Origin: Oscillospiraceae bacterium
GTDB lineage: Bacteria > Bacillota > Clostridia > Oscillospirales > Oscillospiraceae
NCBI GenBank assembly: GCA_902787755.1
Contig: CADAHL010000013.1
Location: 1-50,923, forward strand
Direction: 5' to 3'
Length of the DNA stretch: 50,923 nt
The notes under the pieces are model-generated. The model saw only the letters and a program-made list of their open reading frames with translations. It had not been told where the DNA came from and did no database searches. Positions within the stretch are counted from its first letter, which is position 1. Each line of letters begins with the position of its first letter. The translations under genes were made by a program, and so were the position numbers. This document shows, in pieces, positions 1 through 50,923 of this stretch.

Positions 1-24
1 CAAGAGGAAAGAGAGGGATGCTGT

Positions 25-234
25 TTGATCTCCTACGCCCCGCTGTGGCGCACCATGGCAAGAACAGGCGCGACAACCTATACGCTGCAGGTCAAAGGAC
101 AGATCAGCAGCTCCACGATCCGGCGCATGAAGGCCGGAGAGTCCGTCTCCACAAATACGCTGGATGCGCTCTGCAAGATCCTGCAATGTGATTTACAGGA
201 TGTAGTCGAATACCTTCCCGAAAAGAACACCTGA
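25..234 (+). CDS. Small XRE/Cro-type helix-turn-helix regulator
   Basis: A 69-residue protein consisting of almost nothing but one helix-turn-helix domain, so it is likely a cytoplasmic DNA-binding regulator. The N-terminus MISYAPLW, the segment ISSSTIRRMKAGESV (recognition helix region) and the C-terminal DLQDVVEYLP match the short Cro/C1-type regulators common in Firmicutes. I chose the TTG at 25 because family members start with M-I-S-Y and a GAGAGG motif lies just upstream; an ATG at 18 is in another frame. The stop codon lies inside the left arm of a terminator hairpin. Its target is unknown. It precedes sigG but is separated from it by that terminator, so a regulatory link to sigG is only speculative. 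Confidence 0.8.
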   Translation: MISYAPLWRTMARTGATTYTLQVKGQISSSTIRRMKAGESVSTNTLDALCKILQCDLQDVVEYLPEKNT

Positions 235-280
235 CCCGGAATCATCTGTATGTTCGTACCGGTGACTCCGGGTCTTGTTT
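233..280 (+). terminator. Intrinsic terminator after the XRE gene
   Basis: Arms 233-244 and 263-274 pair over 12 bp with one A-C mismatch, followed by TTGTTTT. The left arm overlaps the stop codon of the XRE gene. Confidence 0.65.
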
Positions 281-297
281 TACGAATAGTTTATTCC

Positions 298-327
298 GTA
301 TCATTTCCCGCGGCGCGGGTAATACTA
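298..327 (+). promoter_or_regulatory. Sigma-F-like promoter for sigG
   Basis: GGTAATACTA at 318-327 fits the forespore sigma-F minus-10 pattern GGnnAnAnTR at every fixed position. GTATC at 298-302, 15 bp upstream, fits the minus-35 pattern GYATA in four of five positions. In Bacillus subtilis sigG is transcribed by sigma-F, so the assignment fits known biology. The predicted start is near 333. Confidence 0.55.
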
Positions 328-360
328 ACACCACTCTTTTTGAGAAGGAGTGGTGTTTTT
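327..360 (+). promoter_or_regulatory. Hairpin with U-tract enclosing the sigG ribosome binding site
   Basis: AACACCACTC (327-336) pairs perfectly with GAGTGGTGTT (348-357). The stem extends inward by a T-G and two T-A pairs, leaving a five-base loop, and is followed by T residues up to 360. The Shine-Dalgarno sequence AGAAGGAG (343-350) lies in the right arm and loop, so the structure can both hide the ribosome binding site and look like a terminator to transcripts arriving from upstream. A transcript starting at about 333 keeps only the inner seven base pairs. Confidence 0.6.
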
Positions 361-361
361 C

Positions 362-1141
362 ATGCAGGGAAAAGTGGAGATCTGTGGAGTGAACACCGCC
401 ACGCTCCCGGTACTGAAGGGCGACGAGATGCGCAGTCTTCTGGAGCGGGCCCGGGCCGGGGACAGAAAGGCCAGAGAAGACCTGATCGCCGGCAATCTCC
501 GGCTGGTGCTGTCGGTGGTCCAGAAATTCGCCAACCGGGGCGAGAGCCTGGACGATCTGTTCCAGGTGGGCGTGATCGGCCTGATCAAGGCCGTAGACTG
601 TTTCGATCTGAGTCAGAACGTACAGTTTTCCACCTACGGCGTGCCCATGATCGCCGGAGAGCTGCGGCGATACCTCCGGGATCACAGCGCGGTGCGGGTC
701 TCCCGGTCTATGCGGGACACAGCCTACAAGGTGCTCCAGACCCGGGAACGGCTCACCGCCGAGACCGGGCGGGAGCCGGACGTGGAACAGATCGCCAAAA
801 GCCTGGGGATCCCCCGGCAGGAGGTGGTCTTCGCCATGGAGGCGGTGTGCGACCCGGTCTCCCTCTACGACCCGGTTTACAGCGACGTCGGGGAGACCGC
901 CACGGTGATGGACCAGATCGGCGATCCCCGGAACACCGACGAGCACTGGCTGGAGCAGATCGCCCTGGAGCAGGCGATGAGCCGCCTGAACGAGCGGGAG
1001 AAGCGGATCCTGGCCCTTCGCTTTTACGACGGCCGGACCCAGACCGAGGTGGCCAAAGCGGTGGGCATCTCCCAGGCCCAGGTCTCCCGGCTGGAGAAAA
1101 ACGCCATCCGGCAGATCAAGAAGAACATCAGCGCATCCTGA
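362..1141 (+). CDS. sigG: RNA polymerase sporulation sigma factor SigG
   Basis: Late forespore sigma factor of the sigma-70 family that directs RNA polymerase to forespore genes after engulfment. The 259-residue protein opens with KVEICGVNTATLPVL, the characteristic SigG N-terminus. Region 2 follows (NLRLVLSVVQKFANRG, DDLFQVGVIGLIKAVDCFDL, FSTYGVPMIAGELRRYLRD, about residues 45-107), then region 3, then region 4 with the helix-turn-helix QTEVAKAVGISQAQVSRLEK near 227-246. ATG 362 is preferred over the in-frame GTG at 350 because the GTG overlaps the Shine-Dalgarno sequence and family members start with M-x-x-KVEICG. Unlike in Bacillus, it is not next to spoIIGA-sigE, which lie near 30 kb here. 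A promoter and leader hairpin upstream suggest tight timing. Confidence 0.95.
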   Translation: MQGKVEICGVNTATLPVLKGDEMRSLLERARAGDRKAREDLIAGNLRLVLSVVQKFANRGESLDDLFQVGVIGLIKAVDCFDLSQNVQFSTYGVPMIAGELRRYLRDHSAVRVSRSMRDTAYKVLQTRERLTAETGREPDVEQIAKSLGIPRQEVVFAMEAVCDPVSLYDPVYSDVGETATVMDQIGDPRNTDEHWLEQIALEQAMSRLNEREKRILALRFYDGRTQTEVAKAVGISQAQVSRLEKNAIRQIKKNISAS

Positions 1142-1164
1142 AAAGGACACATTTCCGAGATCAA

Positions 1165-1197
1165 ACCCCGGCTTTCCCCGAAAGAGCCGGGGTCTTT
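1165..1197 (+). terminator. Terminator after sigG
   Basis: ACCCCGGCT (1165-1173) pairs with AGCCGGGGT (1185-1193), followed by a short CTTT run. Confidence 0.6.
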
Positions 1198-1211
1198 CCC
1201 TGCTTTTCCGC

Positions 1212-1239
1212 TTGTGCTTTTTGAAAAAGAGTATATAAT
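1212..1239 (+). promoter_or_regulatory. Sigma-A promoter for the 1273 gene and greA
   Basis: TTGTGC (1212-1217), 16 bp, TATAAT (1234-1239). The gene starts 34 bases beyond the minus-10. Confidence 0.55.
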
Positions 1240-1272
1240 AGGCTCCCGAGAACACACAGGGGAGGCGATTGC

Positions 1273-1680
1273 ATGAACATAGAACTGACCGACAAGGAAT
1301 TCCGGCGGCTGCTGGATCTGGTCTATATCGGCAACTGGATCCTGAACTCCACCCGGGGCGACGACCGCTTTGAGGACTACGATCTGCTGCAGGAGAAGCT
1401 CTTTGCTCTGGCCCCCGGTCGGGGAATGCCCACCCTGGCCCAGCGCTGGCACGGCCATGTCTTCCCCTCCCGGGCCTTCGAGGAAGGCGGGATCCACGAG
1501 GCCATCGCCGACTACGAGGACGCGGTGTTTTTCGACATTCTGGCCGAGGAGCTGGCCCGCCGGGATCTGGATCTGGTGGATTCGGACCCCGAGGACTTCA
1601 CCCAGCTCAACGACCGGATCGAGGAATATCTGACGGAATTTGACAAAAACGGTCTGAATACCATCCAGATCGACATCTGA
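1273..1680 (+). CDS. Hypothetical acidic protein upstream of greA
   Basis: A 135-residue cytoplasmic protein I do not recognise. It has no signal peptide or membrane segment, is rich in Asp and Glu, and looks mostly helical (EFRRLLDLVYIGNWILN near the start; an EDAVFFDILAEELARRDLDL helix in the second half). GGGGAGGCGA precedes the ATG by a normal distance. It has its own promoter, and greA begins 10 bases after its stop, so the two are very likely co-transcribed. I can assign no function; the link to a transcription elongation factor is only positional. Confidence 0.75.
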   Translation: MNIELTDKEFRRLLDLVYIGNWILNSTRGDDRFEDYDLLQEKLFALAPGRGMPTLAQRWHGHVFPSRAFEEGGIHEAIADYEDAVFFDILAEELARRDLDLVDSDPEDFTQLNDRIEEYLTEFDKNGLNTIQIDI

Positions 1681-1690
1681 GAGGACAAAC

Positions 1691-2191
1691 ATGCACGACG
1701 AACTGACGAGAGAAGACATCCGCAAAATGCAGCAGGAGCTGGATGAGCGGCAGGCTATGATGCCGGAGATCCTGGAGGAGGTCAAGCGCACCCGGGCCTT
1801 CGGCGATCTGAGCGAGAACTTTGAGTACAAGGCCGCCAAGCAGGCCCAGAACAAAAACCGGAGCCGGATCCGCTATCTGGAGGGCATGATCAAAACCGCC
1901 CGCATCATCGACGACAAAGCCGGACAGGATCAGGTGGGTCTGTTCGACAAGGTGGAGATCTATATGCCCGAGCAGGGCCTGAGCCGCACCATTCAGGTGG
2001 TGACCACCGTGCGGGTGGATCCGAGAATGGGCCTGGTGAGCCGGGAATCCCCCCTGGGCCGGGCGCTGCTGGGCAGGAAGGCCGGCGACAGAGTCCGGGT
2101 CCAGGTCAGCGACACCATGGGCTATGACGCCGAGATCCGCTCCATCACCAAGCAGTCCGACGACGGCTCCGCCCCTCTGATGGGCTACTGA
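1691..2191 (+). CDS. greA: Transcription elongation factor GreA/GreB family
   Basis: A 166-residue protein that rescues backtracked RNA polymerase by stimulating cleavage of the transcript 3' end. The N-terminal half is the coiled coil that enters the secondary channel, and its tip carries GDLSENFEY (residues 38-46), with the acidic residues used for metal-assisted cleavage. The C-terminal half fits the FKBP-like domain (SPLGRALLGRKAGDRVRVQV). The length is close to the usual 155-160 residues. It follows the 1273 gene by 10 bases and is closed by a strong terminator. Confidence 0.88.
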   Translation: MHDELTREDIRKMQQELDERQAMMPEILEEVKRTRAFGDLSENFEYKAAKQAQNKNRSRIRYLEGMIKTARIIDDKAGQDQVGLFDKVEIYMPEQGLSRTIQVVTTVRVDPRMGLVSRESPLGRALLGRKAGDRVRVQVSDTMGYDAEIRSITKQSDDGSAPLMGY

Positions 2192-2206
2192 GCCGACGAG
2201 AGAAGA

Positions 2207-2245
2207 CCGACGCCGCTGAAAACTTCCTGCGGCGTCGGCTTTTTT
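2207..2245 (+). terminator. Strong intrinsic terminator after greA
   Basis: CCGACGCCGC (2207-2216) pairs perfectly with GCGGCGTCGG (2229-2238), followed by CTTTTTT. Confidence 0.85.
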
Positions 2246-2268
2246 GCCGTTTTTTTCGGAAATTCTTC

Positions 2269-2296
2269 TTGACATTGGCAAAAAAGCCGATATAAT
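2269..2296 (+). promoter_or_regulatory. Consensus sigma-A promoter of rpsF-ssb-rpsR
   Basis: TTGACA (2269-2274), 16 bp, TATAAT (2291-2296). Both hexamers are exact consensus, as expected for a ribosomal protein operon. Confidence 0.8.
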
Positions 2297-2300
2297 AGTA

Positions 2301-2351
2301 TGGCCTGCGTGTGCGGGCAATATCCTTGCTCTCATCTGTGAATGAGGGCCA
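2301..2351 (+). promoter_or_regulatory. Structured 5' leader of rpsF
   Basis: TGGCC (2301-2305) can pair with GGCCA (2347-2351), closing two inner hairpins: GCAA/TTGC (2317-2320 with 2326-2329) and CTCAT/ATGAG (2331-2335 with 2342-2346). This makes a small multi-branch leader just before the ribosome binding site. rpsF leaders in many bacteria bind S6:S18 to control their own translation. I see the fold but cannot place the known CCG binding element, so the role is inferred. Confidence 0.4.
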
Positions 2352-2374
2352 AATGACCAAAAGGAGGTGCAACC

Positions 2375-2671
2375 ATGGCAAAAGCAAGCGAAAAGTACGA
2401 GGTAATGTACATCATCAACCCCAGCTTCTCCGAGGAAGAGACCGCGGCGGTTGTTGAGAAGTTCAAGGCACTTGTGGAAGCAAATGGTACGCTGGAGGAG
2501 CTGCAGGAGATCGGCAAGCGGAAGCTCGCTTACGAGATCAACTACATTTCCGAGGGCTACTATGTGCTGATGCAGTTCACCAGCGGCCCCGAGCTGCCGG
2601 CTGAGCTGGACCGTATTCTCGGTATCACCGATGGCATCCTGCGGCGCCTGATCACCAAGCGTCCCGAGTAA
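2375..2671 (+). CDS. rpsF: 30S ribosomal protein S6
   Basis: A 98-residue small-subunit protein that pairs with S18 on the central domain of 16S rRNA. The order KYEVMYIINPSFSEEE, then GKRKLAYEINYISEGYYVLMQF, then ITDGILRRLITK is the standard S6 alpha-beta fold, without the long C-terminal extension of some species. AAAGGAGGTG is well placed before the ATG. It is the first gene of the conserved rpsF-ssb-rpsR cluster, with 11 bases to ssb. Confidence 0.96.
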   Translation: MAKASEKYEVMYIINPSFSEEETAAVVEKFKALVEANGTLEELQEIGKRKLAYEINYISEGYYVLMQFTSGPELPAELDRILGITDGILRRLITKRPE

Positions 2672-2682
2672 GGAGTCAAGGT

Positions 2683-3150
2683 ATGCTCAATCACATCGTT
2701 ATCATGGGCCGTCTGACCCGGGATCCCGAGCTCAGATACACCCAATCCCAGACCCCCGTGGCCTCCTTTACGGTGGCAGTGGACCGCGACTTCGGCGGCC
2801 GCGACGGCGGAGAACGGCAGACCGACTTTATCGACTGTGTCGCATGGCGCAGCACCGGTGAGTTTGTCAACAAGTATTTCCGCAAGGGCAGCATGATCGT
2901 CGTGTCCGGCCGGCTCCAGAGCCGCAAATGGCAGGACCGGGACGGCAACAACCGTACCAGCTGGGAAGTCACCGCTGACAATGTTTACTTCGGCGAGAGC
3001 CGCCGGAGAGACGATGACAATCGGGGCGACTATGAGCCTGAACGCAGCTACGGCGGCGATCGGGGCTACAGCCGCCAGAGCAGCGCCCCCGCACCCGCTT
3101 CCAGCTTCTCTGAGATGGAAGACGAGGGCGACGGCGATCTGCCGTTCTGA
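2683..3150 (+). CDS. ssb: Single-stranded DNA-binding protein
   Basis: A 155-residue SSB that coats single-stranded DNA in replication, recombination and repair. The OB-fold fills residues 1-105 (LNHIVIMGRLTRDPELRYT, FIDCVAWRSTGEFVNKYFRKG, then SGRLQSRKWQDRDGNNR). A flexible tail rich in Arg, Gly, Asp and Ser follows, and the protein ends with the acidic tip GDGDLPF that recruits partner proteins. Sitting between rpsF and rpsR is the usual position of the housekeeping SSB. Confidence 0.96.
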   Translation: MLNHIVIMGRLTRDPELRYTQSQTPVASFTVAVDRDFGGRDGGERQTDFIDCVAWRSTGEFVNKYFRKGSMIVVSGRLQSRKWQDRDGNNRTSWEVTADNVYFGESRRRDDDNRGDYEPERSYGGDRGYSRQSSAPAPASSFSEMEDEGDGDLPF

Positions 3151-3198
3151 TCGGACGCAGACGCGTCCAGGATACTAAGAGAATAGGAGGAATCCGCT

Positions 3199-3438
3199 TT
3201 GGCTTTCGATAAAAACAACCCCAAGAACCGCAAACGGAGAAAAGTTTGCCAGTTCTGCGTGGACAAGGCTACCTACATTGATTACAAGGACACCGCGAAG
3301 CTCCGCCGCTTCCTGTCCGAGCGCGGCAAGATCCTGCCCCGCCGTACCATCGGTACCTGCGCCATGCACCAGCGTGAGCTGACCGAGGCGATCAAGCGTT
3401 CCCGCCAGATCGCTCTGCTGCCTTACGTTCTGGACTAA
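3199..3438 (+). CDS. rpsR: 30S ribosomal protein S18
   Basis: A 79-residue S18, partner of S6 in the 30S platform. The signature is clear: [55 protein letters not shown]. Three cysteines (two in CQFC, one in TGTC-like GTCAMHQ) resemble the zinc-binding form of S18. The start is TTG at 3199, fixed by ATAGGAGG seven bases upstream and by family length. It ends the operon at a strong terminator. Confidence 0.95.
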
Positions 3439-3447
3439 GACAAGCAC

Positions 3448-3490
3448 CAGGGGATGTGAAGAACAAGCTCTTCACATCCCCTGATTTTTT
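3448..3490 (+). terminator. Strong terminator after rpsR
   Basis: CAGGGGATGTGAAGA (3448-3462) pairs perfectly with TCTTCACATCCCCTG (3469-3483), followed by ATTTTTTATTT. Confidence 0.9.
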
Positions 3491-3499
3491 ATTTATCAT

Positions 3500-3537
3500 C
3501 ACACGAAAACCGGCCCGGGAAAGATTTCCGGGCCGGT
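3500..3537 (-). terminator. Terminator of the secreted repeat-protein gene
   Basis: Read on the minus strand, ACCGGCCCGG and CCGGGCCGGT pair perfectly (3537-3528 with 3518-3509) and are followed by TTTTCG. It lies just beyond the stop codon at 3552. Confidence 0.8.
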
Positions 3538-3551
3538 ACTGTTATCATTGT

Positions 3552-4724
3552 TTACTTTCTCTTCCTTCTGCTCACCGCCGCGCCGATCAGCACAGCCGCC
3601 ACCCCAACAGGGATCGCGCCGAGGACCGCCAGCACCAGATACCGCATGGGTCCCAGATCCGCCGGGGCCGGGGGCTCCGGCAGAGCCTCGGTCAGCTGAT
3701 AGCCGCAGATCCGGCAGACGCCGGTCCGCTGACCGGCCTGAGCATCCTCGGTCCACTCCAGGCTGTGCTCCTGTTTCTCTCCGGCTTCACCGCAGTCCTG
3801 GCAGATCTGCCAGTGGCCGCTCTCGTCGCTCTTATAGTCCTTCCCAAAGCTGTGCTCATGCTCCGGTTCGGCTGTGGGCTCCGGGGTGGGCGTGGGCGTG
3901 GGGGTCGGCTTAGGAGTGGGCGTGGGCGTCGGGGTCGGGGTAGGCTCCGGGGTGGGTGTGGGCTCCGGAGTGGGCTCCGGCGTCGGGGTAGGCTGGACCG
4001 TGGGGGTCACGCTGATGGTGGCAAAGCCCGAGCGGGCGTAGCTGATGTGATCCACGCTCCAGAAGGTGCAGCGGATCTTCCAGCCGTCCAGCGCATAGGG
4101 AATGTTGCCCAGGAAGATGTGGGGGCTGTTGATGCCGCTCGTGGTAAGACCGGGGAATTCGTACACCGGCTGGTCTTCCTTCAGATACACCGTCTGGGTC
4201 TCATCCGGGCTGACCAGGGTCCACTCGTAGCTCTCGGTATACATGCTGCTGACCACGAAATCGCAGCTGCCGCCCTCCAGCACCGTTTCCGAGCCCGGAT
4301 CCTTGATGGCGATGGGGGCCCAGGACACGGTGGTATAGCTCTTGGTGAGCACCGCCGTCCTCTGGTCGGAGGAGATGCTGACGCTGACGCCGCCGCTCTC
4401 GTTGTTCACAAAGCCCATGGCGTTGGGATCGAAGAGGTATCCGTCGTCCACCTCATAGCTGACCTGCAGGGTGTAATCCCCTTTTTGGAACTGCACCGTT
4501 TCCCGATTGCCGTTGGCGTCGTACCAGGCCACCTGGGTGATATGGGCGCCCTTGGTGCTGCTGCTCCAGTTCTGATACTGGAATTCCATCAGCGCCACAG
4601 GAGGGAAATTCAAGGAAAACAAAACGTACTGGATAATGGTCTCCGCCCGGGCCGTAACGGGGAAGGAAAGGCAGAAAACCAGAGCCAGCAGCAGCGCTGC
4701 CAGACGTTTCAGAAACCGTTTCAT
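3552..4724 (-). CDS. Secreted surface protein with proline-threonine linker and C-terminal membrane anchor
   Basis: A 390-residue exported protein of unknown function. Residues 1-27 form a signal peptide ending in ARA. Residues 28-245 look like beta-sandwich extracellular modules. Next comes a stretch of about 45 residues of Pro-Thr-Pro-Glu repeats that would act as a rigid spacer, then a short cysteine-containing segment (HWQICQDCGE and CRICGYQ, two CxxC pairs), then a hydrophobic segment (about 362-384) and a basic tail SRRKRK. The two CxxC pairs resemble the doubled-CXXC tails of repeat proteins in gut Firmicutes. It is transcribed alone from its own promoter, divergent from mnmG. A role in adhesion or carbohydrate contact is plausible but not shown. 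Confidence 0.75.
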   Translation of the reverse strand: MKRFLKRLAALLLALVFCLSFPVTARAETIIQYVLFSLNFPPVALMEFQYQNWSSSTKGAHITQVAWYDANGNRETVQFQKGDYTLQVSYEVDDGYLFDPNAMGFVNNESGGVSVSISSDQRTAVLTKSYTTVSWAPIAIKDPGSETVLEGGSCDFVVSSMYTESYEWTLVSPDETQTVYLKEDQPVYEFPGLTTSGINSPHIFLGNIPYALDGWKIRCTFWSVDHISYARSGFATISVTPTVQPTPTPEPTPEPTPTPEPTPTPTPTPTPKPTPTPTPTPEPTAEPEHEHSFGKDYKSDESGHWQICQDCGEAGEKQEHSLEWTEDAQAGQRTGVCRICGYQLTEALPEPPAPADLGPMRYLVLAVLGAIPVGVAAVLIGAAVSRRKRK

Positions 4725-4772
4725 GCTTCACCCTCCTTTATTTTCCCGCCTTCGGTATTCTTTGACGAATGA

Positions 4773-4801
4773 ATTATACCCCCGTCATTCCCTATGGTCA
4801 A
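4773..4801 (-). promoter_or_regulatory. Sigma-A promoter of the secreted repeat protein
   Basis: On the minus strand: TTGACC (4801-4796), 17 bp, TATAAT (4778-4773). The start codon is at 4724, preceded by AAAGGAGGG. Confidence 0.75.
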
Positions 4802-4880
4802 GGGTAAAAGCCTTTATTTTGACATTTTTTTCGCCCTCAGCCCCAAGATGCTGTGGTTTTTGCGAATTCGCCGGTCTTTC

Positions 4881-4909
4881 TTGTTTTTTCCCCGGCAGGG
4901 CGGTATAAT
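4881..4909 (+). promoter_or_regulatory. Sigma-A promoter of mnmG-mnmA
   Basis: TTGTTT (4881-4886), 17 bp, TATAAT (4904-4909). It supports ATG 4938 as the mnmG start and excludes the in-frame ATG at 4908, which lies inside the minus-10. From here back to the divergent promoter at 4801 I see no gene. Confidence 0.65.
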
Positions 4910-4937
4910 GGGAAAAACATGCATTGGGAGAACCGAT

Positions 4938-6806
4938 ATGAACTATCAGGCGGGAAACTGTGACGTGGCCGTGATCGGCGCGGGCCACGCGGGCATCGAG
5001 GCGGCCCTGGCCGCGGCACGGCTGGGGCTGGACACGGTGTGCTTTGCCATCAATCTGGACAGTGTGGGCAACATGCCCTGCAATCCCGCCATCGGCGGCA
5101 CCGCCAAGGGCCACCTGGTGCGGGAGCTGGACGCGCTGGGCGGCGAGATGGCCAGGGCCGCGGACCGGGCCTGCATCCAGTATCGAATGCTGAACCTGGG
5201 CAAGGGGCCGGCGGTTCACTCGCTCCGGGCGCAGGCGGACCGGCGGCGCTATCAGGAGGTCATGAAGCAGACCTTGGAGCGGCAGGAGAATCTGCGCCTG
5301 AAGCAGGCGGAGGTGGTGGCCGTAGGGGTGGAGGACGGGAAGGTCGTCTCCGTCACCACCCGGAACAGGGCCGTGTACGGCTGCCGGGCGGTGATCGTCG
5401 CCACCGGGACCTATCTGGACGGGCGGACGGTAGTGGGCGATGTGCTGCGCTCCCAGGGGCCGGACGGCCTGGCCGCCGCTCTGCCTCTGGCCGAACAGCT
5501 CCGGAGCCTGGGGCTCCGGATGCGCCGCTTCAAGACCGGGACCCCGCCCCGGGTGAACGCCCGGACCGTGGATTTTTCCCGGATGGAGCTCCAGCCGGGA
5601 GATCCGGAGCCGGAGCCCTTCTCCTTCACCACCGAAACCGCGCCGGAGAATCGGGCGGTGTGCTACCTGACCTACACCAACGAGGCCACCCACGCCATCA
5701 TCCGGGCCAACCTGGACCGGAGTCCCCTGGTCTCCGGCGTCATTGAGGGCATAGGCCCCCGATACTGCCCCAGCATTGAGACCAAGATCATGCGCTTTGC
5801 GGACAAGCCCCGGCACCAGCTCTTTGTGGAGCCCATGGGCCTGAACACCGAGGAGCTGTATATCCAGGGCTTCTCCTCCTCCCTGCCGGAGGACGTGCAG
5901 ATCCAGATGCTGCACACCATCCCGGGGCTGGAGCGGGCGGAGATGACCCGCTGCGCCTATGCCATCGAGTACGACTGCATCGATCCCACCGAGCTGCGGC
6001 CCACCCTGGAGTGCCGGAAGATCGCCGGGCTTTACGGCGCCGGGCAGTTCAACGGCTCCTCCGGCTATGAGGAGGCGGCGGTCCAGGGCTTTGTGGCCGG
6101 GGTCAACGCCGCCCTGAAGCTCAAGGGGCGGGAGCCCCTGATCCTGCGCCGCAGCGACGGCTATATCGGCACCCTCATCGACGATCTGGTGACCAAGGGC
6201 ACCAACGAGCCCTACCGGATGATGACCTCCCGGAGCGAATACCGGCTGCTGCACCGGCAGGACAACGCGGACGAGCGGCTCAGCGCCATTGGCCTGCGTA
6301 TCGGTCTCATCTCCCCGGAGCGGCATCAGGCGGTGCTGGACAAATACGCCGCGGTGGACGCAGAGCTCCGGCGCCTGGAAAAGCGCCACGTCCCCCCCTC
6401 CCCCGAGCTGAACGCTCTGCTGCGGGAGAAGGGCACGGCGGAGACGGAGACCGGGGCCTCCCTGGCGGATCTGCTGCGCCGCCCCCAGCTCAGCTATGAG
6501 GACCTGGCCCCCTTTGACCCGGAGCGGCCCCCGCTGCCCCGGCCGGTGGGGAAGCAGGTGGAGATCCGGCTCAAGTATGAGGGCTACATCAAACGCCAGC
6601 TTAGGCAGGTGGAGGAATTTCAGCGTCTGGAGGAGAAGCCTCTGCCGGCGGATCTGGATTACGACGCCATCCCCGGCCTGCGCCTGGAGGCCCGGGAGAA
6701 GCTGCGGGAGCTGCGACCGGAGAACTTCGGCCGGGCCGGGCGGATCTCCGGGGTCTCCCCGGCGGATCTGGCGGTACTCATGGTCTATACGGAGTCAAGA
6801 AAATGA
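4938..6806 (+). CDS. mnmG: tRNA uridine-5-carboxymethylaminomethyl(34) synthesis enzyme MnmG
   Basis: A 622-residue FAD enzyme (GidA) that, with MnmE, installs the carboxymethylaminomethyl group on C5 of wobble uridine 34. It begins with the dinucleotide-binding fold [19 protein letters not shown] (residues 12-30), followed by [19 protein letters not shown] with the conserved cysteine (C48). Later come [14 protein letters not shown], the second FAD motif [15 protein letters not shown] and [21 protein letters not shown], ending in the helical MnmE-binding domain. The length is normal. It overlaps mnmA by four bases (ATGA), so the two are translationally coupled. MnmE, normally its neighbour, is not in the window. 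Confidence 0.96.
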
Positions 6807-7804
6807 AGATCGTCGTCGGTTTTTCCGGCGGAGTGGATTCCGCCGTCACCACAAAGCTGCTGCAGCAGGCCGGGCATCAGGTCCACGGTCTGTATCTGGA
6901 CAACGCCGGGGAGGAGGCCCGCCGGGAGGCGGTGCTTGCCGCCGGGCACATGGGGATCGAGCTGACCGTCCGGGACGTGAAGGCGGAGCTGGAGGAAAAG
7001 GTCTGCCGCCCCTTCACCGAAAGTTATCTCCGGGGCGAGACCCCCAACCCCTGCATCCTCTGCAACCCCGCCCTGAAGTTTCGGAACCTGCTCGCCCTGG
7101 CCGACGAGCTGGGGGCCGAGTGCGTGGCCACCGGTCACTATGCCCGGGCGGAAAACGGCGTTCTCTACAAAGGGCTGCCCGCCAACGACCAGAGCTATAT
7201 GCTCTGCCGGCTGCAGCGGGAACAGCTCCGGCGGCTGATCCTGCCCCTGGGGGGCTTTGAGAAGTCCCAGGTCCGGGCCATGGCGGCCCAATGGGGTCTG
7301 GACGCGGCCCACAAGCCGGACAGCATGGAGATCTGCTTCATCCCGGACAAGGACTATATCCGCTGGCTGGGCCAGCGCGCCGCGCTCCCCGGGCCCGGAG
7401 ATTTTCTGTTCCACGGTCAGGTGATCGGGCGGCACGAGGGGATCCACCGCTACACCGTGGGGCAGCGCCGCTCCGGCCTTTACGAGGGGCAGAAGCTCTA
7501 CGTCTCCCGGATCGATCCGGAGCGGAACACCGTGGAGCTGGCCCTCCCGGAGGAGCTGTTTCAGACCGAGCTTGTCGCCCGGGACTTCAACTGGCTCATC
7601 GACCCGCCGCGATCGGAGATCTCCGCCAGCGTCCGGGTCCGGCATACCAAGCGGGAAGAGCCCCGCTGCACCGCCCGGATCCTGGGCGATCGGGTGGAGA
7701 TCCGCTGCGAGACCCCGGTTCGGGCGCCGGCTCCGGGCCAGAGCGCCGTCCTCTACGACGGGGACCGGGTCCTGGGCGGCGGTTTTATCATCGGCAAGAC
7801 ATAA
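6803..7804 (+). CDS. mnmA: tRNA 2-thiouridylase MnmA
   Basis: A 333-residue ATP-dependent sulfurtransferase that replaces O2 of wobble uridine 34 with sulfur. The PP-loop SGGVDS is at residues 8-13. The two catalytic cysteines are visible: C84 in TPNPCILC and C178 in [16 protein letters not shown] and the C-terminal beta-barrel ([28 protein letters not shown]) complete the family. It is somewhat shorter than the usual 350-370 residues but lacks nothing essential that I can see. The four-base overlap with mnmG puts both wobble-U34 pathways in one transcript. Confidence 0.94.
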
Positions 7805-7820
7805 TATGGGAGAGAATCTG

Positions 7821-8921
7821 ATGGATCGTTCCAAGCAAATCGTAAAAACGAGCCTGGTAGGGGTGGGCGTCAACCTGATCCTGGTGGCGTTCAAGATGTT
7901 CGTGGGTCTGGCGGCCAACTCCATCGCCGTCATTCTGGACGCGGTGAACAATCTCAGCGACGCGCTCTCTTCGGTGATCACGATTGTGGGGACCAAGCTG
8001 GCCGGGCGCCGGCCGGACAAGAAGCACCCCTACGGCTACGGCCGGATCGAGTATCTGACCAGCATGCTCATTGCGGTGCTGGTGCTGTTTGCGGGCCTGA
8101 CCAGCCTGAAGGAGTCGGTGGAGAAGATCCTCCACCCGGAGGCAGCGGACTACAGCCTGGTCTCCCTGATCATCCTGGCGGCCGGCGTGGCGGCAAAGCT
8201 GCTGGTAGGCCGCTATGTAAAGGGCCAGGGCCAGAAGCTCAAGTCCCAGGCCCTGGTGGCCTCCGGCTCCGACGCGCTGTTCGACGCCATCCTTTCCACC
8301 GCCACCCTGGTGGCCGCGGGGATCAGCATGCTCTGGGGACTGAGCCTGGAGGGGATCCTGGGCGTCATCATCTCCGGCTTCATCATCAAGGCCGGCATCG
8401 AAATGCTGATGGAGGCTCTGAGCAGCATCACCGGCGACCGGGCGGACAAGGAGCTGACCGAGCCCCTGCGGGAGCTGGTGGAGAGCTATCCCGAGGTCCA
8501 CGGCGCCTATGACCTGAGCCTGCACAATTACGGCCCGGCCACCGTCATCGGCTCGGTCCACGTGGAGCTGGACGACAACATGACCGCCCGGCAGATCCAC
8601 AAGCTGACCCGGACCATCTCCGCGGACGTATATCAGAAATTCGGCGTGGTGCTGACCGTGGGCGTCTACGCCTCCAACGACACCGACGCCGAGGGGCAGG
8701 CCATCAAGCAGGCCCTGGAGGAGATCGTTGCCCAGAGCCCGGAGATCCTGCAGGTCCACGGCTTCTATTGGGACAAGGCCCAGCGGCGGGCCATGTTCGA
8801 CCTGGTGGTGGATTTCTCCGCCGATCCCAAGGCCGTGCTGGAGGCCGTGATCTCCCGGCTCCACGAGCGCTGGCCCGACGTCGGCTTCGATCCGGTGCTG
8901 GATTCCGACGTCAGCGACTGA
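7821..8921 (+). CDS. Cation diffusion facilitator (CDF) family transporter
   Basis: A 366-residue membrane antiporter expected to export divalent metal ions (Zn, Mn or Fe) in exchange for protons. The first helix is followed by SIAVILDAVNNLSDALSSV, where the Asp residues are the family metal site, and by HPYGYGRIEYLTSM. A second Asp-containing site appears in SGSDALFDAILS. The C-terminal cytoplasmic domain (from about residue 210; HNYGPATVIGSVHVEL) is the CDF dimerisation domain, here extended by a further ferredoxin-like segment. ATG 7821 is chosen because GGGAGAG lies six bases upstream. It follows mnmA by 16 bases and is probably co-transcribed. Substrate cannot be told from sequence. Confidence 0.9.
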   Translation: MDRSKQIVKTSLVGVGVNLILVAFKMFVGLAANSIAVILDAVNNLSDALSSVITIVGTKLAGRRPDKKHPYGYGRIEYLTSMLIAVLVLFAGLTSLKESVEKILHPEAADYSLVSLIILAAGVAAKLLVGRYVKGQGQKLKSQALVASGSDALFDAILSTATLVAAGISMLWGLSLEGILGVIISGFIIKAGIEMLMEALSSITGDRADKELTEPLRELVESYPEVHGAYDLSLHNYGPATVIGSVHVELDDNMTARQIHKLTRTISADVYQKFGVVLTVGVYASNDTDAEGQAIKQALEEIVAQSPEILQVHGFYWDKAQRRAMFDLVVDFSADPKAVLEAVISRLHERWPDVGFDPVLDSDVSD

Positions 8922-8944
8922 GCCCCATACATTTCTCAGACCGC

Positions 8945-8982
8945 AAAGACCTCTCCCCGAGTTTCGGAGAGAGGTCTTTTTC
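8945..8982 (+). terminator. Terminator between the CDF gene and lpdA
   Basis: AAAGACCTCTC (8945-8955) pairs with GAGAGGTCTTT (8969-8979), then TTC. The T-rich side favours the plus strand, but lpdA on the minus strand ends next to it and may share the hairpin. Confidence 0.75.
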
Positions 8983-8999
8983 TGTGGTTTTATACCGTT

Positions 9000-10706
9000 T
9001 TACTTCCGGTTGGGGATGTGGATGGCCTTCTTGTCCACGGCCAGAGCCGCCTCCCGCACCGCCTCGGCCACCGTGGGGTGGCAGTGGATGGTGTTGGTGA
9101 ACTCCTCCAGGGTAGCCTCCAGGCGGATGGCCAGGGCGGCCTCCTCGATGAGCTCGGTGGCGCTGGGGGCCAGAATGTGCACGCCCAGGATCTCGCCGTA
9201 TTTGGCTCCGGCCAGAACCTTGATCATGCCGTCGGTATGGCCGGCCACCAGGCTGCGGCCGTTGCCGCTGGTGGGGAACTTGCCCACCTTGTAATCCAGG
9301 CCCAGCTCCTTGGCCCGCTCCTCAGTGAAGCCCACGCCCGCAAACTCCGGACCCACATAGGCGCAGGAGGGACTCTGCTCGGCAAAGAAGCTCCGATCGC
9401 CGCCCATGGCGTTTTCAGCCGCGGTCTCGCCCATGGCCATGGCCGCGTGGGCCAGCATCAGCTTGCCGGTGCAGTCGCCGATGGCGTACACGCCGGGCAC
9501 GTTGGTCTCCATCTTCTCGTTGGTCTGGATGAAGCCCTTCTCCACCGCGATCCCGGCCTTGTCCAGGCCCAGATGAGCTGTGGCGGGACCCCGGCCCACG
9601 CAGACCAGGATCTTCTCGGCCTCATAGCTCTTCTCGCCCTCGGGAGTCTTCACCCCGACCTTGGCACCCTTGGCGGTGTCAGAGACGGAGACCACCTGGG
9701 AATTGAGCAGGATCTCCATGCCCTCGCCGGCCAGCTTATGCTGCAGCAGACCAGTGAGCTCGCCGTCCATGCCGGGCAGCAGCTTGGGCTGCATCTCCAC
9801 CACGGTGACCTTGGCGCCGTAGCGCCGATACACGCTGCCCAGCTCCAGGCCGATGACGCCGCCGCCGATGACCAGCAGGCTCTCGGGGATATGATCCAGC
9901 TCCAGGCAGCCGGTGGAATCCAGCAGGGCCTTGCTGTCCTTCAGCCCGGGAATGCCGGGGATAATAGGATAGGAGCCCGCGGCGATGATGATCTTGTCGG
10001 CCGTGTACTCGTCGGCGCCTACCTTCACGGTCTTGGGGCCGGTGAACACCGCCTCGCCCGCCACGACTTTGACCTTATTGGCCTTGCACAGAGCCCGGAC
10101 GCCGGAGGTCAGCTTCTCCACGGTGGCGGCCCGGAAGCCCTGGACCTTCTCCCAGTCCACCCGCACATCCACGCCCAGGATGCCGATATCGGCGCTCTGG
10201 GTGGCGGCGGCATAGACCTCGGAGGCGTGGAGCATGGCCTTGGTGGGCATGCAGCCCCGGTTCAGGCAGGTGCCGCCCACCTTGTCCTTCTCGATCAGCG
10301 TGACCTTGGCGCCCAGCTGGGCCGCCCGGATGGCGGCCACATAGCCGCCGGGGCCGCCGCCGATGACCAGCACCGAACCGCTCTCGGCCTTGGCCGCCTC
10401 TTTCACCGCCGGGGCTGCTGCCGGGGCGGGAGCCTGGGCGGACGCGGGAGCGTCGGGGAGCTTTTCACCGGGCTGGCCGATCCAGCCCACCAGGGTCTTG
10501 CAGGGGACGGTCTCCCCTTCTTTTACCAGGATCTTCAGCAGCACGCCGTCACACTCAGCCTCCACGTCGTTGGTCAGCTTATCGGTGGCTACGGCATAGA
10601 CGATCTCGCCCTTCTGAACAGGGTCGCCCTCTTTTTTCTTCCACTCGTCGATGGTACCCTCGGTCATGGTCAGGCCGAGCTTCGGCATCAGTAATTCAGT
10701 TGCCAT
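9000..10706 (-). CDS. lpdA: Dihydrolipoyl dehydrogenase (E3) with N-terminal lipoyl domain
   Basis: A 568-residue flavoprotein that reoxidises the dihydrolipoyl groups of a 2-oxo acid (or acetoin) dehydrogenase complex with NAD. Residues 1-78 form a lipoyl domain (modified lysine K43 in ATDKLTND), followed by an Ala/Pro-rich hinge to about 108. The E3 body then starts with VLVIGGGPGGYVAAIRAAQ. The redox disulfide is C147/C152 in GGTCLNRGCMPTKAML, the NAD fold contains VIGGGVIGLELGSVY, and the C-terminal catalytic pair lies in HCHPTVAEAVREA. It is the last gene of the operon, 15 bases after E2. Its lipoyl domain is nearly identical to that of E2 in DNA sequence. Confidence 0.93.
   Translation of the reverse strand: MATELLMPKLGLTMTEGTIDEWKKKEGDPVQKGEIVYAVATDKLTNDVEAECDGVLLKILVKEGETVPCKTLVGWIGQPGEKLPDAPASAQAPAPAAAPAVKEAAKAESGSVLVIGGGPGGYVAAIRAAQLGAKVTLIEKDKVGGTCLNRGCMPTKAMLHASEVYAAATQSADIGILGVDVRVDWEKVQGFRAATVEKLTSGVRALCKANKVKVVAGEAVFTGPKTVKVGADEYTADKIIIAAGSYPIIPGIPGLKDSKALLDSTGCLELDHIPESLLVIGGGVIGLELGSVYRRYGAKVTVVEMQPKLLPGMDGELTGLLQHKLAGEGMEILLNSQVVSVSDTAKGAKVGVKTPEGEKSYEAEKILVCVGRGPATAHLGLDKAGIAVEKGFIQTNEKMETNVPGVYAIGDCTGKLMLAHAAMAMGETAAENAMGGDRSFFAEQSPSCAYVGPEFAGVGFTEERAKELGLDYKVGKFPTSGNGRSLVAGHTDGMIKVLAGAKYGEILGVHILAPSATELIEEAALAIRLEATLEEFTNTIHCHPTVAEAVREAALAVDKKAIHIPNRK
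10468..10706 (-). repeat. Lipoyl-domain direct repeat, copy 1 (lpdA)
   Basis: This 239-base stretch encodes the first 79-80 residues of lpdA. It aligns without gaps to 11827-12065 at the start of the E2 gene, with about 13 differences counted by hand, mostly at third codon positions. Confidence 0.85.
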
Positions 10707-10721
10707 TTTTCCTAAATCTCC

Positions 10722-12065
10722 TTACGCCAGCATTAAGGCGGGGTTCTCCATCAGGGCCTTCACCCGCTGCAGGAACTGGGCCGCCACAGAGCCGTCCACC
10801 ACCCGGTGGTCGGCGGTCAGGCTCAGATTCATGATGGGACGGATGACCATCTCGCCGTTACGGACGACCACCTTGTCCTCCATGGTGTTCACGCCCAGGA
10901 TCGCCACCTCGGGCTGATTGATGATGGGCGTAAAGCTCTCGATGCCGTACATACCCAGGTTGGTGATGGTGAAGGTGCCGCCCTGGAGCTTCTCCGGGGG
11001 CAGCTTGCCCTCCCGGGCCAGCTTGGCCAGCTCCTTGACCTCGGCGGAGATCTGGGTCAGGCTCTTCTTGTCGGCGTCCTGGATATTGGGCACCACCAGG
11101 CCGTTGTCCAGCGCCACGGCCACGCCCATGTTCACATAGTGCTTGTAGATGATCTTATTGTCCTGTACCGAGCAGTTGAGCAGCGGGAACTCGGTCAGGG
11201 CCTTGGCCACGAACTTCACCAGCAGATCGGTGTAGCTGACCTTGATCTCCTTGGCCTTGAGCTGCTCGCGATAGCGCTTCATCTCGCTCATGTCGATGCC
11301 CAGGTTGAAGGTGACGGTGGGAGAGGTCTGCACGGAGGCCAGCATGTTCCGGGCGATGGCCTTGCGCATGCCGCTCATGGGCTTGACCTCTTCTCTGGCA
11401 GGCTCGGCCTCGGCCTTCTCCCGGGTCTCGGCCAGGTAAGCCAGGATGTCCTCGGCCAGCACTCTGCCGTGGGCGGCCTTGACCGCGCTGAGGTCCACGC
11501 CCAGATCGCCGGCCAGCTTGGCGGCCAGCGGGGAGGCCTTCACGGTCTCGGCGGCGGGAGCGGTCTGTGCGGTCTCGGCGGGGGCGAAGCCCAGCACGTC
11601 CCTGGCCACCACGACGCCCTTGTAGCCGGTGGCGGGGATGGCGCTCAGCTCGAAGCTCTTCTCCCTGGCCAGCTTCTTGGCGTAGGGAGTGGCGGGCACG
11701 TAGGCGCCGGCAGGTCTTCCCACGGCGGCAGGCGCGGAGGCGGCGACTGCTTCGGCGGCCTTGGCGGGCTCACCGGCAGGGGCGGCGGCAGCGGGAGCCG
11801 CGCCGGCGGCGCCGGGGACGGCCTCGCCGGGCTGGCCGATCCAGCCCACCAGGGTCTTGCAGGGGACGGTCTCCCCTTCCTGCACCAGGATCTTCAGCAG
11901 GACGCCGTCGCACTCGGCCTCCACGTCGTTGGTCAGCTTATCGGTGGCAACGGCATAGATGATCTCGCCCTTCTGAACGGGGTCGCCCTCTTTTTTCTTC
12001 CACTCATCAATGGTGCCCTCGGTCATGGTCAGACCGAGCTTCGGCATCAGTAATTCAGTTGCCAT
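10722..12065 (-). CDS. Dihydrolipoamide acyltransferase (E2) of a 2-oxo acid/acetoin dehydrogenase complex
   Basis: A 447-residue core enzyme that accepts the acyl group from E1 on a swinging lipoyl arm and passes it to coenzyme A. Order: lipoyl domain 1-78 (K43); Ala/Pro linker; peripheral subunit-binding domain about 124-160 (TPYAKKLAREKSFELSAI); a second similar segment about 177-210 (SPLAAKLAGDLGVDLSAV); catalytic domain 228-447 with DHRVVDG near the end (H420 and D424, the CAT-type active site). The second binding-like domain lacks the usual Gly-Thr-Gly turn. The neighbours (E1alpha, E1beta, E3, lipoate ligase) make the complex complete. Acyl specificity is unknown: acetyl if the substrate is pyruvate or acetoin. 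Confidence 0.92.
   Translation of the reverse strand: MATELLMPKLGLTMTEGTIDEWKKKEGDPVQKGEIIYAVATDKLTNDVEAECDGVLLKILVQEGETVPCKTLVGWIGQPGEAVPGAAGAAPAAAAPAGEPAKAAEAVAASAPAAVGRPAGAYVPATPYAKKLAREKSFELSAIPATGYKGVVVARDVLGFAPAETAQTAPAAETVKASPLAAKLAGDLGVDLSAVKAAHGRVLAEDILAYLAETREKAEAEPAREEVKPMSGMRKAIARNMLASVQTSPTVTFNLGIDMSEMKRYREQLKAKEIKVSYTDLLVKFVAKALTEFPLLNCSVQDNKIIYKHYVNMGVAVALDNGLVVPNIQDADKKSLTQISAEVKELAKLAREGKLPPEKLQGGTFTITNLGMYGIESFTPIINQPEVAILGVNTMEDKVVVRNGEMVIRPIMNLSLTADHRVVDGSVAAQFLQRVKALMENPALMLA
11827..12065 (-). repeat. Lipoyl-domain direct repeat, copy 2 (E2 gene)
   Basis: Partner of the 10468-10706 copy, about 1.36 kb apart in the same orientation. It starts at the ATG of E2 and stops where the hinge sequences diverge. 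Confidence 0.85.
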
Positions 12066-12086
12066 ATTCGTCCTCCTTCGGCGGCC

Positions 12087-13061
12087 TCAGAGCACGCCTT
12101 TGATGCCCTTGACCAGATCCTCGGGATACACCCGGTACAGCTTCTCCAGTGTGGGGGCGAAGGGGATGGGCGTGAAGGGAGCGCCGTAGCGCAGGATGGG
12201 GGCGTCCAGATACTCCAGCGCCTCCTCGGCCACCACCGCGGCCACCTCGGCCAGGGCGCCGCCCTGCTTGACGCACTCGGACACCAGGCACAGGCGATGG
12301 GTCTTCTTCACGGAATTGATGACCGTCTCCTTATCCCAGGGGGACAGGGTAATGAGGTCGATGACCTCGGCCTGGATGCCGTCCTTGGCCAGCAGATCCG
12401 CAGCGGCCCGGGCGTTCTTCATGCCGATGGAGTAGGACACGATGGTCACGTCCTTGCCCTCCCGCTCCACGCGGGCCTTGCCGATCTCATAGGGGACCTC
12501 GTCCTCCTTCTCGGGGACCTCGCCGGTCTCCTTGTACAGGACCTTGTTCTCAAAGTACAGGACGGGATCGTCGCTCTCGATGGCGGCCTTCAGCACCATC
12601 TTGGCATCGTAGGGATTGGAGGGAGCCACGACCTTGATGCCGGGGATGTGGATGAACCAGCTCTCCACGCTCTGGGAGTGCTGGGCGGCGCCGCCGCCGG
12701 CCAGACCGTCGGGCGCGCGCAGGACCAGGGGGATCCGGGCCTGGCCGCCGAACATGTAGCGGACCTTGGCCATCTGGTTGAAGACCTCGTCCATCGCAAC
12801 GCCGATGAAGTCGGCAAAGTGCATATCCACCACGGGACGGGCGCCGGCCAGAGCCGCGCCTACGCCGCCGCCGACGATGAAGGTCTCAGAGATCGGGGTA
12901 TCGATGACCCGGCCGGGGAACTCGGCGGGCAGGCCCTTGAACTGGCCGAAGATACCGCCCTGGCGGGCAATGTCCTCGCCCATGACAAAGCATTCCGGGT
13001 ACTTTTCCATTTCCTCGGCCATGGCCTCACGGGTGGCTTCGGAGAACGTGATCTTACGCAT
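12087..13061 (-). CDS. Thiamine-dependent dehydrogenase E1 component, beta subunit
   Basis: A 324-residue partner of the E1alpha subunit. Together they decarboxylate or cleave the substrate on thiamine diphosphate and acylate the lipoyl arm of E2. Family motifs: the N-terminal EAMAEEMEKYPECFVMGEDI, then GRVIDTPISETFIVGGGVGAALAGARPV, MHFADFIGVAMDEVFNQMAK and HSQSVESWFIHIPGIKVVAPS. The last third is the transketolase C-terminal domain (DVTIVSYSIGMKNA; HRLCLVSE). It resembles AcoB and PdhB, which sequence reading alone does not separate. GGGAGGTG precedes its ATG, and it sits 15 bases after E1alpha. Confidence 0.93.
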   Translation of the reverse strand: MRKITFSEATREAMAEEMEKYPECFVMGEDIARQGGIFGQFKGLPAEFPGRVIDTPISETFIVGGGVGAALAGARPVVDMHFADFIGVAMDEVFNQMAKVRYMFGGQARIPLVLRAPDGLAGGGAAQHSQSVESWFIHIPGIKVVAPSNPYDAKMVLKAAIESDDPVLYFENKVLYKETGEVPEKEDEVPYEIGKARVEREGKDVTIVSYSIGMKNARAAADLLAKDGIQAEVIDLITLSPWDKETVINSVKKTHRLCLVSECVKQGGALAEVAAVVAEEALEYLDAPILRYGAPFTPIPFAPTLEKLYRVYPEDLVKGIKGVL

Positions 13062-13076
13062 AATTCGGCACCTCCC

Positions 13077-14060
13077 TTAGTCTGCATACACGTCGGTGAG
13101 GAACTCGGACTCCTCCGGGTACTCACAGGCGACGGCAAATTCCTTGGCCTTCTTGATCTTCTCCCGGGCGCCGGCCAGGATCTGGTCCAGCTCCTCCTGG
13201 GTAAACTCAACGCCCTCGGGCAGCTGAGTGGGGAAGATCTTCAGGGGATCGGTGCGATGGAAGATCTCCATGGTCTCTTCCTTCTTGCGGTACAGCTCCG
13301 GGTCGCCCACGAAGTGGCCCTCGATGCGGTAGGTCTTGGCCTCGATGAAGGTGGGACCCTCGCCCCGGCGGGCTCTGGCCACGGCCTCGACGGCGGCCTG
13401 GTAGACCTCGAAGACGTTCTGGCCGTCGACGATCACGCCGGGCATGTTGTAGCCCTTGGCCCGGTCGGAGATATTCTCCACAGCGGTGGTGGTGCGGTAG
13501 GGTGTGGTGGAGGCCCAGCAGTTCATCTCGTTGACGAAGATGACGGGCAGCTTCCAGGCGGCAGCCACGTTGGCGGCCTCATGGAAGGTACCGCGGTTGG
13601 AGGCGCCGTCGCCGAAGAAGACCACGGACACGGTGTCGTTCTTCAGGATCATTTTATTGGCGAGGGCCGCGCCGGTGGCCAGGTTGTAGCCGCCGCCCAC
13701 CACGCCGTTGGCGCCCAGCATGCCCACGGAGAAGTCCGCAATGTGCATGCTGCCGCCCTTGCCGTGGCACAGGCCGTCCTTCTTGCCGAAGACCTCCGCC
13801 ATCATCCGGTTCACGTCGGCGCCCTTGGCGATGCAGTGGCCGTGGCCGCGGTGGGTGGACTCGATCAGGTCGGTGTCCCGCAGGGCCGCGCAGATGCCGG
13901 TGCCGATGGCCTCCTCGCCGATGTACAGGTGCACAAAGCCGGGGATCTCGCCGTTGAGGAAGTCGTGCTTCACGCTCTCCTCAAAGCAGCGGATGGTGCA
14001 CATGGTCTCGTAGAACTTTTTCGCTTGTTCCTTGGTAATGGATTCAGGCAATGTTCTCAC
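13077..14060 (-). CDS. Thiamine-dependent dehydrogenase E1 component, alpha subunit (AcoA/PdhA-like)
   Basis: A 327-residue thiamine diphosphate-binding subunit. The cofactor motif starts at GDG (150-152, in FFGDGASNRGTFHEAANVA) and ends at N180 in VNEMNCWA, where the usual Asn-Asn pair reads Met-Asn. Upstream, HRGHGHCIAKGAD (about 70-82) and HGKGGSMHIADF resemble acetoin dehydrogenase E1alpha more than classical pyruvate dehydrogenase, and the short length also fits the acetoin/branched-chain group. The real substrate is uncertain: TRAP import suggests a carboxylate, while the MDR dehydrogenase in the opposite operon could supply a ketone. Fourth intact enzyme gene of the minus-strand operon. 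Confidence 0.92.
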   Translation of the reverse strand: MRTLPESITKEQAKKFYETMCTIRCFEESVKHDFLNGEIPGFVHLYIGEEAIGTGICAALRDTDLIESTHRGHGHCIAKGADVNRMMAEVFGKKDGLCHGKGGSMHIADFSVGMLGANGVVGGGYNLATGAALANKMILKNDTVSVVFFGDGASNRGTFHEAANVAAAWKLPVIFVNEMNCWASTTPYRTTTAVENISDRAKGYNMPGVIVDGQNVFEVYQAAVEAVARARRGEGPTFIEAKTYRIEGHFVGDPELYRKKEETMEIFHRTDPLKIFPTQLPEGVEFTQEELDQILAGAREKIKKAKEFAVACEYPEESEFLTDVYAD

Positions 14061-14081
14061 ACCTTTCTGTAGAATTCAAAT

Positions 14082-14558
14082 TTATTCCTGACGCGGGGAC
14101 AGGAGAAAGACCTCCATCTCCGGGTCGAACTTACGAAGCATATGAACGCCCTCGATCTCACCGATGACGATATCCGCCGTCATCAGGACCCTGGTGCCCT
14201 CCACCAGATGGCCTCCGTGGGCGTTGCCGTACTTGTCGCTCATGCTGATGTGCACATGCAGATTGATGTTTCCCTCGTCGTCTGAGCAGATGACGCCCGA
14301 GGCGCCGGTCAGCTCGATGGGCCCGTCCAGGTACAGGACCTGACCGTAGCCGTAACCGGCCTTCTTGTCCGGCAGAGCCTCCACGTTGCAGTAGTGCACG
14401 CCGTTAAGGCTGCCGATGGCGCTGAGTATGGCGCCGTTATGGATCTGATATCGCTCGCAGGCGGCCTGCATCCCCTTGAGAAGATCCGTGCCGGGCTTCA
14501 GCCGCAGGACCACCGTGCGGCCCAGCCGCCCCTGGGCGGAAAGGATCTGTTCCTCCAT
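14082..14558 (-). CDS. PPC (DUF296) domain protein
   Basis: A 158-residue single-domain protein of the plant/prokaryote-conserved fold (DUF296). Visible features are TVVLRLKPGTDLLKGMQAACERYQI, then NGAILSAIGSLNGVHYCNVE, the GxxxLTGASG-like PIELTGASGVIC and the histidine-bearing NLHVHISMSDKYGNAHGGHL. In plants this domain is fused to AT-hooks, but bacterial versions lack them and form trimers of unknown role; the clustered histidines suggest a metal or ligand site. I set the start at 14558 because GGGGAGGAAG lies just upstream; the reading frame continues further upstream with no ribosome binding site. It lies between the transporter and E1alpha genes, which suggests a role in the same pathway. 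Confidence 0.85.
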   Translation of the reverse strand: MEEQILSAQGRLGRTVVLRLKPGTDLLKGMQAACERYQIHNGAILSAIGSLNGVHYCNVEALPDKKAGYGYGQVLYLDGPIELTGASGVICSDDEGNINLHVHISMSDKYGNAHGGHLVEGTRVLMTADIVIGEIEGVHMLRKFDPEMEVFLLSPRQE

Positions 14559-14584
14559 CTGGACTTCCTCCCCTTTTCGGTATG

Positions 14585-14597
14585 CTGGTCCTACCAG
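14585..14597. promoter_or_regulatory. FCD/GntR operator candidate inside the catabolic operon
   Basis: CTGGTCCTACCAG is a perfect palindrome around CCT, lying 27 bases upstream of the PPC gene start. It matches the core TGGTCCTACCA of the site at 17685-17697. I see no convincing promoter beside it, so it could act as a roadblock or an auxiliary site. Confidence 0.55.
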
Positions 14598-14609
14598 ACC
14601 AGGCGGGGA

Positions 14610-14641
14610 ATATGCCCTGCGGGAGATCCCGCAGGGCATAT
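14610..14641 (-). promoter_or_regulatory. Long perfect inverted repeat after dctP (attenuator or weak terminator)
   Basis: Arms ATATGCCCTGCGGGA and TCCCGCAGGGCATAT (15 bp, perfect) directly follow the dctP remnant. The T-run needed for termination is missing on the minus strand (ATTCCCC follows), so partial termination or mRNA end protection between transporter and enzyme genes is more likely. Confidence 0.5.
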
Positions 14642-14658
14642 CAAGGTTTTTCTGAGAA

Positions 14659-15715
14659 TTACTTGCCGGTGAACACGCCGATCAGGCTGTCCATCTCTTC
14701 CTGGGTGAAGCCGTAATCCTTCACGCAGGTGGCGGCCCACTCGTCGGCCACGTTGGCGGAAGCGGCCTGGAACTCCTTGACCTGCTCGTCGGTCAGGTAG
14801 GTGAAGGTCACGCCCTCGTTGGTCCACTTCTCAATAACTTCCTGGTCGCCCTTACGCTCCAGCTCACGCTGCTGGGCCGCGGCCCAGGCGCCGGCCTCGT
14901 CCACCAGAGCCTGCAGCTCGGCGGGCAGGGAGTCATACAGCTCCTGGTTCATGCAGAAGAAGATGCAGTCGTACACGCCGGTCCAGTAGGTGCAGTACTT
15001 GTTGACGTCGGAGATGGAGCCGCCGTCAGCGGTGGGCAGGGGGTTCTCCTGGCCGTCGTAGGTGCCCTGCTGCAGGCCGGTGTAAACCTCGCCCCAGTTG
15101 GCGGGGGATACGGATCTTCATATCCTTCATGTCGGCGGGAGAGGTGATCTCCTTCTTGCTGTTGGTGACATGACGGAAGCCGTTCTCGGCAACACCCAGC
15201 AGGTGCAGGCCCAGACCCTCAACGATGGGAGCCAGAGCCTCGTAGCCGGCGCCGCCGGCGCCCAGCAGAGCGTCAACGTCATCGGTGGACTCAAAGATGA
15301 AGGGCAGGGAGACCACGTTCAGTCTCTGGTCAAAGCCGGACATGATCAGGTTGGAGTGGGCGCACATATCGGTGGAGCCGTCGATCACAGCCTGGATGCC
15401 CTCCTGCTGGTTGCCGGAGGTCAGCTGGTCCTGAGCATACACGGTAACGGTGACCTTGCCGCCGGTGCGGTCGGACAGGTACTGGCCGAACTGACGGCCC
15501 ATATCGGCCCAGCAGGTGTTGTCGGTGGCGGAGCAGGCGAACTTCCAGTCGTAGCTCTGATCGAGCTGGATGACGCCGTCAGCGGGAGCTTCAGCGGCGG
15601 GGGCATCGTTGCCGGCAGCGGGAGCCTCGGCAGCGGGAGCGGCAGACTGACCACCGCAGGCGGCCAGAGCCAGAACCATGGCCAGAGCCATAAGCAGCGC
15701 TAAGAACTTTTTCAT
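14659..15715 (-). pseudogene. dctP: TRAP transporter substrate-binding protein DctP, frameshifted with internal deletion
   Basis: The extracytoplasmic solute-binding lipoprotein of the transporter, broken as written. The 5' part (from 15715) has a lipoprotein signal (LALAACGG), an Ala/Glu-rich tether and normal DctP sequence up to MKDMKIRIP. At about 15101-15107, a run of five G (C on the coding strand), the frame shifts. The old frame ends at 15026 after nonsense residues. In another frame the family sequence resumes with NWGEVYTGLQQGTYDGQENP and continues to 14659. About 18 residues usually found between these parts (the LGANPTPM region) are absent, so this is a deletion plus shift, not just one extra base. 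It may be a true lesion or an assembly error. Confidence 0.85.
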
Positions 15716-15781
15716 TTTCTTCCTCCTAAAATGATTTTTTATCTGAGATCACAACAGGTGTGAAGACAGTACGGATGGATT

Positions 15782-17086
15782 TCAGCGGCCCAGCAGGACC
15801 ATGCTGAAGAAGGGGACGTAGGTGATCAGCAGCAGAGCGACCACACAGGAGATGATCATGGGCCAGACCGCGCCGGAGATGCTGGCGATGGTGACCCGGG
15901 TCTTATCCTTCAGATCCTTCATCTTTTCGGCCAAGCCGATAGCCACGAACAGGTTCACGCCCACCGGCGGGGTCACCTGACCGATGGCCAGGTTCACGGT
16001 GGCGATGATGCCGAAGTGGACCAGATCGATCCCCAGCTGCTGGGCTACGGGAGCCATGATGGGGATGAAGATATACATGGCGGAGTTGGCGTCCACAAAG
16101 CAGCCGGCGATCAGGAAGATGATGTTGATGATGATCAGGAACACATACTTGTTGCCGGACACGTTCAGCAGCAGAGTCTGGGCGGCCTTGGAGATGCCGT
16201 GGACGGTGCAGACATAGGAGAACACGGCGGCGGTGCCGATGATGAGCATGATGGAGCCGGTGGTCTTGCCGGAGTCCACCATGATCTTGATGAAGTTCTT
16301 GATCTTGATCTCCCGGTAGATGAAGATGCCGACCACCAGGGCGTAGACCACGGACACGGCCGCGGCCTCGGTCGGGGTGAAGACGCCGCCGTAGATGCCG
16401 CCCAGGATGATGACCGGGACCAGGAAGCCCCACATGGCCTCCAGGAAGGTCTTGCCCCGGTGCTTCCAGGTGGAGCGCTCCCGGGTGGCGGTGATGCCTC
16501 TGCGTCGGACCTCGATCCAGACGATGACGATCAGGGCCAGACCCATCATGATGCCGGGGATGATACCGGCCATGAACATATCGCCCACGCCCACGCCGGT
16601 AATGGAGGCGTAGACCACGAAGGCGATGGAGGGCGGGATGACGATGGCGATGGACGAGGCCGCCGCCATCAGCGCCGAGGCGAAGGGGGCGGAGAAGCCG
16701 CCGGAGTTGACCATGGCGGGGATCAGGATGATGCCCAGAGCGGCCACAGTGGCCGGGCCGGAGCCGGAGATGGCGCCGAAGAACATGGCCACGATGACGC
16801 AGACGATGGCGATGCCGCCCTTCTGGTGGCCCACGCAGTCGTCAATAAAGCCGACCAGGCGCTTGGAGATGCCCGCCTCGGCCATGACGTTGCCGGAGAT
16901 GACAAAGAAGGGGATGGCCAGCAGCAGGAACTTGGACATGCCGTTGTACACATTTGTGGGGATGACGGAGAGCTTGTCGTGGCCGAAGACCATGGCCAGC
17001 ACGGAGGACAGGCCCAGGCTCACGGCGATGGGGGCGTTGAGAAGCAGCAGGATGAAGAAGCTGCCGAACAGAATAAAGTTGATCAT
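15782..17086 (-). CDS. dctM: TRAP transporter large permease DctM
   Basis: A 434-residue integral membrane subunit that carries out sodium-coupled uptake of an organic acid delivered by the binding protein. It has the family pattern of 11-12 hydrophobic segments, with NAPIAVSLGLSSVLAM near the start, the LAIPFFVISGNVMAEAGIS segment, GAISGSGPATVAALG, FTPTEAAAVSVVYALVVG and GQVTPPVGVNLFVAIG near the end. It overlaps dctQ by four bases. Ligand identity cannot be read from the permease. Confidence 0.95.
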   Translation of the reverse strand: MINFILFGSFFILLLLNAPIAVSLGLSSVLAMVFGHDKLSVIPTNVYNGMSKFLLLAIPFFVISGNVMAEAGISKRLVGFIDDCVGHQKGGIAIVCVIVAMFFGAISGSGPATVAALGIILIPAMVNSGGFSAPFASALMAAASSIAIVIPPSIAFVVYASITGVGVGDMFMAGIIPGIMMGLALIVIVWIEVRRRGITATRERSTWKHRGKTFLEAMWGFLVPVIILGGIYGGVFTPTEAAAVSVVYALVVGIFIYREIKIKNFIKIMVDSGKTTGSIMLIIGTAAVFSYVCTVHGISKAAQTLLLNVSGNKYVFLIIINIIFLIAGCFVDANSAMYIFIPIMAPVAQQLGIDLVHFGIIATVNLAIGQVTPPVGVNLFVAIGLAEKMKDLKDKTRVTIASISGAVWPMIISCVVALLLITYVPFFSMVLLGR

Positions 17087-17613
17087 TCCGCAGGCTCCTC
17101 CTTTCCTTTTTCCTTGGGATCCTTCATGCAGGAGGCCTGCTCGGTCAGGATCGCCAGCAGGTATTCCACGCTGTGCAGGATCAGCAGCAGGCAGCCCAGG
17201 GGGATGGCCGCCATAAACAGGCCCTCGGGGATCAGCAGCGAGGCGGTGAGCTTGCCCTGCTTGAACAGCACCAGGACCTTCTCCCAGCCGGTCCAGCCCA
17301 GAACGCCGTAGAAGATGCAGCTGACCACGGTGAAGATAACGCCGATGACCTTCTTGCCGGTCTTGCCCACGGAGTCAAAGACCAGCGACAGGCTGATCAG
17401 GCTCCCGTCCCTGGCACACAGGGCACAGCCGCACATGATCATCAGCACGAAGATGTTGACCACCAGCTCCTCGGTGTAGGCCAGCTTGCTGTGGAACACA
17501 TAGCGGGCCAGAACGTTGGCGAAGGCGACCACGGTGATCACGATCCCGATAATGACCTGCATGGCCGATTCCACGTAGCCCAGGATATCCATGATCTTTT
17601 TATATACTTTCAT
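17083..17613 (-). CDS. dctQ: TRAP transporter small permease DctQ
   Basis: A 176-residue four-helix membrane subunit that pairs with DctM. Features: VIIGIVITVVAFANVLARYVFHSKLAYTEEL region in helices 1-2 and MIMCGCALCARDGSLISLSLVFD, the usual charged loop. ATG 17613 is chosen over an in-frame ATG 90 bases upstream because AGGAAAGGA precedes it and the product then starts like other DctQ proteins. It is the first gene of the minus-strand catabolic operon; the promoter and operator lie 70-120 bases upstream. Confidence 0.92.
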   Translation of the reverse strand: MKVYKKIMDILGYVESAMQVIIGIVITVVAFANVLARYVFHSKLAYTEELVVNIFVLMIMCGCALCARDGSLISLSLVFDSVGKTGKKVIGVIFTVVSCIFYGVLGWTGWEKVLVLFKQGKLTASLLIPEGLFMAAIPLGCLLLILHSVEYLLAILTEQASCMKDPKEKGKEEPAE

Positions 17614-17684
17614 AGCACCATTCCTTTCCTCAGGATTCCGCCTCCCGAGGCAGAAGATATTCCCCTTCGGCGGTGGATTGGCTT

Positions 17685-17697
17685 TTGGTCCTACCAA
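17685..17697. promoter_or_regulatory. PdhR/LldR-like operator at the TRAP operon start site
   Basis: TTGGTCCTACCAA is a perfect palindrome around CCT. It fits the ATTGGTnnnACCAAT pattern known for PdhR and related FCD-type GntR regulators. It occupies about +1 to +13 of the transcript predicted from the promoter at 17703-17731, the classic position for repression. The likely binder is the FCD regulator at 19782. Confidence 0.7.
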
Positions 17698-17702
17698 CTG
17701 CA

Positions 17703-17731
17703 ATTCTACAACTTTCTGAAGCGTCCTGCAA
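17703..17731 (-). promoter_or_regulatory. Sigma-A promoter of the TRAP/E1-E2-E3 operon
   Basis: On the minus strand: TTGCAG (17731-17726), 17 bp, TAGAAT (17708-17703). Its start point falls on the operator. Confidence 0.65.
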
Positions 17732-17771
17732 GCGCATTAGCCTCGGCAAAAGAGCGAAAAACGCCGGCTCT

Positions 17772-17791
17772 TTTTGTGAGTTTTCACAAAA
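17772..17791. promoter_or_regulatory. Second palindrome in the divergent control region
   Basis: TTTTGTGA-GTTT-TCACAAAA is a perfect inverted repeat about 40 bp upstream of the minus-strand minus-35. The arms resemble CRP or Rex half-sites, but the four-base spacer is wrong for both. The 344-base spacer 17614-17957 holds this site, two operator-like sites and two promoters but no gene. Confidence 0.45.
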
Positions 17792-17863
17792 GTCACAGAA
17801 AATGTCCCGGAATAACAGGGTTCCTTCGCCATATTGCCAAAAAATTCACTTGGATTTTGGTTG

Positions 17864-17876
17864 ATGGTAGGGCCAA
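17864..17876. promoter_or_regulatory. Degenerate FCD/GntR operator upstream of the plus-strand operon
   Basis: On the minus strand TTGGCCCTACCAT, two changes from TTGGTCCTACCAA. It ends seven bases before the minus-35 of the plus-strand promoter, so one regulator could touch both operons. Confidence 0.4.
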
Positions 17877-17882
17877 AAAGGA

Positions 17883-17911
17883 TTGCCATCGCCGGGAAAA
17901 AGGGTTACAAT
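17883..17911 (+). promoter_or_regulatory. Sigma-A promoter of the plus-strand operon
   Basis: TTGCCA (17883-17888), 17 bp, TACAAT (17906-17911). The first gene starts at 17958. Confidence 0.6.
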
Positions 17912-17957
17912 CGAAGAGGAAATATCTCTGCCCCTTCGGGCAGATCGGAGGCTGTGT

Positions 17958-18155
17958 ATGATCGTCATTCAGGCTCCCGGACTGGGAGAATATCAGATCG
18001 ACGGCGAGAAAGAGGTCGAGGCCGCCCGCGTTTTTGACGAGGGTTATACCCGGCTGTGCCGGGACAGCGGCGACGGAGACAGTCTGCTCTGGGAGCTGGC
18101 CGCCCTGCGCAGAGAGATCATCGGCGAATATGGCGTCCGCATCACGCTCGTCTGA
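17958..18155 (+). CDS. Small hypothetical protein, first gene of the ligase/regulator operon
   Basis: A 65-residue soluble protein I do not recognise (MIVIQAPGLGEYQIDGEKEV at the start, ALRREIIGEYGVRITLV at the end). It begins with a beta-strand-like segment and continues as charged helices. GGAGG lies six bases before ATG 17958, and a promoter lies at 17883-17911. It overlaps the next gene by 26 bases. The position at the head of the operon and the good ribosome binding site argue for a real gene, but function is unknown. Confidence 0.6.
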   Translation: MIVIQAPGLGEYQIDGEKEVEAARVFDEGYTRLCRDSGDGDSLLWELAALRREIIGEYGVRITLV

Positions 18156-18753
18156 AAAGGCGCCCAGGCTCTACTGCCTGGGGGACAGCCTGACCTTCGG
18201 CTATGGGGTCTCCCCCGCCCGGCGCTGGCTGACCCTGGTCACGGAGGCCGGCCCCTGGCGGCTGATGAACCGGGGCCTGTGCGGGGACACCACCGGCGGC
18301 ATGCTGGTGCGGCTGCGGGAGCTGCTGAACGGCTCGCCCCGGCCGGAGCAGGTGCTGCTCTTCGGCGGCGCCAACGACATCTTCTATTCCGGCACCGACG
18401 CCGGGGCCCGGGCCAACATGGGCGCCATGATCCACCAGCTGCTCACCGCCGGGGTGCGGCCCCTGGTGGGCATCCCCATGCCCATCGTACCGGACTGGTC
18501 CCCGGAGGCCTGGGGCGCGGTGGTGGATTTTGAGGCGGCCCAGGCGCTGCTGGGCTCCTATGCCGACTGGACGGAGGCCTTCTGCCGGGCTTTCGGGGTG
18601 CCCACGGTGGATTTCCGCTCGGTGTTTCTGGATGAGAGCGGCCAGGTCCGGCGGGAGCTGTATCTGGACGGGCTGCACCCCAACCCGGAGGGGCACCGGC
18701 GCATGGCGGAGCTGCTGGCGAAGCGGCTGAGGGAGCTGGAGGCGGTGGGATGA
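18130..18753 (+). CDS. SGNH/GDSL-type hydrolase
   Basis: A 207-residue esterase or acyl hydrolase, probably cytoplasmic since no signal peptide is visible. All four family blocks are present: GDSLTFGYG with nucleophile S20, the oxyanion glycine in block II (NRGLCGDTTGG), GGANDIF with N82, and DGLHPNPEGH with the D180/H183 pair. ATG 18130 overlaps the previous gene by 26 bases; later starts would cut into the GDSL block. It overlaps lplA by four bases. Its substrate is unknown; in this setting it could free an acid from an ester for the pathway, which is conjecture. Confidence 0.85.
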   Translation: MASASRSSEKAPRLYCLGDSLTFGYGVSPARRWLTLVTEAGPWRLMNRGLCGDTTGGMLVRLRELLNGSPRPEQVLLFGGANDIFYSGTDAGARANMGAMIHQLLTAGVRPLVGIPMPIVPDWSPEAWGAVVDFEAAQALLGSYADWTEAFCRAFGVPTVDFRSVFLDESGQVRRELYLDGLHPNPEGHRRMAELLAKRLRELEAVG

Positions 18754-19751
18754 ACGAGCTTCTGTATCTGGACCTGACAGGCACCGACGCCGCCCGGAAT
18801 CTGGCCACGGAGGAGCTGGTCTTCGACCGGCTGCCCGAGGGGAAGACCCTTTTCATGCTCTGGCAGAACCGCTCGGCGGTGATCATCGGAAAATATCAGA
18901 ACACCCTGGCGGAGATCGACCTGGACTACGTGCGGGCGCAGGGCATTCAGGTGGTGCGGCGCCTGTCCGGCGGCGGGGCGGTCTACCACGACCTGGGGAA
19001 TCTGAACTACACCATCATCACCCGGGCCAAGGATCCCGCCCGGCTGGACCTGGCCCTGTTCTGTCAGCCGGTGCTGCGGACCCTGCGTCAGCTGGGGGTG
19101 CCGGCGGAGCTGAACGGCCGCAACGACATGAGCATCCTGGGGCAGAAGTTCTCCGGCAACGCCCAGTACATGCGCCGGGGCAAGGTGATGCACCACGGCA
19201 CCATCCTCTTCGATTCGGATCTGTCGGTGGTGTCCCGGGCTCTGCGGGTGGATCCGGAGAAGATCCGGGCCAAGGGCGTGGGATCCGTGCGCAGCCGGGT
19301 GACCAATGTGCGGCCCCATCTGAAGAGCGATCTGAGCCTGCCGGAATTTCGGGCCAGGCTCCTGGAAAATCTGCTGCAGGACAGCCCCGGCCAGGCCTGG
19401 GAGCTGAACGAGGAAGAGCTGGCGGCCATCGAGGCCCTGCGGGAGAGCCGCTATGACAGCTGGGACTGGAACTTCGGCGCCTCCCGGGAGTGCTCCCTGC
19501 TCCGGCGGAGGCGGATCGAAGGCTGCGGCACGGTGGAGGCCCGGATCAGCCTGGAGCACGGGCTCATTACCGGCCTGGACTTCCGGGGCGATTTCTTCAG
19601 TCTGGAAGAGCCGGAGGTCCTGGCCCGCCGCTTTCTGGGCCTGCGCCCGGAGCGGGACGCCTATGCCGGGGCCCTGGGGGACGTGGACGTGTCCCGGTAC
19701 TTCCTGGGCCTGGACGCCCCGGGCCTGATCGATCTGCTGTGCGAAAGCTGA
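18750..19751 (+). CDS. lplA: Lipoate--protein ligase
   Basis: A 333-residue enzyme that activates lipoate with ATP and attaches it to the lysine of lipoyl domains. The motifs RRLSGGGAVYHDLGNLNYT, GRNDMSILGQKFSGNAQ and HHGTILFDSDLS are the lipoate-binding loop, lysine loop and adenylate pocket. The C-terminal accessory domain begins near residue 245. The acceptors are very likely the two lipoyl domains (E2 and E3) in the opposite operon. It overlaps the SGNH gene by four bases, and the regulator gene starts 30 bases after its stop. Confidence 0.93.
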   Translation: MNELLYLDLTGTDAARNLATEELVFDRLPEGKTLFMLWQNRSAVIIGKYQNTLAEIDLDYVRAQGIQVVRRLSGGGAVYHDLGNLNYTIITRAKDPARLDLALFCQPVLRTLRQLGVPAELNGRNDMSILGQKFSGNAQYMRRGKVMHHGTILFDSDLSVVSRALRVDPEKIRAKGVGSVRSRVTNVRPHLKSDLSLPEFRARLLENLLQDSPGQAWELNEEELAAIEALRESRYDSWDWNFGASRECSLLRRRRIEGCGTVEARISLEHGLITGLDFRGDFFSLEEPEVLARRFLGLRPERDAYAGALGDVDVSRYFLGLDAPGLIDLLCES

Positions 19752-19781
19752 ATTCGAATCATAAATATGGACGGTGATGGC

Positions 19782-20483
19782 ATGGAAGTGAGCTTTGACA
19801 AGATCCGGCAGTCCTCCCCCACGGTGCCGGAGCTGGTGATGGACAGCCTGATGGCTGCCATCGAGGCGGGCAAGCTCCAGGTGGGCGGCGAGCTGCCCCC
19901 CGAGCGGGATCTGGCGGAGGCCTTGGGCATCTCCCGCAATTCCCTGCGGGAATGTCTGTCGATCATGAGCTTCATGGGGATCGTGGAGAACCGGGGCAAC
20001 CGGAAGGTGCTGGTGAAGAACGCGGATTATTTCCGCAAGGCCCGGTCCCTGCTGGAGCTGTCCTATTCTCCGGACACCTTTGAGGACTTTATGGAGTTCC
20101 GGCGCACCAACGAGCGGGAGATCGCCCGGCTGGCCTGCCGCCGGGCCACGCCGGAGGATCTGGAGCGGCTGAAGAACTCGGTGGAGCGGCTGGAGGCCGA
20201 CGCCACGGACTATCTGGCGGACGTGGAGTTCCATGTGAACCTGGCCTACGCCAGCCACAACACCATCTTTGCGGCCATGCTGGACTACGTCAACTGCCTG
20301 ATCCTGGAGCTGCGGATGCGCTTCTTCGAGCGGGAGGACTACCACGGCAAGACCGCCCAGGCCCACCGGCGGATCTACGAGGCGGTGCTGGCCCGGGACG
20401 AGGAGCTGGCCGCCTACGAGATGGGCCGGCACCTGCGGATCATTGAAAACTACGAGGAGCCGAAAGGAGAGGAGCCCACATGA
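19782..20483 (+). CDS. FadR/FCD-subfamily GntR transcriptional regulator
   Basis: A 233-residue ligand-responsive regulator. The N-terminal winged helix-turn-helix contains GGELPPERDLAEALGISRNS followed by LRECLSIMSFMGIVENRGNR. The C-terminal FCD domain is all-helical (FMEFRRTNEREIARLACRRA; DVEFHVNLAYASHN; AHRRIYEAVLARDE), with Asp and His residues that in relatives bind a metal and a carboxylate ligand. I prefer ATG 19782, which has GGTGAT directly before it, over an ATG 15 bases upstream with no such signal. The PdhR-like palindromes at 17685 and 14585 are its most likely targets, giving local, substrate-induced control. It overlaps the dehydrogenase gene by four bases. Confidence 0.9.
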   Translation: MEVSFDKIRQSSPTVPELVMDSLMAAIEAGKLQVGGELPPERDLAEALGISRNSLRECLSIMSFMGIVENRGNRKVLVKNADYFRKARSLLELSYSPDTFEDFMEFRRTNEREIARLACRRATPEDLERLKNSVERLEADATDYLADVEFHVNLAYASHNTIFAAMLDYVNCLILELRMRFFEREDYHGKTAQAHRRIYEAVLARDEELAAYEMGRHLRIIENYEEPKGEEPT

Positions 20484-21526
20484 GCCAAACCATGCGCGGG
20501 ATCATCAAAGCGGCGGCGGGCCCCGGTCTGGAGTTTCGGACCGATCTGCCCATCCCCCAGATCGGCGAGGACGAGGTGCTGATGAAGATCCGCTGCGCCT
20601 CCATCTGCGGCACGGACCTGGGCATCGACGCCTGGGGCGCCTGGGCCCGGAAGCGGATGACCGTCTTCCCCCGGATCATCGGTCACGAGACCACCGGCGA
20701 GATCGTCGCCGTTGGCAAAAACGTGAAGGAGCGCTTCGTGGGCCAGCGGGTCTCGGTGGAGAGCCACATCTGGTGCGGCAAGTGTCCCCACTGCCTGGCG
20801 GGGCGGCCCCATGTGTGCCAGAACATGACTCTCTTCGGCATCCAGACCGACGGCGCCTTCGCCGAGTACGCCAAGGCCCGCTGGGACATCACCTACGTTC
20901 TGGACGAGGCCCTCTCCGATGAGCAGGGCTGTATCTTCGAGCCCATGGGCTCCGGCGTCCACGGCGTGGAGGAGGCCAAGGTCAAAGGCAAGACCGTGCT
21001 GGTGGCCGGCTGCGGCGCCATCGGCCTGACGGTGGTGGCGGCCTGCAGGGTCTTCGGCGCCAGGCTCATCATCGCCTGCGACCTCTATGACGAGAAGCTG
21101 GAGGCGGCCCGGGCCATGGGCGCGGATGTGACCGTGAACAGCCGGAGGGAGAATCTGGTGTCCAAGGTACTGGAGCTGACGAATGGGCTGGGCGTGGAGG
21201 CCGCCATCGACGTGACCGGCAGCCCCGCCGCCCTGAACAGCTCCCTGAAGAGCGTGATGGCCATGGGCTGCCTGGTCTCGGTGGGTCTGCCCGGCGAGCC
21301 GGTGACCATGGACATGACCGAGGATCTGTTCTATCGGCAGATCCGCCTGTCCGGCATCTGCGGAAGGCGGATCTGGGAGACCTGGGACGACTTCACCCGG
21401 GTCATGCGGGACCCCATCTACGACATGAGGCGGGTCATCGGCGGACAGTTTGCGCTGGAGGATTTCCGCCAGGGCATCGACAAAATGCGCTCCGGCGCCC
21501 CGGGCAAGATGTTCCTGTATCCCTGA
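20480..21526 (+). CDS. Zinc-dependent MDR dehydrogenase, L-threonine 3-dehydrogenase-like
   Basis: A 348-residue NAD(P)-dependent alcohol dehydrogenase of the medium-chain family. Catalytic zinc ligands are C43 (SICGTD), H69 and E70 (GHETTGEIVAVG); structural zinc ligands are C99, C102, C105 and C113. The nucleotide fold starts at VLVAGCGAIGLTVVAA. Several stretches read like threonine 3-dehydrogenase (ICGRRIWETWDDF near the end; DEVLMKIRCASICGTD at the start), but butanediol and sugar-acid dehydrogenases share the fold. Beside an acetoin-type E1/E2/E3 system it probably oxidises a hydroxyl group to give the keto substrate of E1. Last gene of the plus-strand operon. Confidence 0.88.
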   Translation: MSQTMRGIIKAAAGPGLEFRTDLPIPQIGEDEVLMKIRCASICGTDLGIDAWGAWARKRMTVFPRIIGHETTGEIVAVGKNVKERFVGQRVSVESHIWCGKCPHCLAGRPHVCQNMTLFGIQTDGAFAEYAKARWDITYVLDEALSDEQGCIFEPMGSGVHGVEEAKVKGKTVLVAGCGAIGLTVVAACRVFGARLIIACDLYDEKLEAARAMGADVTVNSRRENLVSKVLELTNGLGVEAAIDVTGSPAALNSSLKSVMAMGCLVSVGLPGEPVTMDMTEDLFYRQIRLSGICGRRIWETWDDFTRVMRDPIYDMRRVIGGQFALEDFRQGIDKMRSGAPGKMFLYP

Positions 21527-21550
21527 GGAGAGACTGCAATCAACGCGCAA

Positions 21551-21585
21551 ACCGGGGTGGTACCCGCAATAGGTACCACCCCGGT
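21551..21585 (+). terminator. Hairpin after the MDR dehydrogenase gene
   Basis: ACCGGGGTGGTACC (21551-21564) pairs perfectly with GGTACCACCCCGGT (21572-21585). The tail is not T-rich on either strand, so termination may be inefficient or bidirectional. Confidence 0.55.
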
Positions 21586-21596
21586 CTGCTTACTAA

Positions 21597-21650
21597 GCAC
21601 TATTTTCTACGCACTGAGCACTATCTCCTGCGCACTATCTCCTGCGCACT
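21597..21650. repeat. Short tandem repeat with 14-base unit
   Basis: GCACTATCTCCTGC occurs twice in tandem (21618-21631, 21632-21645), preceded by the variant GCACTATTTTCTAC (21597-21610) and GCACTGA, and followed by GCACTTC. On the minus strand the units read AGTGCGCAG, AGTGCTCAG and AGTGCTTAG; similar tags recur at 30657-30670 and 46949-46968. Confidence 0.8.
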
Positions 21651-22361
21651 TCAATTCCCCATTGCCGCGGCCAGCGGGGCCAGGAGCAGCAGCCCCACGA
21701 TCGGAGCGCTGACCCAGGGCAGGGACCCCAGGGCCATCTGCAGACCGATGACCAGCAGGCCCGCCGCCATCCAGCAGATCCCGGCCGTCAGGTGGGTCCG
21801 GTCCCATCCGGTCTGGGAATAGCGGATTTTTTCCAGCCGGAAGCCCCAGCGGGAGTCCCGGGGCAGATCCAGAAAATGCCCGCCCAGGAGCAGAAGCAGC
21901 AGCCCCAGCACACAGGGCAGCAGAAAGCGCAGGTCCATCCGCTCTCCCGCGGCCCGGAGGATCCCCAGGCTGGAGAGGATCAGCGAAATGGGCGCGATGG
22001 TCCAGCGGCCCAGGACCCGGACGGGGGTGGGCGGCACCTTCATCGCCTTCTGGTGGACCCAGAGCTGGCCGTGGGTGATCAGATTCAGCACGCAGCCCAG
22101 GCCCGGCACGGCGAAGACCAGCATCGGCCGGGGCATGGAATCGTCCACACCGCCGGGGCCGATCAGCCCCGTCTCCACAAGGGCGGGGATCTGAGCCCAT
22201 AGCCGCAGGCCCAGCAGCATGGGAAGGGCGCAGCAAAGCGTGGTCCCCAGCACCGCGATCAGGGCCTTCCGGGGACTGACATGATGCCCGAAGCGCAGGC
22301 TGGCCGCCTGCTCCTGCTTTCGGGTCAGACCTTGTTTATTTTTCTTCTCTGTGTTGCTCAT
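21651..22361 (-). CDS. Hypothetical multi-pass membrane protein
   Basis: A 236-residue integral membrane protein with a short charged N-terminus (MSNTEKKNKQ) and about six hydrophobic segments, arranged roughly as three pairs. The pattern, with KVPPTPVRVLGRWTIAP in the middle and pairs of helices around it, recalls DUF1648/SdpI-type proteins, but I cannot confirm that. The predicted promoter puts the transcription start at or next to the ATG, and there is no ribosome binding site, so it may be translated from a leaderless mRNA. It is divergent from the esterase gene. Confidence 0.7.
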   Translation of the reverse strand: MSNTEKKNKQGLTRKQEQAASLRFGHHVSPRKALIAVLGTTLCCALPMLLGLRLWAQIPALVETGLIGPGGVDDSMPRPMLVFAVPGLGCVLNLITHGQLWVHQKAMKVPPTPVRVLGRWTIAPISLILSSLGILRAAGERMDLRFLLPCVLGLLLLLLGGHFLDLPRDSRWGFRLEKIRYSQTGWDRTHLTAGICWMAAGLLVIGLQMALGSLPWVSAPIVGLLLLAPLAAAMGN

Positions 22362-22368
22362 GGGAAGG

Positions 22369-22397
22369 ATTATAGCCCCCTTTCCCCGGTTTGTAAA
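22369..22397 (-). promoter_or_regulatory. Promoter of the membrane protein gene
   Basis: On the minus strand: TTTACA (22397-22392), 17 bp, TATAAT (22374-22369). Only seven bases separate the minus-10 from ATG 22361. Confidence 0.65.
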
Positions 22398-22406
22398 GGG
22401 TTCCGC

Positions 22407-22435
22407 TTGCGAAGCGGCGGGAAGACTGTTATACT
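22407..22435 (+). promoter_or_regulatory. Promoter of the esterase-like gene
   Basis: TTGCGA (22407-22412), 17 bp, TATACT (22430-22435). The leader holds a small hairpin (22451-22457 with 22463-22469). Confidence 0.6.
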
Positions 22436-22485
22436 GGGTCCACGAAACTCTCCCCGGTCTGCCCGGGGATATCGGGTGAAACGCC

Positions 22486-23586
22486 ATGATGAAGAAGATC
22501 CTGCTGCCTACCCTGCTGATCCTGCTGATTCTGGGCGCCGTCAGCGTTCTGGTGGCCCAGCGATATGCGGCCGCACCGAGAGCGCCCGTGGAGACGGTCG
22601 AGCCCGCGCCTCTTCCGGAGCCGACAGCCGCGCCAACGCCGACCCCTGCGCCCACGCCCACGCCCACCCCGGTACCCACGCCTGCGCCCACGCCCACCCC
22701 GGTTCCCCTGCTGGATCCGGCGCTGATCGACACCGGACTGGACAGCAGCTTCGATCAGCCCGCCCGGGAACAGGGCAGGGTCATCGACCTGAGCTACACC
22801 ACCCGGGACTATCTGAGCTACAGCGCGCCGGAGACGGAGAAGACCATGCGGGTCTATCTGCCCTACGGCTATGACGAGAGCCGCCCCTACGACGTACTGT
22901 TCCTGTTTCACACCATGGGCGCCGATGAGAGCTTCTGGTTCGATCGGCCGCTGTACTATGACACCAGCACGGAGAACACCCGGTATCTGTATCTGACGGA
23001 CCTGCTGGATCAGCTGATCGAGCGGCGGATGTGCAAGCCCATGATCGTGGTATCCACCGACGACTATCTGGACGATTTCGCCCGCCAGGCCCACGACTCG
23101 GACCAGACCTATCCCCAGTTTTCCCCGGAGTTCCGCTATGACATTCTCCCCTGCGTGGTGGAAAACCTGTCCACCTGGGCCGAGGGCTCCGATCTGGAGT
23201 CCATCTCCGCCGCCCGGGAGCACTTTGGGGTCCTGGGCGCCAGCTACGGCGCCTATCTGGGAGAGATCAGCGTGATGGCCCCCAACCTGGATCTGGTGTC
23301 CTGGTACTGCCTGGTCAGCGGCGGCAGCGTAACCGACAGCTATCTGCGCTCCATGTGGAGCCAGCACGGCACCCTGGGTCTGCCGGTCTCCCTGTTGTAT
23401 CTGGTGGTGGGCGAGTACGACGCCTGCCAGCCGGTGATCGATTCCTATTACTACCTGGACGCCTCCGAGGCCTTTGTCCGGGATCAGAATCTGCGCCTGA
23501 CCACCGTTCTGCAGACCGGCCACGAGGAGCGGGCCTGGATCATCGGCATCTACAACGCCGTCCAGCTCTTCTTCCGGGAGAGCTGA
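22486..23586 (+). CDS. Membrane-anchored esterase-like alpha/beta hydrolase
   Basis: A 366-residue extracytoplasmic protein. Residues 4-25 are a signal anchor. Residues 40-75 are a Pro-Thr-Ala spacer. The rest is an esterase D/feruloyl-esterase type hydrolase: MRVYLPYGYDESRPYDVLFL, then VLGASYGAYLGEIS with nucleophile S253, and a likely catalytic histidine in TGHEERAW near the end. Relatives remove acetyl or feruloyl groups from plant polysaccharides, which would suit a gut bacterium, but the substrate is not visible here. Two ATG codons are adjacent and the ribosome binding site is weak. It has its own promoter and a shared strong terminator. Confidence 0.82.
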   Translation: MMKKILLPTLLILLILGAVSVLVAQRYAAAPRAPVETVEPAPLPEPTAAPTPTPAPTPTPTPVPTPAPTPTPVPLLDPALIDTGLDSSFDQPAREQGRVIDLSYTTRDYLSYSAPETEKTMRVYLPYGYDESRPYDVLFLFHTMGADESFWFDRPLYYDTSTENTRYLYLTDLLDQLIERRMCKPMIVVSTDDYLDDFARQAHDSDQTYPQFSPEFRYDILPCVVENLSTWAEGSDLESISAAREHFGVLGASYGAYLGEISVMAPNLDLVSWYCLVSGGSVTDSYLRSMWSQHGTLGLPVSLLYLVVGEYDACQPVIDSYYYLDASEAFVRDQNLRLTTVLQTGHEERAWIIGIYNAVQLFFRES

Positions 23587-23632
23587 AGCTCCCACAGGCC
23601 CGGTTTTTCTGCCGTTCCCCTTCTACAAGGAT

Positions 23633-23680
23633 AGCAAGGGGGCTGCGAAGAGATCGTTCTTCGCAGCCCCCTTGCTTCTT
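23633..23680 (+). terminator. Strong terminator between the esterase gene and rseP
   Basis: A 19-bp perfect stem, 23633-23651 with 23658-23676, then TCTTTAT. It abuts the rseP stop codon at 23680 and may serve both convergent transcripts. Confidence 0.85.
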
Positions 23681-24741
23681 TATCCCTTGATGATCTTCCA
23701 GATGTCGTTGAGCATCACAAAGCCCATCAAGGCCAGCAGCAGGATCATGCCCGCGCCGTGGATATAGCCCTCGTACTTGGGATCCAGCTTCTTGTGGGTC
23801 AGGCTCTCGATGAGCCAGGTCACCAGCAGCAGGAAGACCCGGCCGCCGTCCAGCGCGGGGATGGGCAGCAGGTTCATGATCGCCAGGTTCACGGCGATAA
23901 AGGCCCCCAGGTACAGGATGTTGTAGATGGCGTCGGAGGTGGATTCGGCCTGCTCCCCGGTCTCGGCCATCAGCTCCACGATGCCCACCGGGCCGCTGAG
24001 ATCCTTCACCCCGGCCTCGCCGTGGATCAGCATCCCCAGACTCATCCAGACCATGCGTCCAAATTCCATGGTGGTGTTCCAGCTGTATTTGAGCTTGGCG
24101 CCCAGGGTGGCCTTCTCCGCCCCGCCGATATAGATGCCGATCATCTTTTTCTCCTGGTCGGGATACTCCACCGCGGGCATGTAGAAGTCGTCCAGCACGA
24201 TCTTTTTCCCGTCCCGGATCAGGACCAGATCATAATAGTCCCCGCCCCGGCCCAGGAAATCGGACACGTCGTAGAACATATAGACCCGGTGTCCGTCGAT
24301 CTTGTAGAACTCATCGCCCACCATCAGGGCCTCCTCCCCCTCGTAGGGGCAGCCCTCCATAAAGCCGGACAGGGTGGGGCTGCGGAAATACTCCGCCGAG
24401 GAGTAGAGCAGCAGAACCACCAGCAGGCCCAGCACGAAGTTCATGAACGCGCCGGCGCAGAGGATGATGATGCGCTTCCAGGGAGCCTGATTGGTGAAGG
24501 CCCGGGGATCGTCCGAGGCCTCGTCCTCGCCGTCCATGGCGCAGTAGCCCCCCAGGGGGATCAGGCGCAGGGCATAGAGGGTCTCCCCCTTCTGCTTTTT
24601 CCAGATGGCCGGGCCCATGCCCACGGCGAATTCGTTCACCCGCACGCCGCAGGCCTTGGCGGCAATGAAGTGGCCGAATTCATGGATGCCGATCAGCACC
24701 CCGAAGATCAAAATGGCGATGAGAATGTAGACAATGGTCAT
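23680..24741 (-). CDS. rseP: RIP metalloprotease RseP (site-2 protease)
   Basis: A 353-residue intramembrane zinc protease that cleaves membrane-embedded regulatory proteins such as anti-sigma factors. The zinc motif HEFGH is at residues 20-24 of the first helix, and the second part of the active site is NLLPIPALDGGRVF. A PDZ-like domain lies between them (LMVGDEFYKIDGHRVYMFYD). It follows dxr by 30 bases, the conserved order in Firmicutes. Last gene of the long minus-strand operon. Confidence 0.93.
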   Translation of the reverse strand: MTIVYILIAILIFGVLIGIHEFGHFIAAKACGVRVNEFAVGMGPAIWKKQKGETLYALRLIPLGGYCAMDGEDEASDDPRAFTNQAPWKRIIILCAGAFMNFVLGLLVVLLLYSSAEYFRSPTLSGFMEGCPYEGEEALMVGDEFYKIDGHRVYMFYDVSDFLGRGGDYYDLVLIRDGKKIVLDDFYMPAVEYPDQEKKMIGIYIGGAEKATLGAKLKYSWNTTMEFGRMVWMSLGMLIHGEAGVKDLSGPVGIVELMAETGEQAESTSDAIYNILYLGAFIAVNLAIMNLLPIPALDGGRVFLLLVTWLIESLTHKKLDPKYEGYIHGAGMILLLALMGFVMLNDIWKIIKG

Positions 24742-24771
24742 AGACGAACTCCCGTACCGGATCCCTTCCGG

Positions 24772-25914
24772 TCAAAAATGCTCTTTTACAAAGGCCCGGG
24801 CGGCCAGATCCGCCTCCAGGATGGTCTCCAGATCGCTCGCCGGGGCATGGCCCAGGGCCTCCACCGCCGCCGCGGCGGCGTCGTAGATCTGGTTGAAGCC
24901 CAGGCGGTGGGCCAGGAAGCTGTGGACCGCCACCTCGTTGGCCGCGCTCATGACGCAGGAGGCCAGCCCCCCTTCCCTGGCGCAGTCCATGGCCAGGCGC
25001 AGGCAGGGGAAGTTCTCCAGGTCCGGCTGGGAAAAGCTCAGATCCCGCAGACTCCAGAAATCCAGGCGCTGGAACGGGGAGGGCTTTCTCTCCGGCCAGG
25101 TCAGGGCCAGCTGAATGGGCAGGCCCATATCCGGCACGCCCAGCTGGGCGATCACCGTGCCGTCCACCAGTTCCACCATAGAGTGTATGACGCTCTGGGG
25201 GTGGATCACCACCTGAATATCCTCCGGGGCCACGTGGAACAGCCGCATGGCCTCGATAAATTCCAGGCCCTTGTTCATCAGCGTGGCGCTGTCCACGGAG
25301 ATCTTGGCGCCCATGCTCCAGTTGGGGTGGCGCACCGCCTCCTCGGGCGTGATGTGCTCCAGCTCCGCCCGCTTTCTCCCCCGGAAAGGACCGCCGGAGC
25401 CGGTGAGCAGGATCTTTTTCAGCTCGCCCTCTCCCCGGCCCATCAGGCACTGGAAGATGGCGGAGTGCTCCGAATCCACGGGCACGATCTCCGCGCCCTT
25501 TTCTTCGGCCCGGGCCATCACCAGCTCGCCGGCGCAGACCAGGGTCTCCTTGTTGGCCAGGGCAATGCGCTTGCGCTCGTCGATGGCGGCCAGGGTGGGC
25601 TTCAGGCCCACCGCGCCGGACACCGCGGTGACCACGCAGTCGGCCTCGGGCAGCGTGGCGGCCTCCATCAGGCCCTCCATCCCGACGCCTACGCGCACGT
25701 CCAGATCGGCTACCGCCGTCCGGAAGTCCCGGGCGGCCGCCTCGTCGAACACCGCCACAAATTGAGGCCGGAACTTTCGCACCTGCTCTTCCAGCAGGTC
25801 GATCTTCCGGTTGGCGCTCATGGCCGCTACCCGCAGGCCCAGATGCTCCGCCACCGACAGGGTCTGGCGGCCGATGGACCCGGTGCAGCCCAGCACAGAA
25901 ATTGCGTTCACCAT
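24772..25914 (-). CDS. dxr: 1-deoxy-D-xylulose 5-phosphate reductoisomerase
   Basis: A 380-residue NADPH enzyme of the MEP isoprenoid pathway that converts DXP to MEP (IspC). The nucleotide-binding motif is VLGCTGSIGRQT (7-18), followed by the conserved LANKETLVCAGELV, then PVDSEHSAIFQ, LTGSGGPFRG and HPNWSMGAKISVDSATLMNK, which hold the metal and substrate ligands. Length is standard. It shares a transcript with uppS, consistent with feeding undecaprenyl phosphate synthesis. Confidence 0.96.
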   Translation of the reverse strand: MVNAISVLGCTGSIGRQTLSVAEHLGLRVAAMSANRKIDLLEEQVRKFRPQFVAVFDEAAARDFRTAVADLDVRVGVGMEGLMEAATLPEADCVVTAVSGAVGLKPTLAAIDERKRIALANKETLVCAGELVMARAEEKGAEIVPVDSEHSAIFQCLMGRGEGELKKILLTGSGGPFRGRKRAELEHITPEEAVRHPNWSMGAKISVDSATLMNKGLEFIEAMRLFHVAPEDIQVVIHPQSVIHSMVELVDGTVIAQLGVPDMGLPIQLALTWPERKPSPFQRLDFWSLRDLSFSQPDLENFPCLRLAMDCAREGGLASCVMSAANEVAVHSFLAHRLGFNQIYDAAAAAVEALGHAPASDLETILEADLAARAFVKEHF

Positions 25915-25988
25915 AGTTTACTCCCTCAGAAAAAGGAAGGATGAACAAAGAGAAAACTTTATTCCGCCTTCCTTATCCTCTTGTTATC

Positions 25989-26672
25989 TTATGATTTTCT
26001 TTTCAGCTGTCTCAGGCGCTGCTTGTGTTCCTCCGGGACCCGGTAGCTCTCGATGGCCTTCTGAATGGCCTTGTTGTGGGTCCAGAGGTCCAGGCGATCG
26101 TTTTCCAGGAAGGGCAGCGCCGCCTCATACTGTCTGGCCAGGGCGGTGGCAAAATACCAGGCCCGGACCATGTTCACATAGTAGTGATCCCAGTGCAGCT
26201 GTGCCACCAGCTCCGGATCCCCGGGGTCGAAGTCCCGGTCCAGGAAGTGGTCCATCAGCATCTTCACCCCGAAGCGGACCGTATAGGGCCGGTCAGATTG
26301 AAGCCAGTCCCGGATCTTCTCCCTCAGCTCCGGCCGGTGCTTTTTCAGCACCTTGGGGCTCAGGCTGTCGCAGGTGGCCCAGTTGTCGATGTACGGCAGA
26401 AAGCGCTCCAGCGCGGCCATGCAGGCGTCATAGTCCCGGATCTGCTCCAGGAGAAAGGCGTGCAGGTGGTTCTCCTCCAGCAGCTCATGGGGCAGCGTAT
26501 CCAGAAAGCGCTCGGCTTCCCGCGTCCCCTTCAGCTCCTTTGCCAGCCTTCGCAGCTCCGGGGTCCGGGCCCCCAGGATCCGCTCCGGCGGCACCGTGGG
26601 AATGAGCTTGGCGGCAAAGGCGGCGTTTTTCTCGTCCGCGAGGGCATACAGGCGGTCCCGTATCGTCGTCAT
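25989..26672 (-). CDS. DNA alkylation repair protein (AlkD-like HEAT-repeat glycosylase)
   Basis: A 227-residue all-helical protein of the AlkC/AlkD type that removes bulky or cationic alkylated bases without flipping them. NWATCDSLSPK and TVRFGVKMLMDHFL carry the Trp, Asp and Arg positions important in AlkD, and HWDHYYVNMVRAWYFATALA is the family's later signature. It sits between uppS and dxr, where most Firmicutes have cdsA, with 74 bases to dxr and 22 from uppS. It appears to be an insertion into the isoprenoid/lipid operon. Confidence 0.88.
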   Translation of the reverse strand: MTTIRDRLYALADEKNAAFAAKLIPTVPPERILGARTPELRRLAKELKGTREAERFLDTLPHELLEENHLHAFLLEQIRDYDACMAALERFLPYIDNWATCDSLSPKVLKKHRPELREKIRDWLQSDRPYTVRFGVKMLMDHFLDRDFDPGDPELVAQLHWDHYYVNMVRAWYFATALARQYEAALPFLENDRLDLWTHNKAIQKAIESYRVPEEHKQRLRQLKRKS

Positions 26673-26694
26673 TCGTCTCGCTCCGATTCTGACT

Positions 26695-27423
26695 TTATTT
26701 CACGCCGCCGTAGCGCCGGTCCCGGCTGCGAAAGACCTCGATGGCCTTGTCCAGCTCCGCCGGGGTGAAATCCGGCCACAGCACGTCGGTGAAATAGAAC
26801 TCGGCGTAGGCGCACTGCCACAGCAGGAAGTTACTCAGCCGCTGTTCTCCGCCGGGGCGGATCAGCAGATCCGGATCCGGTACGCCGGCAGAGTAGAGAT
26901 AGGAACCGAACTTCTCCTCGGTCAGCTCTCCCTCCGCCCTGCCCTCGGCCAGGTCCCGGGCATAGCGGCGCGCGGCCTGGACGATCTCGTCCCGGCCGCC
27001 GTAGTTGAGGCAGATGTTGGCCTGGAAGCCGTCGATCCGGTCGGCGATCTCATCGGTCCTGTGAGCCAGGGCCTGCAGCTCCGGCGACAGTCCGGTCACG
27101 TCGCCGAAAATGCGCATCTTCATGCCGTCCCGCTCCATGGTGTCGATGGCCTCGTGGAGATACTTGTTGAGCAGGCGCATGATGGCTCCCACCTCATCGT
27201 CGGAGCGCTTCCAGTTTTCGGTAGAGAAGGCGTAGACCGTCAGGTAGTCCACACCGATATCCCGGCAGTACAGGGCGATCTTCCGGAAGGTCTCCGCGCC
27301 GGCGGCATGACCGGCGGTCCGGGGCAGGCCCCGCTTCTTCGCCCAGCGTCCGTTGCCATCCAAAATGATGGCAATATGCCGGGGGACGGACGCCCCCGGC
27401 TTCTTGCTCGTATTCTCTGCCAT
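26695..27423 (-). CDS. uppS: Isoprenyl transferase (undecaprenyl diphosphate synthase)
   Basis: A 242-residue cis-prenyltransferase that makes the lipid carrier for peptidoglycan and wall polymers. Motifs: HIAIILDGNGRWAKKRGLPR with the catalytic Asp, GHAAGAETFRKI, LTVYAFSTENWKR, and DPDLLIRPGGEQRLSNFLLWQ followed by AYAEFYFTDVLWPDF. It overlaps frr by one base (TGATG-type junction at 27423). Confidence 0.96.
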   Translation of the reverse strand: MAENTSKKPGASVPRHIAIILDGNGRWAKKRGLPRTAGHAAGAETFRKIALYCRDIGVDYLTVYAFSTENWKRSDDEVGAIMRLLNKYLHEAIDTMERDGMKMRIFGDVTGLSPELQALAHRTDEIADRIDGFQANICLNYGGRDEIVQAARRYARDLAEGRAEGELTEEKFGSYLYSAGVPDPDLLIRPGGEQRLSNFLLWQCAYAEFYFTDVLWPDFTPAELDKAIEVFRSRDRRYGGVK

Positions 27424-27974
27424 CAGATCTCGGTCAGCTCTTTCTCCTTCTTCTCGGTGATCTTGTCGATCTCCTTGATGAAGTCGTCGGTGAGCTTCTG
27501 GATATCCTTCTCGGCGATCTTGTAGTCGTCCTCGGTCATCTCCGAGGCCTTCTGCTGCTTCTTGAACTTCTCAATGGCGTCACGGCGGATATTGCGGATG
27601 GCCACCTTGGCCTCCTCACCGTATTTGCGGGTCTGCCTGGCCAGCTCTTTACGGCGCTCCTCCGTCAGCGGAGGGAACACCAGGCGGATGGACCGGCCGT
27701 CATTTTGGGGATTGATGCCCAGATCGGAGGCCAGGATCGCCTTTTCCAGAGCCTTGAGCAGGCTTTGGTCCCAGGGCTGGATCAGCAGGGACCGGGGATC
27801 GGGGGTGGAGACGGAGGCCACCTGCTGGATGGGAGACGGCACGCCGTAGTAGTCCACCGTGATCTGGTCCAGAACCGCGGCGTTGGCCCGGCCGGCCCGG
27901 ATGGTGGCCAGGGTGGCGGTCAGGTTCTGGCAGGTCTTTTCCATTTTGTTTTCAAATTCCTTGTAGTCGGACAT
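27423..27974 (-). CDS. frr: Ribosome recycling factor
   Basis: A 183-residue tRNA-mimicking protein that, with EF-G, splits the ribosome after termination. The beginning (MEKTCQNLTATLATIRAGRA), LLIQPWDQSLLKALEKAIL and the ending helices (FKKQQKASEMTEDDYKIAEK) match the family over the full length. AGGAGGG precedes the ATG. It lies between pyrH and uppS, the conserved order. Confidence 0.97.
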   Translation of the reverse strand: MSDYKEFENKMEKTCQNLTATLATIRAGRANAAVLDQITVDYYGVPSPIQQVASVSTPDPRSLLIQPWDQSLLKALEKAILASDLGINPQNDGRSIRLVFPPLTEERRKELARQTRKYGEEAKVAIRNIRRDAIEKFKKQQKASEMTEDDYKIAEKDIQKLTDDFIKEIDKITEKKEKELTEI

Positions 27975-28026
27975 GAAGATCCCTCCTGTAATCAGTGATT
28001 CTATCGTAAAGCTGTTGCTTTATTCC

Positions 28027-28734
28027 TTATCGCACGGTGGTGCCGATCTTCTCGCCGTCCAGGACCCGCCCGATGTTCTCCGGGTCTGCCAGGGCGAAGA
28101 CGATCACGGGGATGTTGTTGTCCATGGCCATGCTGGTGGCGGTGGAGTCCATCACGGCCAGACGCCGGGCCAGGACCTCCTCATAGCGGATCTCGTCAAA
28201 GCGGACCGCCTCGGGGTTCTTCCGGGGGTCGTCGGAGTAGACGCCGTCGATATTCTTGGCCAGCAGGATGGCGTCGGCATGGATCTCGGCGGCCCGCAGG
28301 GTGGCCGCGGTATCGGTGGAGAAGAAGGGGCTGCCGGTGCCGCAGGCAAACAGCACCACCTTGCCCTGCTCCAGATACTCGATGGCTCTCCGGGTGTCGT
28401 AGCGCTCGCCCACGCCCTGGATGTCCACCGCGGTCATGACCCGGGCGTCGCAGCCCTGCTGCTTGAACACGTCCGCCACGGCCAGGCAGTTCATGGCGGT
28501 GGCCAGCATGCCCATCCGGTCGGCGCTGACCCGCTCCACCTTGCCCGCGCCGTCCTTCACGCCGCGCCAGAAGTTGCCGCCGCCGATGACCACGCCCACC
28601 TGGACGCCGCCCTCCACGACCTTCTGCACCGCGCCGCAGACCCGGGAGACAAAATCGAAGTCAAAGCCGGTATGCTTCTCCCCGGCCAGGGCCTCGCCGC
28701 TGATTTTGATGAGAACACGCTTGTACAGTGCCAT
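28027..28734 (-). CDS. pyrH: UMP kinase
   Basis: A 235-residue bacterial UMP kinase that forms UDP for RNA, DNA and cell-wall sugar nucleotides. YKRVLIKISGEALAG at the start, VGVVIGGGNFWRG, RMGMLATAMNCLAVADVFK and the late STDTAATLRAAEI and AMDNNIPVIVFAL blocks identify the amino-acid kinase family. ATG 28734 has GGAGG eight bases upstream; an in-frame ATG 15 bases earlier directly abuts that motif and is rejected. rpsB and tsf, which usually precede pyrH, are absent. Confidence 0.96.
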   Translation of the reverse strand: MALYKRVLIKISGEALAGEKHTGFDFDFVSRVCGAVQKVVEGGVQVGVVIGGGNFWRGVKDGAGKVERVSADRMGMLATAMNCLAVADVFKQQGCDARVMTAVDIQGVGERYDTRRAIEYLEQGKVVLFACGTGSPFFSTDTAATLRAAEIHADAILLAKNIDGVYSDDPRKNPEAVRFDEIRYEEVLARRLAVMDSTATSMAMDNNIPVIVFALADPENIGRVLDGEKIGTTVR

Positions 28735-28794
28735 CGGAACATCCTCCAAAGTTTCAATTTCACCTCACGGGCGATTCGCAGACCGCCCCGGGGA

Positions 28795-29706
28795 TCAGAT
28801 ATCCAGAATACCCAGAATAATGACGCCGGCGATCACCGTGCCGATGGCCAGATAGTGCTTCCAGCTCAGCTTCTCCTTCAGGAAGATGCGGCTCCACAGG
28901 ACGGAGGCCACGCAATAGGAGGAGATGATGGGAGCGGCGAAGGCCACGTGCTCCGTATCCGCCAGGGCGTAGATGTAGAAGAACTGACCGATGGTCTCGA
29001 ACACCGCACCGGTGTACTTGGGGGCCTCCTGTCTGGGGATCAGCTTCTGTTTTTTGATTCCCAGCACGTAGACCGCGCACAGCGCACCCACGAACAGGAA
29101 GGTCAGCTCATAGGCCACGTTGCAGGAGTCCTCGTCCAGGACCTCCAGCACCCGGCTGTCGGCAAAGGTGCCCAGGGCGTCCAGCAGGCAGTAGATCACC
29201 GGGATCAGAATGGCGATCCAGCTCTTGGCGTAATGGTGATTGGAGGCGTCCTGACGGGCTCTTCTCAGATCCTCGTCCTCGTTGGCCTCCACAAAGCCCA
29301 GGGCGATGACGCCGACGCTCACCAGGGCCACCGCTACCAGCGCCACCGGGGGCAGATCCTCGCCGATGCCCACCGTGGCCAGGGTCAGCACCGCCACGAT
29401 GGCGCCGGAGGAATTGCAGATGGGGGAGGAGATGCTCAGCTCAATATACCGCAGACCCAGATAGCCGATGGCCATGGACAGGATATAGAGCATCGACACC
29501 GGCAGATAGGTCAGAATGACCTGCCAGGAAATCTCCACGCCGCCGAAGAACACCTCGTAAGCCGCGTGCAGGCCCATGACCAGGCCCACCGCCATGACCA
29601 TTTTCAGGTGACTGTACTTGTCCTCCGCGTCCTGACAGCCGATCTTCGAGAACAGATCCGAACCGCTCCAGCACAAAAGCGCAATGACTGCAAACCAAAA
29701 CCACAT
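28795..29706 (-). CDS. EamA/DMT-superfamily transporter
   Basis: A 303-residue membrane protein with about ten transmembrane segments arranged as two related halves, typical of EamA drug/metabolite carriers. The first half includes LPVSMLYILSMAIGYLGLRY and ISSPICNSSGAIVAVLTLAT; the second includes APIISSYCVASVLWSRIFLK and ends in AIGTVIAGVIILGILDI. A charged loop of about 25 residues (EANEDEDLRRARQD) separates the halves. It has its own promoter and is probably the first gene of the pyrH-frr-uppS-dxr-rseP transcript, 60 bases before pyrH. The substrate is unknown. Confidence 0.88.
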   Translation of the reverse strand: MWFWFAVIALLCWSGSDLFSKIGCQDAEDKYSHLKMVMAVGLVMGLHAAYEVFFGGVEISWQVILTYLPVSMLYILSMAIGYLGLRYIELSISSPICNSSGAIVAVLTLATVGIGEDLPPVALVAVALVSVGVIALGFVEANEDEDLRRARQDASNHHYAKSWIAILIPVIYCLLDALGTFADSRVLEVLDEDSCNVAYELTFLFVGALCAVYVLGIKKQKLIPRQEAPKYTGAVFETIGQFFYIYALADTEHVAFAAPIISSYCVASVLWSRIFLKEKLSWKHYLAIGTVIAGVIILGILDI

Positions 29707-29798
29707 CGTTCTTTTTCCTCTCTTTCCTGCCGCACCCGGCGGTAACGGAAAAGGAAAAGCGGTCCTGATCTCATCACTGCCTCATAACGTACGGAACG

Positions 29799-29827
29799 AT
29801 TCTACCACAGCTTGCCCTTTTTGACAA
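29799..29827 (-). promoter_or_regulatory. Sigma-A promoter of the EamA-pyrH-frr operon
   Basis: On the minus strand: TTGTCA (29827-29822), 17 bp, TAGAAT (29804-29799). It leaves a leader of about 90 bases, in which I see no recognised riboswitch. Confidence 0.65.
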
Positions 29828-29835
29828 TTCCCAAA

Positions 29836-29867
29836 TGACAAATTGTGCCCGGGCTCCGGTGTACAAT
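29836..29867 (+). promoter_or_regulatory. Long-spaced promoter candidate of spoIIGA-sigE
   Basis: TACAAT (29862-29867) lies 20 bp after TGACAA (29836-29841); a second TGACAA is at 29822-29827. The spoIIG promoter of Bacillus is a sigma-A promoter with an unusually long 22-bp spacer activated by Spo0A, so the long gap is suggestive. The minus-10 is only six bases from the spoIIGA ATG. Confidence 0.45.
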
Positions 29868-29873
29868 ACGGGC

Positions 29874-30656
29874 ATGGAAGTCATCTATCTGGACTCGCTC
29901 TTTGCCCTGAACCTGCTGGCCGACTACCTGCTGCTCCTGTGCGCCGGGCGGCTCTGTTCCCTGGTGCTGCGCAGACGGCGCTATCTGCTGGCGGCGCTGC
30001 TGGGGGCGGTCTACGCCGCGGCGCTTTACCTGCCCGGCCTGGGCTTTCTCCGGCTGCCGGGCTGGAAGCTGCTGGCCGGGGCCGGAATGGGCTGGATCGC
30101 CTACGGCCGGGAACGGACGCCGCTGCGGTGCATCGCGGTGTTCTTTGCCGTATCCGCCGCCTACGGCGGGGCGCTCTGGGCCCTGGGCGGCCGCTTTTCC
30201 CTGCCGGGGCTGCTGGGCTGTTTTCTGGGCTTCTTCCTGCTTTTCTCCCTGCTCTTTTCCCGGCGCCGGCGAAAAGAGGAGAGGCTTGTCCGGGTGGGCC
30301 TGGAGCTGCTGGGCCGACAGGCGGAGTTCGTCGTCCTGCAGGACAGCGGCAACAGTCTCCGGGATCCGGTAAGCGGGGCCCCGGTGCTGGTGGCCTGTCC
30401 CCACGCCCTGGCCCCGGTCTTCGGGGACTGGGCCGGCCTGCTGGCCCTGTCCGACCCGGTGGCCCTGCTGGAGGCCTCGGGCCGGACGCCTCTGAAGGGC
30501 CGGCTGCGGCTGATCCCCTACGCCGCCCTGGGCGGAGAGGGGCTGCTGCCCGCTTTCCGCCCGGATCGCCTGGCCCTGGACGGGCAGCCGGATCCCCACA
30601 CGCTGGTGGCGGTGAGCGCCCGGGCCTGCGGTCAGGACTTCGAGGGGCTTCTGTAA
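29874..30656 (+). CDS. spoIIGA: Sigma-E processing peptidase SpoIIGA
   Basis: A 260-residue membrane aspartic protease made in the mother cell that cuts the pro-sequence from SigE. Five hydrophobic segments fill residues 1-128, beginning [20 protein letters not shown] as in family members. The cytoplasmic protease domain carries the active-site DSGN (157-160, in [16 protein letters not shown]) and continues to the end. ATG 29874 is the start that gives the family N-terminus. No ribosome binding site is visible, and the minus-10 lies immediately upstream, so the mRNA may be nearly leaderless. sigE follows by 32 bases. Confidence 0.93.
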
Positions 30657-30688
30657 GCCCTGCGCACTACACGAAGGGAGGTCACGTC

Positions 30689-31411
30689 ATGCTCTGCAAA
30701 CCGCAGATCTTTTTTCTCCGCAGTCAGCTGCTCAACATTCTGGGGATCCGCCCGCCCTCGGTCTTCTACATCGGCGGCAGCGACAATCTGCCCGCTCCCC
30801 TGCCCAGGCCGGAGGAGGAGCAGGCTCTGGCCAGTCTGGCCGAAGGGGACGAGGCGGCCCGCAAGTGCCTCATTGAGCATAACCTGCGCCTGGTGGTCTT
30901 CATCGCCAAGCGCTTTGAGAACACCGGGGTCTCCATCGAGGATCTGATCTCCATCGGCACCATCGGCCTGATCAAGGCGGTGAACACCTTCCAGGCCGAC
31001 AAGAACATCAAGCTTGCCACCTACGCCTCCCGCTGCATCGAAAACGAGATCCTGATGCATCTGCGCAAGATCAGCGCCCAGCGCGCGGAGCTGAGCTTCG
31101 ACGAGCCGCTGAACACCGACTGGGACGGCAACGAGCTGCTGCTGTCGGACGTTCTGGGCACCGATGAGGACGAGGTCTCCCGCCCTCTGGAGGACGACGC
31201 CGAGCGGCGCATGCTCACCGAGGCCATCCAGACCCTGAGTGAGCGGGAAAAGCAGATCATTTTGCTGCGCTTCGGTCTGCCCGACGGCAAGGAGTATACC
31301 CAGAAGGAGGTGGCGGATCTGCTGGGGATCTCCCAGAGCTATATCAGCCGACTGGAAAAGCGGATCATCCAGCGCCTGCGCCGGGAAATCCTGAAAAAAA
31401 TGAGCGTTTGA
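30689..31411 (+). CDS. sigE: RNA polymerase sporulation sigma factor SigE
   Basis: A 240-residue mother-cell sigma factor made as an inactive precursor. The first 27 or so residues are the hydrophobic/basic pro-sequence ([15 protein letters not shown]), and SpoIIGA is expected to cut near [14 protein letters not shown]. Region 2 ([55 protein letters not shown]) and region 4 ([20 protein letters not shown]) are complete. GAAGGGAGGT precedes ATG 30689. sigG, next to it in Bacillus, is far away at 362. Confidence 0.96.
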
Positions 31412-31432
31412 GGGATAAGCCTTCCGAAAGCC

Positions 31433-31461
31433 TTGCCCCACCGGGTATTCTATGCTACACT
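31433..31461 (+). promoter_or_regulatory. Promoter of the acyltransferase/zinc-ribbon gene
   Basis: TTGCCC (31433-31438), 17 bp, TACACT (31456-31461). It shows that the gene at 31501 is not merely the end of the sigE operon. Confidence 0.55.
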
Positions 31462-31500
31462 CTCCCTGGAAACTGTCGATTCTGAGGGGAGCGATCGTGC

Positions 31501-32781
31501 ATGAAGATCAAGACCAAAGCGCTCAGCTACGATGAGGTCATGGCCCTGCCCCGGCCGGAGCACAAGCCGCCGCAAAAGCCCAATCCCCTGCTGCGTCTGG
31601 GCTTCCGTCTGGCCTCCGCCCCGGACCTGAAGGCCACCCGCTTTTCCTTCACCACCGAAGACATGGAGAAGGTTGGCGAAGGGCCGTATCTGATCCTGAT
31701 GAACCACTCCAGCTTCATCGATCTGGAGATGGTCACCCATATTTTCCGGAACAAGCCCTACTGCATCGTCTGCACCTCCGACGGCTTTGTGGGCAAGGAG
31801 GGCCTGATGCGGGGCATCGGCTGCATCCCCACCAACAAATTTGCCACCGACATGACTCTGATGACGGACATGTACGAGGCCATCCACAGGCTGGGCTGCA
31901 GCGTCCTGCTCTATCCCGAGGCCAGCTACACCTTCGACGGCAGCCCCACGCCCCTGCCCCGGGGCCTGGGCATGATGCTCAAGCGGCTGGACGCGCCGGT
32001 GGTGGGCATCCTGACCCAGGGCGCCTTTTCCCGGGACCCGCTGTACAATCTTCTGCAGAAGCGGGACGTGACCGTCACCGCCCACGTGAAGGGGCTTCTC
32101 AGCCGGGAGGAGCTGAAAAAGAAGAGCAACGCCCAGCTGGACGCGCTGCTGGACGAGATGTTCTCCTTCGACAACTTCCGCTGGCAGCAGGAAAACCGGG
32201 TGCGCATCCCCGAGCCCTTCCGGGCCGACGGTCTGGAGCGGATCCTGTACAAATGCCCTCACTGCGGGGCCGAGGCCAGGACCGAGGGCAAGGGAACGCA
32301 GCTGCGCTGCCACGCCTGCGGCAAGGTCTGGGAGCTGGACGAGTACGGCTTTCTCCAGGCGCAGGAGGGGGAGACGGAATTTGCCCACATCCCCGACTGG
32401 TACGCCTGGGAGCGGCAGCAGGTGAAGCAGGAGCTGGAGGCTGGAACCTATTTCCTGGATATTCCGGTGGAGATCGGGATGCTGGTGGACTTCAAGGCCG
32501 TCTACAGGATCGGCGAGGGTCGGCTGCGCCATGATCTCAGCGGCTTCACCCTGGACGGCGCGGAGGGCAAACTGCACTTTGTCCGCCCGGCCAACCAGTG
32601 CTACAGCCTGTACGCCGACTACTACTGGTACGAGCTGGGGGACATCATCTGCATCGGCGATCAGAACACCCAGTACTACTGCTTCCCCAAGCAGGCCACT
32701 CCGGTGGCCAAGGCCAGGCTCGCCACCGAGGAGCTCTACAAGCTCCGGCGCGCCTCCAGGAAAAAGCGGAAGGCCGAGTGA
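31501..32781 (+). CDS. PlsC-like acyltransferase fused to a zinc ribbon and a C-terminal domain
   Basis: A 426-residue multidomain protein. Residues 60-200 resemble glycerolphosphate acyltransferases: LILMNHSSFIDLEM contains the H-x4-D catalytic motif and LLYPEASYTFDGSP replaces the usual PEGTR block. Residues near 250-280 form a zinc ribbon with two Cys pairs (CPHCGAEA and CHACGKVWELD). The last 120 residues (from about IPVEIGMLVDFKAVYRIGEG) look like a compact beta-rich domain of unknown type. There are no clear membrane helices. It probably acts on lysophospholipid or a related acceptor at the membrane surface, but the altered PEG motif leaves the activity uncertain. The 55-residue gene follows closely. 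Confidence 0.75.
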   Translation: MKIKTKALSYDEVMALPRPEHKPPQKPNPLLRLGFRLASAPDLKATRFSFTTEDMEKVGEGPYLILMNHSSFIDLEMVTHIFRNKPYCIVCTSDGFVGKEGLMRGIGCIPTNKFATDMTLMTDMYEAIHRLGCSVLLYPEASYTFDGSPTPLPRGLGMMLKRLDAPVVGILTQGAFSRDPLYNLLQKRDVTVTAHVKGLLSREELKKKSNAQLDALLDEMFSFDNFRWQQENRVRIPEPFRADGLERILYKCPHCGAEARTEGKGTQLRCHACGKVWELDEYGFLQAQEGETEFAHIPDWYAWERQQVKQELEAGTYFLDIPVEIGMLVDFKAVYRIGEGRLRHDLSGFTLDGAEGKLHFVRPANQCYSLYADYYWYELGDIICIGDQNTQYYCFPKQATPVAKARLATEELYKLRRASRKKRKAE

Positions 32782-32822
32782 AACGCCTCTCTTCCGGGCA
32801 AACTGTCTCCGGAGGTGAGTGC

Positions 32823-32990
32823 ATGAGCAGGAAAAAGCGCCGCGGAAGGTCCGACAGCATCCGGCTGGACCCGGAAAAGCGGCTGGCGCCGAAGTTCGAC
32901 AGCGCGTCCATCGCCAAATTCCCGGTGGCGGAGCCCGGAAAGATGGGCTTCCGGGTACTGGACGACTGCGCCGAGGAGCATATTCAATGA
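32823..32990 (+). CDS. Small hypothetical basic protein
   Basis: A 55-residue protein with a strongly basic N-terminus (MSRKKRRGRSDSIRLDPEKR) and a short conserved-looking end (GFRVLDDCAEEH). GGAGGTGA lies five bases before ATG 32823, and a terminator starts eight bases after the stop, both signs of a real gene. It lies 41 bases after the acyltransferase gene and is probably co-transcribed. The basic tail could bind nucleic acid or a membrane; no family is recognised. Confidence 0.6.
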   Translation: MSRKKRRGRSDSIRLDPEKRLAPKFDSASIAKFPVAEPGKMGFRVLDDCAEEHIQ

Positions 32991-32997
32991 GCGGAGA

Positions 32998-33041
32998 CCG
33001 GCTCGGAGAGGCTTTTGATTCTCTCCGGGCCGGCCTTTTTT
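32998..33041 (+). terminator. Terminator after the 55-residue gene
   Basis: CCGGCTCGGAGAG (32998-33010) pairs with CTCTCCGGGCCGG (33021-33033) with one T-G pair, then CCTTTTTT. Confidence 0.85.
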
Positions 33042-33054
33042 GCGGGAAAAGGTC

Positions 33055-33083
33055 TTGCGTCAAAGCGAGGTTTGGACTATACT
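33055..33083 (+). promoter_or_regulatory. Promoter of the aminotransferase-larC operon
   Basis: TTGCGT (33055-33060), 17 bp, TATACT (33078-33083). Confidence 0.6.
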
Positions 33084-33121
33084 TATTAAGTTAAACGAAC
33101 GATTCCCGGAGGCGCATTCCT

Positions 33122-34291
33122 ATGAAACCACTTTCCTCCCGCACAGCGGGCTTTACCGACTCCGTCATCCGCCGGATGACCCGGGTCTGCAATCAGTACG
33201 GGGCGGTGAACCTGTCCCAGGGCTTCCCGGACTTTGATCCCCCGGCCCCCATTCTCAAGCGCCTGGAGCAGGTGGCCCACGAGGACTTCAACCAGTACTC
33301 CATCACCTGGGGCGCCAACAATCTGCGCCGGGCTCTGGCGGCCAAGCAGAGCCGCTTCATGGGCATCGACATCGATCCGGACAGCCAGATCGTGGCCACC
33401 TGCGGCAGCACCGAGGCCATGATGGCGGCGGTGATGACCGTCACCGACCCCGGGGACAAGCTGATCATCTTCTCCCCCTTCTATGAAAACTATGGCGCGG
33501 ACGTGATCCTGTCCGGGGCCGAGCCCATCTACGTGCCCCTGTATCCTCCGGAGTTCAACTTCAAGCCCGAGGAGCTGGAAGCCGCCTTCCGGCAGAACCC
33601 CAAGGCTCTGATCCTCTGCAATCCCTCCAACCCCAGCGGCAAGGTCTTCACCCGGCAGGAGCTGGAGACCATCGCCTCTCTGGCGGAGAAGTACGACACC
33701 TATGTGATCACCGACGAGGTTTACGAGCACATCGTCTACGCGCCTCACGAGCACGTTTATTTCGCCTCTCTGCCCGGGATGTTTCAGCGGACCCTGTCCT
33801 GCTCCTCCCTGTCCAAGACCTACTCCATCACCGGCTGGCGCCTGGGCTATATCATCGCCCCGGCGGAGATCATCGACACCGCCAAGAAGGTCCACGACTT
33901 TCTCACCGTGGGCGCCGCCGCTCCCCTGCAGGAGGCAATCGTCCCGGGGCTGCTCTTCGACCAGAGCTATTATGACGAGCTGCTGGCCCTGTATACCCAC
34001 AAGCGGGATCTGCTGCTGAAGGGCCTGGACGATCTGCACATCGCCCACACCGACCCTCAGGGGGCCTATTACGTGCTGCTGGACATCTCCCGCTACGGCT
34101 TCGACTCCGATCTGGAGTTCTGCGAGGTCCTGGCCCGGGACGTGGGCGTGGGCGCGGTGCCCGGCTCCAGCTTCTTCCGGGAGCCGGTAAACCATCTGAT
34201 CCGCCTGCATTTTGCGAAGAAAGACGAGACGCTTTTGGAGGCTCTGAACCGTCTGGAGGGCATGGAGCGGAAGATCCCCTGCCGTAAATGA
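33122..34291 (+). CDS. Class I/II pyridoxal-phosphate aminotransferase
   Basis: A 389-residue fold-type I aminotransferase. The N-terminal VNLSQGFPDFDPPAPI, the YSITWGANNLRRALA substrate loop, NPSNPSGKVFTRQELE, TDEVYEHIVY and SSLSKTYSITGWRLGYII with the Schiff-base lysine are typical of aspartate/aromatic-type enzymes. The substrate cannot be fixed; relatives act on aspartate, aromatic amino acids or methionine-derived oxo acids. It is the first gene of an operon continuing into an ECF S component and larC, with 16 bases to the next start. Confidence 0.9.
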   Translation: MKPLSSRTAGFTDSVIRRMTRVCNQYGAVNLSQGFPDFDPPAPILKRLEQVAHEDFNQYSITWGANNLRRALAAKQSRFMGIDIDPDSQIVATCGSTEAMMAAVMTVTDPGDKLIIFSPFYENYGADVILSGAEPIYVPLYPPEFNFKPEELEAAFRQNPKALILCNPSNPSGKVFTRQELETIASLAEKYDTYVITDEVYEHIVYAPHEHVYFASLPGMFQRTLSCSSLSKTYSITGWRLGYIIAPAEIIDTAKKVHDFLTVGAAAPLQEAIVPGLLFDQSYYDELLALYTHKRDLLLKGLDDLHIAHTDPQGAYYVLLDISRYGFDSDLEFCEVLARDVGVGAVPGSSFFREPVNHLIRLHFAKKDETLLEALNRLEGMERKIPCRK

Positions 34292-34307
34292 CCGAGGAGT
34301 GAACCCC

Positions 34308-34850
34308 ATGACACGATCCACGAAAAATCTGGTCCGCGCCTCCCTGCTGATGGCTCTGGGCCTGCTGCTGCCCTTTCTCACCGGGCAGATCCCCCAGATC
34401 GGCCGGATGCTCTCGCCCATGCACATCCCCGTGCTGCTGTGCGGGATGATCTGCGGCTGGCCCTACGGGCTGGCGGTGGGCTTTCTGACCCCGCTGCTGC
34501 GCTCCGTGCTCTTCGGGATGCCCGCCATCTACCCCCAGGCTGTGGCCATGGCCTTTGAGCTGGCGGTCTACGGTCTGGTCAGCGGGCTGCTGTACGCCCG
34601 CTTTCCTGAAAAGGATCTGAAGGCCATCTATCTCAGCCTGATCGCCGCCATGCTGGCAGGCCGTCTGGTCTGGGGTCTGGCGAGCCTGGCGCTTTACGGC
34701 GTGGTGGGCAACGCCTTCACCTTCCCGATGTTCCTGGCCGGCGCCTTTGTGAACGCCGTGCCGGGCATTCTCCTGCACCTCGTCCTGATCCCGGCGATCA
34801 TGTTCGGTCTGGAGCGCAGCGGCGTTCTGAGGAAGGAGCGGCAGGAATGA
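34308..34850 (+). CDS. ECF transporter S component
   Basis: A 180-residue membrane protein with six hydrophobic segments, matching substrate-capture (S) subunits of energy-coupling-factor importers for vitamins or metals. LLPFLTGQIPQIGRMLSPMH, IPVLLCGMICGWPYGLAVGF and LRSVLFGMPAIYPQAVAM are the conserved first half. It depends on EcfA and EcfT encoded elsewhere. ATG 34308 has GAGGAG eight bases upstream; a GTG nine bases earlier overlaps that motif. The four-base overlap with larC hints that the ligand is related to the nickel-pincer cofactor (nickel or a nicotinate precursor), but this is inference. Confidence 0.85.
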   Translation: MTRSTKNLVRASLLMALGLLLPFLTGQIPQIGRMLSPMHIPVLLCGMICGWPYGLAVGFLTPLLRSVLFGMPAIYPQAVAMAFELAVYGLVSGLLYARFPEKDLKAIYLSLIAAMLAGRLVWGLASLALYGVVGNAFTFPMFLAGAFVNAVPGILLHLVLIPAIMFGLERSGVLRKERQE

Positions 34851-36040
34851 GGCTCCTATACCTGGACTGCGCCATGGGCGCGGCGGGGGATATGCTCTGC
34901 GCCGCCCTGCTGGAGCTGCACCCGGACCCGGAGGGCTTTGTGGCCCGTTTTAACGCCCTGGGGATCCCCGGGGTGGAGCTGAGGCCGGAAAAGACCGTCA
35001 ACGGCGGCGTCTCCGGCACCCACGTACATATGCTCATTCACGGGGAAGAGGAGGGCGAAGCGCCCGCCCATCCCCACCACCATCACCGGCACCTGAGCGA
35101 CGTGGAGTCCATCCTGGACGCCCTGCCGCTGCCGGAGGCCGCGGCCCGGGACGTGAAGGCGGTTTACGCCTCCATCGCCGGGGCTGAGGCGAGGGTCCAC
35201 GGCCGGGAGGTCTCGGAGGTCCATTTTCACGAGGTGGGCGCCCTGGACGCCATCGCCGACGTGACGGCGGTCTGCCTGCTGATCCACGAGCTGAAGCCCG
35301 ACCGGGTCTGCGCCTCCCCGATCCACGTGGGTTCGGGTACGGTGAAATGCGCCCACGGTGTTCTGCCCGTGCCCGCGCCGGCCACGGCGCTGCTGCTGGA
35401 GGGCCTGCCCATCTGCGGCGGAGAGCTCCGAGGCGAGCTGTGCACCCCCACCGGCGCCGCCCTGCTGCGCCGCTTTGTCCGTGACTTCGGTCCCCTGCCT
35501 CCGATGCGCCTGGAAAAGCTGGGCAGCGGTCTGGGGACGAAGACCTTTGACCGGCCCAACTGCCTGCGGGCCTTCCTGGGCGAGGCGGAGGACGCCTCTG
35601 ACCGGGTGCTGGAGCTGCAGTGCAATCTGGACGACATGACCGGCGAGGAGATCGCCTTCGCCAGCGAACGGCTGCTGGAGGCCGGGGCCCTGGACGTGTG
35701 GACCCAGGCCATTCAGATGAAGAAGGGCCGCCCCGGCGTACTGCTGGGGGTCCTGTGTCGGCCGGACCGGCGGGAGGAGCTGCTGCGGTGTCTGTTTTTG
35801 CACACCAGCACCCTGGGGGTGCGGGAGTCGGAAAAGCGCCGGGCGGTCCTGGACCGGGAAGAACGCTGTGAGGACGGGCCTCTGGGCCCGGTGCGCGTCA
35901 AGCGGGTCTCCGGATGGGGGACCCTGCGGGAAAAGACGGAATATGAGGACCTGCGGCGTCTGGCCCTGGAACAGGGGCTGAGCCTGCGTCAGGCCCGCGC
36001 TCTGGCGGAGGGCGGATCGGATCCCGCAGAAATCCATTGA
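34847..36040 (+). CDS. larC: Nickel pincer cofactor biosynthesis protein LarC
   Basis: A 397-residue CTP-dependent metallochelatase that inserts nickel into the pyridinium-bis-thiocarboxylate nucleotide used by lactate racemase and related enzymes. It has the DUF111 pattern: YLDCAMGAAGDMLCAALLEL at the start, a histidine-rich loop (HPHHHHRH, 75-82), SEVHFHEVGALDAIADV, ASPIHVGSGTVKCAHG and PTGAALLRRFVRDFG. The second part (CNLDDMTGEEIAFASERLLE; MKKGRPGVLLGVLC) is present in the same frame, so it does not need the frameshift that links LarC1 and LarC2 in lactobacilli. larA, larB and larE are not in the window. Confidence 0.93.
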   Translation: MRLLYLDCAMGAAGDMLCAALLELHPDPEGFVARFNALGIPGVELRPEKTVNGGVSGTHVHMLIHGEEEGEAPAHPHHHHRHLSDVESILDALPLPEAAARDVKAVYASIAGAEARVHGREVSEVHFHEVGALDAIADVTAVCLLIHELKPDRVCASPIHVGSGTVKCAHGVLPVPAPATALLLEGLPICGGELRGELCTPTGAALLRRFVRDFGPLPPMRLEKLGSGLGTKTFDRPNCLRAFLGEAEDASDRVLELQCNLDDMTGEEIAFASERLLEAGALDVWTQAIQMKKGRPGVLLGVLCRPDRREELLRCLFLHTSTLGVRESEKRRAVLDREERCEDGPLGPVRVKRVSGWGTLREKTEYEDLRRLALEQGLSLRQARALAEGGSDPAEIH

Positions 36041-36057
36041 TCGATTTTGGAGAGAGC

Positions 36058-37455
36058 ATGGAAGAAAAAGAAAACACCGGGACTCGGGCTTCCTCCGAGG
36101 AAGGTCTGAAGTTTCCGGAAGGCGCGGCGGCCCCAAGGGCCTCCGACGAAGACAGAACCCTGGTATTCCCGGAAAGCGCGGCGGCCCCGAAGCCTGTCAC
36201 GGAAGACGGGCGCCCGGCGGCGGATCCCCTGCCCCGCCAGGAGCTCCGGGAGTCTGAAGACGCGCCCGGCGAGGGAGAGATTCCCACGCCTGTGGGCGTG
36301 AGGGGCGCGCTGCTGGCCGACGAGCGGCTGAAAGCGGAGGCTCTGGCCCAGGAAGCCGCCGAGGAAGCGGCAGAGCCGGAAGAGGAAGAGTCCCCCGAGG
36401 TCCCCGGCGGCAAATGGAAAAAGCTCCTGCTGCGCTGCCTGTTCGTGCTGGGTCTGACCCTGGTGATGGTCTGCGCCCTGCTCTACGGCGTGATGTACGT
36501 GCTGTGCAAGGGTCCCTCCCCCACAGCCAGAGATCTGTTCGTCCGCTCCGTGCGGGAGACCAGCGCCATCGGCTTTCTGGCGGATCTGTACCTGACGCCG
36601 GAGGAGATCGCCGCCATCGAGGCCGGCGCTCCCCAGGAGGAGACCGTGACCGGCACCGATACCTCCCTGTTTATCCAGGAGACGCCGGAGCCCTCGTCCG
36701 GGGAAGAAGGTCCCCAGCCCGACGCCTGGGGCTACGTGGACGAGGACGGCGACGGTCTGATCCTGGTGGAGGTCAAGGGCGAGAGCTACATCGGCTATAT
36801 GCTGATCGTCCTGGACCCCTCCCGGGTGGTGCTGGGCTGTTCTCCGGAGAACATCGGCATCCGGGGCTATACGGTGCAGGAATTCGTGGAGATGAATGAC
36901 GCGGTGGCCGGCATCAACGGCGGCGGCTTCGCCGATCCCGGCGGCCAGGGCAACGGCAGCATGCCCGACACCCTGATCGTCCACGGCGGGAACGTCTACG
37001 CCTCCGGCAGCGGCGTGGGCTACGGCTTTGTGGGCATCGACGACGAATATATCCTCCACGTGGGCTTCAACAGCACGGAGGACGTGTATAACTGGAACAT
37101 CCAGGAGGGCTGCGGCTACGGCCCGATCCTGGTGGTCAACGGCGAGGCCCGGGATCCGGAGATCCTGGCCAGCGGGCTGAATCCCCGCACCGCCATCGGC
37201 CAGCGGGCGGACAAGGCCATGCTGCTTCTGGTGATCGAGGGTCGGCAGCCCAACCGCCTGGGGGCCACCTATACGGACGTGGCGGAGATCATGCTGTCCT
37301 TCGGGGCGCTGAACGCCTGCAATCTGGACGGCGGTTCCTCCACCATGATGTGGTACGAGGGCCGGTACATCAACAACAGCGCCTCCGTCATCGGCATCCG
37401 GCCCATTCCCACCAGCTTTCTGGTTCTGAAGGAGGGGGTGAAGGACGATGGCTGA
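36058..37455 (+). CDS. Membrane-anchored phosphodiester glycosidase (NAGPA domain), copy 1
   Basis: A 465-residue protein with an acidic N-terminal cytoplasmic region (about 1-118), one membrane segment (about 123-149) and an extracytoplasmic catalytic domain. The domain has NAGPA features: GINGGGFADPGGQGNG, NPRTAIGQRADKAMLLLVIE and NACNLDGGSSTMMW. Bacterial members are predicted to cleave sugar-1-phosphodiester links in surface polymers. Residues 19-54 contain two degenerate 18-residue repeats (FPEGAAAP, FPESAAAP). ATG 36058 follows TTGGAGAG; the frame is open upstream without a better start. It follows larC by 17 bases and overlaps the next gene by eight. Confidence 0.85.
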   Translation: MEEKENTGTRASSEEGLKFPEGAAAPRASDEDRTLVFPESAAAPKPVTEDGRPAADPLPRQELRESEDAPGEGEIPTPVGVRGALLADERLKAEALAQEAAEEAAEPEEEESPEVPGGKWKKLLLRCLFVLGLTLVMVCALLYGVMYVLCKGPSPTARDLFVRSVRETSAIGFLADLYLTPEEIAAIEAGAPQEETVTGTDTSLFIQETPEPSSGEEGPQPDAWGYVDEDGDGLILVEVKGESYIGYMLIVLDPSRVVLGCSPENIGIRGYTVQEFVEMNDAVAGINGGGFADPGGQGNGSMPDTLIVHGGNVYASGSGVGYGFVGIDDEYILHVGFNSTEDVYNWNIQEGCGYGPILVVNGEARDPEILASGLNPRTAIGQRADKAMLLLVIEGRQPNRLGATYTDVAEIMLSFGALNACNLDGGSSTMMWYEGRYINNSASVIGIRPIPTSFLVLKEGVKDDG

Positions 37456-38533
37456 ACAGAAAAAGCGCTTTCCCTTCTTCTGGGTCGGGATCGCCGTCTA
37501 CGTGCTGGTTTTTGCGGTCCTGTCCTTCGTTGGTTTGAAGATCTTCCGGGATTATATCGCCGCCTATGAGCAGTCCCGGCCCGGCAAGGCCATGGAGGAA
37601 TACCGGGCGGAGCTGATCGAGAACGGCCACACCGACGCCGTGGTTCAGGCCCTCTCCGCGCTGGATCCCAATATCCGCCCAGAAGAGGAGAACCTGCGCT
37701 GGGCCGAGGAGCTGCTTCGGGAGGCCAGCTTCCCCCGGATGCTGAACCTGAGCGACGACAGCCACATGGTCTACAGTGTTCGCTCCCGGGGCCGTCAGAT
37801 CGGGCAGATCACCGCCGTACCCGGTCCGGCGGACCGCTTCGGCTTCCGGGACTGGACCATCAGCGAGGAGAGCTACGACTTTTCCGCCTTTATGCACAGC
37901 AGCGAGGCCACCATCCCCGCCGACTACAGCTACAGCGTCAACGGCGTGACCCTGGGCCGGGAGTATATCACCGAGGAGAACATCCCCTTCGAGACCCTGG
38001 CGGATTTTTACGATCGCTACGAGGATCTGCCCACCATGGTCCACTACCGCAGCGGCCTGTATCTGGACGAGGCGGAGGTCCAGGTCACGGATCCCTCCGG
38101 CCACGTGCTGAGCCCGGACGAGATGACCGAGACCTATTATCTGGACAACTGCGGCGCCCATATCCGTGAACTGGCGGATGAGTTTATCCCCCGCTTCCTG
38201 CAGCTGTACGTGAACTTCACCGCCAATCTGTACAACTCCTACTCCTACAACTTCGCCAATCTCCGTCCGCTGGTGCTCTCCGAAAGCCAGCTGAACCTGC
38301 GCATGCGCCAGGCCGCCGAGGGCTTCGGCTACACCACCACCAAGAAGGCGGAGATCCTGTCCATGGACACGCTGGTGGTCACCCGGCTCAGCGCGGACCG
38401 GTATCTGGCCGACATCACCTACGTCACCGAGATCACCGGCCACGCCGATCCCGTGGTCATCGAGGATCACATCTATCTGGTGATGTACGAGCATAAGGAC
38501 TATCTGCTGGCCGAGGCCCTGTATAATCACTGA
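37448..38533 (+). CDS. Membrane-anchored extracytoplasmic protein of unknown function
   Basis: A 361-residue protein with a single N-terminal membrane segment (about 10-31) and a 330-residue outside domain. The outer part alternates helices and strands (EEYRAELIENGHTDAVVQAL near the start; a tyrosine-rich NLYNSYSYNFANLRPLVLSE in the second half), resembling stacked NTF2-like domains; I do not recognise a family. It overlaps the phosphodiester glycosidase gene by eight bases, so the two are probably made together and act on the same side of the membrane. A companion or regulator role for the glycosidase is possible. Confidence 0.72.
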   Translation: MAEQKKRFPFFWVGIAVYVLVFAVLSFVGLKIFRDYIAAYEQSRPGKAMEEYRAELIENGHTDAVVQALSALDPNIRPEEENLRWAEELLREASFPRMLNLSDDSHMVYSVRSRGRQIGQITAVPGPADRFGFRDWTISEESYDFSAFMHSSEATIPADYSYSVNGVTLGREYITEENIPFETLADFYDRYEDLPTMVHYRSGLYLDEAEVQVTDPSGHVLSPDEMTETYYLDNCGAHIRELADEFIPRFLQLYVNFTANLYNSYSYNFANLRPLVLSESQLNLRMRQAAEGFGYTTTKKAEILSMDTLVVTRLSADRYLADITYVTEITGHADPVVIEDHIYLVMYEHKDYLLAEALYNH

Positions 38534-38554
38534 TCCGTCCGACAGACGAGAAAC

Positions 38555-38589
38555 GGCCCTGTCTTCCGCCCTTGGCGGGAGGCAGGGCC
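38555..38589 (+). terminator. Hairpin closing the larC/glycosidase operon
   Basis: Arms 38555-38570 and 38574-38589 pair over 16 bp with two T-G pairs. The T-tract is poor, so strength is uncertain. Confidence 0.6.
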
Positions 38590-38596
38590 TTGGCAT

Positions 38597-38625
38597 TTGA
38601 CAGAACCCGGTTTCCGCGGTATAGT
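38597..38625 (+). promoter_or_regulatory. Sigma-A promoter of the acyltransferase-3 gene
   Basis: TTGACA (38597-38602), 17 bp, TATAGT (38620-38625). GAGGAGG and GTG 38671 follow. Confidence 0.72.
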
Positions 38626-38670
38626 TGCCTGGCGGAGGCCCGCGATCCCCAGACTGAGGAGGTGGTTCCG

Positions 38671-39744
38671 GTGGAGAAAAAGCGCGTGGTTTGGGTCGAC
38701 CTGGCCCGGTTCTTCTGCATGATCGCCGTCATGTCCGAGCACAGCCCCATGATGACCGATCTGCTGGACAATCTCTGGGAACCCTGGTTCCTCAATCTGT
38801 TTTCCTTCGTGGCCGGCTACGTCTATCTTCACCGGCCCGGATTCGGCAGCTTCGTCCGGCGAAAGCTCCGGCAGCTGCTGGTGCCCTGGGCCTTCTTCAG
38901 CTTCCTGATCGTGCTGCTCAGCGCCGTGTTCTCCTTCGGCGAGCACAACATCCGGCAGGAGCTGATCCAGAACCTGCTCCAGATCCGCTATCACGGCGGA
39001 GAGATGTGGTATGTGGCCGCCCTGTTCGTGGCCTTCCTCCCCTTCTACTGGCTGGTGGACCGCTACGAGCGCTCCGGGCTCCGACAGAAGGACGTCCTGT
39101 TTCTGCTGGTCGCTCTGTTCCTGGCGGTGCTGAGCGACGTGTTCTCCCACTATGCCCCCAGGGATCTGCTGCCCTGGGGCACGCCGGAGCTTCCCACGAC
39201 CCTGCCCTGGCACCTGGAATATATGTTCCACGCCATGTTCTATATGTTCCTGGGCTATCTGTTCCGCCTGCGCTGGGAGCCGGTCTTCGACCGTCACAAC
39301 AGTCCCCTGCTGTGCGCGGGGCTGCTGGCCCTGTATCTGGCAATGCTGTTCGTATTCTACCCGGTGGGCTCCCTTCTGTTCCCCGGGCCCGGTATCCCCA
39401 GGCTCTACCTGCGCTCCTTCGTATCCATCGGGGCCGTCGTCTCTCTGTGCAAGCTGATCCCCGGCACCGGTCACATGAAGCTGGTGGGCGCCAATACTCT
39501 GGTGTACTACGGCCTTCACGGCAAGGTGGAGAGCCTGATCCGGGCGGCAGCCCTCCGGCTCTGCCCGGGGCTCTGGGAGACCCTGCTCTACAGCGCGGGA
39601 GGATGGCAGGCGCTGGCCGCTGTGTTCATCGCCTGGCTCACCTCCTGGCTCCTGGTGCCCGCGGTCTGGATCTTCAACCGCTGGTTCCCGGTCCTGGTGG
39701 GGAAAAAGGCGGGGAGAGCTGCCCGTGCCGGCGTCAAATCCTGA
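38671..39744 (+). CDS. Acyltransferase family 3 membrane protein
   Basis: A 357-residue integral membrane O-acyltransferase with about ten hydrophobic segments. It starts with WVDLARFFCMIAVMSEHSP, the family pattern of an Arg and a conserved His near the first helix, and FVRRKLRQLLVPWAFFSFLI is the second hallmark. Relatives transfer acetyl or succinyl groups onto exopolysaccharides, wall polymers or antibiotics. GTG 38671 is chosen because GAGGAGG lies eight bases upstream; the next gene follows by 18 bases. The acceptor is unknown, but the surrounding envelope genes point to a surface glycan. Confidence 0.85.
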   Translation: MEKKRVVWVDLARFFCMIAVMSEHSPMMTDLLDNLWEPWFLNLFSFVAGYVYLHRPGFGSFVRRKLRQLLVPWAFFSFLIVLLSAVFSFGEHNIRQELIQNLLQIRYHGGEMWYVAALFVAFLPFYWLVDRYERSGLRQKDVLFLLVALFLAVLSDVFSHYAPRDLLPWGTPELPTTLPWHLEYMFHAMFYMFLGYLFRLRWEPVFDRHNSPLLCAGLLALYLAMLFVFYPVGSLLFPGPGIPRLYLRSFVSIGAVVSLCKLIPGTGHMKLVGANTLVYYGLHGKVESLIRAAALRLCPGLWETLLYSAGGWQALAAVFIAWLTSWLLVPAVWIFNRWFPVLVGKKAGRAARAGVKS

Positions 39745-39762
39745 ACGGACGGAGTCCTGCTC

Positions 39763-40215
39763 ATGAAAAAGCGATCTGCGACCTGCCTGCACCACATGAT
39801 CACCGTGGGCTCCAGCTTCGGCTGCTTTACCGCGCTGCGGGCCGCGTCGGTGCTGTACACCGACCATGAGATCCCGGTCCGGGCGGCTCTGCTGCTGGAT
39901 GCCGGACTGGAGTGGGAGATGCCGGACTGGAGCCTGCTTTCAGACGAGGAATGCGCGGCCGTTGCGGAGGAGGGCACCCTGCTGTGCCTGTTCGAGCAGC
40001 CCGGGGTGGGCATGGAGGTCCCCGCCATCGCCCGGATGGTAAACCTGGGGGATCGGGTCCTGGTGATCGGCTGCCGGGACAAATCCCACAACCGGATCTC
40101 CGTGAACGCCTATCGCTACGGGCTGTTCTCCTGGGGACTGGAGGAATACGCCGAGCTGGACCCGGAGGAGTACACCCCGGTGCTTCTGCAGCCGGAGGCT
40201 TCGTCTTCCGATTAA
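39763..40215 (+). CDS. Hypothetical protein with a hydrolase-like nucleophile motif
   Basis: A 150-residue soluble protein. TVGSSFGCFTALRAASVLY resembles the nucleophile elbow G-x-S-x-G of alpha/beta hydrolases, and VLVIGCRDKSHNRISV could hold acidic and histidine partners, but the protein is too short for a normal alpha/beta hydrolase and the order is unproven. It could be a reduced or degenerate member, or unrelated. It follows the acyltransferase gene by 18 bases and is closed by a strong terminator. Confidence 0.6.
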   Translation: MKKRSATCLHHMITVGSSFGCFTALRAASVLYTDHEIPVRAALLLDAGLEWEMPDWSLLSDEECAAVAEEGTLLCLFEQPGVGMEVPAIARMVNLGDRVLVIGCRDKSHNRISVNAYRYGLFSWGLEEYAELDPEEYTPVLLQPEASSSD

Positions 40216-40235
40216 TGCTTCCCATAAACGCCCGG

Positions 40236-40275
40236 AGGGGCCTGGAAGAACGTGTTCTTCCAGGCCCCTCTGCTT
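40236..40275 (+). terminator. Bidirectional terminator
   Basis: AGGGGCCTGGAAGAAC (40236-40251) pairs perfectly with GTTCTTCCAGGCCCCT (40254-40269). It lies between two convergent genes. Confidence 0.78.
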
Positions 40276-40292
40276 TCTGTCACTTATCCGGT

Positions 40293-40892
40293 TTAGTCTA
40301 CATGGTATTGGATCCCCAGGCGGGCGGCCTTGTCCCGGCCCATGCCGCAGCCCGGATTGGTCAGCAGGCAGTTGTGCCCGCAGCCGCCGCAGTGGTCGTC
40401 CCGGCGGCTGACCTGGATATGCTCCAGGGGCTTCAGGGCGAAGATCCCGGTCCGGGCCTGGCAGTAGCCCTTCACCCGCAGCCGGTCCAGCAGCACCTCC
40501 ACCACATCGGGCGAGGCGATGAGCACGCAGTCTCCTCCCGCGGCCTCCAGCTTTTCGATCAGCGCGTCCGCCCGCTGCCTGGCCTGCTGCAGGGACTGCT
40601 TCCGCCAGCCTCTGGGGCTGCGGCGCTCCTGTATGCCCGGCTCCGGCTCGGCGGGGGCCAGCAGAGGCTCCGTCTCCGTCTCCTCTCCGGCAAAGAACAT
40701 CCCGGCCGTGTCGGCCGCCCGCCGCCCCGGCGCCAGAAAGATGCTCCGGCCGCCGCGCTTCATGGGCCGCACCGGGCTTCGGATCACGGGGCTTTCCTCC
40801 TCTTCCCGCTGCGCGGTCAGAAAGCCCGCAAGGTCATAATTTTTTTCCCAACTGAACTCCGTGGGGCCGGAGCAGGTGATCCAGATCAGCAT
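40293..40892 (-). CDS. Hypothetical protein with C-terminal cysteine cluster
   Basis: A 199-residue soluble protein. The start MLIWITCSGPTEFSWEKNYD resembles in outline the RHGETEWN start of histidine phosphatases, and DCVLIASPDVVEVLLDRL resembles their later SHG block, but the catalytic Arg and His residues are missing. The last 40 residues contain C-G-G-C-G-H-N-C and a further PGCGMG, four cysteines that could bind zinc or an iron-sulfur cluster. ATG 40892 has GGAGGA six bases upstream. It stands alone between two terminators. A degenerate phosphatase fold turned into a metal-binding protein is one reading; I am not sure. Confidence 0.65.
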   Translation of the reverse strand: MLIWITCSGPTEFSWEKNYDLAGFLTAQREEEESPVIRSPVRPMKRGGRSIFLAPGRRAADTAGMFFAGEETETEPLLAPAEPEPGIQERRSPRGWRKQSLQQARQRADALIEKLEAAGGDCVLIASPDVVEVLLDRLRVKGYCQARTGIFALKPLEHIQVSRRDDHCGGCGHNCLLTNPGCGMGRDKAARLGIQYHVD

Positions 40893-40912
40893 TGTCATTC
40901 CTCCAGGACTTC

Positions 40913-40947
40913 AAAAGACCCCGTCCGAACCTCGGGCGGGGTCTTTT
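40913..40947 (-). terminator. Terminator of the Lgt-like operon
   Basis: AAAAGACCCCGTCC (40913-40926) pairs with GGGCGGGGTCTTTT (40934-40947) with one mismatch-tolerated T-G pair. The minus-strand transcript ends in TTTT just after the stop at 40961. Confidence 0.8.
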
Positions 40948-40960
40948 CTGTTGTTTCTCT

Positions 40961-41983
40961 TTAGCTTCTGCGTTTCCGACAGCTCAGATAAGCCCAGAAA
41001 ACGCTCAGGGCCATGAGCAGGCAGCTGACGCTCATGAAAGCGTAGCACTGGATATAGTTGGCGGTACGCTGAACCGTGTACTCGCCCAGGTATCCGATGC
41101 CCACCAGGCTTGCCAGGAACAGGATCCAGAGCAGGGGGTGATAGAACCGGAAGTAGCCGCCCTTGATGGCCTTGGCGCTGTAGTAGATCAGCACGCCCAG
41201 CGCCGTGGCCGCGGCGAAGACCTGGGCCAGGGAGATGAAGGCGGAGTACTGATTCAGATAGGAGATGAAGCGGAAGTGCATCAGGGGAGAGTCGTACCGG
41301 GTGGAGTCCATCACGATCTCAATGGCGCCGTAATAGACCAGGAACAGCCGGGCCACGTTGCCGTAGCGGGCGCAGGGCTCCTTCATCTTCTTTCTGCCCT
41401 TCTCAAAGTAGAAGCCCAGGCAGAAACAGAGCAGGATCATCAGCAGAATAAAGGAGATAAAGAAGGTGGCCAGACGCCAGGTCTCGTTTCCGGAAGCGTC
41501 CGTGGAAGAGACGGCCACGGGCAGGTGCTGAAAGGTCTTCTGGGTGATCAGGATCCGGCTGCGGCAGGTGCTGTTGAACAGGGCGCTGAGCCGGATGAAG
41601 GCCAGAAGCAGGATCATGCCGGGGGTGGCGCAGTCCAGCAGCTTTCCCGTGTTCTCGCACAGGCCGATCTTGCATACGATCCAGGCCGCCAGCCACACGC
41701 CCAGGATCACGCCGGGGATGCAGAAGCTGCCCACGCTGAAATCGGTAAAGGCCACGGCAAAGGAGCCGTAGGTCTCGCTGTTGAAGTACCAGTGGAGCAG
41801 GCGGCTGAAGAACACCGCCAACACGAAGCCCAGGCAGAACAGCGCCCAGACCGCGGTGGAGTTCTCGCTTCTGCCCCGGTAGAGGGCCAGGGTCAGCAGC
41901 AGGCAGCCCAGCAGACCCAGGGTGATGGTCACCGCGCTCCAGTAGATGGGCGCGCCGTTAATGTAGGCTGCAATACCGCTCAT
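40961..41983 (-). CDS. Lgt-like membrane protein (degenerate prolipoprotein diacylglyceryl transferase)
   Basis: A 340-residue protein with seven to nine hydrophobic segments. The middle (SFCIPGVILGVWLAAWIVCK, then LLDCATPGMILLLAFIRLSA, then LFN) follows the Lgt pattern of a phosphatidylglycerol-binding block and an Arg-Leu-Gly-Asn-Phe block. The essential His before Gly-Gly appears replaced (CIPG) and the Asn and Glu after the Arg are not where Lgt has them, so lipoprotein diacylglycerol transfer is doubtful. It overlaps the second phosphodiester glycosidase by four bases. It may handle a lipid-linked substrate in another way. Confidence 0.72.
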   Translation of the reverse strand: MSGIAAYINGAPIYWSAVTITLGLLGCLLLTLALYRGRSENSTAVWALFCLGFVLAVFFSRLLHWYFNSETYGSFAVAFTDFSVGSFCIPGVILGVWLAAWIVCKIGLCENTGKLLDCATPGMILLLAFIRLSALFNSTCRSRILITQKTFQHLPVAVSSTDASGNETWRLATFFISFILLMILLCFCLGFYFEKGRKKMKEPCARYGNVARLFLVYYGAIEIVMDSTRYDSPLMHFRFISYLNQYSAFISLAQVFAAATALGVLIYYSAKAIKGGYFRFYHPLLWILFLASLVGIGYLGEYTVQRTANYIQCYAFMSVSCLLMALSVFWAYLSCRKRRS

Positions 41984-43536
41984 GACCGCACCTCCTCCGG
42001 GATGGCCGTGGCAAAGTAGATGATATCGCTCACAAGGCGCTCGGCGCCGAAGTCCACATGGTTGAAGGGTCTGCCCTGGAAGACGATCTCACCGGTCTGG
42101 CCGCCGTCCAGGCAGTAGGCGTTGATAACGCCCTTTTCCCCGAAATGCTGGGCGAAGGTGTTCACCGTCCAGCGGGCCTCCACGCCCTCGTGGTTGACGG
42201 ACATGTACAGGTAGTGGAGCTTGCCCACCTGGCCGATACCGGCCCGGGAGTAGCCCTTGTCGATCTCGCCCACCGGGTACCAGTCACAGTGGCGGACCTG
42301 ACCGTCCTGCACCAGGACGGGCCCGAAGGAGATGGAGAAGCGCACGCCGTTGTTGTCCACAAACTGCTGGGCGCCCTCCATGGTGCCCTCCTCACCCAGA
42401 GAGTTGAAGAGGAAGTCGCCCTCGCTGTCCACAAAGCAGGTCTCCACACAGTTGTACTTCTTGTACATGCCGGTGTAGGTGGCGGTATTGAAGCGATAGA
42501 CCTGTCCGTCGTAGACCACGATGCCGAAGTCCCGGAACAGGTAGTAGTCGGCGTTCATGGCCACCACGGAATTCACTTCCCGGGCAAGCTCGGTGGCGTA
42601 AAACTGGTTCTGGGAGCCGAAGGAGTCTCCCGCCAGCTTCCGGCGCAGCTGCGAGGCGTCGGCGATCCGGGTCTCCACCAGGCTGCAGGTATTGCCCGAG
42701 ATCACTTCCTTCCAGCAGATGGTCAGGATGGTCTCGTCATAATAGTACTCCACGTTGGAGTCCCAGTAAAAGTCGATATCGGGGTTGAAGACGGTGGTCT
42801 CGTCCTTGCCCAGAAGGCCGTCAGCCCGGGCCTGCTCGATCACGTCCATGACCTCGGACACGTCCGCCAGGCTCACGGTATGGAAGCCGTTGGGATCCGG
42901 GGCCGGGGCGGACAGCGCGTCGTCCGGGATGGTATAATGGATCTTCACCGGCTCCGGGGTGGGCGTAGGCTCCGGCATCTCTCCCTCCGCCTCGGGATCG
43001 GTCTCGCCCGGCTCCTCCGGCTCGGTGATCTCCGGAGTGGGCGTGGGGGCGGGCGTCGCGGCGGTGGGATCCAGCTCGGCGGCGATGTTCACGCTGGCCT
43101 TCTCCCGGTTCTGCGTCTGGGCCGGCGTGCCGCTGGCCGGATGCAGATTCTGCAGGGACCAGCCCAGGAACACCAGCGCCACGATAGCGAGCACGAAGCT
43201 GAGCATCCCCATTCCGATCCGGCGGGTCAGGCTCCGGCGGCTCTCTTCCTCCTCACCGGTGTAGCGGGGCTCCTCTCTCCTGCCGCTGCGCCGGGGGGCT
43301 TCCCGCTCGGCGATCGGTTCCTCATAGACCGGTTCCTCCGCGGGTTCCTCCTCCAAGGGCTCCTCCGCAGGTTCTTCTTCTATGGGTTCTTCTTCCGCAG
43401 GCTCAGGCTCCCCGAAGCTCCACTCCGGCTCCTGCTCCTGCTGTGCCTCGATCTCCGCCGCAGGTTCCTCTGCGGGCGGCTGCTCCTCTTCGTTAAACGC
43501 GGAGAGGATCGCGTCCAGATCCATCTCGTCTCTCAT
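41980..43536 (-). CDS. Membrane-anchored phosphodiester glycosidase (NAGPA domain), copy 2
   Basis: A 518-residue paralogue of the 36058 gene. Residues 1-105 are a very acidic cytoplasmic tail with Glu-Glu-Pro-Ala repeats, 107-127 form the membrane anchor, and 145-200 are a Pro-Thr-Glu spacer. The outer domain contains VVAMNADYYLFRDFGIVV, SRAGIGQVGKLHYLYMSV and INAYCLDGGQTGEIVFQG, matching the GINGGGF, RTAIGQ and NLDGGSS positions of copy 1 but less typically. Predicted activity is on sugar phosphodiesters at the cell surface. It lies between a small anchored protein and the Lgt-like gene, and a Spo0A-box-like site lies near the operon promoter. Confidence 0.82.
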   Translation of the reverse strand: MRDEMDLDAILSAFNEEEQPPAEEPAAEIEAQQEQEPEWSFGEPEPAEEEPIEEEPAEEPLEEEPAEEPVYEEPIAEREAPRRSGRREEPRYTGEEEESRRSLTRRIGMGMLSFVLAIVALVFLGWSLQNLHPASGTPAQTQNREKASVNIAAELDPTAATPAPTPTPEITEPEEPGETDPEAEGEMPEPTPTPEPVKIHYTIPDDALSAPAPDPNGFHTVSLADVSEVMDVIEQARADGLLGKDETTVFNPDIDFYWDSNVEYYYDETILTICWKEVISGNTCSLVETRIADASQLRRKLAGDSFGSQNQFYATELAREVNSVVAMNADYYLFRDFGIVVYDGQVYRFNTATYTGMYKKYNCVETCFVDSEGDFLFNSLGEEGTMEGAQQFVDNNGVRFSISFGPVLVQDGQVRHCDWYPVGEIDKGYSRAGIGQVGKLHYLYMSVNHEGVEARWTVNTFAQHFGEKGVINAYCLDGGQTGEIVFQGRPFNHVDFGAERLVSDIIYFATAIPEEVRS

Positions 43537-43608
43537 GCTGCCACCTCCTCGGGTCTTCCCCTATGCGCAATGCAGCGAATCGTTTTTCTTTTCATGAGCC
43601 TTACCCCG

Positions 43609-44181
43609 TCAGTTCTTCCAGGGGCGTCCGCTGAGGGCGGCCAGCATATCGTCCTCCAGGACGATCCGCCAGTTCTCCCCGTCAAAGTGCAGCTTCAACT
43701 CATAATCTCTGGTATAGGTATAGCTCCTGGCCTGGAGGAGCACGTCGTCCAGCGTCTGGGCGGGGACCATGACCCGGCCCTCCGCATCCAGCTGGGGTCC
43801 GGCCGCCACGGCCTCCTCCACCGCGTCCAGATCCAGCGCCCGCAGGCTCAGCTTCTGCACGGCGGTGTCGCCCCGGACCACGCAGGCCCCGTCCAGACGG
43901 GCGGAGTACTGGTAGCGCAGGGTATCCAGGATCCGCGCGGCATCCTCGTCCCTGGGCTGATTTTCCAGACCCAGGCCGGAATAGTTCTCCAGGCAGGCAT
44001 AGGCCTGGGGGTAGTTCTGATCGGCCAGCGCGCGGAAAAACCGCACCACGACCTCCTGCGGGTCCTGCTCCGACTGAACGTAGACGATGCCCTGCCTGCC
44101 TCCCAGGAAGATCAGCGCCAGGGAGCCCAGGATGACAAGCCCTGCGATTACAGCCCAGAACACATTGACTTTCGCTTTCAT
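43609..44181 (-). CDS. Small membrane-anchored extracytoplasmic protein (NTF2-like)
   Basis: A 190-residue protein with an N-terminal membrane segment (about 7-28) and an outer domain. The helix EVVVRFFRALADQNYPQAYA and the final strands (YELKLHFDGENWRIVLEDDM) are typical of DUF4878/NTF2-like lipoprotein-type folds that bind small ligands or partners. It is the first gene of the minus-strand envelope operon, 72 bases before the glycosidase gene. Function is unknown; the large anchored protein beside copy 1 of the glycosidase may play the matching part there. Confidence 0.7.
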   Translation of the reverse strand: MKAKVNVFWAVIAGLVILGSLALIFLGGRQGIVYVQSEQDPQEVVVRFFRALADQNYPQAYACLENYSGLGLENQPRDEDAARILDTLRYQYSARLDGACVVRGDTAVQKLSLRALDLDAVEEAVAAGPQLDAEGRVMVPAQTLDDVLLQARSYTYTRDYELKLHFDGENWRIVLEDDMLAALSGRPWKN

Positions 44182-44233
44182 ACTCCCACCCTCTCTCGTT
44201 GCAGGTCCCGACGGTCCTACTTATACGTAAAAT

Positions 44234-44262
44234 ATTTTATAGCATTCTGCTCAATTCGTCAA
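44234..44262 (-). promoter_or_regulatory. Sigma-A promoter of the 43609-41980-40961 operon
   Basis: On the minus strand: TTGACG (44262-44257), 17 bp, TAAAAT (44239-44234). Confidence 0.65.
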
Positions 44263-44269
44263 TGTGAAA

Positions 44270-44280
44270 TTGTCGAAAAA
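44270..44280. promoter_or_regulatory. Candidate Spo0A box
   Basis: TTGTCGAAAAA contains the Spo0A core TGnCGAA with the usual flanking T and A bases. It lies just upstream of the minus-strand minus-35 (about -43 to -52), a normal place for Spo0A activation, and about 60 bases upstream of the PAP2 start point. Confidence 0.45.
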
Positions 44281-44325
44281 TGCCAGTCTTTGCCAAAATT
44301 GGTTTTATTTTTTCAAGCACTGTGG

Positions 44326-44331
44326 TACAAT
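44326..44331 (+). promoter_or_regulatory. Minus-10 element of the PAP2 gene
   Basis: TACAAT with no good minus-35 at 17 bp; TTGGTT lies 21 bp upstream. The weak minus-35 suggests dependence on an activator, possibly at the neighbouring Spo0A-like box. Confidence 0.4.
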
Positions 44332-44364
44332 GAATCATCCGAAAAAGCGAAAGGAGGCCGTTCT

Positions 44365-45309
44365 ATGGCCGTTGCGGGCAATATCTTTTATTTTGACTGG
44401 GAGATCGCGCTGATGGAGTGGCTCCAGGCCAATCTGGGGCCCGGCGCCATCTCTTTCCTCTCCCTGCTGAGCATGTTCGGAGAGCAGCTTCTCATGGTGG
44501 TGATCATCGGCTTCCTCTACTGGAGCTGGGACAAGGAGTTCGGCAAATTCGTAGGGCTGAACATTCTGGTCGCCAACGTCTGGAACCCCCTGATCAAAAA
44601 CGTTTTCCTCCGTCTCCGGCCCTATTTTGTCAGCGACAAGATCGATCTGCTGCGTCTGATCGACAGCAGCGCGGACAAGTACGACGTGGCCGCCCAGGGC
44701 TATTCCTTCCCCAGCGGGCACTCCTCCGGGGCCGTATCCCTGTACGGCTCTCTGGCCGCTCATGAGAAGAAAAACTGGCTGCTTCTGGTCATCGCGATCC
44801 TGCTGCCGCTGCTGGTGGGCTTCTCCCGGGTGGTGGTGGGCGCCCATTATCCCACCGACGTGCTGGCGGGCTGGCTGCTGGGCCTGATCGTGATCCTGCT
44901 GATCCCCCGGCTCCAGGCGCGGATCAAAAACCGCTGGCTCTTCTACGGCCTGCTGCTTCTCCTCTGCCTGCCGGGCTTTTTCTACTGCACCAGCGACGAT
45001 TACTTCACTTCCTTCGGCATGCTCCTGGGCCTGATCCTGGCCTTCCCCTTTGAGGAAAAGTACGTGCGCTTTGAAAACACCCGCAGCCCCATCCGCTGCA
45101 TCCTGCGGGTCGTCGGCGGCGGCGCCGTGTACTTCGGCCTCAACGCCGCGCTGAAGCTGCCCTTCCCCTCGGCTCTGCTGGATTCCGGCACCTTCGCCGC
45201 CCACCTGATCCGCACCCTGCGCTATACGGCGGTGATGTTCACGGTCATCGCCCTGTATCCCATGGTCTTCAAGCTCACGGACAGGATAAAAGTGAAAAGT
45301 GAAAAGTGA
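44365..45309 (+). CDS. PAP2-family membrane phosphatase
   Basis: A 314-residue membrane protein with about eight hydrophobic segments and the three PAP2 motifs: K78 to R85-P86 (KNVFLRLRPYF), PSGH at 116-119 (SFPSGHSSGAVS) and SRVVVGAHYPTDVLAG with S154, R155, H161 and D165. Such enzymes remove phosphate from lipid pyrophosphates such as undecaprenyl diphosphate or from phosphatidic acid. ATG 44365 has AAGGAGG at the right distance; the frame is open far upstream but that part is antisense to other genes. The last residues (KVKSEK) are encoded by a heptad repeat, so the tail may have been altered by repeat growth. Confidence 0.88.
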   Translation: MAVAGNIFYFDWEIALMEWLQANLGPGAISFLSLLSMFGEQLLMVVIIGFLYWSWDKEFGKFVGLNILVANVWNPLIKNVFLRLRPYFVSDKIDLLRLIDSSADKYDVAAQGYSFPSGHSSGAVSLYGSLAAHEKKNWLLLVIAILLPLLVGFSRVVVGAHYPTDVLAGWLLGLIVILLIPRLQARIKNRWLFYGLLLLLCLPGFFYCTSDDYFTSFGMLLGLILAFPFEEKYVRFENTRSPIRCILRVVGGGAVYFGLNAALKLPFPSALLDSGTFAAHLIRTLRYTAVMFTVIALYPMVFKLTDRIKVKSEK

Positions 45310-45327
45310 AGAGTGAAGAGAGTAAGA
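45289..45327 (+). repeat. Heptad AAGTGAA repeat over the PAP2 stop codon
   Basis: Five or so copies of AAAAGTG/AAGAGTG run through the last codons of the PAP2 gene and beyond its stop. Low-complexity heptads like this are also seen as spacers in other gut Firmicutes. Confidence 0.75.
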
Positions 45328-45353
45328 GCTGTTCAGAGCGAGCGTGAGATGAA

Positions 45354-45389
45354 AAAGGGAGGGTCCGCGGTTTTGCGGATCCTCCCTTT
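45354..45389 (-). terminator. Terminator of deoD (bidirectional)
   Basis: AAAGGGAGGGTCCGC (45354-45368) pairs with GCGGATCCTCCCTTT (45375-45389) with one G-T pair. The minus-strand product ends in TTTTT. Confidence 0.82.
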
Positions 45390-45409
45390 ATTGCTCGTTT
45401 TCGTTTCTC

Positions 45410-46147
45410 TTACAGCTGGGCCATCTTTACCGCGGTGTCCAGAGCGATCTCCATCATCTGGGTAAAGGAGGTCTGCCGCTCCTCGGCGGGCAGATTGTCC
45501 TCGGGCCGGTACAGGTGGTCGGAGATGGTGCAGATGCACAGGGCCCGCTTGTGGGCGTAGGCGGCGTTTGCGTACAGGGCCGCGGATTCCATCTCGGTGG
45601 CCAGCACGCCCATGCGCTTCCACTGGTCGGTGGTGGAGCAGCCCTCGGCGGAATAGAAGTTGTCGGAGGCCAGGATGTTGCCCACATGGGGCTCGATCCC
45701 GTGCTCCCGGGCGGCCTCCACGGCCTTGGTGAGCAGGGTGAAGTCGGCGATGGGGGCGAAGGTGGCGGTGTCGCCCAGGCCGAACTGCTTGACATAGCTG
45801 GAGTTGGTGCAGGCGGCCTGGCCGATGACGATATCCCGCAGCTTCAGCTCATCCTGCAGGGCGCCGGCGGAGCCGATGCGGATGATGTTGTCCACGTCAT
45901 AGAAGTTGAAGAGCTCCCAGCTGTAGATGCCGATGGAGGGGATGCCCATGCCGGAGGCCATCACCGTCACGGGTACGCCCTTCCAGGTGCCGGTGTGGCC
46001 CTGGACGCCCCGGACGTTGTTTACCAGCCTGGGCTCGGTCAGGAAGGTCTCGGCGATGAATTTGGCCCGGAGGGGATCGCCAGGCATCAGAACGGTCTTG
46101 GCAAAATCTTCTTTTTTGGCGCTGATATGGGGAGTGGGAATGGGCAT
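45410..46147 (-). CDS. deoD: Purine-nucleoside phosphorylase DeoD
   Basis: A 245-residue hexameric phosphorylase that splits purine (deoxy)nucleosides to base and ribose-1-phosphate. VLMPGDPLRAKFIAETFL at the start, GMGIPSIGIYSWELFNFY, IRIGSAGALQDELKLRDIVI and ATEMESAALYANAAYAHKRA match the family, and ISDHLYR holds the catalytic Asp. AAAGGAGG precedes its ATG. It is divergent from udk; together with udk and tdk it makes a nucleoside-salvage neighbourhood. Confidence 0.96.
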   Translation of the reverse strand: MPIPTPHISAKKEDFAKTVLMPGDPLRAKFIAETFLTEPRLVNNVRGVQGHTGTWKGVPVTVMASGMGIPSIGIYSWELFNFYDVDNIIRIGSAGALQDELKLRDIVIGQAACTNSSYVKQFGLGDTATFAPIADFTLLTKAVEAAREHGIEPHVGNILASDNFYSAEGCSTTDQWKRMGVLATEMESAALYANAAYAHKRALCICTISDHLYRPEDNLPAEERQTSFTQMMEIALDTAVKMAQL

Positions 46148-46194
46148 GGAAAAGCCTCCTTTGGTTCTTATTTTTTCCGATGTGCTTGTTTTTC

Positions 46195-46223
46195 AGTATA
46201 TAAGAGAAACCGGAAAAAGTCAA
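46195..46223 (-). promoter_or_regulatory. Sigma-A promoter of deoD
   Basis: On the minus strand: TTGACT (46223-46218), 17 bp, TATACT (46200-46195). Confidence 0.75.
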
Positions 46224-46262
46224 ACGCTGCTTGAAGCTCCGTCCGGACCGGAGATTTCCGAA

Positions 46263-46291
46263 TTGCATCAGGGGAAGAACTATGATATGAT
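46263..46291 (+). promoter_or_regulatory. Sigma-A promoter of udk-tdk
   Basis: TTGCAT (46263-46268), 17 bp, TATGAT (46286-46291). Confidence 0.65.
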
Positions 46292-46332
46292 GGGTCCGGA
46301 CAAGAAAAAAATCGGCGCGGAAGGAGAACGAT

Positions 46333-46950
46333 ATGAGCGACGTCATCGTCATCGGCATCGCCGGCGGCACCGGCAGCGGCAAGACCACCATTACCCGCAG
46401 GCTCATCGAGTGCTTCGGGGAGGACGTTTCCGTCATCCACCACGACAACTACTACAAGGCCCACCACAACATGCCCTACGAGGAGCGCACCAAGCTCAAT
46501 TACGACCACCCCAACGCCTTCGACACCGATCAGATGATCGAGGACCTGCGGCAGCTCAAGCAGGGCTATCCCATCGCCTGCCCGGTCTACGACTACACCA
46601 TTCACGACCGCACCAACAAGACCGAGCCGGTCTATCCCCGGCGGGTCATCATCGTGGAGGGCATCCTGATCTACGAGAGCCGGGAGCTCTGCGACGAGAT
46701 GGACATCAAGATCTACGTGGACACCGACGCGGACGTGCGTATCCTGCGGCGCATCATGCGAGACGTGCGGGACCGGGGCCGCAGCCTGGAGAGCGTGGTC
46801 AACCAGTATCTGAACACCGTCAAGCCCATGCACGAGCAGTTCGTGGAGCCCTCCAAACGCCGGGCCGATATCATCATCCCCCAGGGCGGTCACAACCAGG
46901 TGGCCCTGGAGATGGTGATAGAGCGGGTCCGGGCGCATTTGGCCAAGTAG
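46333..46950 (+). CDS. udk: Uridine kinase
   Basis: A 205-residue P-loop kinase that phosphorylates uridine and cytidine. The ATP loop is GGTGSGKTT (11-19), followed by VIHHDNYYKAHHNMPYEERT, NYDHPNAFDTDQM, PVYDYTIHDRTNKT and IVEGILIYESRELCD, the nucleoside-binding and lid blocks. The length is normal. GAAGGAGA precedes the ATG. It is the first of three plus-strand genes (udk, tdk, CAT-like); 40 bases separate it from tdk. Confidence 0.96.
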   Translation: MSDVIVIGIAGGTGSGKTTITRRLIECFGEDVSVIHHDNYYKAHHNMPYEERTKLNYDHPNAFDTDQMIEDLRQLKQGYPIACPVYDYTIHDRTNKTEPVYPRRVIIVEGILIYESRELCDEMDIKIYVDTDADVRILRRIMRDVRDRGRSLESVVNQYLNTVKPMHEQFVEPSKRRADIIIPQGGHNQVALEMVIERVRAHLAK

Positions 46951-46968
46951 TGCTCAGGGCTTAGTATT
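46949..46968 (+). repeat. Intergenic AGTGCTCAG-type tag
   Basis: AGTGCTCAGGGCTTAGTATT between udk and tdk repeats the units of the 21597-21650 array (minus strand AGTGCTCAG, AGTGCTTAGTA). Its first bases overlap the udk stop codon. Confidence 0.55.
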
Positions 46969-46990
46969 TCATGCACAGGAGAAAACGAGA

Positions 46991-47578
46991 ATGGCAAAGC
47001 TGTACTTCAAATACGGGGCGATGGGCTCCTCCAAGTCCGCCCAGGCCCTGATCACCAAATTCAACTATGAGGAGCTGGGCATGTCCGTCTGGCTCATCAA
47101 GCCCAGCATCGACACCCGGGACGGGGCCGACATCATCCGCAGCCGCATCGGCCTGGAGTGCCGGGCCCGGGTGATCACCCCGGAGGAGAACATCGTCGAG
47201 GCCTATCACGCCGCCGGAAAGCACGACGTGATCATCGCCGACGAGGCCCAGTTCTTCACCCCGGAGCAGATCGACCAGCTTCGGGACCTGGTGGACGAGG
47301 AGGATCTGCCGGTGCTGTGCTTCGGCCTGCGCACCGACTTTCTCACCCACTTCTTCCCCGGCGCCCGGCGGCTCATGGAGCTGGCGGATTCCCTGACGGA
47401 GATCAAGACGGTCTGCGCCTGCGGCCGGAAAGCCACCGTCAACGCCCGGATCGACGAGAGCGGACGCATCATCACCCAGGGCGACCAGGTCTTCCTGGGC
47501 GGCAACGACAGCTACGTGGCTATGTGCCATCAGTGCTGGAAGCGGAAGATCCGGGAGCAGGCCGATGGAGCTCGTTGA
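46991..47578 (+). CDS. tdk: Thymidine kinase
   Basis: A 195-residue type II thymidine kinase for pyrimidine deoxynucleoside salvage. The P-loop is GAMGSSKSAQAL (9-20), the Walker B and catalytic region is DVIIADEAQFFTPEQIDQL, and FGLRTDFLTHFFPGARRLME is the conserved middle. Zinc is probably held by the pairs in VCACGRKATVNAR and MCHQCWKRK. The lasso domain near the thymidine site (DQVFLGGNDSYVAMC) is intact. The last 14 bases overlap the start of the CAT-like gene. Confidence 0.96.
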   Translation: MAKLYFKYGAMGSSKSAQALITKFNYEELGMSVWLIKPSIDTRDGADIIRSRIGLECRARVITPEENIVEAYHAAGKHDVIIADEAQFFTPEQIDQLRDLVDEEDLPVLCFGLRTDFLTHFFPGARRLMELADSLTEIKTVCACGRKATVNARIDESGRIITQGDQVFLGGNDSYVAMCHQCWKRKIREQADGAR

Positions 47579-48197
47579 TCTGGCCTCCTGGCCCCGGCGG
47601 GAGCTGTTCGAGTTTTTCTCTCCCCTCTCCAACCCCTTCTACTCCGTCACCTTCCGTCTGGATGTGACAAAGCTCCACGCCTACACCAAGGCCAGGGGCC
47701 TGAGCTTCTACTATGCCCTGGTGTATCTGTCCACACTGGCTGTCAACCGGGTGGAGGCTTTCTCCTACTCTATGGAGGACGGGCGGGTGGTCCGTCTCCG
47801 GGAGCGTCTGCCCAGCTTCACCGATCTGAAACCCGGCCAGGAGCAGTTTCATATCGTCACCATGCCCTGCCGGGGAAGTCTGGAGGACTTCTGCGCCGCA
47901 GCGAAGGCAAAAAGCCGGAGCCAGCAGGGCTTTATCGACTACGCCTCCGAAGGGGCGGATCTCATCTATCTGTCCTGCCTGCCCTGGGTGGATCTGACCG
48001 GCCTGACCAACGAGCGGGACATGGACCCGGACGACGCCGTGCCCCGGCTGGCCTGGGGCAGATACGTTCCGGAGAACGGCCGGGAGATCCTGGGCTACTC
48101 CGTGGAGGTCAACCACCGCTTCATCGACGGCGTGCACGTCGGGCAGTTTGCCCAAAAGCTGGAAGCACTCATCGAAGAGCTGGACAGCGCCGAATAG
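47565..48197 (+). CDS. CatA-like O-acetyltransferase
   Basis: A 210-residue protein of the chloramphenicol acetyltransferase fold. The C-terminal VNHRFIDGVHVGQF carries the catalytic H184 and the D188-G pair, and NPFYSVTFRLDVTKLHAYTK with FYYALVYLSTLAVNRVEAF matches the front half. It is divergent from classical resistance enzymes and lies beside housekeeping genes, so chloramphenicol may not be its substrate. Translation starts inside the last codons of tdk (14-base overlap), giving coupled expression. A terminator follows eight bases after its stop. Confidence 0.85.
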   Translation: MELVDLASWPRRELFEFFSPLSNPFYSVTFRLDVTKLHAYTKARGLSFYYALVYLSTLAVNRVEAFSYSMEDGRVVRLRERLPSFTDLKPGQEQFHIVTMPCRGSLEDFCAAAKAKSRSQQGFIDYASEGADLIYLSCLPWVDLTGLTNERDMDPDDAVPRLAWGRYVPENGREILGYSVEVNHRFIDGVHVGQFAQKLEALIEELDSAE

Positions 48198-48204
48198 GCC
48201 GCTG

Positions 48205-48250
48205 AACCCCGGGTGAAAACACTTGGAACCGTGTTTTCACCCGGGGTTTT
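48205..48250 (+). terminator. Strong terminator after the CAT-like gene
   Basis: An 18-bp perfect stem, 48205-48222 with 48231-48248, ending in TTTT. Confidence 0.9.
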
Positions 48251-48290
48251 CCTCTCTCCGGGAGGCTCTTTTGCGATTTATATGGGTGAA

Positions 48291-48334
48291 TCAAAAACCG
48301 GATTTTTTGAACAATCTGCACAAATATTTTGTGC
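48291..48334. promoter_or_regulatory. Two inverted repeats upstream of iorA
   Basis: TCAAAAA/TTTTTGA (48291-48297 with 48304-48310) and GCACAAA-TAT-TTTGTGC (48318-48334) lie in tandem, about 50-90 bp before the iorA promoter. They could be operators for an unknown regulator. Confidence 0.4.
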
Positions 48335-48381
48335 TTTTCCGTGAGAACAGACAACATTTCAAACTTTACAAGGAATTCATA

Positions 48382-48410
48382 TTGACGCTTTCCCGGGATT
48401 ATAGTATAAA
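48382..48410 (+). promoter_or_regulatory. Sigma-A promoter of iorAB
   Basis: TTGACG (48382-48387), 17 bp, TATAAA (48405-48410), then a leader of about 55 bases to ATG 48473. Confidence 0.7.
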
Positions 48411-48472
48411 GAGATTAGGGAATCTATCCTTTTGCATTGTTTTGGTCCCATTACGATCAGGAGGATCTGCGT

Positions 48473-50221
48473 ATGAAAGTATTGATGTCCGGCAACGAAG
48501 CCATCGCCCGGGGCGCCTACGAGGCGGGCGTCCGGGTCTGCTCCGCCTACCCCGGTACCCCCAGCACCGAGATCTTTGAAAACCTGCCTCAGTACAAGGA
48601 CGTGCTCTATTGCGAATGGGCGCCCAACGAAAAGGTGGCCACCGAGGTGGCCTACGGCGCGGCCATCGCCGGCGTCCGCAGTCTGACCGCCATGAAGCAC
48701 GTGGGCCTGAACGTGGCCGCGGACCCCATGTTCACCGCCGGCTACAACGGCGTCACCGGCGGCTTTGTCATCGTCACCGCCGACGACCCCAGCATGCATT
48801 CTTCCCAGAACGAGCAGGATAACCGGCGTTATGCCATGGCCGCCAAGATCGCCCTGGTGGAGCCCTCCGACTCCCAGGAGTGCAAGGATTTTATGGCCGA
48901 GGCCTACCGCATCTCCGAGCTGTTCGACACCCCGGTCCTCTTCCGCACCACCACCCGGGTCTCCCATTCCAAGAGTCTGGTGGAACTGGGCGAGCGGACC
49001 GAGCGGGAGCCCTTCCCCTACAAGCGGAACATTCCCAAGAACTCCTGTGCTCCGGCCCTGGCCTATGCCAAGCGTCCCAAGGTGGAGCAGCGTCTTGAAG
49101 CCCTGGCCGAATACGGCTGCACCAGCCCCCTGAACCGGGTGGAGATGGGCGACGGGAAGATCGGCGTCATCACCGCCTCCATCGCCTATGAGTACGCCAG
49201 GGAGGTGTTCCCGGAGGGGACCTCCTTCCTGAAGCTGGGCCTGACCTATCCCCTGCCCATGAAGCTCATCCGGGACTTTGCCGCCCGGGTGGAGACCCTC
49301 TACGTCATCGAGGAGCTGGAGGGCTTCATGGAAGAGCAGATCAAAGCCGCCGGCATCCCCTGCATCGGCAAGGAGAAGGTCAGCAACATGTACGAGCTGA
49401 ACCCCGCCAGGCTCAGGGAGATGCTCTTTGGCGTGAAGCCCGTGACCAGAAAGCCGGAGGTGGAGGCCGTCCCCAGACCGCCCGCCCTGTGTCCCGGCTG
49501 TCCGCACCGCGGCTTCTTCTATGCGGTGAGCCGCCAGAAGGACGTGATCATCACCGGCGACATCGGCTGCTATACGCTGGGCTCCGCCCCTCCCCTGAAC
49601 GCCATGGACAGCTGCGTATGCATGGGTGCCGGCTTCTCGGTAGGCGCGGGCATGGCCCAGGCCTTCCGTCAGATGGGCAAGCCCCGGAAGATCTTCGGTG
49701 TGGTGGGCGATTCCACCTTCTTCCACAGCGGCATGACCGGCGCGGTGGAGATCCTTTACAACAACGCCGACATGATCCCTGTGGTGCTGGATAACCACAT
49801 CACCGGCATGACCGGCCATCAGGACAACCCGGGCAGCGGCTACAACCTCCAGGGGGAGATCGCCGCGGCCGTAAAGATCGAGGACGTGCTGCGCTCCTTC
49901 GGCTTCGAGAAGGTGCTGATCGTGGATCCCCAGGATCTGAGCGCCATGGAAGGGGCGATCCGGGAGGCCATGAACGCCAGCCAGCGCTGCGCCATCATCT
50001 GCCGCCGGCCCTGCCTGCTCATCAAGCGGCTGAAACACGATATCGGCCAGTGCGTGGTGGATCCGGACAAGTGCATCGGCTGCCGGAAGTGCCTGCAGGT
50101 TGGCTGTCCGGCCCTGTCCCTCCGGGGAAAGAAATCCCATATCGATCCGACCCAGTGCGTAGGCTGCACCGTCTGCGCCCAGGTCTGCCCCATGGGCGCC
50201 ATCAGCAGGAAGGAGGCCTGA
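48473..50221 (+). CDS. iorA: Indolepyruvate:ferredoxin oxidoreductase, alpha subunit
   Basis: A 582-residue thiamine- and iron-sulfur-dependent subunit that oxidatively decarboxylates arylpyruvates (from aromatic amino acids) to aryl-acetyl-CoA while reducing ferredoxin. The N-terminal GNEAIARGAYEAGVRVCSAY and PGTPSTEIFENLP, the middle LYVIEELEGFMEEQIKAAG, and the thiamine region (ITGDIGCYTLGSAPPLNAMD; VVGDSTFFHSGMTGAVEI) are complete. Two [4Fe-4S] motifs close the protein: CIGCRKCLQVGC and CVGCTVCAQVCPMG. ATG 48473 follows AGGAGG by eight bases. iorB starts three bases after the stop. Confidence 0.95.
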   Translation: MKVLMSGNEAIARGAYEAGVRVCSAYPGTPSTEIFENLPQYKDVLYCEWAPNEKVATEVAYGAAIAGVRSLTAMKHVGLNVAADPMFTAGYNGVTGGFVIVTADDPSMHSSQNEQDNRRYAMAAKIALVEPSDSQECKDFMAEAYRISELFDTPVLFRTTTRVSHSKSLVELGERTEREPFPYKRNIPKNSCAPALAYAKRPKVEQRLEALAEYGCTSPLNRVEMGDGKIGVITASIAYEYAREVFPEGTSFLKLGLTYPLPMKLIRDFAARVETLYVIEELEGFMEEQIKAAGIPCIGKEKVSNMYELNPARLREMLFGVKPVTRKPEVEAVPRPPALCPGCPHRGFFYAVSRQKDVIITGDIGCYTLGSAPPLNAMDSCVCMGAGFSVGAGMAQAFRQMGKPRKIFGVVGDSTFFHSGMTGAVEILYNNADMIPVVLDNHITGMTGHQDNPGSGYNLQGEIAAAVKIEDVLRSFGFEKVLIVDPQDLSAMEGAIREAMNASQRCAIICRRPCLLIKRLKHDIGQCVVDPDKCIGCRKCLQVGCPALSLRGKKSHIDPTQCVGCTVCAQVCPMGAISRKEA

Positions 50222-50224
50222 ACC

Positions 50225-50806
50225 ATGAAAAAGAGCGTGCTTTTCGTGGGAGTGGGCGGCCAGGGCGCCATCCTCGCCGCCAAGATCCTCATCAACGGCG
50301 TCATGAGCCGGGGCTATGACGTGAAGATGTCCGAGGTTCACGGCATGAGCCAGCGCGGCGGCAGCGTCTCCACCCAGGTCCACTTCGGAGACAAGGTCCA
50401 CGCCCCCGTGATCGGTCCCGGCGAGGCCGACATCCTGGTGGCCTTCGAGCGGATGGAGGCTGTGCGCTATGCCGAGTACCTGAAGCCCGACGGCGTCGCC
50501 GTCATCAACGATTACGCCATTGAGAGCGTGTCCACCGCCTCCGGCCAGTATCAGTATCCCGAGGGCTGTGTGGAGGCCATGGAGAAGCTGTTTGACTGCC
50601 GGGTATTGGACGCCGGGGCCATCGCCCTGTCTCTCGGTAGTGCCAAATGCATGAACGTGGTGCTCTTCGGCGCCCTGACGCAGGTGCTGGGCATGGAGGA
50701 CGTGGACTGGGAGGAGATCATCCGCCAGACCGTGCCCGCCAAATTCGTGGATCTGAATCTGCGGGCCTATCACGCCGGCCGGGAAGCGGCCCTGAAGACC
50801 GTCTGA
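50225..50806 (+). CDS. iorB: Indolepyruvate:ferredoxin oxidoreductase, beta subunit
   Basis: A 193-residue gamma-type domain subunit that completes the IorAB complex. FVGVGGQGAILAAKILINGV at the start, MSEVHGMSQRGGSVSTQVHF and EADILVAFERMEAVRYAEYL match the family and form the CoA/interface side. Translation is probably coupled to iorA (three-base gap). The pair implies fermentation or interconversion of aromatic amino acids, and the aminotransferase at 33122 could in principle supply the oxo acid. Confidence 0.94.
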   Translation: MKKSVLFVGVGGQGAILAAKILINGVMSRGYDVKMSEVHGMSQRGGSVSTQVHFGDKVHAPVIGPGEADILVAFERMEAVRYAEYLKPDGVAVINDYAIESVSTASGQYQYPEGCVEAMEKLFDCRVLDAGAIALSLGSAKCMNVVLFGALTQVLGMEDVDWEEIIRQTVPAKFVDLNLRAYHAGREAALKTV

Positions 50807-50826
50807 GCTTCCGCCATACTATACAA

Positions 50827-50868
50827 GGGGCCGTTGCAAAATGAGAGTTTTGCAGCGGTCCCTCTTTC
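50827..50868 (+). terminator. Terminator after iorB
   Basis: GGGGCCGTTGCAAAA (50827-50841) pairs with TTTTGCAGCGGTCCC (50848-50862) with two G-T pairs, then TCTTTCT. The last 55 bases of the window hold no gene that I can see. Confidence 0.8.
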
Positions 50869-50923
50869 TGCTCTAAAGGGCAAAAGGAACCGAGAATCTG
50901 TGGAAAACTTGCCACAAATCTCC

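Follow-up and report, generated by a model that had tools for sequence, protein, structure and literature searches.

This locus of a gut bacterium holds a widely conserved gene set in which a TRAP importer is paired with a thiamine-dependent, acetoin-dehydrogenase-like complex; its probable function is the breakdown of a hydroxy acid taken up by the cell. The window, the whole stretch of DNA analyzed here, spans 50,923 nucleotides of an Oscillospiraceae contig (CADAHL010000013.1), and its source genome is a draft of 86 contigs that is 92% complete. Comparison of sequences across genomes makes it very probable that the genes work together as a conserved catabolic unit, with the TRAP transporter supplying its substrate. 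A tentative route for this unit runs from import of a vicinal dihydroxy acid through C3 oxidation to an oxidative, acyloin-type cleavage that would yield acyl-CoA. If correct, the loose labels "acetoin dehydrogenase", "pyruvate dehydrogenase", "DNA-binding PPC protein" and "DctP TRAP" would turn out to name parts of a single conserved pathway whose substrate class can be tested. No published account of the gene set was found in the open-access papers searched.

Gene content and its conservation

Pfam and NCBIfam profile searches confirm the named genes at 9000..21526 on both strands (Table 1). The inventory given in an earlier note on this DNA thus stands at the level of families, except that DctP is present as two pieces and not as an intact gene. 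The small plus-strand ORF has no match in Pfam and a 62% match in locus L087; the internal ATG looks the likelier start. Just past the 21526 end of this range sits an SdpI-like gene, which adjoins the set in seven of the eight closest named loci (among the best 80 of 566 matches).

Table 1. Features of the locus, with positions in the window and supporting evidence
Feature	Position	Strand	Evidence
E3, dihydrolipoyl dehydrogenase with its own N-terminal lipoyl domain	9000..10706	-	TIGR01350 513 bits (cut-off 409); PF00364
E2, lipoyl acyltransferase	10722..12065	-	PF00198, PF02817, PF00364
E1-beta, TRAP-linked clade, His at 81	12087..13061	-	PF02779/PF02780
E1-alpha, TRAP-linked clade	13077..14060	-	PF00676 267 bits
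PPC/PCC (DUF296) protein, metalloenzyme candidate	14082..14564	-	PF03479 89.3 bits (cut-off 25)
DctP solute-binding protein, broken	14659..15715	-	PF03480 on both pieces
DctM, TRAP large permease	15782..17086	-	PF06808 378 bits; TIGR00786 over cut-off
DctQ, TRAP small permease	17083..17613	-	PF04290 102 bits
Small protein	17883..18155 (ORF); 17960..18155 (from preferred ATG)	+	Start picked by eye
SGNH hydrolase	18130..18753	+	PF13472
Lipoate-protein ligase LplA	18750..19751	+	TIGR00545 367 bits (cut-off 280)
GntR/FCD regulator	19767..20483	+	PF00392, PF07729
Zinc MDR dehydrogenase, L-threonine-3-dehydrogenase-like	20480..21526	+	TIGR00692 322.5 bits (below cut-off 458.35)
SdpI-like membrane protein, probable associated gene	21651..22331	-	PF13630

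Conservation was assessed in named genomes using the best 80 of 566 confirmed E1 matches, comprising 61 loci in which E1-alpha identity reaches 57% or more and the 19 next-best E1 loci. TRAP genes lie nearby in 51 of the 61 loci versus one of the 19, the latter a weak TRAP match in L155 (Fisher test; neither this figure nor the Mantel one is corrected for common descent), and the linkage of TRAP and E1 recurs in several phyla. The eight closest named loci within this sample (L085-L092) retain DctM, PPC, MDR and FCD genes in seven cases each, and LplA and SGNH genes in six. The earlier suggestion that the genes act as a single catabolic unit is borne out by this search of other genomes, in which their content is kept together. 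The proposal of two divergent operons holds for content but not for layout: in all six of these loci that carry SGNH, its block is co-directional with the E1 operon. The head-to-head arrangement is therefore local, while the gene content is conserved. The SGNH hydrolase had also been assigned a possible role in ester removal, which is not supported, since its gene occurs in just 7 of the 61 loci (among the best 80 of 566) and the protein start has no signal peptide by eye.

The complex might alternatively be the housekeeping pyruvate dehydrogenase, with the transporter a chance neighbor. In line with this, E1-alpha is the sole full-length E1_dh match in the genome, and single-chain pyruvate:ferredoxin oxidoreductase gives no match over cut-off in the 92%-complete assembly. 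The distribution of E1 is patchy, however, with orthologues at least 75% identical in 9 of 400 family genomes and the next level down at 53%. The TRAP linkage across phyla, a score below the pyruvate dehydrogenase E1-alpha equivalog cut-off and weak matches to 2-oxoacid oxidoreductase parts elsewhere in the genome also make this explanation highly improbable. The E1 complex is not the housekeeping one, and acetoin is probably not its substrate either.

The TRAP-linked E1 clade

Contiguous genes encode E1-alpha, E1-beta, E2 and E3, as in the acetoin dehydrogenase system (AcoA/AcoB/AcoC/AcoL), and E1-alpha is about 51-52% identical both to that system and to E1s encoded beside annotated 2,3-butanediol dehydrogenase. 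This likeness would fit an ordinary acetoin or 2,3-butanediol route, in which the MDR would act on butanediol and the TRAP transporter would serve something else, as would a sigma-54 regulator found in 17 of the 61 TRAP-type loci (among the best 80 of 566) and likewise in two butanediol-dehydrogenase loci. In contrast to the Aco system, however, the locus includes a TRAP transporter (linked in 51 of the 61) and, in about a third of these loci (21), a PPC protein.

In a tree of 114 rows, 106 of them distinct and some genomes present under two handles, E1 falls on the TRAP-linked side of a branch that separates it from the E1s of annotated butanediol and acetoin loci (SH-aLRT 99 by a quick method, unrooted). 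Three positions also differ: this E1 has Ser at alpha-184, Val at alpha-251 and His at beta-81, whereas all 19 acetoin-type rows have Glu, Glu and Met. These residues likely sit in the pocket and could act as markers of Aco function. Residue beta-81 is basic in 67 of 76 E1 rows from TRAP loci. In the other nine it is Met; seven of these are second E1 copies, and the remaining two are L155 and L082. These exceptions count against the favored reading. This comparison set aside a five-row divergent subgroup and 18 further rows, namely a Thermus row, L158 from the acetoin clade and 16 rows that lie on the far side of the tree in addition to the acetoin ones. L158 has Glu at beta-81, and the L082 locus contains TRAP, PPC and beta-hydroxyacid dehydrogenase (beta-HADH) genes. 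Because of the TRAP linkage, the separate branch and the differing likely pocket positions, the substrate is probably not acetoin, in agreement with the earlier note. The MDR, being nearest to L-threonine dehydrogenase, likewise speaks against the acetoin route, which we regard as quite unlikely.

E1-E2-E3 complexes ordinarily carry out oxidative decarboxylation, which lends weight to another alternative: what enters through TRAP is a 2-oxo acid, or a 2-hydroxy acid oxidized to one, and the complex decarboxylates it directly to acyl-CoA, like pyruvate and branched-chain dehydrogenases, with PPC as an accessory or regulatory protein. Consistent with this, the site of E1-beta His81 is taken by a polar Gln in an aligned 2-oxo acid dehydrogenase from Thermus, and 35 of the 61 loci (among the best 80 of 566) have no member of the three dehydrogenase families sought (MDR, SDR or beta-HADH), a result that counts against the dihydroxy acid route. 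However, E1-alpha scores 327.6 bits against the pyruvate dehydrogenase equivalog TIGR03182 (cut-off 393.85), the E1 sequence is ~50% identical to acetoin-type rows, and direct decarboxylation leaves the dehydrogenases and PPC unexplained. We consider it a less probable reading, albeit a serious one.

Proposed route and the PPC protein

In the dihydroxy acid route, TRAP would import a small carboxylate, for which a vicinal (2,3-) dihydroxy acid is the likeliest candidate. The next enzyme, which is the Tdh-like MDR here and an SDR or beta-hydroxyacid dehydrogenase in other loci, would oxidize the C3 hydroxyl to give a 2-hydroxy-3-oxo acid, an acyloin with its carboxylate retained. The PPC protein, with its acetolactate-decarboxylase fold, may isomerize or decarboxylate this intermediate. 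The acetoin-dehydrogenase-like E1, together with E2 and E3, would then cut the bond beside the ketone and pass the acyl group to CoA, producing acyl-CoA, NADH and a 2-oxo acid or aldehyde. LplA would charge the lipoyl domains, with the FCD protein as regulator of the gene set. The tentative grade given to this route applies to its chemistry; the comparison backs the unit, the E1 clade, the residue differences and the PPC fold, from which we infer the substrate class, the order of steps, the PPC chemistry and the regulation. A member of the three dehydrogenase families is present in just 11 of the 21 PPC loci (among the best 80 of 566), which also weighs against the route.

The best solved relatives of the MDR are L-threonine 3-dehydrogenases, with which it has segments in common, the zinc region and GRxxWETW among them. 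It differs in falling under the Tdh equivalog cut-off, and a genome search for 2-amino-3-ketobutyrate CoA ligase found none over cut-off.

PPC (DUF296) proteins are often labeled DNA-binding, and the DUF296 literature, among the matches listed, mostly concerns plant AHL proteins. In 21 aligned sequences, residues R21, E84, H103, H105 and H119 are invariant, and an HxH...H pattern is kept. Structure alignments place the protein in the same fold as acetolactate decarboxylase at 11-15% identity. It lies outside that enzyme's sequence family, with PF03479 the only match at E <= 0.001, and differs from it in being one short domain of 160 aa. On plasmids of alphaproteobacteria, six loci combine a related TRAP system with an acyl-CoA synthetase in place of E1, and four of the six contain a PCC/DUF296 gene; a seventh such locus, L175, has neither the synthetase nor the PCC/DUF296 gene. 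The occurrence of PCC/DUF296 beside acyl-CoA synthetase at loci lacking E1 argues against PPC acting as a decarboxylase only. Were the PPC part of the route true, it would provide a metabolic role for the large DUF296 family.

Under a broader interpretation, the TRAP-linked E1 clade would represent a new type of thiamine enzyme, an acyloin-carboxylate dehydrogenase with 2-hydroxy-3-oxo acids as substrates, and PPC would be a metalloenzyme with the acetolactate-decarboxylase fold that works on the same intermediate. Both would belong to a vicinal dihydroxy acid pathway common to Bacillota and Synergistota and partly shared by Pseudomonadota and Deinococcota. In this full form the proposal is rather doubtful.

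The TRAP transporter and its ligand

All three transporter families are represented, DctP by an N-terminal piece (15026-15715) and a C-terminal piece (14659-14976). Relative to the intact protein of L089, residues 199-215 of 361 are gone, with a frame shift at 15101/15102 and a net loss of 53 nt. A search of the genome with the L089 protein for a second copy found just these two pieces, and DctP is unbroken in the aligned relatives. The break may be an assembly error, given that the genome is a draft in many contigs. The transporter through which the earlier note proposed carboxylate import is thus broken as assembled.

The binding-protein alignment covers 43 of 55 proteins, with second copies, fragments and the divergent E1-locus proteins L094, L103, L117 and L122 dropped. 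Across these 43 DctP relatives a carboxylate triad, Arg/Arg/Asn, is invariant, and its spacing matches that given in PMC11668362.

The solved relatives include an isethionate-binding TRAP protein, and sulfonate-uptake genes lie near the Azospirillum locus, raising the possibility that the imported compound is a sulfonated vicinal diol, e.g., 2,3-dihydroxypropane sulfonate, which would undergo cleavage along the same lines. Against this, the isethionate-binding protein has a profile score of 218 bits versus 378 for 4P8B (Ralstonia eutropha H16_A1328), the best solved match, and no sulfonate-lyase or desulfonating gene was recognized in passing in the gene tables; such a substrate is very unlikely. 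The system resembles that of 4P8B in its DctQ and DctM families, the triad of its relatives and this best profile match, and differs in being tied to an E1 complex and in its broken DctP. Plasmid relatives of 4P8B are themselves encoded next to E1 genes in Azospirillum and Thermus. The Azospirillum locus has annotated E1-alpha and E1-beta without annotated E2 or E3 within the stretch, which counts against the dihydroxy acid route. The ligand of the solved 4P8B structure may name the substrate.

Conservation of the gene set

The gene set lies in a 2.54-Mb draft genome of 86 contigs that is 92% complete. Pfam and NCBIfam matches agree with the gene identities proposed in the earlier note, except that the TRAP binding protein, DctP, is in two pieces. 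An E1-alpha match at E ≤ 1e-60 is found in 39 of 400 family genomes; nine of the 400, the window's own included, reach at least 75% identity, and the next value, after a gap, is 53%. TRAP and E1-E2-E3 genes occur in the stretch in all 10 other genomes fetched from this tight group (eight from the 400-genome family set and two more).

Features of the gene set and of compared loci
Feature	Position	Strand	Basis
Lipoyl-E3 gene	lipoyl domain 10470-10706	-	Pfam + NCBIfam
E2 gene	lipoyl domain 11829-12065	-	Pfam + NCBIfam
E1-beta, E1-alpha, PPC protein genes		-	Pfam + NCBIfam
TRAP genes	dctP frame change 15101/15102	-	Pfam + NCBIfam
Small ORF (no Pfam match), SGNH hydrolase, LplA, FCD regulator, MDR dehydrogenase		+	Pfam + NCBIfam
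Metallo-beta-lactamase-fold protein (example)	L073:4719-5426		weak PF12706
Proteins beside acyl-CoA synthetase genes	L174:4294-5139; L169:4430-5245; L171:4390-5199

A scan of named genomes, of which the best 80 of 566 matches were kept, gave 61 loci whose E1-alpha reaches 57% identity and 19 next-best loci. The closest relatives among these best 80 are MAGs, variously assigned to Oscillospiraceae, Ruminococcaceae or Eubacteriales; several are recorded as coming from ruminants. Within the 61 loci, DctM is present in 49 (weakly, at 25% identity, in L104 and L106), DctP in 48 and either in 51, including 31 of the 34 loci of at least 18 kb. Of the 10 TRAP-less loci, seven are pieces shorter than 15 kb; the other three, L091, L105 and L109, are long, and a DctP match lies at the extreme edge of L091. 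Among the next-best 19, TRAP appears once, as a weak DctM match in L155. PPC occurs in 21 of the same 61 loci, all with TRAP; any of the three dehydrogenase families (MDR, SDR, beta-HADH) in 26 (MDR 15, SDR 13); LplA or the families represented by LipA and LipB in 23; and a metallo-beta-lactamase-fold protein in nine, all Oscillibacter-type loci without PPC.

Pairwise E1 distances correlate with those of DctM (r 0.54, 49 loci), DctP (r 0.63, 47 loci), PPC (r 0.92, 21 loci) and MDR (r 0.79, 15 loci), with none of 2000 shuffles as high in any case, and also with those of LplA (r 0.58, 16 loci), although vertical descent by itself can yield such correlations. Of the facing operons described in the earlier note, the gene content is conserved but the head-to-head layout is not. 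The gene set is well supported as a functional unit, and a housekeeping role for the E1 complex is unlikely. The window's genome contains GcvH and three further E1_dh matches, all partial and weak.

E1 phylogeny and putative pocket residues

A quick-method tree was built from 114 rows of joined E1-alpha/beta, 106 of them distinct. A branch with SH-aLRT 99 divides it into a side of 78 rows, of which 67 have TRAP in the locus, and a side of 36 rows, of which nine do. The 36-row side holds a TRAP-less clade of 20 rows, including plasmid loci that adjoin genes annotated as 2,3-butanediol dehydrogenase. When 72 rows of the TRAP-linked side are compared with 19 of the 20 rows of this butanediol-type clade, alpha-184 is Ser (72/72) versus Glu (19/19), alpha-251 is Val (71/72) versus Glu (19/19), and beta-81 is His (72/72) versus Met (19/19). 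Beta-81 aligns with a Gln of a Thermus 2-oxo acid dehydrogenase, and the residue aligned there presumably lines the substrate pocket. The loss of two acidic residues and the gain of a basic residue would suit a substrate carrying an additional negative charge better than uncharged acetoin, and the acetoin reading of the gene set is unlikely.

Across 114 rows (113 pairs plus Azospirillum, window left out), a basic residue, His or Arg, occupies beta-81 in 67 of the 76 rows from TRAP loci versus 11 of the 38 from TRAP-less loci; 11 is also how many rows on the TRAP-linked side of the tree lack TRAP. Arg occurs in a five-row subgroup and in Azospirillum. Met stands at beta-81 in the nine exceptional TRAP-locus rows, seven of them second E1 copies and the other two L155 and L082; the L082 locus contains TRAP, PPC and beta-HADH. 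Beta-81 His was inherited from a common ancestor within a single clade, and the counts therefore reflect few independent events.

In L097, L100 and L102, a second E1-alpha/E1-beta/E2 set, with Met at beta-81, adjoins the TRAP-linked set, an arrangement suggestive of two E1s that differ in substrate at a single locus. A related E1-E2-E3 set on a Sinorhizobium plasmid (L165) accompanies a sugar ABC transporter and a class II aldolase, another transporter-linked E1 type.

The binding protein and the candidate substrate

Arg174, Arg195 and Asn235 are kept in all 43 intact binding proteins aligned, with a spacing that matches the carboxylate triad described in PMC11668362. A profile of these proteins scores best against 4P8B, the solved Ralstonia eutropha H16_A1328 protein (378 bits; next 278; isethionate protein 218). 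In the binding-protein tree, 4P8B groups with the Azospirillum protein (98/73), apart from 7BBR, 4P47, 4P9K and 4NQ8, which fall together; the deep branching order is not resolved, and a long branch leads to the window's group. Plasmid-borne 4P8B relatives occur in Azospirillum (57-58%) and Thermus (about 49%). DctP adjoins the E1-alpha and E1-beta genes in the one Azospirillum and two Thermus loci fetched, with a lipoyl-protein gene in between in Thermus and no annotated E2 or E3 gene in the Azospirillum stretch.

Six alphaproteobacterial plasmid loci whose stretches show no E1 annotation contain further relatives, 41-45% identical to the L120 protein but only some 30-35% to the L089 protein, which is of the window type. 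Each of these loci carries SDR and acyl-CoA synthetase genes; an acetyl-CoA acetyltransferase is annotated in five, and a PCC/DUF296 gene is recognised in four, from annotation or Pfam (in Paracoccus from annotation alone). Both E1 and acyl-CoA synthetase are missing from a seventh locus, that of Sinorhizobium chiapasense. Indirectly, a vicinal dihydroxy acid is suggested as the substrate, because a thiolase, like E1, could split a 2-hydroxy-3-oxo acid between C2 and C3, and because Tdh-like, butanediol-dehydrogenase-like or 2-hydroxy-3-oxopropionate-reductase-like enzymes, each scoring below its equivalog cut-off, could make such an acid.

At about 270-280 aa, the L174, L169 and L171 proteins are candidates for a two-domain PCC architecture; a PCC match lies at the C terminus of one, another carries a DUF296 annotation, and the third lacks a Pfam match.

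The interrupted dctP and the lipoyl domains

Relative to intact L089, the window's DctP lacks residues 199-215 of 361 through a net 53-nt deletion that also shifts the reading frame, and dctP is intact in aligned relatives. A search of the genome for another DctP returned just the window's two pieces; a single further DctM is present in the genome. The break reflects either a pseudogene or an assembly error. With a transporter that is broken as assembled, this strain may be making no use of the route, barring an assembly error.

The lipoyl domains that open E3 and E2 share 97% identity over 79 aa, versus about 71-87% in cross-matches between the E2 and E3 genes of relatives, a near-identity that likely stems from recent gene conversion or duplication.
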